Shown: piece by piece, positions 1 through 25,415 of the stretch
Position numbering within the stretch: position 1 is the first letter of the stretch
Layout of the letters: every line of letters starts with the position of its first letter
Source: a virus
Virus record (IMG/VR): IMGVR_UViG_3300010148_000103
Span: 1 to 25,415 of that record
DNA: 25,415 nt
Direction: 5' to 3' (one strand)
Notes under the pieces: generated by a model
Told to the model about the DNA's origin: nothing
Database searches by the model: none
Seen by the model: the letters and a program-made list of their open reading frames with translations, nothing else
Position numbers and translations under genes: made by a program

Positions 1-3000
1 ATAGCGAGCAATACAATTGTTGCTGGAAACATAGGTGCAGGTGCAATAACAAGTAGTGAGTTAGCAGCAAATAGTGTTACGACGAGCCAAATAGCAGATG
101 GAGCTGTAACGGCTGCAAAACTTTCTGGCACGTTAGCGGCTTCTTCAATTGCTGATGATGCGGTAACAACTGCCAAGATTCTTGATGATGCAGTTACAAG
201 TGCGAAGCTTGCAGCAAACGCTGTTGATGCAACTGCTTTAGCTGATAACGCTGTTGATTCTGGAGCGTTAGCTAGTAATGCCGTTATAGAAGCAAAGATA
301 GCTGCAAATGCTGTTGTTAATGCCAAGATTGCTGATGGAACAATTACAGCAGCAAAGTTAAATACATCAAATATCGATAGGTCTTTAAATGTAGCGAGTG
401 GAAATCTTGGTATAAATAATGCTGTTACAGGAGGTGCTGCTACTCGTTCAGGAATTACATATAACGCACAAGGTTTAATTACTGGAAGTGTTGCTCTTGC
501 AGCAGGAGATCTTCCAGTATCTACAACTTCAGCAGTTGGTGGAGTTTCGATTGCTAGTGCAGGTGGATTAGCAATTACAGGAGCAGGTGCATTATCAATT
601 GCAGCAACAACGACTGGGGCTACAGCAACAAAAGTTACCTTTAATAATTTTGGACAAATAACAGGAACAGCTACTTTGGCTGCTGCTGATTTGCCATTAG
701 CTACTGCTAGTGCAGTTGGGGGAGTTTCGATTGCTGCTGGTGGCCCTCTTTCTGTTGATGGGAATGGTGCTTTAACAGTTAGCAATTCAGGAGTATCTGC
801 TGGGACAGGAACAAAAGTTACTGTTGACGCAAAAGGAATTGTTACTGCTCTTACTAATCTTTCAGACAGTGATTTACCTAATCACAGCGCAGCATTATTA
901 ACTTCTGGAAGTATTGCAGCAGCTAGAATTGGTAATGACACAATTGACGGTACAAAGCTAAGTAATTCATCAACAGCATTATTTCAATCAATAGCACAGC
1001 AAGGTTATCCAACAGCACAATTTAACGGTCAAATATTATTCGATACAGTTTCTGAAGATGCGTTTATTTGGGACGGAAACGCTTGGCAAGCAATAACCAC
1101 ATTAACAAAAGGTTCATTGGTCTTTGGTGGAACCTTTAATGCAAGCACAAGCCAGATGGTGGCGACTACCTCCGCAGGAATTGCGGCTGGTTTATCAGTT
1201 GGATCTAACTTACCTACTCCAAGTGCTACCACGGATGGCGTTTATGTTGTTGTATCAAGTTCTGGGACTCCAAGCGCTCCAGCTCCAGTTGTTGCTTTAG
1301 CACCTCCTGATTATGTTTTAGGTATTACAAACTCAGCAGGAAGTAGTTGGAACGAAGTTGATCTTTCGCAGACAGTAGCAGGACAAGTAGCAAGCAATAT
1401 TACCTTTACACCTTATGGTCAAGTTAGTGCAACTAATGTACAAGATGCAATTCAAGAATTAGAAACAGAAAAATTAGCACTTTCAGGTGGTACTGTTACA
1501 GGTCAAGTGTTAATTGGTAATACTGGAAGCCTTGTATTTGAAGGATCTACAATTGATGCTTATGAAACAACATTAACAGTTGCAGATCCAACATCATCAG
1601 ATAAAACTATTACTTTCCCAGACACAACTGGAACAGTAATTACAAGCGGAGATACTGGAACTGTTACAAGCACAATGTTGCTTGATGGAACAATTGTTAA
1701 CGCTGATATAAATGCCTCTGCTGCAATTGCACTTACCAAGCTAGCAAATGTTACTGCTGCTCAAATCATTGTTGGTAACGGATCAAACGTGCCAACAGCA
1801 GTAGCAGTTACAGGAGATATTTCTATTAATAATGCAGGACTTACAGCTATTGCTGCTGGAGTCATTGTTGATGCTGATATTTCTGGATCGGCTGCAATTA
1901 CTGGTAGCAAAATTGCTACTGGAACGACAAGTGCTGTTGGTGTTCTTCAGTTAACAGATAGTGCAGCTTCTACTTCTGCTACTACGGCTGCTACTCCTGC
2001 TGCTGTAAAGACAGCCAAAGATGCTGCTGATGCTGCTGCTTCTACTGCCAATGCTGCTCTACCAAAAACTGGTGGAACAATGACTGGCAATTTGACGATT
2101 GATAATGCAAAAGAAATAAGGCTAAGTGAAGCAGATGGTGACGGAGCTAATTACACAGGCTTAAAAGCACAAGCACAATCAGCAGATATTGTTTTAACTC
2201 TTCCTGCTGTTGCACCTACAACTGGTCAAGTGCTCAAAAGTAGCTCTACAGCTACAACACTTGAATGGGCAACGGACTCTGCCACTGACTCAACAAAACT
2301 TCCTCTTGCAGGTGGAACGCTAACTGGAAATTTAACTCTTAATGCTCAATCTGATGTCAGATTTGCTGATGCTGATAGTTCACATTACATAGCTCTTCAA
2401 TCACCTGGCACGATTGCAAGTAGCTTTACTCTTACTCTTCCTGCTACTGACGCTGCTGTTTCTGGTTATGTCTTAGCTAGTGATGCTTCAGGAACTTTAT
2501 CTTGGGTCGATCCAGGTTCAAGTTCAAGTCCTACTTTTACAGGAGATGCAACATTAACCAATGATGGAGCTTTAGTTGGATTTTCAAATTTAAGTGCAAC
2601 TTATACAGGCAACTCAAAAACATTAACGGTTACTGTTGCAACTAAAACTGGTGCTCATAGATATAACGGAACTGGATCTAGTTCTGGATACAAGATTGGT
2701 GGTAAAGAAGCACCGTTTTTAACCCTGACACCCGGACGTACTTATGTATTTGATCAGGCAGATAACTCCAACTCAGGTCATCCATTACGTTTCTACTTAG
2801 AAGCAGATAAGACAACTGCTTATACAACAGGCGTTACTACTAACGGGACTGCTGGTTCGGCTGGTGCTTACACGCAGATAGTTGTTTCAGATACGACTCC
2901 ACAGATATTGCATTATCAATGTTCTGCTCATGGATTCATGGGCAATAGCGTTCAGGCAAATAGCAATATTGCTTCTACTGCTAAGACATTGGCAACGGCT

Positions 3001-4416
3001 AGAACGATTGGTGGAGTTAGCTTTGATGGATCAGCAAATATAAATCTTGCGGGTGTTAACGCTGCTGGTAATCAAGATACAAGTGGAACAGCAGCCGTAG
3101 CGACGGCAATCACAATTGCTGATGAATCATCTGATACGACTTGTTTCCCATTATTTGCGACTGCTGCAACAGGTGATCTAGGAGCTAAATCAGGAAGTAA
3201 TTTAACCTTTAACTCTAGTTCTGGAGCGTTAACAGCTACATCCTTTGTTGGTGCGTTAACTGGAAATGTTACTGGTAATGCAAGTGGAAGTGCTGCAACG
3301 GTTACGGGTGCTGCTCAATCTGCAATCACTTCTGTTGGAACGCTTACTGGTTTAACTGTTGATGGTGATGTTCAATTCTCTGGGGCAGCAAATAATGTTG
3401 TATGGGATAAGTCAGATAACGCTCTTGAATTTGCTGATGATGCTGTTTTAAGACTTGGCGCAGACAATGATTTAGAAATCTTTCACCAATCAAGTTCTAC
3501 TACAAACTTTATTAAAACTACAAACGCTTCTGCTCCTATTCAATTCCAAGCACCAGCAGGAGAAACACTTGCAAAACTTATACCAAACGGAGCCGTAGAG
3601 TTATATCACGACAACATCAAAGTTTTTAACACGGCTTCTCATGGAATAGAAGTTTTAGGCCCTGAAGGAGGCACTGCAAATGTTTATATGTATGCTGACG
3701 AAGGAGATGATAACGCAGATAAATGGGGATTAGAAGCAGATACAAGCGGTAATTTTAATATACGCAACTATTCAACAGGGTCTTGGGTTGACGGTTTAAC
3801 TTTAGACGGCTCAAATAACGCCACGTTTGCTGGTTCAATACAAGCACAAGACTTTCTTAATATTCAAAATGGTACTGGAACTGCCCTTTCTGTTTCTACT
3901 GTAGGTGATTTCGTTGCCAAATTTGAATCAACAGATAGTCATGCAGCAATAGTCCTTGAAGACCCAAATAGCACTAATGATGGTAATCGTGTTCAAGTAG
4001 TAGGAGACAGCTTATTACTTGTAACTGGAGGGACAACAGCCCTAACTTTAGATAGCTCACAAAATGCCACGTTTGCTGGAACGGTATCAGACAGCAAAGG
4101 CAACCTGCGTTCTATACCTCAAAATATGCAAGGCTCGGCATATACATTAGTTGCTGCTGATGCTGGTAAACATATAATTACTGGTTCTGGTGTTACCATC
4201 CCTAACAATGTTTTTGCTGTCGGTGATGCCGTAACTATTATTAGTAATAGTGGCTCAGATCAAACCATAACTCAAGCAAGCGGATTAACTATTTATAATA
4301 CTGCTGATGGAAGTACAGGAAATAGAACGCTTGCTACTAGAGGAATGTGTACTCTGATATTTACTCAAGGTGGGTCAAGTTCGTATGCCTATATCTCAGG
4401 TGCAGGGTTGACATAA
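1..4416 (+). CDS. Tail fibre / adhesin, 5' truncated by window
   Basis: The frame is open from base 1, so the N-terminus lies outside the window; the visible part is 1471 residues. An in-frame TTG near 676 is not a real start. The protein is low in charge and rich in Ala, Thr, Ser and Gly, as trimeric phage fibres are. In order it has decapeptide repeats (residues 22-120), two copies of a roughly 60-residue module opening 'LP..T.SAVGGVSIA' (171-230 and 231-291), and repeated 'GGT.TG' segments each followed by a 'LTLPA' segment (about 490-840). A cupredoxin-like domain follows (about 880-985, with His927, Cys974, His977, Met980), then 'TIGGVSFDGSANINLAGV', typical of marine phage fibres, and a C-terminal domain starting 'SDSKGNLRSIP'. 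The likely role is host recognition or virion decoration. I am sure of the fibre class, not of the receptor. Confidence 0.88.
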   Translation: MASNTIVAGNIGAGAITSSELAANSVTTSQIADGAVTAAKLSGTLAASSIADDAVTTAKILDDAVTSAKLAANAVDATALADNAVDSGALASNAVIEAKIAANAVVNAKIADGTITAAKLNTSNIDRSLNVASGNLGINNAVTGGAATRSGITYNAQGLITGSVALAAGDLPVSTTSAVGGVSIASAGGLAITGAGALSIAATTTGATATKVTFNNFGQITGTATLAAADLPLATASAVGGVSIAAGGPLSVDGNGALTVSNSGVSAGTGTKVTVDAKGIVTALTNLSDSDLPNHSAALLTSGSIAAARIGNDTIDGTKLSNSSTALFQSIAQQGYPTAQFNGQILFDTVSEDAFIWDGNAWQAITTLTKGSLVFGGTFNASTSQMVATTSAGIAAGLSVGSNLPTPSATTDGVYVVVSSSGTPSAPAPVVALAPPDYVLGITNSAGSSWNEVDLSQTVAGQVASNITFTPYGQVSATNVQDAIQELETEKLALSGGTVTGQVLIGNTGSLVFEGSTIDAYETTLTVADPTSSDKTITFPDTTGTVITSGDTGTVTSTMLLDGTIVNADINASAAIALTKLANVTAAQIIVGNGSNVPTAVAVTGDISINNAGLTAIAAGVIVDADISGSAAITGSKIATGTTSAVGVLQLTDSAASTSATTAATPAAVKTAKDAADAAASTANAALPKTGGTMTGNLTIDNAKEIRLSEADGDGANYTGLKAQAQSADIVLTLPAVAPTTGQVLKSSSTATTLEWATDSATDSTKLPLAGGTLTGNLTLNAQSDVRFADADSSHYIALQSPGTIASSFTLTLPATDAAVSGYVLASDASGTLSWVDPGSSSSPTFTGDATLTNDGALVGFSNLSATYTGNSKTLTVTVATKTGAHRYNGTGSSSGYKIGGKEAPFLTLTPGRTYVFDQADNSNSGHPLRFYLEADKTTAYTTGVTTNGTAGSAGAYTQIVVSDTTPQILHYQCSAHGFMGNSVQANSNIASTAKTLATARTIGGVSFDGSANINLAGVNAAGNQDTSGTAAVATAITIADESSDTTCFPLFATAATGDLGAKSGSNLTFNSSSGALTATSFVGALTGNVTGNASGSAATVTGAAQSAITSVGTLTGLTVDGDVQFSGAANNVVWDKSDNALEFADDAVLRLGADNDLEIFHQSSSTTNFIKTTNASAPIQFQAPAGETLAKLIPNGAVELYHDNIKVFNTASHGIEVLGPEGGTANVYMYADEGDDNADKWGLEADTSGNFNIRNYSTGSWVDGLTLDGSNNATFAGSIQAQDFLNIQNGTGTALSVSTVGDFVAKFESTDSHAAIVLEDPNSTNDGNRVQVVGDSLLLVTGGTTALTLDSSQNATFAGTVSDSKGNLRSIPQNMQGSAYTLVAADAGKHIITGSGVTIPNNVFAVGDAVTIISNSGSDQTITQASGLTIYNTADGSTGNRTLATRGMCTLIFTQGGSSSYAYISGAGLT
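64..360 (+). repeat. Tandem decapeptide-encoding repeats
   Basis: Nine 30-base units encode variants of A-x-x-A-V-x-x-A-K-I/L. Two precede a 9-residue break and seven follow in tandem (151-360). The hydrophobic positions recur every ten residues, as in repetitive trimeric fibre shafts. DNA identity between units is only moderate, so these are old protein repeats rather than a recent DNA expansion. Confidence 0.8.
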
Positions 4417-4454
4417 ATGTACCTACTAACTAACACACAACACGGAGATTAATT

Positions 4455-7088
4455 ATGAGTCCTATTCAACAAATGCTTTTAGGTGTAGGTGCAGTTGCTA
4501 CGAAGACCTACGTTGACGATATTTTCAGCACGTTTTTATATGAGGGAACAGGATCAGCCCAAAGCATGAACAACGGAATTGATTTATCTGGTGAAGGAGG
4601 TATGACATGGATAAAACAAAGAACTGGACAGTTTACTAATGGTCATTTTTTATTTGATACGGAGAGAGGTGCCGGAAAGTATATAAAATCAGATTCAAAT
4701 GCAACAGAACAAACTTCTAATCTTACTCTTTCAGCCTTTAATACTAATGGTTTTAGCGTTGGATCAAGTTCCACTGTAAATTTAGACTATTCAAGTTATC
4801 AAGGAACGTACGCCTCATGGACATTGCGCAAGGCATCTGGGTTCTTTGATGTTGTTACCTATTCTGGGAATTCTACTAACAGGACTATTGCTCATTCGTT
4901 AGGTAGTGTCCCTGGTTTTATAATCGTTAAATGTCTAACTGAAACTTACGAATGGCATTGTTATCACAGAGACGTTGGAAACAATAAAATACTTGAATTA
5001 AATAATACTAGTGCTGCTTCTACTAGTGGTTTTTGGAATAACACTGATCCAACCGCTACTCATTTTTCTGTAGGAACTAACGCTGGGGTAAATGGTAATG
5101 GTCAATCCTATGTAGCCTACGTATTCGCAGGAGGTGAGTCCACAGCAGCTACTGCAAGGTCTGTTGATTTTGATGGTAGTGGTGATTATTTAAGTCTTGC
5201 AGATAGTGATGATTTTGATATGGGGACTGGTGATTTTACTGTTGAATGTTGGATAAACCTAGAGGACTTATCTTCCAACCGTAATATTTGGACTCTTAGT
5301 GGTTATGATACTGGTGGAGAATTGTTTATAAATTCTAATGGATTAATAGGTTATTATGTTGGGAATCAATTCATAATACAAACTTCCACAGGGTTCATAA
5401 AAGCAAAGCAATGGTATCACCTTGCTGTCACAAGAGCTTCAGGTACAGCAAGAATGTTTATTAATGGAACTGAGATTGGTTCTGCTAGTCAATCTGGTGC
5501 ATTTCCAACTTCAGGTACATCGAAGTGTTATATAGGCGCAGAATTTAATGGGGCTGGGACTACAACAGGAACGGTGATGAAGGGTGAAATTAGCAACTTC
5601 CGTGTAATCAAAGGAACAGCAGTTTATACATCATCATTTAGACCACCAACTGAGCCATTAACAAACATAACGAATACCAAACTTTTATGTTGCAATAACT
5701 CATCTACTACAGGTTCAACCGTAACCCCTGGAACGATTACGGCTAATGGAAATCCAACAGCAAGCACAGATAGCCCCTTCGATGACCCTGCTGGTTTTGT
5801 TTTTGGAGACGCAGGGGAATCCGTAATCAAGTGCGGTAGTTATGTTGGATCAGGCTCCGCAGGTTTAGAAGTTAATGTCGGGTTTGAGCCGCAATGGATC
5901 ATGTTTAAAAACGCTTCTGCTTCTTATAACTGGTATGTTTTGGATGTTATGAGAGGTATTGTTTCAAATGGTGATGAAGCAATATTAAGTGCTAACACAA
6001 ATAGTGCAGAGTTTGACAGTAGTTATATTGATGTAACACCTACTGGATTTAAGGTACAGACTAGTCACGCTTTAGGAAATGGGAGTGGTAATACTTACAT
6101 CTATATGTGTCTGAGAAGATCAGATGGCTACGTTGGCAAGCCTCCCGAACTTGGTACGGGTGTATTCGCTATAGATCAAGGTAACAGTAGTGCTACTCAA
6201 ATGTTTACAAGTGGATTCCCTGTTGACTTCGCTACAGAAAAATTTTATACAACTGGCTCATACAACTGGGGTGCTGCAAGTAGATTGACTGCAAAGAATT
6301 ATCTCTACACTAATACTACTGCTGCTGAAGCTGCTTATTCATCATTTACATTCGATCAAATGGATGGATGGGGTGCAAATAGTGGATGGGATTCTACGGC
6401 TATTTCATATATGTGGAAACGCCACGCTGGTTTTGATGTGGTGTGTTATTCAGGGAATGGAGTGAGTGGTAGACAAATGCCTCATTCCATGGGCGTTGCA
6501 CCTGAAATGATGTGGGTTAAGCGTAGAAATTCAAATGATGATTGGATTACATGGCATAAAGGATTAAATGGGGGGACTAATCCAGAAGATTATTATCAAA
6601 AATTAAATAATGGAGATTTTCTTCCAACTGACGACGATGGGGCATGGAATGACACTGCTCCTACTTCAACTCATTTTACGTTAGGTAATAATAATACTGT
6701 TAATTCAGGTGGTACTACAGAATATATAGCTATGCTTTTTGCCAGTGTCAAAGGAATTTCAGCTTTAGGCTACTATTCAGGAAATAATTCAGGCCAAACC
6801 ATTACAATTCCAGATGGAGGTTTTCAACCTAGATTTATAATAATTAAATCACTATCTTATGGGTCTTGGTATGTGTTTGATACAGTTAGAGGCTGGACAC
6901 AAGCTTTAACCTTAGTTCCTTATTTAAGACTTGATTTGAATTCTGCTCAATCAAATAATGTAAACGATCAACCTCAAGATGTAGGTTATCCAACTTCTAC
7001 AGGGTTCTACTTAACTGGAGCAAGTGGAAATGAATATGTAGAAACAAACAAAACAGGTAAAACTTATATTTGGTATGCCCATGCTTAG
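4455..7088 (+). CDS. LamG-domain tail protein with four repeated modules
   Basis: 877 residues, ATG preceded by GGAG at good spacing, 38 bases after the previous fibre gene. A short N-terminal region with 'KTYVDD' is followed by one copy of a module (residues about 25-228) marked by 'FDVV.YSGN....I.HSLG..PGFIIVK'. A LamG/concanavalin-A-like domain follows (about 236-410: 'VDFDGSGDYL', 'GDFTVECWI', 'WYHLAVTR', 'MFINGTEIG', 'ISNFRVIKGTAVY'). Three further module copies start near residues 455, 659 and 768 ('VNVGFEPQWIMFK', 'PHSMGVAPEMMWVKRR', 'PDGGFQPRFIIIK'). The repeated module resembles a domain of unknown function common in marine phage tail proteins (DUF7483-like from memory). LamG domains often bind glycans, so a receptor- or sugar-binding tail protein is likely. 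Confidence 0.85.
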   Translation: MSPIQQMLLGVGAVATKTYVDDIFSTFLYEGTGSAQSMNNGIDLSGEGGMTWIKQRTGQFTNGHFLFDTERGAGKYIKSDSNATEQTSNLTLSAFNTNGFSVGSSSTVNLDYSSYQGTYASWTLRKASGFFDVVTYSGNSTNRTIAHSLGSVPGFIIVKCLTETYEWHCYHRDVGNNKILELNNTSAASTSGFWNNTDPTATHFSVGTNAGVNGNGQSYVAYVFAGGESTAATARSVDFDGSGDYLSLADSDDFDMGTGDFTVECWINLEDLSSNRNIWTLSGYDTGGELFINSNGLIGYYVGNQFIIQTSTGFIKAKQWYHLAVTRASGTARMFINGTEIGSASQSGAFPTSGTSKCYIGAEFNGAGTTTGTVMKGEISNFRVIKGTAVYTSSFRPPTEPLTNITNTKLLCCNNSSTTGSTVTPGTITANGNPTASTDSPFDDPAGFVFGDAGESVIKCGSYVGSGSAGLEVNVGFEPQWIMFKNASASYNWYVLDVMRGIVSNGDEAILSANTNSAEFDSSYIDVTPTGFKVQTSHALGNGSGNTYIYMCLRRSDGYVGKPPELGTGVFAIDQGNSSATQMFTSGFPVDFATEKFYTTGSYNWGAASRLTAKNYLYTNTTAAEAAYSSFTFDQMDGWGANSGWDSTAISYMWKRHAGFDVVCYSGNGVSGRQMPHSMGVAPEMMWVKRRNSNDDWITWHKGLNGGTNPEDYYQKLNNGDFLPTDDDGAWNDTAPTSTHFTLGNNNTVNSGGTTEYIAMLFASVKGISALGYYSGNNSGQTITIPDGGFQPRFIIIKSLSYGSWYVFDTVRGWTQALTLVPYLRLDLNSAQSNNVNDQPQDVGYPTSTGFYLTGASGNEYVETNKTGKTYIWYAHA

Positions 7089-7151
7089 TGCTGGCCGAAC
7101 AGGTCAGGGATAGACAGTAGGTTTATAATTTGAGGGCAATGTATTATTTTT

Positions 7152-7298
7152 ATGGCTGATCGCAATCAACTTGCACAAGAAGTTAAGCAACTTAAAGCAG
7201 AACAAGAAGAAAGAGCTGCTGCTTGGAAGGAAGCACAAGTACAGCTAGAAACCAAAGCTGCGGAATTGGTTCAAGCAAATATAGATGAACTTGGATGA
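7152..7298 (+). CDS. Small Ala/Glu/Lys-rich coiled-coil protein, 48 aa
   Basis: A 48-residue frame starting MADRNQLAQEV, rich in Ala, Glu, Gln and Lys with no Pro and only one Gly (at the end), so almost wholly helical and probably coiled-coil. A GAGGG purine run lies about 20 bases upstream of the ATG. Its stop overlaps the next start as ATGA, so the two are translationally coupled. Function unknown. It opens a four-gene coupled set that follows the tail genes, a common place for lysis or virion accessory genes. Confidence 0.7.
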   Translation: MADRNQLAQEVKQLKAEQEERAAAWKEAQVQLETKAAELVQANIDELG

Positions 7299-7495
7299 TT
7301 AAAATCCTTACTTACATCAATACTGCTGCTCTTGTAGTGGCAGTAGGTGGTGGTACGCTTCTTTATACACAACGTACAAAAATTACCAATCAAATCGTTG
7401 ATCAGGCTTTAACTGTTGTTAGAGAATCAATGGTAAAGATGCCAACGCCAACTCTTCCAAGTAGTACTGGCCCTGTTAATCCGTTTGCTAAATGA
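7295..7495 (+). CDS. Small membrane protein, 66 aa
   Basis: One hydrophobic segment lies at residues about 5-24 (ILTYINTAALVVAVGGGTLL), followed by a polar region and a Pro/Ser/Thr-rich tail. Starts in an ATGA overlap with the coiled-coil gene and ends in another with the next. A single N-terminal anchor and short soluble tail would suit a holin-, spanin- or anchor-type protein, but no signature decides this. Function unknown. Confidence 0.75.
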   Translation: MIKILTYINTAALVVAVGGGTLLYTQRTKITNQIVDQALTVVRESMVKMPTPTLPSSTGPVNPFAK

Positions 7496-8049
7496 TTCAA
7501 TTCAAGTCATTTAACGGCCTAACTTCTCTTGTATTGGGAGGTGGTTTAATCGCTACAAACTTTATGAGTCTTTCTTTATTGGCTCGTAAAGATTCTGGCA
7601 TCCCTGATATTGCTAAGCTTTCTAGCACTCCATATAGTTCAATTCAAATTAGAAGCGAAACTGGTGCTGATGGTGCAGAAGAATGGAGTTTTGCCAGCCG
7701 TCAACATGATCCAAAAACAATGCTTCAGTATGAAACTAGCGAAGCTCCTACCTTTAATGGTGGTGTAAAGACTAGACATACGCATAAAGAATCTGTTGCT
7801 CAGTTCATTACATATCCGCAAGGCTCAGATGGCAAATTAACGGCAAAACAGATCGAATGTATTGAAAAACAAGCTCAAGGTAGGAGCAACGGAATGATGA
7901 TTGCAGATGCTGGATCGGTTTCTGTAAGTCCTGCCATAGCTAGTGTTCCAATAATCGGGCCTGTTTTGGCTGGTGTTTTTTATGGAGTTGCTAGAGATAA
8001 AGTAGGAAATGTTGCGAGCGATATTGCTGGTCAATGGAACGACTGCTAA
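7492..8049 (+). CDS. Hypothetical membrane-associated protein, 185 aa
   Basis: Hydrophobic segments lie at residues about 10-32 (LTSLVLGGGLIATNFMSLSLL) and about 148-165 (AIASVPIIGPVLAGVFYGVA). A polar domain with 'KTRHTHKESVAQFITYPQGSDGKLTAKQIECIE' in two pieces lies between them. It overlaps the previous gene by ATGA and its stop directly abuts the next start (TAAATG). Coupling to two other membrane-linked genes suggests they form one complex. I do not recognise the family; no enzymatic motif is visible. Confidence 0.75.
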   Translation: MIQFKSFNGLTSLVLGGGLIATNFMSLSLLARKDSGIPDIAKLSSTPYSSIQIRSETGADGAEEWSFASRQHDPKTMLQYETSEAPTFNGGVKTRHTHKESVAQFITYPQGSDGKLTAKQIECIEKQAQGRSNGMMIADAGSVSVSPAIASVPIIGPVLAGVFYGVARDKVGNVASDIAGQWNDC

Positions 8050-8868
8050 ATGGAAATAGAAGATATTTCTGTTAGGGAGATACCTGAAGCTTCGATAGAT
8101 ACAACAATAATTCCTACACCTAAAGCTGTATTGCCTAACAACATAGGCTTTCCAATTATTCAAATGCCTGGCTGTGTAAGGGCTAGGACGTTAAAAAATA
8201 AAAACTTAGTTACTTCAGATCCTGCTGGAAATTTTTATGTCTGCGACGGAAACGTACCAACACTCGAAAGCATGGCTATTGACTGGGACGGGCTATCTGC
8301 TGTTGGGCCTGTAAAAGCAGACGAGCCAGAATTAGTCCCACCAATACCAAAGTTAAAAGGGAACCAAAGAAAGAAAGTGAAAGAAAAGGATGGCAAAGAT
8401 AACCAAGAGGGAGATACCAACGTAGGGCAACAAGATTTTAAAGTTCCAGATATTGATGGAGAGTTTATTGCAGATATTCTGCCTTGCCCACCTTTAGACA
8501 CACTTGCTAAAACTCCTGTTGGTTCGTTAGGTAAAGGAGGACTTGCAAGGATTAAAGGATGGAAAAGAGATGTGCTTACAGGTAAATGTGAGACGGTATG
8601 GGAAGGACTCAACCCATTAGAGATTGCAGGTAATTACGCTCCACAACCTACAGTCCTCGTAAATACATCTGCTATTGCTATCACATCAGTTGTTGGTGTA
8701 ACTGTTATTGGTCAACCGATAGCTAAGTTTTTTCAGAAACAACTAAAAGGTCAAGTTAAATCATTTTCTAAAAAAATAACTAAAAAGCTGTTAGCTCTTA
8801 GGGGGAAGAAACCTCCTGTAAAGTCCCTCGCTGAAAGGAAAAAGGAACAGAGGTTGTCTCGGAAGTAA
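8050..8868 (+). CDS. Hypothetical protein with C-terminal membrane segment, 272 aa
   Basis: The start directly follows the previous stop. The N-terminal half has three cysteines ('MPGCVRAR', 'FYVCDGN', 'ILPCPPLDTL' near residues 40-145). The middle is Lys/Glu-rich and probably disordered (about 105-125). One hydrophobic segment lies at about 204-224 (NTSAIAITSVVGVTVIGQPI), followed by a strongly basic tail of Lys, Arg and Gln to the end. A basic cytoplasmic tail after a single segment is typical of a tail-anchored protein. The 3' end overlaps the convergent minus-strand frame by 71 bases. Function not recognised. Confidence 0.75.
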   Translation: MEIEDISVREIPEASIDTTIIPTPKAVLPNNIGFPIIQMPGCVRARTLKNKNLVTSDPAGNFYVCDGNVPTLESMAIDWDGLSAVGPVKADEPELVPPIPKLKGNQRKKVKEKDGKDNQEGDTNVGQQDFKVPDIDGEFIADILPCPPLDTLAKTPVGSLGKGGLARIKGWKRDVLTGKCETVWEGLNPLEIAGNYAPQPTVLVNTSAIAITSVVGVTVIGQPIAKFFQKQLKGQVKSFSKKITKKLLALRGKKPPVKSLAERKKEQRLSRK

Positions 8869-9646
8869 CTTCAATACTATGAGTGTGATCTGGCAATGTA
8901 TTAGGAGGATTGACTAGCCTTACATCTTCACAGACAACGTAGCTAGGGCTATCTTTTGCATAGACAACACCTAGCTTTAATTGCTCAGCACATACCTTCA
9001 AACGTCCAAGAGAGTAATCTAGCTTTTTGGCTTTATATGCTTGTTCTAAATATTTAATACGGGTATTCATTGCGGCTACGCAGTTATTGGTCATGCGGCG
9101 ATCTAGTGGAACTGCCACGGTTGCAGTTATGCCATAGTTAAAACTCAAGTTATTACGAGCTTGTCCAGTTCTAATTGGCTTTGTATATAAAACTCCACCA
9201 GGATTTAATAAATTACCATCATCATCTGTACTGTCGTCATATACATTTTCTTGGTACGTTGGTTCAAAAGGATCTTTCCAAGTATTGACTTTTGAAATAA
9301 AGGGATTAATTGTAAGAGTCGTACCACTGCAACGGATTCCATCACCTACTTCTTGAAACATAAAGCTACCACTTTGCACCTGAATACCCTGGTTAATTAC
9401 TGACCCCTGTGATGTAGCTGAAGGTGATGCTATTGTTGTTGAGTTTGCAAATGTTGGCTGACTAAATGTTATTGAGTAAAGACAGATACCGATTCCACAA
9501 TAGAATCTGTTGTTGTGGTTCGGTTTATTGTTGTTACATTTTGGAGTCCAGGTTGGGCTAGACTTTCTGTAAAACTGAAAGCGTTGCCAGCCGTTTTTAT
9601 TCCCCAGTCGGGTTTGTTTGCTGGTGTTACATCTACTGATGTCCAT
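8798..9646 (-). CDS. Hypothetical exported protein, start uncertain or frame broken
   Basis: The frame is 282 codons with its only upstream canonical start at 9646, inside the 9469-9915 gene. The first 45 or so residues (Asn/Lys/Arg-rich) look like an out-of-frame reading of that gene. Real coding character begins near 9510 with a signal-like stretch 'CGIGICLYSITFSQPTFANS' (to about residue 67), but no ATG, GTG or TTG lies there. The next candidates are GTG at 9379 and ATG at 9361. The mature part has 'GIRCSGTTLTINPFISKV', 'NNCVAAMNTRIKYLEQAYKAKKLDYSLGRLK' (in parts) and several cysteines. Possible readings are a -1 frameshift fusion with the upstream gene, a deep overlap, a rare start codon, or a sequence error. 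The 3' end overlaps the convergent gene by 71 bases. Confidence 0.6.
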   Translation of the reverse strand: MDISRCNTSKQTRLGNKNGWQRFQFYRKSSPTWTPKCNNNKPNHNNRFYCGIGICLYSITFSQPTFANSTTIASPSATSQGSVINQGIQVQSGSFMFQEVGDGIRCSGTTLTINPFISKVNTWKDPFEPTYQENVYDDSTDDDGNLLNPGGVLYTKPIRTGQARNNLSFNYGITATVAVPLDRRMTNNCVAAMNTRIKYLEQAYKAKKLDYSLGRLKVCAEQLKLGVVYAKDSPSYVVCEDVRLVNPPNTLPDHTHSIEVTSETTSVPFSFQRGTLQEVSSP

Positions 9647-9915
9647 GTGAATGTAATGTTATCAATTGTTTGAGGTGTACTTAGTACAGCTTTAGGTGAA
9701 ATAGTATTTGTATTTAGTGGTTCGATATTATGCCCAGAAACCACGTATTCATAGCCTGATCTATGATCTACCGAAGTTATAGTTTCAGTGACTACAGTCT
9801 TAGTTTCCTGTCTGCTGTTTAAAGTTCCTGTAGAAAATGTAGGTACTACAGGAACAGCAGAAACGCTAGTCCCTGCAACAGATATAAGCAGTAATAACTT
9901 ATATATTTTATACAC
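9469..9915 (-). CDS. Exported beta-rich hypothetical protein, 148 aa
   Basis: Starts with GTG at 9915, sharing the G with the TAG stop of the upstream gene, a one-base overlap. A typical signal peptide (MYKIYKLLLLISVAGTSVSA) covers residues 1-20. The rest is Thr/Val-rich and probably beta structure. 'GNAFSFTESLAQPG' near residue 110 closely matches 'GSAFSFSESWLQGD' in the upstream gene product, so the two are probably diverged duplicates. Function unknown; a secreted or virion surface protein is possible. Its end sits inside the next frame, see that entry. Confidence 0.75.
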   Translation of the reverse strand: MYKIYKLLLLISVAGTSVSAVPVVPTFSTGTLNSRQETKTVVTETITSVDHRSGYEYVVSGHNIEPLNTNTISPKAVLSTPQTIDNITFTWTSVDVTPANKPDWGIKTAGNAFSFTESLAQPGLQNVTTINRTTTTDSIVESVSVFTQ

Positions 9916-10412
9916 TATTTAATAGTTATTTCTGATGAATATTGAGCCGTTCCAGTTGTACCTGCGCCTCCAGCAACGGTAGTTGCAATTCCAGCAGAAG
10001 TTACTGTTCCAGCAAGATTTCCTGCTACACCTCCAGAGGTGACAACTGTATTACCAAAAGCAGGCATGTCACTGACAACTCCCGTGGATACATCTACACC
10101 ACTTCCTATTGCAGGGATAGCGTCACCTTGCAACCAACTTTCAGAAAACGAAAATGCCGATCCGACAGTATTAACTTCGTACACACCAACATCAAGTGTT
10201 GGAGCTGCTGTAGCTGATCCTGCCGTTATCTTTCCAAAGTGCTCTCCAGTAGTAACTTTCATGTTGTTACCAGAGACAGCGTAAGTAGATGGAACTCTAA
10301 TGGCTTGTACTGCTGCTCCATCAACTTTCAAGCTTGTTGAAGCTGTGTGTTTGATTGCTATGTCAGCATTGGCTGGAGCTGCTAACAACAGAAGGATTAG
10401 AAAGTGTTTCAT
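9915..10412 (-). CDS. Exported beta-rich hypothetical protein, 165 aa
   Basis: Signal peptide MKHFLILLLLAAPANA with cleavage expected at ANA-DI (residues 16-17). The mature protein is rich in Gly, Ala, Thr and Val, with 'VPSTYAVSGNNMKV', 'GEHFGKI' and 'GSAFSFSESWLQGD', the last shared with the downstream gene. A Gly/Thr/Ala-rich C-terminal third looks like beta repeats. Translationally coupled to the holin-like gene upstream by ATGA. Not recognised as a named family. Two exported paralogues side by side suggest periplasmic or virion-surface proteins. Confidence 0.8.
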   Translation of the reverse strand: MKHFLILLLLAAPANADIAIKHTASTSLKVDGAAVQAIRVPSTYAVSGNNMKVTTGEHFGKITAGSATAAPTLDVGVYEVNTVGSAFSFSESWLQGDAIPAIGSGVDVSTGVVSDMPAFGNTVVTSGGVAGNLAGTVTSAGIATTVAGGAGTTGTAQYSSEITIK

Positions 10413-10855
10413 GTAAGCTTGCCTGTTTGTGGATCTACTTCCTTTCCAGAAATAGGATCAATGCGTGGTTTATCTGGTACTAACTTTATAGGAGTCTCAA
10501 CCTTGATAATGGTATAAGGAACACCATTAGCAAAGCCTCCTGCTGCTTCTGCCTTTTTCTTTTCTTCGTCAGCTTTATACGTTCCATCACCTCTCTTTTT
10601 TGCTGTCTCCAAGCCAAAACTCGCCAGGGCTCCTGTAAATACACTGGCGATAAAGGTCGGGTCTATGCGTTCTTGTTCACCTAGACCAGGAATCGTAACG
10701 TAATTTAAAGTCAAAATAAATCCACTCCAGACAACAACTCCCAAACGCACAAATGTAGACAAGACTTGCAGTTGTTCTTCCTTGTCATCCAAGCCCTCCT
10801 TTAACTTTTGCAGAGGATTCTTCTTTTTTGGTTCGTCTGCTTTTGTTTCGGCCAT
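10409..10855 (-). CDS. Holin-like small membrane protein, 148 aa
   Basis: A charged Lys/Glu/Asp-rich N-terminus (residues 1-30) is followed by a hydrophobic segment about 33-55 (LSTFVRLGVVVWSGFILTLN) and a weaker amphipathic one about 66-83 (DPTFIASVFTGALASFGLET). The C-terminus is charged, with 'DPISGKEVDPQTGKLT'. The 'DPTFIASVFTG' segment looks like small membrane proteins seen in marine phages, some annotated as holin-like; this is from memory. First gene of a coupled minus-strand set encoding exported proteins. A lysis or membrane role is an inference. Confidence 0.7.
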   Translation of the reverse strand: MAETKADEPKKKNPLQKLKEGLDDKEEQLQVLSTFVRLGVVVWSGFILTLNYVTIPGLGEQERIDPTFIASVFTGALASFGLETAKKRGDGTYKADEEKKKAEAAGGFANGVPYTIIKVETPIKLVPDKPRIDPISGKEVDPQTGKLT

Positions 10856-10906
10856 GCGGAAAAACTAGAAAACATAACTACATTAGTCATAAATGGTTAA
10901 AAAGTA

Positions 10907-11098
10907 ATGAAATTCCTTTCTCAGGCACAAAAGGAAGTAATAGCCGAGTCTCATGGCATAACTGTTGAATCTATTAATAACAGAATTGAAATATGGAGTG
11001 TCCTTAACGATCCAAATACATCAAAGCCTGATCTTATAGAGGCACAAAAGCAATGGATTAAGATCCAGCAAGGAACATGGCCTAACGTAAATGTCTGA
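10907..11098 (+). CDS. Small hypothetical protein, 63 aa
   Basis: Starts 51 bases from the divergent holin-like gene. Residues 1-30 (MKFLSQAQKEVIAESHGIT and the following helix) look helical, as does the 'KPDLIEAQKQWIKIQ' part. No membrane segment or cysteines. The stop overlaps the next gene by 8 bases. Function unknown. Confidence 0.6.
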   Translation: MKFLSQAQKEVIAESHGITVESINNRIEIWSVLNDPNTSKPDLIEAQKQWIKIQQGTWPNVNV

Positions 11099-11270
11099 AA
11101 TTGCTGCTGCTTTAATTGGTGCTATGGTGTCAGCGTTGCTGATGGTTTTAGGCAACAGGTCTAATAAAAGGCAAGGCGACATCCGTGAGATCTTTCATCG
11201 CCTTAATGCCATAGACAAAGAATTAGTAAGGCTTGATTCAGTTAGACCAAGAAACTGGCGTGGGCAGTAG
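11091..11270 (+). CDS. Small membrane protein, 59 aa, holin-like or anchor
   Basis: ATG overlaps the previous gene by 8 bases. A hydrophobic helix lies at residues 3-20 (EIAAALIGAMVSALLMVL), then a basic stretch 'NRSNKRQGDIREIF' and a helical tail ending at Gln59. One N-terminal membrane helix with a cytoplasmic helix resembles small phage proteins annotated as holin- or XhlA-like, but the match is only in layout. A terminator hairpin follows within 8 bases. Confidence 0.7.
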   Translation: MSEIAAALIGAMVSALLMVLGNRSNKRQGDIREIFHRLNAIDKELVRLDSVRPRNWRGQ

Positions 11271-11277
11271 ATACTAA

Positions 11278-11312
11278 AAAACCCTTAGCGTCCTCTACGA
11301 AACTAAGGGTTT
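11278..11312. terminator. Intrinsic terminator hairpin, probably bidirectional
   Basis: Ten-base perfect stem AAACCCTTAG / CTAAGGGTTT with a 14-base loop. On the minus strand the stem is followed by a run of six T, so it could stop leftward transcripts. On the plus strand the T run is shorter. It directly follows the 59-aa gene. Confidence 0.75.
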
Positions 11313-11398
11313 AATAGCTATCCAATAACCAAAAAGTTAATGCTTGCAGTTGGGGGTGAAGTACAAAAATATTTTAATCAATTCTATGAAAATTACCA

Positions 11399-11554
11399 AT
11401 GAAAAAATTATTCTTCAACAGCGAGCAAGGGAAACGCTTTACTCTCTGGGTACTTGAATCTGCAACAGAACAAAGTAACAACAGTCTTACTTCAGAGGAC
11501 GTTGAGTTTATAGAAGTTAGACTATGGCCTAATCGAACGCTAAAACTTCAATGA
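11399..11554 (+). CDS. Small hypothetical protein, 51 aa
   Basis: MKKLFFNSEQGKRFTLWVLE begins a compact alternating pattern that suggests beta-alpha-beta folding, ending RTLKLQ. It overlaps the next start as ATGA. The 86 bases before it follow the terminator and should hold its promoter. Function unknown. Confidence 0.6.
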   Translation: MKKLFFNSEQGKRFTLWVLESATEQSNNSLTSEDVEFIEVRLWPNRTLKLQ

Positions 11555-11721
11555 GTATGTATAAGACTGAATGGTTAGAAGAAGACCGTCAAAGAATGTT
11601 AAACATGGAACGCTGGTACATTCTTGATGGGAGGCATCGATATGATCATCCACAACATGGTTTATATACTGGATTAGCCTCTAAAGGAGCAGATCTTGAT
11701 AGCTTTGATGGAATTGTGTGA
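11551..11721 (+). CDS. Small hypothetical protein, 56 aa
   Basis: ATGA overlap with the previous gene supports translation. The protein is charged and aromatic ('MSMYKTEWLEEDRQRMLN', then 'RWYILDGRHRYDHPQHG') with four histidines around residues 29-36. The His cluster could bind metal, but nothing else supports that. Function unknown. Confidence 0.6.
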   Translation: MSMYKTEWLEEDRQRMLNMERWYILDGRHRYDHPQHGLYTGLASKGADLDSFDGIV

Positions 11722-11866
11722 CTGCCCTCATTGCAAAAAACTAAGAAGACAACAATTTAGAGCTTTTCAGCGTCAAGAAAAATTGCTAAAACTAAAAGAA
11801 AAAGATGAAAAAAGAAGAAATTCCATTCGAGATGGCTGTATTAGTAGATCTGCTGAAACCTCCTAG
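11708..11866 (+). CDS. Possible micro-protein with Cys-x-Cys-x2-Cys, 52 aa
   Basis: Starts MELCDCPHCKKLRRQQF: a Cys-x-Cys-Pro-His-Cys cluster followed by a strongly basic helix, and one more Cys at position 44. It overlaps the previous gene by 14 bases and the next by 62 bases. The cysteine cluster and basic helix look like a small zinc-binding or nucleic-acid-binding protein. Heavy overlap with the next gene makes it less certain. Confidence 0.45.
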   Translation: MELCDCPHCKKLRRQQFRAFQRQEKLLKLKEKDEKRRNSIRDGCISRSAETS

Positions 11867-12098
11867 TATTGAGGAGGAATTAAGCATGGAAAAAGATATT
11901 AGACAAATTCAATCTTCTAATGATATTGAAGAAGTAAAAAGATATTCAGAAGCAATAACAAGACAAAACCATGAACAATCTCGTTTTATTTCTGGTTGTT
12001 TACATGAGATTCATGTATTAAGAGCTAAGTTAGCTTGTGCAACAACTCCAGCAAAGCGACCCAATAAGAACTTGCTTGAGAAATTATTAAGGTTATAG
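11805..12098 (+). CDS. Hypothetical helical protein, 97 aa
   Basis: A mainly helical charged protein ('EEELSMEKDIRQIQSS', 'IEEVKRYSEAITRQ', 'CLHEIHVLRAKLACA') that probably forms helical hairpins or a coiled coil. ATG at 11805 gives the full frame; ATG at 11832 is an alternative that would reduce the overlap with the 52-aa frame. Last gene before a bidirectional terminator. Function unknown. Confidence 0.65.
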   Translation: MKKEEIPFEMAVLVDLLKPPSIEEELSMEKDIRQIQSSNDIEEVKRYSEAITRQNHEQSRFISGCLHEIHVLRAKLACATTPAKRPNKNLLEKLLRL

Positions 12099-12148
12099 TT
12101 ACAATAGGAGGTTATAGGTCGCCTCTTTGCTTCAGAGAAAAAGAAAAA

Positions 12149-12186
12149 ACAAAGCCTCCTGTATTCCCCATTGCAGGAGGTTTTGT
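12149..12186. terminator. Bidirectional intrinsic terminator between convergent genes
   Basis: Stem core CCTCCTG / CAGGAGG (12155-12161 and 12174-12180), extended outward by A/T pairs. A TTTTGTTG run lies on the right; on the left an A-rich run reads as T-rich on the minus strand. It separates the plus-strand gene ending at 12098 from the minus-strand gene ending at 12219. Confidence 0.85.
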
Positions 12187-12218
12187 TGTCTATACAGACC
12201 GTTTAAATATAGCGTTAA

Positions 12219-12440
12219 TTAAGGAGCTGGAACAAGTATATGTTGAGCATGTTCTGATCTTCTTCCATCAGGCCATTTAACATCGTAGTAATAACAAATT
12301 CGACCTCTGACATTATACTTCTCTTTTATCTCTATAACCGTTCCAACAGCACCTCCTATAGAAAGATATACTCCTGTATTTTTTTTCTTATTTACTTGAT
12401 CATTTAGTTTGAATTTTGGAGTTGTTGAACTTGTTGTCAT
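12219..12440 (-). CDS. Small SH3-like/KOW-like hypothetical protein, 73 aa
   Basis: After a Thr/Ser-rich start, 'KFKLNDQVNKKKNTGVYLSI' and 'GAVGTVIEIKEKY' followed by 'YYYDVKWPDGRRSEH' give the strand pattern of a small SH3-like or KOW-like barrel: a hydrophobic strand, a G-x-V-x-x-I turn and a final V-K-W strand. Such folds often bind nucleic acid or protein. Last of four overlapping minus-strand genes (41-base overlap with the previous). Confidence 0.65.
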   Translation of the reverse strand: MTTSSTTPKFKLNDQVNKKKNTGVYLSIGGAVGTVIEIKEKYNVRGRICYYYDVKWPDGRRSEHAQHILVPAP

Positions 12441-12627
12441 AATTGTTTTTTAGTAAATAAATTTGTACAAGTCTTTTTTTGCTGTAATGAGCTTGTGTTT
12501 CGGCTAAAGCTTTTAATTCTCTTGAAGGTAAAGTTTCAAGAAATCTTGCAAAACCTTGATATGGTTCAGGACTTTTGTAAACGAAAAACGATCCAAAAAA
12601 ATCAAAGAAGCGTTTCATCGTCTTCAA
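12400..12627 (-). CDS. Small hypothetical protein, 75 aa
   Basis: An aromatic N-terminus (MKTMKRFFDFFGSFF) is followed by a helical region 'LPSRELKALAETQAHYSKKR' and a polar end. Overlaps both neighbours (26 and 41 bases). The start may be the first Met or the one three codons later. Function unknown. Confidence 0.55.
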   Translation of the reverse strand: MKTMKRFFDFFGSFFVYKSPEPYQGFARFLETLPSRELKALAETQAHYSKKRLVQIYLLKNNYDNKFNNSKIQTK

Positions 12628-12922
12628 AATCTCCAGTAATATTTGATTTCCTGATGTTACTGACTATTTTTGCAATAGCTCTTCCTTCTAATCTGTTTTG
12701 AACAGATTGTTTCCAATCTTCATCGTCTAAAATTCGTGCTTCTTCATATTCTTGAGGAGGAATGCTTTTGCTTAGAAAGTCATAAAGAATATCTCTAAGC
12801 AAAGCACTTGGTTTTTTCTTTAAAACATTAATTGCATAGTTTTCAAATAGTTTTGCTCTGTTTGGAGCGACTAAAACTTGCAAATGTTTTCGATTTCCAT
12901 GACCTTTACTTTTTTCGCTCAT
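12602..12922 (-). CDS. Ribbon-helix-helix-like DNA-binding protein, 106 aa
   Basis: After a basic start, residues about 12-50 follow a beta-alpha-alpha pattern: strand 'KHLQVLVAP', helix 'RAKLFENYAINVL', turn with 'KKKPS', helix 'ALLRDILYDFLSKS'. This is the layout of the ribbon-helix-helix (CopG/Arc type) fold, where a dimer binds DNA with paired strands. The C-terminal half is acidic and may be a separate partner-binding region. It lies 14 bases after the preceding gene and 315 bases from the repeat field at 13237-13408, a plausible operator for such a repressor. Confidence 0.6.
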   Translation of the reverse strand: MSEKSKGHGNRKHLQVLVAPNRAKLFENYAINVLKKKPSALLRDILYDFLSKSIPPQEYEEARILDDEDWKQSVQNRLEGRAIAKIVSNIRKSNITGDFEDDETLL

Positions 12923-12936
12923 ATAATTGTTTGTTA

Positions 12937-13206
12937 TTAATTTTTACTATAATAGCCTAATGATTCCAAGTACGCATTTAATTCTGGGAAATCTTCTAAA
13001 TTGCGTCTTGTGTAAATTAAAACTTCAATATCGCATTCAATTGCAGTCGTAATCTCTTCTTGCAACTCAGATAAGTGAGCTTTTGTGTACTCATATCTTA
13101 ATTCTTGAACGTCAGTAATTTTATTGTCACCACCAACAATGGAATATCTGACAAGAGCCATAGGAGCTGAGTTGTCTGAATGTTGATAGAAAGTAATAGC
13201 AGTCAT
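12937..13206 (-). CDS. Hypothetical protein, 89 aa
   Basis: Alternating hydrophobic strands ('MTAITFYQHS', 'MALVRYSIVGG') lead to a helix ('KAHLSELQEEITTAIE') and a strand 'CDIEVLIYTRRN'. A small alpha/beta protein. First gene of the four-gene minus-strand set downstream of the repeat field, so its promoter should lie in 13207-13367. Function unknown. Confidence 0.65.
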   Translation of the reverse strand: MTAITFYQHSDNSAPMALVRYSIVGGDNKITDVQELRYEYTKAHLSELQEEITTAIECDIEVLIYTRRNLEDFPELNAYLESLGYYSKN

Positions 13207-13236
13207 GTGCCTCGTGCGTGGGGATATAAAGAAAAG

Positions 13237-13408
13237 TGTCCTATTTGGGCAGAACCCGTTCCAGTACAGCGTTTAGGTATAGGACATACCTGTAGGACAT
13301 TTGTAATGTGTCCCATTCATCAAGGCAATAGGACACTTTTGCGTTGTCCTATGCCTGTGTCCCATGCCTAATCCCGTTCCAACACTGGATTTTGAGGAGA
13401 TAGGACAG
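13237..13408. repeat. Iteron-like TGTCCYAT repeat field
   Basis: Seven copies of TGTCC(T/C)AT or its complement, some with one mismatch at an end base, lie at 13237, 13280, 13293, 13309, 13329, 13345 and 13358; an eighth, at 13401, is inside the 3' end of the primase gene. Four read TGTCCYAT on the plus strand and four read (A)TAGGACA. One copy lies inside a perfect palindrome, AGGTAT-AGGAC-ATACCT (13275-13291). The direct repeat CCCGTTCCA occurs near both ends (13255-13263 and 13373-13381). The field lies between the primase-helicase stop and the next minus-strand gene, as expected for an origin or operator. Confidence 0.7.
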
Positions 13409-15518
13409 TTTTTTGACCCTCTCCCCGTGCGAGGACAGCTTTATATTCTATTGGATCGTTAGAGACTGCTTCAATCAATCCTCTCTTAGCTAATCGTTGA
13501 ACAGACTTCCTAACAGCAGCAGGTTTTCCCTCTAATACTGGGTCGTCAACAAGTTCATTTGTAGTTCTTGTCTGAGGGAAAACTATTCTCAGCCGTTGAA
13601 GAACTCGACCTGTGACAGATGTTGGTGTTGGTTCGGATTCAACTTCAGGAGTGTGATCAGCAATTGTAAATGTCAGATCATCTTGCATCTGCATTAAAAG
13701 CTGAGTACCCATTCGACCTTGACGAGATTTTTCAATTGTGATCAAGCGGCTAAATTTACCAACTCTTGAAGCTTCTTCTTCTGAAGGTTTGGATAAAGCC
13801 CATGTTTCATCAACTGCATCTCTGATTGCAGAAGTTCCTCTAAAACCACCGTTCTTATTAGCGTGATGAATAATCAGAATTGTTGTTTTAGGAAAGAGAT
13901 TGCCATTGTTTCTGGTTAACCAATACAAAGGCGTTGCAAAGTCAGACTTGTTTTCATCAAAAGCTTTACCACCACTGCAACCAATTAAAGAGTCGATGAT
14001 GACTAGTTTTGGCTCGTGATCTCTTATCAGTTGAACGAACTGGGCATAGCGTTGAAGCTGCCAATCAGTAAGGATCTTTGTATTTTTATTAATTGGATAG
14101 TCAACTTCTTCAAGCTGTTCTCTTAGCTGAGTTAAAGGCTGATCGCCATTCAAGATAAGAACTGGCCCTTTATTGATTGGAACGAGACTACCTCTAACTA
14201 CAAAAGGCTCCCCTGTAGAAACATGTTTTGCAAGAGTCCAAGCAGACATAGATTTACCATCACCACCTGCTCCATAAATCAAAACAACAGAAGGTGATGG
14301 AAGTAAATCTGGAATCAAGTATTCACGTTTGATGTCCATTTTCATTAAATCTTCAGCAGAAAAAATACCTTTTTGATTCTCGTAAGCAAGTTGATCAACA
14401 ATAATTTTTTCAATTGCTGTTTGATCTCTATAACCAGCTTGAAGAGATAAAGCATTCAGTTTGTAATTAACTTCTGCTGGATTATCTAAATCGAGGATTG
14501 CTTTGGCTCGTTTAACCACTTCATTGAAATCAAGAACAGTGGTTCTGATCTCTTGGATCTGTTTCTCTTCTGCCGCTTTAACGATCTTGGCAATGTCGTC
14601 TGGAAATCGAGTCCTCTTGGGATCCTCCCTGTCTGCTAACCAGATTAAAGTTCCTAGTCCAACTCCAGTTCCTTTGAAGGAGTACCAAGGTTCTACACAA
14701 GGATTGTGACTATCATCAGATTCATTCCATTCATTAGCGTAATCAGGATCTTGAGCAGACCAACCTGACCAAAGTGCTAAACCCATGTCGTTAGGTAAAG
14801 CAGAGTTAATTGCCATACCGATTTGAACCCATTGCTCTCTACTACCTGCACCCTTATGAGGAATAACGCTTAAACAATCACCAATGATCTGAATAATTTC
14901 ATCATGAGTCCGATCAGAGAAATCGATATCTTTTCTCTTCTGGTTCGTTCTTGGAGGAGCCTTCATCTCTGCTATGAGCCATGCAGGAGCCTCTGGAACC
15001 GCATTCAAGTCACCATTCAATAGATAATGACCTTCTGGTGTCTTACTACGGCTATGGCCTGGGTAAGCACCATTGATTACGCCTTGTCTGGAATTGTTCC
15101 AAAGGATTTCATACTCACCGCCATATTCTTCTCTTAATCCATGACCTTTAACCTCACCCCAAAGGTGTTCAGGAATGCGAAAAATGTATTTAGCCGCATT
15201 CTTTTTAGGGCTTGTGACTTTTGGAGCGTTTTCAAGAGTGTTACCCCAAACTTTTAAAAGCTTTCTGAGGTTTTTATCAACGTCAAGAATGACGATTCCT
15301 TTCCCTCTAATACCAGTAAAAAGTCCAACTGCTTGCAAGTCAGAATTTTTCTTTAATGCAATGGCTACATCAGCAGGGCCAAATTCTCTGTCATAACTTT
15401 CTTCAAAAGGATTCTTTCCTGTAGCAGGTTTTCCTGACTGCATTAAAGCAGCTTTTTTGTAGATGGGAGCGTAGACTAGCCCCTCTACCAAAGGCTTTGT
15501 TAAGTGATCGTTATTCAT
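13368..15518 (-). CDS. PrimPol/primase-helicase (RepA-like AAA+), 716 aa
   Basis: A three-part replication protein. Residues 1-190 look like a bifunctional primase-polymerase domain: 'GIVILDVD' carries Asp79 and Asp81 as likely metal ligands, followed by 'YEILWNNSRQGVINGAYPG'. Residues about 203-295 resemble a PriCT-2-type helical domain ('REQWVQIGMAINSALP', 'LALWSGWSAQDP'). Residues about 395-620 are a RepA/DnaB-type RecA-fold ATPase with Walker A GAGGDGKS (416-423), Walker B KLVIIDS (504-510) and 'HHANKNGGFRGTSAIRDAVD' (551-570). The C-terminal about 635-695 looks like a winged helix ('AAVRKSVQRLAKRGLIEAV'). It would prime and unwind phage DNA. The order matches plasmid and phage primase-helicases. 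No separate DNA polymerase was found in this window. Confidence 0.85.
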   Translation of the reverse strand: MNNDHLTKPLVEGLVYAPIYKKAALMQSGKPATGKNPFEESYDREFGPADVAIALKKNSDLQAVGLFTGIRGKGIVILDVDKNLRKLLKVWGNTLENAPKVTSPKKNAAKYIFRIPEHLWGEVKGHGLREEYGGEYEILWNNSRQGVINGAYPGHSRSKTPEGHYLLNGDLNAVPEAPAWLIAEMKAPPRTNQKRKDIDFSDRTHDEIIQIIGDCLSVIPHKGAGSREQWVQIGMAINSALPNDMGLALWSGWSAQDPDYANEWNESDDSHNPCVEPWYSFKGTGVGLGTLIWLADREDPKRTRFPDDIAKIVKAAEEKQIQEIRTTVLDFNEVVKRAKAILDLDNPAEVNYKLNALSLQAGYRDQTAIEKIIVDQLAYENQKGIFSAEDLMKMDIKREYLIPDLLPSPSVVLIYGAGGDGKSMSAWTLAKHVSTGEPFVVRGSLVPINKGPVLILNGDQPLTQLREQLEEVDYPINKNTKILTDWQLQRYAQFVQLIRDHEPKLVIIDSLIGCSGGKAFDENKSDFATPLYWLTRNNGNLFPKTTILIIHHANKNGGFRGTSAIRDAVDETWALSKPSEEEASRVGKFSRLITIEKSRQGRMGTQLLMQMQDDLTFTIADHTPEVESEPTPTSVTGRVLQRLRIVFPQTRTTNELVDDPVLEGKPAAVRKSVQRLAKRGLIEAVSNDPIEYKAVLARGEGQKTVLSPQNPVLERD

Positions 15519-15697
15519 GTATGATCCAAATAGGATAGTTAACCAATGCTCTTAACTTTAGACGAAGTTGAGAGCGTTTTTTTATTTTAAGCACGGTTGC
15601 ATAATCTTGGTCAAGGGATTACAATAATATTGTGTAAATCTTAATTTACGCTTTAACTTTCAAATTAACTTTCATTTACTAACAGCGATTTCTAACC
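15519..15697. promoter_or_regulatory. Divergent promoter region
   Basis: Lies between the primase-helicase gene (left) and the 222-aa gene (right). Rightward candidate: TTGCAT at 15597-15602, 17 bases, TACAAT at 15620-15625. Leftward candidate: TTGACC (plus-strand 15609-15614), 19 bases, TAAAAT (plus-strand 15584-15589). The leftward transcript would include the hairpin at 15548-15575 in its leader. One TAGGATA sequence (15530-15536) resembles the repeat field unit with one mismatch. Confidence 0.4.
15548..15584 (+). terminator. Terminator-like hairpin in a divergent region
   Basis: Stem GCTCTTAACTT / AAGTTGAGAGC (11 pairs, one G-U) with a six-base loop, then G and seven T on the plus strand. 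It has the form of a plus-strand intrinsic terminator, yet no plus-strand gene lies upstream. It may block antisense transcription coming from the primase gene, or fold in the primase mRNA leader. Confidence 0.6.
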
Positions 15698-16366
15698 ATG
15701 AAATTTTCAAATGTAGCAGAAAAAGAGTATCAAAAAGCTCTTGAAGAACCTGATAAAAGTTCTTCTGCTGACAGGTATTTTCGTCCTAATCAAATTGAAA
15801 ATAACGAAGAAATTGAATTTATTTTTTTAGAGGAAGATCCTCTTGAATATTGGCAAGCATTTGGAGAAAATGTTTCTGATGGAAAGGCGTTACCATTTCG
15901 TTTTGCTATTACAGATCAGCCACCTTCTAATGAAGAAATCTTAACTGCAATGGGTGGTGCATATAGACGTTCAAAATGTCAGTACGACAACGACAAGCTA
16001 GGTCTAAAGAAAAATGTTACTGACAGTCCTGCTGTTCATTGTTATGTATGGCCTATTTTTAATTTAGATAAAAATTGCATTCAAATATTTGAAGTTAGTC
16101 AGCCTAGTATTTCAAAACAAATTATTAGAGAAACAGGTTTAAAAAAATATCGTAAGGGTATTGGTTTGGACTCTGAATTTAGTTGCACTCTTCATAAAGC
16201 TGTTGATGGATTTACAAAATACACATTCAACATTATTGATAGAGAGGAGGATGAAGATAAGGATGCAAAGATTGCAGATGAATGGGAAGATCTAAAAAAA
16301 GCTGGTTTTGATATAGACCAGTTAGTTCTTGGAGGAGATCCATTCAATCCTGAAGGCGATTCATAA
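15698..16366 (+). CDS. Putative single-stranded DNA-binding protein, 222 aa
   Basis: Pattern: 'RYFRPNQIENNEEIEFIFLE', 'DPLEYWQAFGE', 'PFRFAI', then a strand-rich core 'AVHCYVWPIFNLDKNCIQIF', 'EVSQPSISKQI', 'GFTKYTFNII', ending in an acidic tail (REEDEDKDAKIADEWEDL). Marine phage proteins with this arrangement of an OB-like core plus an acidic tail are often annotated as ssDNA-binding proteins; this is recall, not a search. The position beside the primase-helicase and before the RecB-like nuclease supports it. It has its own terminator 10 bases after the stop. An unrelated role stays possible. Confidence 0.5.
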   Translation: MKFSNVAEKEYQKALEEPDKSSSADRYFRPNQIENNEEIEFIFLEEDPLEYWQAFGENVSDGKALPFRFAITDQPPSNEEILTAMGGAYRRSKCQYDNDKLGLKKNVTDSPAVHCYVWPIFNLDKNCIQIFEVSQPSISKQIIRETGLKKYRKGIGLDSEFSCTLHKAVDGFTKYTFNIIDREEDEDKDAKIADEWEDLKKAGFDIDQLVLGGDPFNPEGDS

Positions 16367-16375
16367 ATAACAAAC

Positions 16376-16412
16376 GAGCTTATTAAGGAAACTTAATAGG
16401 CTCATTTTTTTT
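16376..16412 (+). terminator. Intrinsic terminator
   Basis: Twelve-pair stem GAGCTTATTAAG / CTTAATAGGCTC (one G-U) with loop GAAA, followed by A and eight T. A textbook Rho-independent terminator ten bases after the 222-aa gene, implying that gene is made as a strong separate transcript. Confidence 0.95.
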
Positions 16413-16423
16413 GCTTTTTATTA

Positions 16424-16612
16424 ATGATTTATTACACAAGTGCCATTGCTTCAAATCCAAAACCAGTACCAAAGCTTCATTTGTTTTGGGTTTGTGAACC
16501 AAAGAGACAAGGATTTAATTTAAGAGCTTGGGGCGTTACTAAAGAAGAAGCATTGAGCAAAGTAAAAACAACATATCCAACTGCATCTATCCTTTGGAAA
16601 AAAGAACTATGA
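16424..16612 (+). CDS. Small hypothetical protein, 62 aa
   Basis: Starts just past the terminator. Short strand pattern 'KLHLFWVCEPKRQGFNLRAW' and helix 'TKEEALSKVKTTYP'. The stop overlaps the next ATG as ATGA. Strand-strand-helix order suggests a tiny alpha/beta fold. Function unknown. Confidence 0.65.
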   Translation: MIYYTSAIASNPKPVPKLHLFWVCEPKRQGFNLRAWGVTKEEALSKVKTTYPTASILWKKEL

Positions 16613-16845
16613 CTCCAGAACAAACAGAACATTTGCTTTCTCATTTAGACAGGATAGCTAAATCACTTGAAGATCTTACTTGTAGCCTTAATCAAACTGC
16701 TGCTCTAGGTGTATCAATCCATAGCTCTTCATTGGAAGGCATAAATACAAAAATGGAAGATCTAGGTTATCTTCATGGCATAGCAAAGCAGATTGATGGG
16801 TTAAAGGAAAAAGCTAAGAGATATAGAATCCCAGAAGAGTTCTAA
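16609..16845 (+). CDS. Small helical protein, 78 aa
   Basis: The ATG at 16609 overlaps the previous stop (ATGA) and is preferred to the upstream TTG at 16594. The protein is almost all helical ('EHLLSHLDRIAKSLEDLTCS', 'MEDLGYLHGIAKQIDGLK') and may form a coiled coil. It precedes the nuclease gene by 59 bases. Function unknown. Confidence 0.65.
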   Translation: MTPEQTEHLLSHLDRIAKSLEDLTCSLNQTAALGVSIHSSSLEGINTKMEDLGYLHGIAKQIDGLKEKAKRYRIPEEF

Positions 16846-16904
16846 AATATACCGATGACAAAAAACGCCATTCATAGTATTTTAATTATGGGAAAGAGTA
16901 TCTA

Positions 16905-17723
16905 ATGAAACCAGTAGTAGAAGAACGCCAAGACCTACTGGCTTCATTAAGAGAAAGTTCGTTGGAGCGTGATGATTCGCAAGCAATGCGGACATATAAA
17001 GATACAGAAGGGAATATATATTATTCAGTCACTACGATATTAAGTAATACAGTTCCCGAAGCCAAGCGTAGATCACTAGAAAATTGGAAATCCCGCCCTG
17101 GGAGTGCTGATGAACTAGAACTTGCTCAAAACCGAGGAACAATCAGCCATGAGCATTGTGAGTATGTACTTAAATCTGCTGCCAAAATTAACAAACATGT
17201 TTGTAACGAAAAAGGGAATTGGATACAATATGAAGATGGATTATATAGAGGGCCAGAGGCGACAACGAAATGGGCAATCAAAAAGATCCTTAAAAGAGAA
17301 AAAACTGTCCATTGGACAGCTAGAAAGTATGCGACAAATCTGGCCAGTTGGATAGAGGAAAATGTAGCGGCCATTCATGCCTCAGAATTTTCCATTCATA
17401 ATGATGTTGGATATGCTGGTTGTTCTGACGCATTGATTGACTATAAGAGGAATGGAAATTTATGTATATTAGATTTTAAGACTAGTGGATCATTAAAACC
17501 TAAACCTGACGCATGGTTAGATGATTACAGGCTTCAATTAAGTGCTTATGCATGGGGATTAGAGCGTATGACAGGTATAAAAGTAGGAAGTGCTTTAATA
17601 GTTATTGCAAGAAAAAATGGATTACAGGAGGTTGAAATGAATACCTTGGAATTAGCAGGGGGTCGTTTGTTATTTGAAGAAAGGTTGGAACAATTTAAAG
17701 AAGAATTTTGCCATTCATTTTAA
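16905..17723 (+). CDS. RecB-like PD-(D/E)XK nuclease, 272 aa
   Basis: Late motifs of the RecB/Cas4-like PD-(D/E)XK nuclease fold are clear: 'GYAGCSDALIDY' (residues 169-180, Asp175 metal ligand), 'CILDFKTS' (187-194, Asp190 and Lys192), then 'RLQLSAYAWGLE' (Gln211 and Tyr215). An upstream 'ISHEHCEYVL' (80-89) provides the usual His/Glu helix. It would cut DNA with metal ions, probably as an exonuclease in recombination or host DNA breakdown. Its 3' end overlaps the Mom-like gene by nine bases, convergent and with no terminator between. Confidence 0.85.
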   Translation: MKPVVEERQDLLASLRESSLERDDSQAMRTYKDTEGNIYYSVTTILSNTVPEAKRRSLENWKSRPGSADELELAQNRGTISHEHCEYVLKSAAKINKHVCNEKGNWIQYEDGLYRGPEATTKWAIKKILKREKTVHWTARKYATNLASWIEENVAAIHASEFSIHNDVGYAGCSDALIDYKRNGNLCILDFKTSGSLKPKPDAWLDDYRLQLSAYAWGLERMTGIKVGSALIVIARKNGLQEVEMNTLELAGGRLLFEERLEQFKEEFCHSF

Positions 17724-18473
17724 ATTTCTTTTTGGATAGGGTTTAATTTGATTTTCAATTTGTTTTTTATGATATTTACGTTCTGTTTTTGTACCTAAGA
17801 AATAAAAATATCTTTTTTTACTAGCTTGAGGAACAAATTCAGCATCAGGAAAATATTTTAAGATCTCTTCTTTTTTTTGCGTACCTATTTTTTGTCTAAT
17901 AGATCTAGCACCATATAGTTTGCCTTTGACTTTGACTCCAAACCTGTCATTTTTTCTACTATTAACTTTTGGATTGTTATCACGCATCGAGCCTATATAA
18001 GTAAAGTTACAAGCTTGATAGATAGTACCTATTTCTCCAGCGTGTTCATCAACAGTAGCTGTAACTATTTTGTATTGGCTCGGAAGCAATTTCATAGAGG
18101 AAGTAATTAATTTACTAGCACTATGAGGATGCGCCCAATGAACACAAGCACCTCTGGAAAGAAGGATAATTTTATTTGTATAATCATATTTATCCCAATG
18201 CCCTAAGTTTTCAATATATTCAGTGCTGTAAACGACAGCACCACCTAAATTTCCATCAAAATAAATTCCATAGCAGTATTTGACCATAGCTGGCATACAA
18301 CCAAGCCATTCATATTTTTTAATTAAGTTTGAAGCAGTAATAAAGTTAATAGGTTTGACGACAGCTTTTTTAATATCAGTATCAACGTCTTTCCACCATT
18401 CACCAAAGAGGTTCCAAGCATCCTCTTTTTGCATTTTGTCTCTAATTAATTTTTGGTGAGCTACTTCATTCAT
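17715..18473 (-). CDS. Mom-like DNA modification protein (GNAT-like), 252 aa
   Basis: The central region follows the Mom family of phage adenine modification enzymes (methylcarbamoylation; GNAT-like fold): 'YCYGIYFDGNLGGAVVYS' (66-83), then 'IILLSRGACVHWAHPHSASK' (102-121), then 'VDEHAGEIGTIYQACNFTYI' (141-160). The last two match the family's typical 'LxRxxxxxxAxxNSASxFxxxxL' and 'ADxxxGHxGTxYQAxNFxYxG'. The extended C-terminus ('FGVKVKGKLYGARSIRQKI') fits too. If active it would hide phage DNA from host restriction enzymes. Mu Mom needs a separate activator, Com; the zinc-ribbon gene at 18885 could be a counterpart, but that is only a guess. Coupled by ATGA to the 140-aa gene. Confidence 0.8.
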   Translation of the reverse strand: MNEVAHQKLIRDKMQKEDAWNLFGEWWKDVDTDIKKAVVKPINFITASNLIKKYEWLGCMPAMVKYCYGIYFDGNLGGAVVYSTEYIENLGHWDKYDYTNKIILLSRGACVHWAHPHSASKLITSSMKLLPSQYKIVTATVDEHAGEIGTIYQACNFTYIGSMRDNNPKVNSRKNDRFGVKVKGKLYGARSIRQKIGTQKKEEILKYFPDAEFVPQASKKRYFYFLGTKTERKYHKKQIENQIKPYPKRNLK

Positions 18474-18892
18474 AGTCCATATTTTTCCTTATAAGCTTGG
18501 TTATACATTTCATTCAAAGTGACAGGAGGTTCACCACCAGAGTTATCCCAAAGATGTTGTGGAGTTGGATCGTAATCATAGATAGCAGTCATTAAATCGT
18601 AAGCTTCATTCAAATCATCAGTTTGACCAGTACAAAAAGTTTCATTCATGATGTGAACTTTTTTTTCTTTATCAAGTAAAGCTTTTAAACATTCTTTGAT
18701 GGTATAGAGCTGGTCTAGTGGCTGAAGTTGTCCCGTAAGGTTAAGAATGTTTTTGATTGGAGCGTTTAGGTCTTCTTTTTTCGGAATTTTCCATTCATCA
18801 TTTAATGGTTTGTCGAGCCAAACTCTCACACCATTTTCAATTTTGAATCTGCGTAAGCCTTGGCCAGAGCCATTCATAATTTGGTCATTCAT
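18470..18892 (-). CDS. Hypothetical protein, 140 aa
   Basis: Starts at 18892, overlapping the zinc-ribbon gene by eight bases. The N-terminus has 'RRFKIENGVRVWLDKP'. The middle 'PLDQLYTIKECLKALLDKEK' is helical, then come 'DDLNEAYDLMTAIYDYDP' and an acidic aromatic end. No catalytic motif seen. It sits between a zinc-ribbon gene and the Mom-like gene. Function unknown. Confidence 0.65.
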   Translation of the reverse strand: MNDQIMNGSGQGLRRFKIENGVRVWLDKPLNDEWKIPKKEDLNAPIKNILNLTGQLQPLDQLYTIKECLKALLDKEKKVHIMNETFCTGQTDDLNEAYDLMTAIYDYDPTPQHLWDNSGGEPPVTLNEMYNQAYKEKYGL

Positions 18893-19061
18893 AATCAGTA
18901 TCAGAAAGAAGTTGAGAAGAGTTATAGGTATAGATGTCTATCCATTTATGTCTGCATTTATTACATGTCATAGGAAGCTCTATAGAAAGTGCTTGTTCTT
19001 TCACTAGTGGTTCGCCATAGGACATATTTTGTGATTGGCATTTGAGACAGTAGCTAGTCAT
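18885..19061 (-). CDS. Zinc-ribbon protein, 58 aa
   Basis: The start is ATG at 19061, right after the previous stop (TAA then C then ATG). An upstream in-frame Met would run through the previous gene. Two Cys-x2-Cys pairs, 'YCLKC' and 'MTCNKCRHKW', lie 27 residues apart, a typical zinc ribbon that binds one zinc and often nucleic acid. Mu Com, the translational activator of mom, is also a small zinc-binding protein. That parallel is worth a check but unproven. Confidence 0.7.
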   Translation of the reverse strand: MTSYCLKCQSQNMSYGEPLVKEQALSIELPMTCNKCRHKWIDIYTYNSSQLLSDTDYE

Positions 19062-19062
19062 G

Positions 19063-19311
19063 TTAATTTTCCCATTCATCTTGCATTGTCTCAGCCTCTT
19101 CAATATTTAAATCAAAAGCTTTTAGGCATTCATCTAATGTCATGTCATTAGTGATGTGGCTGCAAGTTTTAATAGATGGCCAGATCTCCTGTATTTGTTT
19201 TTGGATCGCTGGATATTCGCCGATAATGCAAAAGAGTTTTGATAGTGCCAATACATTGGTGTAATGACTTGATAAAAACGGATAAGATTTTTCTTTAGTA
19301 ATGTCTTCCAT
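19063..19311 (-). CDS. Hypothetical helical protein, 82 aa
   Basis: ATG at 19311 is preferred to an in-frame GTG at 19365, which would begin inside the structured RNA element. The protein starts MEDITKEKSYPF, then 'HYTNVLALSKLFCIIGEYPA', and ends with an acidic helix 'LDECLKAFDLNIEEAETMQD'. No strong ribosome binding site is seen before this start; the leader is T-rich. First gene after the structured leader, so it may be the gene that leader controls. Function unknown. Confidence 0.6.
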   Translation of the reverse strand: MEDITKEKSYPFLSSHYTNVLALSKLFCIIGEYPAIQKQIQEIWPSIKTCSHITNDMTLDECLKAFDLNIEEAETMQDEWEN

Positions 19312-19330
19312 GAGAAAAAAAGAAAAGGGT

Positions 19331-19454
19331 GTAATTAAGGAAGTGGGGCATCTGCAAGGTTTCACCTATATGCCCAAATTTACCCATAGGGAATCGCTTA
19401 CACCTGAATCCCCAAACTTAATCGGGGCTATGGAACCACGTATCACTTAATTAC
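19331..19454 (-). ncRNA. Structured RNA element: riboswitch-like leader or small RNA
   Basis: Read on the minus strand: a 9-pair closing stem GTAATTAAG / CTTAATTAC (plus-strand 19446-19454 with 19331-19339) encloses two arms. Arm A is CCATAG / CTATGG (6 pairs) with CCCC / GGGG (4 pairs) nested in it. Arm B is GGGCAT / ATGCCC (6 pairs) with AGGT / ACCT (4 pairs) in it. The arms are GC-rich in an AT-rich genome. A near-consensus sigma70 promoter lies just upstream and would start RNA at the first base of the closing stem. A T-rich run (TTTTCTTTTTTTCTC) follows the closing stem. It matches no riboswitch class I know. It is not a tRNA: no T-loop or anticodon loop is visible. Confidence 0.6.
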
Positions 19455-19460
19455 TTCTCT

Positions 19461-19490
19461 AATATAGTAATAAAATTAGTCTATTGTCAA
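19461..19490 (-). promoter_or_regulatory. Sigma70-type promoter for the structured RNA
   Basis: Minus strand: TTGACA (perfect -35; plus-strand 19485-19490), an 18-base spacer, then TATATT (plus-strand 19461-19466; five of six -10 matches). The start would fall near 19454, the first base of the closing RNA stem. Confidence 0.75.
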
Positions 19491-19532
19491 CAATAAAAAT
19501 AAACATATACAAAATACTTGGCAAAAACAGCG

Positions 19533-19907
19533 TTAATACTTGGATTCTATTATGAACGTACCAGCTAAGTTACTTAATCGTTCCAAGCTTTTTACAAGCC
19601 TATCTAAGTTTCTGCCATAAATATCCTTTGTTTCTGGATCGTCAGCTACTGAATAATCGTGCAGAGTGTTATCAATAGCAATTGAAAGCCGATTAATTGA
19701 ACTTGAATAATTTATCTGTTCTTCTGTTATTGGTTCGCTTTCAATAGCTTCTGCCTTAATACGATAGTTTCTAGATGCTTCTCGACTAACTTTATATCTA
19801 GCAGACATGATCAACTCAGCGACTTGTTTGCTGCAACCTGTATCGATTAAATATTTAATCTCTTTAATCCTTCTATTATGCTCAGTGTTAGTGGATCGCC
19901 CAGACAT
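19533..19907 (-). CDS. Hypothetical, possible helix-turn-helix protein, 124 aa
   Basis: Residues 8-52 ('EHNRRIKEIKYLIDTGCSKQ', 'VAELIMSARYKVSREASRNY') resemble a helix-turn-helix opening like those of some phage regulators or small terminases. The second half is a helical region ('INRLSIAIDNTLHDYS', 'GRNLDRLVKSLERLSNLAG') that may oligomerise. First gene of its transcription unit, 62 bases from a divergent gene. A regulator is the best guess; the terminase small subunit is more likely the gene at 23338. Confidence 0.6.
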   Translation of the reverse strand: MSGRSTNTEHNRRIKEIKYLIDTGCSKQVAELIMSARYKVSREASRNYRIKAEAIESEPITEEQINYSSSINRLSIAIDNTLHDYSVADDPETKDIYGRNLDRLVKSLERLSNLAGTFIIESKY

Positions 19908-19968
19908 CTAGTTGCTTTATTGTTATTGATACTCTAATATAATATAGTATTCAATAATTAACAAGCTT
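19908..19968. promoter_or_regulatory. Divergent promoter region
   Basis: Gap between divergent genes. A perfect TATAAT lies at 19938-19943 on the plus strand, without a clear -35 at the normal distance. It lies inside a loose inverted repeat ATACT-(12 bases)-AGTAT that could be an operator. Confidence 0.35.
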
Positions 19969-20229
19969 ATGTCTGCCATTAAAAATGGATTACTCGATTC
20001 ATTAAGTAACAATTGGGACTCTTTCTTTCCTGACAATCATTCAACTGAAGGTATGCAACAATTAGACATTCACGAACTAGATGATATAAATAATATCATT
20101 GGTACTCAACTAGGTTTTGAAATGGCTAAATTAAAACCTGATACATCTAAAATGCTTAAGTATCAGACACTTATGGGTAAAATAGTTGTTATGAAAACTG
20201 AATTAAATCATCATACAAATAGAGTTTAA
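19969..20229 (+). CDS. Hypothetical protein, 86 aa
   Basis: MSAIKNGLLDSLSNNWDSFF, then an acidic segment ('LDIHELDDINNIIGTQLGFE') and a helical end ('MLKYQTLMGKIVVMKTELNH') finishing HHTNRV. No known motif. Its last codons form half of a palindrome shared with the convergent gene; the two coding regions overlap by four bases. Function unknown. Confidence 0.6.
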   Translation: MSAIKNGLLDSLSNNWDSFFPDNHSTEGMQQLDIHELDDINNIIGTQLGFEMAKLKPDTSKMLKYQTLMGKIVVMKTELNHHTNRV

Positions 20230-20245
20230 AATACTCTATTTGTAT
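20213..20245. terminator. Bidirectional hairpin inside the ends of two convergent genes
   Basis: Perfect 13-pair inverted repeat ATACAAATAGAGT / ACTCTATTTGTAT with a seven-base TTAAAAT loop. Both stop codons (20227-20229 plus, 20226-20228 minus) lie in the loop. No T run follows, so it may act as an RNA-stability or collision structure rather than a classic terminator. Confidence 0.6.
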
Positions 20246-20471
20246 ATACTAAATATTCATTAAACTCATTTCCTAATAATTTACTGCATAGATTCTCATC
20301 AGATAAATTTAATGATAAATTTTTGCAGTATTTTATTACTACACAATACCTATCTTGAAATTGATATTGTTCACTATCTTTTAAAATATCTTTAATAGTG
20401 TAATCAATTTCAAGATCATTTAATAAGTTTTTTGCATCTATTTCAAGATGAAAAATAATTCTATATTTCAT
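20226..20471 (-). CDS. Hypothetical protein, 81 aa
   Basis: Small alpha/beta-like protein ('MKYRIIFHLEIDAKN', 'YTIKDILKDSEQYQ', 'DRYCVVIKYCKNLSLNL'). Last of seven packed minus-strand genes; its start overlaps the previous gene by 11 bases. Its C-terminus ends YTNRVF, sharing TNRV with the convergent plus-strand gene because of the palindrome. Function unknown. Confidence 0.6.
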   Translation of the reverse strand: MKYRIIFHLEIDAKNLLNDLEIDYTIKDILKDSEQYQFQDRYCVVIKYCKNLSLNLSDENLCSKLLGNEFNEYLVYTNRVF

Positions 20472-20682
20472 AGTGTCTACTCACTAATATTTTTAAATTA
20501 TCTCTATGATGTAATGTTATTAATTCAAGTACATCATCTAAATTAAATACATAGTCATTGTATACATCATTATTCCAATCTTTAGTTAACTTGCCTTTAT
20601 AAGCTTGAATATAATAATAATATTCAGTTGGTCTATTTTCAAAAGCATCCTCTAATGCTGCTGTACTGTAAGGGTTACTCAC
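20461..20682 (-). CDS. Small acidic hypothetical protein, 73 aa
   Basis: Rich in Tyr, Asp and Asn ('NRPTEYYYYIQAYKGK', 'DWNNDVYNDYVFNLDDVLEL'). It overlaps the Gp88-like gene by four bases (ATGA). Acidic, aromatic proteins of this size in an anti-defence-like cluster may be DNA mimics, but nothing here proves that. Confidence 0.6.
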   Translation of the reverse strand: MSNPYSTAALEDAFENRPTEYYYYIQAYKGKLTKDWNNDVYNDYVFNLDDVLELITLHHRDNLKILVSRHYEI

Positions 20683-21449
20683 TTTAAAACCTCCTGTAGT
20701 TGTTTTGTTTTTTTAGAATATCCAACAAATAAACCTGCTTTTTTTCTTTGCTGGATCGCTGCTCTTGCTTTTGGTGTTTGTATTCCACCGTGTACTAAAT
20801 GGCAGAACGTACCTTTAAAGTCTGAATAAGCATGATAATCGTTATGGTCAATCGGTTGACCTTTTGACTCGTCAGGTAAATATATAACCCTACATTTTTT
20901 TTCAAATAAATTTGAATATTCTTGGTCGTGTATTCCACCAAGTGAACACGTTACCCTTAAACCTTTACTAACCTTAAACCCGTCAAATAATGGGAGCGAC
21001 TTGGTGTATAAATATGAGATTAATTTATATTCTTTATAGAGATATTCTGCTGCGTTATTTATTCCTATTAAGTGGTTTTTATTGATTATATCCCCGCTTT
21101 CGTGATACCTGACGTATTCTGACTTTCTGGAGCGTAAACCTTTTATACTATCTATAATTAATTGTTCTAATTTATTTTCTTTAATTGCTTTCATTATCAA
21201 TCGATAATTTGCCCACCTACTAGCAGCTACTGCGGGATAGCGGAGCTCACTCAATGAGGCATAACATAAAAACTCAGTATCTTTAAAAGTTTTTAATTGT
21301 CTCTTGCCGTCCTTTTGAATACAACAAGTTTTACAATTTTTTGCACCTATCCCGCATGTATGACCTGCGGGAGTATTTGAAAAAATAATGATATTTAAGG
21401 GAAGTTTATTACTTCCCCTTTTACCTGATATTAAAGATTTATTTTTCAT
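20679..21449 (-). CDS. Gp88-family-like protein, 256 aa
   Basis: Fits the phage 'gene product 88' family: an early cysteine cluster (C32, C39, C42, C43 in 'TCGIGAKNCKTCC'), 'LRYPAVAASRWANYR' (69-83), 'VRYHESGDI' (113-121, the family's R-x-H-x-SGD), 'YLYTKSLP' (146-153), and later cysteines before 'CHLVHGG'. The cysteines suggest a metal site. The molecular role of the family is unknown to me. Coupled to both neighbours, the ArdC-like gene and the 73-aa gene, by ATGA overlaps. Confidence 0.7.
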   Translation of the reverse strand: MKNKSLISGKRGSNKLPLNIIIFSNTPAGHTCGIGAKNCKTCCIQKDGKRQLKTFKDTEFLCYASLSELRYPAVAASRWANYRLIMKAIKENKLEQLIIDSIKGLRSRKSEYVRYHESGDIINKNHLIGINNAAEYLYKEYKLISYLYTKSLPLFDGFKVSKGLRVTCSLGGIHDQEYSNLFEKKCRVIYLPDESKGQPIDHNDYHAYSDFKGTFCHLVHGGIQTPKARAAIQQRKKAGLFVGYSKKTKQLQEVLK

Positions 21450-22420
21450 TTTTTGATATCTCCTTTTAAATATTTAATTGCTTTATTTGATTGTGTTAAT
21501 AACTTAAATAATATTTTTTTGTCTGCTTTAAGTGTCTTAATCCAACTTTCTAAATATGCTGCTGAGTTTTGAATTTTATCTATAGTGCTTATTTTTAGCT
21601 CATGAGTAAGATTTACTGCGGCTAATTCTGTGATTAACTCCTCAGTAGCGTATGACTTTCTATTAGTATTTGGATCGGTTAAAGTTTTACGGTTTAACCT
21701 CATTGGATTAGCTGAGCCAGTCGAGTGGATTAGCTCATGTAGGTAAGTCCCGTAAAATCCACATTGACTTGTGAATTGTTCCTTTTCTGGCATCGTGACA
21801 GTATCAGCATTAGGAGTATAAAAAGCAGAATTACCACCAAAAAAAACATCAATCGATTCTCTTTTTATATAAGAATTAATGAGTTTTTCTGTCGGCTTGT
21901 GATCCTTAAAGCTTTGAGCTTGTGCCTCTGGTGGAGATACAAACTTATCTAGAATTTTTTGTTTTTGTTCTGAATCCTCGAATTGATCGATATTGAAAAC
22001 ACAAGCGGTTTTATATGTCATCCAATTTGTTTTTACTGGATCGCCTAAAGCATCTAAAATTGGCTTTTTTGTCTCAGGGTCTAATTTATCCTCACTATGC
22101 AAAATCGGCATTAAGATTCTTGCCGATTTACTACCCTTTTTTAACTTAAGTTTTAAAGCTTTACCCTGACCAAATCCGCAATAAATACTATGTGGATAAC
22201 CACCTAATATTTGATGCATCATAAGTAAAACAACATTGGACCCGTTATATTCTGCCGATGTTTGGGCATTGATTAATTTACCTTTCGTTGTAGTGTTCCA
22301 ATCTTTTTTAAAGGTGTTACCCTTTTCAAAAAATTCTATTAACTGATTAGTGAGAATTTCTTCTGCACTAATCTTGATAGATGTTTCCTTTGTTTTTGGT
22401 GCGCTTGTTGTTGTTGGCAT
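21446..22420 (-). CDS. ArdC-like antirestriction protein with zincin domain, 324 aa
   Basis: An ArdC-type N-terminal domain (about 1-145: 'NQLIEFFEKGNTFKKDWNTT', 'YNGSNVVLLM', 'YCGFGQGKALKLKLKKGSKS') is followed by a zincin-like metallopeptidase domain. 'YLHELIHSTG' (226-235) holds the HExxH zinc motif with Glu229 catalytic and His228/His232 ligands; Glu260 or Glu261 in 'YATEELITELAA' (257-268) is the likely third ligand. ArdC proteins bind ssDNA and protect incoming DNA from restriction. The length is close to known ArdC proteins. Starts 14 bases after the 52-aa gene and overlaps the Gp88-like gene by ATGA. Confidence 0.85.
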   Translation of the reverse strand: MPTTTSAPKTKETSIKISAEEILTNQLIEFFEKGNTFKKDWNTTTKGKLINAQTSAEYNGSNVVLLMMHQILGGYPHSIYCGFGQGKALKLKLKKGSKSARILMPILHSEDKLDPETKKPILDALGDPVKTNWMTYKTACVFNIDQFEDSEQKQKILDKFVSPPEAQAQSFKDHKPTEKLINSYIKRESIDVFFGGNSAFYTPNADTVTMPEKEQFTSQCGFYGTYLHELIHSTGSANPMRLNRKTLTDPNTNRKSYATEELITELAAVNLTHELKISTIDKIQNSAAYLESWIKTLKADKKILFKLLTQSNKAIKYLKGDIKK

Positions 22421-22434
22421 TGTTTTGAATCTCT

Positions 22435-22593
22435 CTAGTTTTTAATTGTTTTTTGTATTCTCACAAGCTCGTCATGATAGACACTTGCATAATGTATTGG
22501 CTTTATCTCATTAACTAAAGCCTCTTTATCTTTAAGAGATAAAGCATGAAACCAAACTAAATTTTTAGTTGAATTTTCTTTAAGTGTGGTCAT
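22435..22593 (-). CDS. Small hypothetical protein, 52 aa
   Basis: Starts ATG at 22593 in an ATGA overlap with the 38-aa frame. Sequence opens MTTLKENSTKNLVWFHALS, then 'KDKEALVNEIKPIHYASVYH', ending in a basic helix. The short gap to the ArdC-like gene supports translation. Function unknown. Confidence 0.6.
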   Translation of the reverse strand: MTTLKENSTKNLVWFHALSLKDKEALVNEIKPIHYASVYHDELVRIQKTIKN

Positions 22594-22706
22594 CTTTTTA
22601 AAAGTTTTGTAAGGTGGTCTTTCTGAATAGTGTCTAGAATCTGCTTTCTTTTTTCTGGCATTGTTTCCAGTAGAACAGATAAAGGAAATTTATATAGATT
22701 TACCAT
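22590..22706 (-). CDS. Micro-protein, 38 aa
   Basis: ATG at 22706 lies four bases past the previous stop. The product opens MVNLYKFPLSVLLETMPEKR and ends in a Lys/Leu helix. Its stop overlaps the next start (ATGA). Believed because of the unbroken coupling chain; function unknown. Confidence 0.5.
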   Translation of the reverse strand: MVNLYKFPLSVLLETMPEKRKQILDTIQKDHLTKLLKR

Positions 22707-22710
22707 TGGT

Positions 22711-22923
22711 TCAATTAGTGTAAATTTGTTTTACTGGTCTTTCTTCTAATAAATTAGATAAGACTCTAATCTCTTTCTTAATAGATTCTCTTCTGTCCTT
22801 TTGCTCTTCTATCTCATAAGACATAGACCACCTTGCAACACAGTTGATGGTATTAACGAATTGAATCTGTTGCGCTGGTGTTAAATCTCCCCACCGAATA
22901 GGAATAGTTAAACTTTCTGGCAT
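22711..22923 (-). CDS. Small hypothetical protein, 70 aa
   Basis: Begins MPESLTIPIRWGDLTPAQQI and continues with helices ending in a charged coiled-coil-like stretch ('SYEIEEQKDRRESIKKEIRV'). First gene of the seven-gene cluster. An inverted repeat CTAGC-AATA-GCTAG (22936-22949) lies 12-26 bases upstream of its ATG and could be an operator. Function unknown. Confidence 0.65.
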   Translation of the reverse strand: MPESLTIPIRWGDLTPAQQIQFVNTINCVARWSMSYEIEEQKDRRESIKKEIRVLSNLLEERPVKQIYTN

Positions 22924-23337
22924 TTGTGAGAGTCGCTAGCAATAGCTAGGAAGATAGTTTTTAAGTGTATATACAATAGTGAGGCAGAAAGTAATGATTT
23001 TAATTTTTGGTTAGTGCTGCTAAGCAGTTGAGAATTAAAAATCAAAAAATGCTGCTCAAACTAATATATATATATTATTAATTATAGGTTATTAGTGTAA
23101 TAAAAACAATTAGTAAACACAAATATATTTAATTAATATTTTTTATAAAATATTTTTCTAACGATGACTACTTAGTAGACGTATTTAATACTTACGTCTA
23201 TATTTATAGAGTAGTAGACTATTGTTATCACGACGTCGAGTAGGGGGTAGACGTTGCGAATCGCTACGCCTCAAACAAGGCCCTCTGAACCTACAATATT
23301 ATCTGAAAAAAGAACTATTCTTTACATCAATAGAATA
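22924..23337. other. Gene-free region, possible origin, promoter or pac site
   Basis: The longest region without a gene. The left part (22924-23060) carries the CTAGC/GCTAG inverted repeat and two TGCTGCT copies. The middle (about 23060-23160) is almost all A and T, as at a DNA unwinding element. The right part (23176-23290) is GC-rich and holds an inverted repeat TAGACGTA / TACGTCTA (23176-23183, 23193-23200), further GTAGAC copies at 23214 and 23247, and a CGACGTCG palindrome (23231-23238). No convincing small gene or tRNA was found. Confidence 0.5.
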
Positions 23338-23787
23338 TTATTTCTTATCTTCAATTCTTATGTTTAGTTCAGGTGCATTGAGGTGAATAGTTTCGACTGA
23401 TTCGCCAACAACCTTGCCTAATGAGTCCAATATTTGAGCAGCAGTTTGAAGTTGACCTTTTTTAACTGCCCGATAGAAGAGATTAATTCTTAAATGTTGA
23501 AGACGGGGGATGAGGTCTTCTTTATCAAATTCCCAATCCTTGTTACTCCATTCTCTAACAGCCTTCCAATCTTGCCATGCTGTATTTTCAGCAATGTGCT
23601 CTTTCGACGCATGATCTAAAACCAACTGCCTAACAGGAAGACCCTCTAGCTGTCTTTTATAAAGTCTTTGAATCCTTTGATCCTTCAGAATCGCACTCCT
23701 TTTACCAGTTTTGCCTATTTTGTTTTCATCTGGGACGATATAACCTTTGAAGTATTCAGGGTCGAATTTAGCTGCCGAATCGGTCAC
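23338..23787 (-). CDS. terS: Putative terminase small subunit, 149 aa
   Basis: Starts GTG at 23787; no ATG fits. The early part 'ILKDQRIQRLYKRQLEGLPV' to 'AENTAWQDWKAVREW' has the helix-turn-helix layout of a DNA-binding small terminase, followed by helices 'LQHLRINLFYRAVKKGQLQT' and 'AAQILDSLGKVVGES' (oligomerisation type). It lies next to the large terminase but points the other way, 106 bases apart. Size and position support the call; there is no unique motif. Confidence 0.65.
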   Translation of the reverse strand: MTDSAAKFDPEYFKGYIVPDENKIGKTGKRSAILKDQRIQRLYKRQLEGLPVRQLVLDHASKEHIAENTAWQDWKAVREWSNKDWEFDKEDLIPRLQHLRINLFYRAVKKGQLQTAAQILDSLGKVVGESVETIHLNAPELNIRIEDKK

Positions 23788-23893
23788 AGTTAATCACGGA
23801 ATAACTATTGATATAAAGATAATAGCTTTTAAACAGAGAAATAGTCGAGTCAAGGGGGGTTATGGTACAAAAGAAAAGTATTAGTATTAGAGT

Positions 23894-25150
23894 ATGGCAG
23901 TAAAAAACAAGCAAAATTTAGATTTAAGATGGACGCAGGGGCAAGTATTTAGCAGTCGAAAAAGGTTTAGGGTGTTAGTAGCAGGGCGAAGATTTGGCAA
24001 AAGTTATTTAAGTTGTGTTGAATTATTAAGAGCTGCTATTGAACGGCCAGGTGAAACATATTTCTATTGTGCTCCGACTTATCGGATGGCAAAAGATATT
24101 GCATGGAAGACTTTAAAGAAGCTAGTGCCACAGATATGGGTCAAATCTAAAAACGAATCAGACCTGAAGATTGAGTTAATTAATGATTCAGTAATTGAAT
24201 TAAAAGGAACAGAAAATGCGATGGCATTAAGAGGTCGAAGTCTGGCTGGAGTAGTTTTAGACGAAGCAGCATTTATGGATGCTGGTGTTTGGTTCGAGGT
24301 AATACGTCCAGCGTTAGCAGATAAACAGGGGTGGACATTATTTATTAGTACACCTGATGGTACAGCTAGTTGGTTTTATGATTTGTGGTGTTATTGCGAA
24401 GAAGATGAAACGGGGGATTGGATGAGATGGTGTTATACGACAATTGAGGGGGGTAATGTACCAGCAGAAGAAATTGAAGCAGCTAGAGCACAATTAGACG
24501 GGCGAACATTTAGGCAAGAATTTGAAGCAAGTTTTGAAAATTTAAGTGGATTAGTGGCAGTAAGTTTTGGTGATGACAATATTTCTACTGAAGCGAAAGA
24601 CATTAGTATCGCTCCGTTGTTGCTAGGAGTTGACTTTAACGTAGATCCAATGTCAGGTATATGTGCAGTAAAGAAAGACGATACTTTATATGTATTTGAC
24701 GAGATCATAATGACAGGAGGGGCGACCACATGGGATTTTGCCGAAGAAGTTACAAGAAGGTATGGAATTGATAGGCGAGTAATAGCTTGCCCCGACCCAA
24801 CAGGGGGAGCACGAAAGACTTCTGGTGTTGGAGCGACTGACCACAGTATTTTGCGGCGAAGTGGATTTAATGTTTCAAGCCCTAGAGCACCTTGGAAGAT
24901 TAGAGATAAGATTACGGCTGTTAATACTGCTTTATTTGATGCAAATAGCATCAGAAGAACTTATATTCACCCACGATGTAAGGAATTAATAAAGTCATTG
25001 AGGACGCTGACTTATGCACCAAATACAGGTTTACCGAATAAAAATCTTGGTGTTGATCATGCTTTTGATGCTTTCGGGTATTTATGTTTACAACAGTTCA
25101 ACTTGGCAAAACCTGAAACTTTAGGTCAAACTGGGTACAGAATTTACTAA
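23894..25150 (+). CDS. terL: Terminase large subunit, 418 aa
   Basis: Packaging motor with an N-terminal ATPase: Walker A-like 'VAGRRFGKS' (29-37), 'YFYCAPTYRMAKDIAW' (56-71), Walker B 'GVVLDEAAF' (119-127, Asp123/Glu124), 'TLFISTPDG' (148-156, coupling motif). The RNase-H-like nuclease has 'LLLGVDFNVDP' (242-252, Asp247), 'VIACPDPTG' (296-304) and 'NLGVDHAFDAFGYLC' (384-398, Asp388 or Asp392). It pumps DNA into the prohead and cuts concatemers. The length is on the short side for the family but all motifs are present. The next gene begins four bases later, the usual order for a packaging-structural operon. Confidence 0.95.
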   Translation: MAVKNKQNLDLRWTQGQVFSSRKRFRVLVAGRRFGKSYLSCVELLRAAIERPGETYFYCAPTYRMAKDIAWKTLKKLVPQIWVKSKNESDLKIELINDSVIELKGTENAMALRGRSLAGVVLDEAAFMDAGVWFEVIRPALADKQGWTLFISTPDGTASWFYDLWCYCEEDETGDWMRWCYTTIEGGNVPAEEIEAARAQLDGRTFRQEFEASFENLSGLVAVSFGDDNISTEAKDISIAPLLLGVDFNVDPMSGICAVKKDDTLYVFDEIIMTGGATTWDFAEEVTRRYGIDRRVIACPDPTGGARKTSGVGATDHSILRRSGFNVSSPRAPWKIRDKITAVNTALFDANSIRRTYIHPRCKELIKSLRTLTYAPNTGLPNKNLGVDHAFDAFGYLCLQQFNLAKPETLGQTGYRIY

Positions 25151-25154
25151 AACC

Positions 25155-25352
25155 ATGCCTCAAGGTAAAGGGAGCTACGGAAGTAAAAAAGGAAGACCAA
25201 AGAAAAAAGGTTTATATGCCAATATTGCTGCAAAAAAGAAACGTATTGCGGCTGGTAGTGGAGAAAAGATGAGAAAAGCTGGAGATAAAGGTGCTCCAAG
25301 TGCCTCAGATTTTAAAAAAGCAGCAAAAACAGCTAAAAAGAAGAAAAAATGA
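25155..25352 (+). CDS. Lys-rich small protein, 65 aa
   Basis: MPQGKGSYGSKKGRPKKKG, then 'YANIAAKKKRIAAGSGEKMR' and 'GAPSASDFKKAAKTAKK': an extremely basic protein that fits a small family common in marine phages and algal viruses, with a GKGSYGS start and a GAP-x(4)-F-x3-AKTAKK end. It probably binds nucleic acid. It overlaps the next frame by ATGA. Confidence 0.75.
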   Translation: MPQGKGSYGSKKGRPKKKGLYANIAAKKKRIAAGSGEKMRKAGDKGAPSASDFKKAAKTAKKKKK

Positions 25353-25415
25353 CAGTTACAAGAGGTAAAGAAAAGTTTAGTGGGTATAACAAACCCAAAA
25401 GAACACCTGGTCATG
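25349..25415 (+). CDS. N-terminus of a small marine phage protein, 3' truncated
   Basis: The window ends after 22 residues (MTVTRGKEKFSGYNKPKRTP and then GH). The 'F-x-GYNKPKRTPGHP' opening is a signature I recall from short basic proteins near the terminase or portal genes of marine phages (DUF5872-like from memory). Starts in an ATGA overlap with the Lys-rich gene. Confidence 0.65.
   Translation, partial: MTVTRGKEKFSGYNKPKRTPGH

What the first reader, a model, noticed from the sequence alone, without database searches (positions are those of the whole stretch)
19331..19490. Closed three-way structured RNA starting at its own promoter
On the minus strand, TTGACA, 18 bases and TATATT predict a transcript beginning at about 19454. 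That is the first base of a perfect 9-pair closing stem whose partner ends at 19331. Inside are two nested, GC-rich arms (6+4 pairs each). The element is the GC-rich exception in AT-rich DNA, lies in a 221-base gene gap, is followed by a T-rich run, and precedes the 82-aa gene. This fits a riboswitch-like leader or a 124-base small RNA of an unknown class. The pairings are seen directly; the function is inference.
Basis: partly seen in the sequence, partly recalled or inferred. Interest (0 to 1): 0.75.

Follow-up and report, generated by a model that had tools for sequence, protein, structure and literature searches.

The report
New cyanophage leader RNA, swappable arm
Marine viruses that infect photosynthetic plankton share a previously unlisted folded RNA that starts at its own promoter, sits in front of many unrelated genes, and carries one arm that is swapped between viruses like a plug-in cassette.

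Summary
Minus strand 19454-19331 is a real structured RNA. No Rfam 15 family matches it or eight relatives. All six stems are supported: in 50 distinct relatives 22 of 32 pairs show compensatory changes and 95% of cells pair (0 of 500 shuffles as high). G-U cells outnumber A-C cells 60 to 3, so it acts as RNA of this strand. A -10 box lies about 7 nt before the first stem across relatives. The T-run is not a conserved terminator: in 26 of 91 relatives a gene starts 17-31 nt after the closing stem. It is most likely a 5' leader, but of unrelated genes, so not a riboswitch for one pathway. The new feature is arm P4: the window has its short cap; most relatives carry 30-215 nt inserts built from recurring, nested, same-strand RNA modules, and near-identical phages differ by one precise 40-nt hairpin. 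It was not found in 253 cyanobacterial genomes. Function (mRNA stabilisation or translation control) is inferred; no transcript data were available.

The parts
19461..19490 (-). promoter TTGACA-18-TATATT; predicted start 19454-19455
   Evidence: 11 of 12 consensus matches; in relatives a TATAAT-like box at -12 to -7 from P1: 55 of 82 have at most 1 mismatch, shuffled mean 30.8, maximum 43
19331..19454 (-). whole structured leader RNA, three-way junction
19446..19454 (-). P1 closing stem, 5' strand GTAATTAAG
   Evidence: 46 distinct P1 helices in 96 relatives; own-partner score 21.9, permuted mean 17.0, maximum 17.9
19331..19339 (-). P1 closing stem, 3' strand CTTAATTAC
   Evidence: as above; all 8 modelled P1 pairs covary
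19437..19439 (-). P2 5' strand GTG, pairs with CAC at 19343-19345; ACG/CGT in relatives
19343..19345 (-). P2 3' strand CAC
19428..19433 (-). P3 5' strand CCATAG
   Evidence: relatives CTACTG/CAGTAG, CCTATG/CATAGG, CTCTAG/CTAGAG, GCTATG/CATAGC, CCCGTA/TACGGG
19384..19389 (-). P3 3' strand CTATGG
   Evidence: as above
19410..19427 (-). P4 arm CCCCGATTAAGTTTGGGG: short cap form of the exchangeable cassette site
   Evidence: same cap in most short members; replaced by 30-215 nt modular inserts in most others
19390..19408 (-). most conserved strand, TTCAGGTGTAAGCGATTCC, between P4 and P3; unpaired in the consensus
   Evidence: nearly invariant even in loci found through the other half only
19376..19383 (-). 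conserved linker GTAAATTT between the two arms
19346..19375 (-). P5/P6 arm: GGGCAT/ATGCCC enclosing AGGT-GAA-ACCT
   Evidence: GGGCA/TGCCC against GGTCT/AGACC and GGACT/AGTCC in relatives; P5 and P6 cells 100% paired
19312..19330 (-). pyrimidine-rich linker ACCCTTTTCTTTTTTTCTC, no Shine-Dalgarno; probable translation-start region, not a terminator
19063..19311 (-). downstream 82-aa gene, no Pfam match; start codon 20 nt after P1

Best explanation
A new family of structured 5'-leader RNA of marine cyanophages. Shown by computation: transcription is predicted to begin at the first base of a closing stem; the RNA folds into a three-way junction with two arms and about 27 conserved unpaired bases; it does so as RNA of this strand; its P4 arm is an exchangeable cassette site, closed by a short cap in the window and filled with recurring nested hairpin modules in most relatives. 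Probable: it acts in cis, as the structured 5' end of the mRNA of whatever gene follows (here the 82-aa gene), because genes start 17-31 nt after P1 far more often than expected and no conserved terminator separates them. Inferred: the flush closed 5' end works as a cap that blocks 5'-end-dependent decay by host RNase E (which a Prochlorococcus phage raises during infection, PMC9692554) and leaves a pyrimidine-rich linker for ribosome loading. The conserved core probably binds a protein or small molecule that tunes this, and the P4 cassettes vary the surface without disturbing the core.
For: 22 of 32 pairs compensated, 0 of 500 shuffles; independent RNAalifold gives the same stems with 15 covarying pairs; G-U 60 against A-C 3 cells; -10 box at -12/-11 from P1; window promoter 11 of 12; start codons at 17-31 nt in 26 of 91, against 8.7% at random points and none at 0-16; linkers 61% pyrimidine, 10% G, Shine-Dalgarno in 5 of 30; downstream genes of many unrelated families including a UvsW-like helicase; only this 119-bp stretch of 5.5 kb is shared with P-SSM2, so it is kept apart from its genes; P4 exchange between near-identical loci.
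Against: No transcript data. Only about a third of relatives have the gene within 60 nt; others have further RNA modules or longer gaps. In 14 of 96 the element follows another RNA module rather than a promoter, as in P-SSM2, so the 5' end is not always P1. A plain stabilising stem would not need the strictly conserved UUCAGGUGUAAGCGAUUCC and UAAAUUU strands. Usually one copy per phage record, odd for a general mRNA cap. Many relatives are close kin, so counts are not independent events.
Confidence: 0.5

Rival explanations
1. A free small RNA acting in trans, for example a decoy for a host RNA-binding protein or RNase; the 3' end is made by termination at the T-run or by processing at P1.
For: Own promoter, closed structure with P1 uniting both ends, usually one copy per phage; unrelated downstream genes; T-run after P1 in the window and 29 of 96 relatives.
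Against: No terminator found, T-run not conserved, spike of start codons 17-31 nt after P1.
Confidence: 0.25
2. A riboswitch: the three-way junction with invariant joining strands is an aptamer for one metabolite that changes during infection, and P4 is a tolerated peripheral arm.
For: Conserved unpaired strands clustered at a junction; peripheral arm variable; the same phage group carries other metabolite or candidate switches (glnA, manA, wcaG; PMC9964418, PMC2864571).
Against: Downstream genes share no pathway; no recognisable terminator or sequestered start signal.
Confidence: 0.15
3. A DNA-level element: a cruciform, recombination hotspot or mobile palindrome whose inverted repeats are kept for DNA transactions, with insertions reflecting recombination.
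For: Precise hairpin gain or loss in near-identical phages, shared modules in gene-poor variable stretches, transfer between unrelated phages.
Against: G-U against A-C asymmetry 60 to 3, modules almost always on the strand of the element, conserved promoter spacing, conserved unpaired strands.
Confidence: 0.07

Closest known systems
manA and wcaG RNAs (Rfam RF01745, RF01761; Weinberg et al. 2010, PMC2864571)
   Same: Conserved structured RNAs in T4-like cyanophages and marine metagenomes, usually in 5' UTRs, function untested
   Different: No match at E<=10 in the window element region nor at E<=0.5 in eight relatives; different conserved sequence; no nested cassette arm recalled for them
Glutamine riboswitches (glnA, Downstream-peptide; RF01739, RF01704)
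   Same: Leader RNA in cyanobacteria and cyanophages with a multi-stem junction
   Different: No Rfam match; not tied to nitrogen genes
IMES-1 (RF02034) and other marine environmental RNAs
   Same: Abundant structured RNA known mainly from ocean samples
   Different: IMES-1 model finds nothing in three records that carry this RNA (that search had no positive control); cmscan finds none
5'-terminal stabilising stems of phage and bacterial mRNAs (for example ompA and T4 gene 32 leaders; from my own knowledge)
   Same: Structure flush with the transcript start, before genes with ordinary start regions
   Different: Here a conserved family with a conserved core, transferred between unrelated phages, and with exchangeable inserts
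Ornate large RNAs GOLLD and ROOL (PMC12286853)
   Same: Complex bacterial or phage-associated RNAs of unknown function
   Different: Much larger; no Rfam match here; no module exchange of this kind known to me

Membership tests
manA RNA (RF01745) | Match to the covariance model above the gathering score | tested here: not met
   no hit in window at gathering, none at E<=10 in 19200-19560, none at E<=0.5 in eight relatives
wcaG RNA (RF01761) | Match to the covariance model | tested here: not met
Glutamine riboswitch (glnA RF01739, Downstream-peptide RF01704) | Match to the covariance model; nitrogen-metabolism gene downstream | tested here: not met
   downstream genes unrelated
IMES-1 (RF02034) | Match to the covariance model | tested here: not met
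   (cmscan); rang nowhere, so it has no positive control
CfrI antisense RNA of cyanophage psbA | Complementary to the 3' end of psbA | tested here: not met
   element lies in intergenic DNA; one copy in P-SSM2 at 56688-56830, while psbA of that phage lies near 211.5-212.6 kb
Riboswitch (as a class) | Conserved aptamer-like junction with conserved unpaired bases | tested here: met
Riboswitch (as a class) | Binds a ligand and changes expression of a metabolically related gene | not testable with these tools
   needs binding or reporter assay; downstream genes are unrelated
5'-UTR leader element | Transcription start at or before the element and co-transcription with the next gene | tested here: inconclusive
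   promoter spacing and start-codon spike agree; no RNA data
Terminated trans-acting sRNA | Rho-independent terminator at the 3' end | tested here: not met

The most novel reading that the evidence does not exclude
A combinatorial RNA-cassette system of marine cyanophages: a small alphabet of conserved RNA cores, each bounded by a clamp stem, that plug into one another's loops and into the P4 site of this leader, always in sense orientation, and are exchanged between phages to alter what the leader does.
Probability: 0.35. Interest if true: 0.9.

Novelty: new variant of a known kind. Interest (0 to 1): 0.74.

Why it matters
A leader RNA that is widespread in ocean viruses but absent from the RNA catalogue, and is present in the long-studied laboratory phage P-SSM2, makes phage RNA regulation in the most abundant photosynthetic cells directly testable. 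Nested, sense-oriented RNA modules swapped between near-identical phages would be a natural example of modular RNA evolution caught in the act.

Tried and rejected
Rfam at gathering and permissive thresholds, and IMES-1 alone: only weak chance hits to eukaryotic snoRNA and miRNA models. tRNA or tmRNA: none. Coding: P4 and P5/P6 lengths vary by non-multiples of three among relatives, so the 49-aa plus-strand ORF is not credible. Host origin: exact 20-mer absent from 84,980 species genomes; model R1 absent from 253 cyanobacterial genomes, while it finds all 20 phage records. Pattern AGCCCCGA..GGGG alone was too loose and brought mostly unrelated loci. T-run as terminator: rejected. A second hairpin in the conserved strand proposed by RNAalifold is invariant and unsupported. 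Clamp tests: M6 arms pair above all permutations; M1 and M4 gave no signal, M2 gave none at the offsets used but shows pairing by eye one base further out. Papers on cyanophage RNAs describe CfrI, PhotoRC-II, wcaG, manA, glnA, abiF only; the literature held is open-access only, so an unheld description cannot be excluded.

Full report
WHAT IS THERE. The minus strand from 19454 to 19331 carries TTGACA-18-TATATT ending 7 nt before a perfect 9-bp closing stem. Inside are P2, a P3/P4 arm and a P5/P6 arm, joined by TTCAGGTGTAAGCGATTCC and GTAAATTT. The single sequence folds better than 197 of 200 shuffles. Energy alone supports P1 and P4 but not P3 and P5, so comparative evidence was essential.

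RELATIVES. blastn of the region against 50,697 phages matched exactly the RNA (query 110-228, 86% identity) in intergenic DNA of P-SSM2 and P-SSM5, and four single-cell marine viruses. Over 5.5 kb of the window nothing else matches these phages. The window phage is not T4-like: its terminase is 41-44% identical to Vibrio phages and cyanophage S-2L, and it encodes Mom, ArdC, GP88 and a PriCT-2/AAA primase-helicase whose ATPase part is 30% identical to one of Synechococcus phage S-CBS4. So the RNA moves between unrelated phages.

STRUCTURE. These 34 had been picked with a P3-complement filter, which 122 of 128 hits passed; most of the failures lie at a contig end, one is the second copy in L055. 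As a check, model R1 found all 22 loci of the second scan, which was blind to P3, and 50 distinct rows give 22 of 32 pairs compensated, 228 double-change cells against 65.7, 0 of 500 shuffles, and a collapse when partners are slid by one base (that alignment is fitted to the model and leans towards it). P1 has 46 distinct helices, for example AAGCAACGAT/ATCGTTGCTT and AGTTTCAAGGGA/TCCCTTGAAACT. G-U and U-G cells number 60, A-C and C-A 3 (29 of the 60 are one pair at the P4 cap, leaving 31 to 3). That asymmetry is expected for RNA of this strand, not for DNA or the other strand.

TRANSCRIPT START. Among 82 relatives without an RNA module directly upstream, 55 have a TATAAT-like box (at most one mismatch) in the last 22 nt; shuffles give 30.8 (maximum 43); its favoured position is -12/-11 from the first base of P1. 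No -35 box is conserved; the window's TTGACA is a local feature. Some relatives have what looks like the previous gene's terminator just before the promoter. In 14 of 96 the element instead follows another RNA module, so there P1 is not the 5' end.

LEADER OR FREE RNA. A T-run follows P1 in only 29 of 96 relatives and none in the window is called a terminator. Genes start 17-31 nt after P1 in 26 of 91 relatives against 8.7% from random points, none at 0-16; the linkers are pyrimidine-rich, G-poor and mostly without Shine-Dalgarno. The downstream genes belong to many families, including a UvsW-like helicase and small unknown proteins; the helicase name rests on my reading of the sequence. This favours a leader that is not tied to one pathway.

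THE CASSETTE ARM. In the window P4 is CCCCGATTAAGTTTGGGG, the commonest short cap. In most relatives it is 30-215 nt longer. The inserts are built from recurring modules (M1-M13, my labels); the same modules stand alone within about 1 kb, in the same orientation in nearly every case (two minus-strand matches in all), and inside one another: M6 in M8 (L102), M1 in M5 (L012), M5 in M8 (L071), M4 in M3 (L055). P-SSM2 has M1 at 55,980 and M5 right after the element. Loci with 98-99% identical flanks differ in cassette content: L102 and L116 differ inside the RNA by one 40-nt hairpin, GACTC...GAGTC, plus a single base; L082 and L134 by a 60-nt insert. M6 keeps its core in six contexts with six different clamps, which pair better than in any of 500 permutations. 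How modules move is unknown; recombination between shared modules is the simplest idea.

DISTRIBUTION. No match in 84,980 prokaryote species genomes for the exact core, nor in 253 cyanobacterial genomes for R1, while the same model finds every one of 20 phage records, usually once. It is a phage RNA.

FUNCTION. Shown: family, structure, strand, promoter position, cassette exchange. Inferred: cis action, and protection or translation control. A Prochlorococcus phage raises host RNase E and its transcripts are covered by protective antisense RNA (PMC9692554); a closed 5' end would be another way to escape that enzyme. The conserved joining strands suggest a bound partner. No expression data were available here.

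Noticed in passing
L008:3282-3335 (P-SSM2 55,980-56,033) and P4 inserts of L010, L048, L049, L081 and others: Module M1 (AAGGATCTATGGTTGTCTC...GAGAAATTACGTCCT) occurs as a free-standing intergenic piece in P-SSM2 and, with the same core, as a P4 insert in other phages; unknown to Rfam.
   Followed up: partly
L102 against L116: A single precise 40-nt hairpin (module M6) present or absent inside another RNA module, with flanks 98-99% identical; the M6 core recurs elsewhere with different self-complementary clamps.
   Followed up: partly
L008:4127-4207 and about 20 other loci downstream of the element: Module M5 (TGTGGTATGACTTAGTACC ... GGTGAAGCACCTCTTGAGCATACCACA) is itself a shell in which other modules (M1, M6-like, M13) are nested.
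   Followed up: partly
27 matches within 1 kb downstream, e.g. L052, L077, L097: Module M12 (TTTCAGGGTT.G.GGCGATAGGAAACTACC) often follows directly after the closing stem; looks like another structured RNA.
   Followed up: no
L055: Two copies of the element about 900 bp apart in one contig; the second has no recognisable 5' half within the searched distance.
   Followed up: no
window 17715-18473 (-) and 20679-22420 (-): Mom-family DNA modification protein downstream of the RNA, and an ArdC-type antirestriction protein plus GP88 upstream: likely counter-defence genes.
   Followed up: partly
window 19357-19389: In the window P3's 3' strand can pair with the start of the P5/P6 arm (CCTATG with CATATAGG), which makes the thermodynamic fold differ from the conserved one; not conserved in relatives, so probably incidental.
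   Followed up: partly
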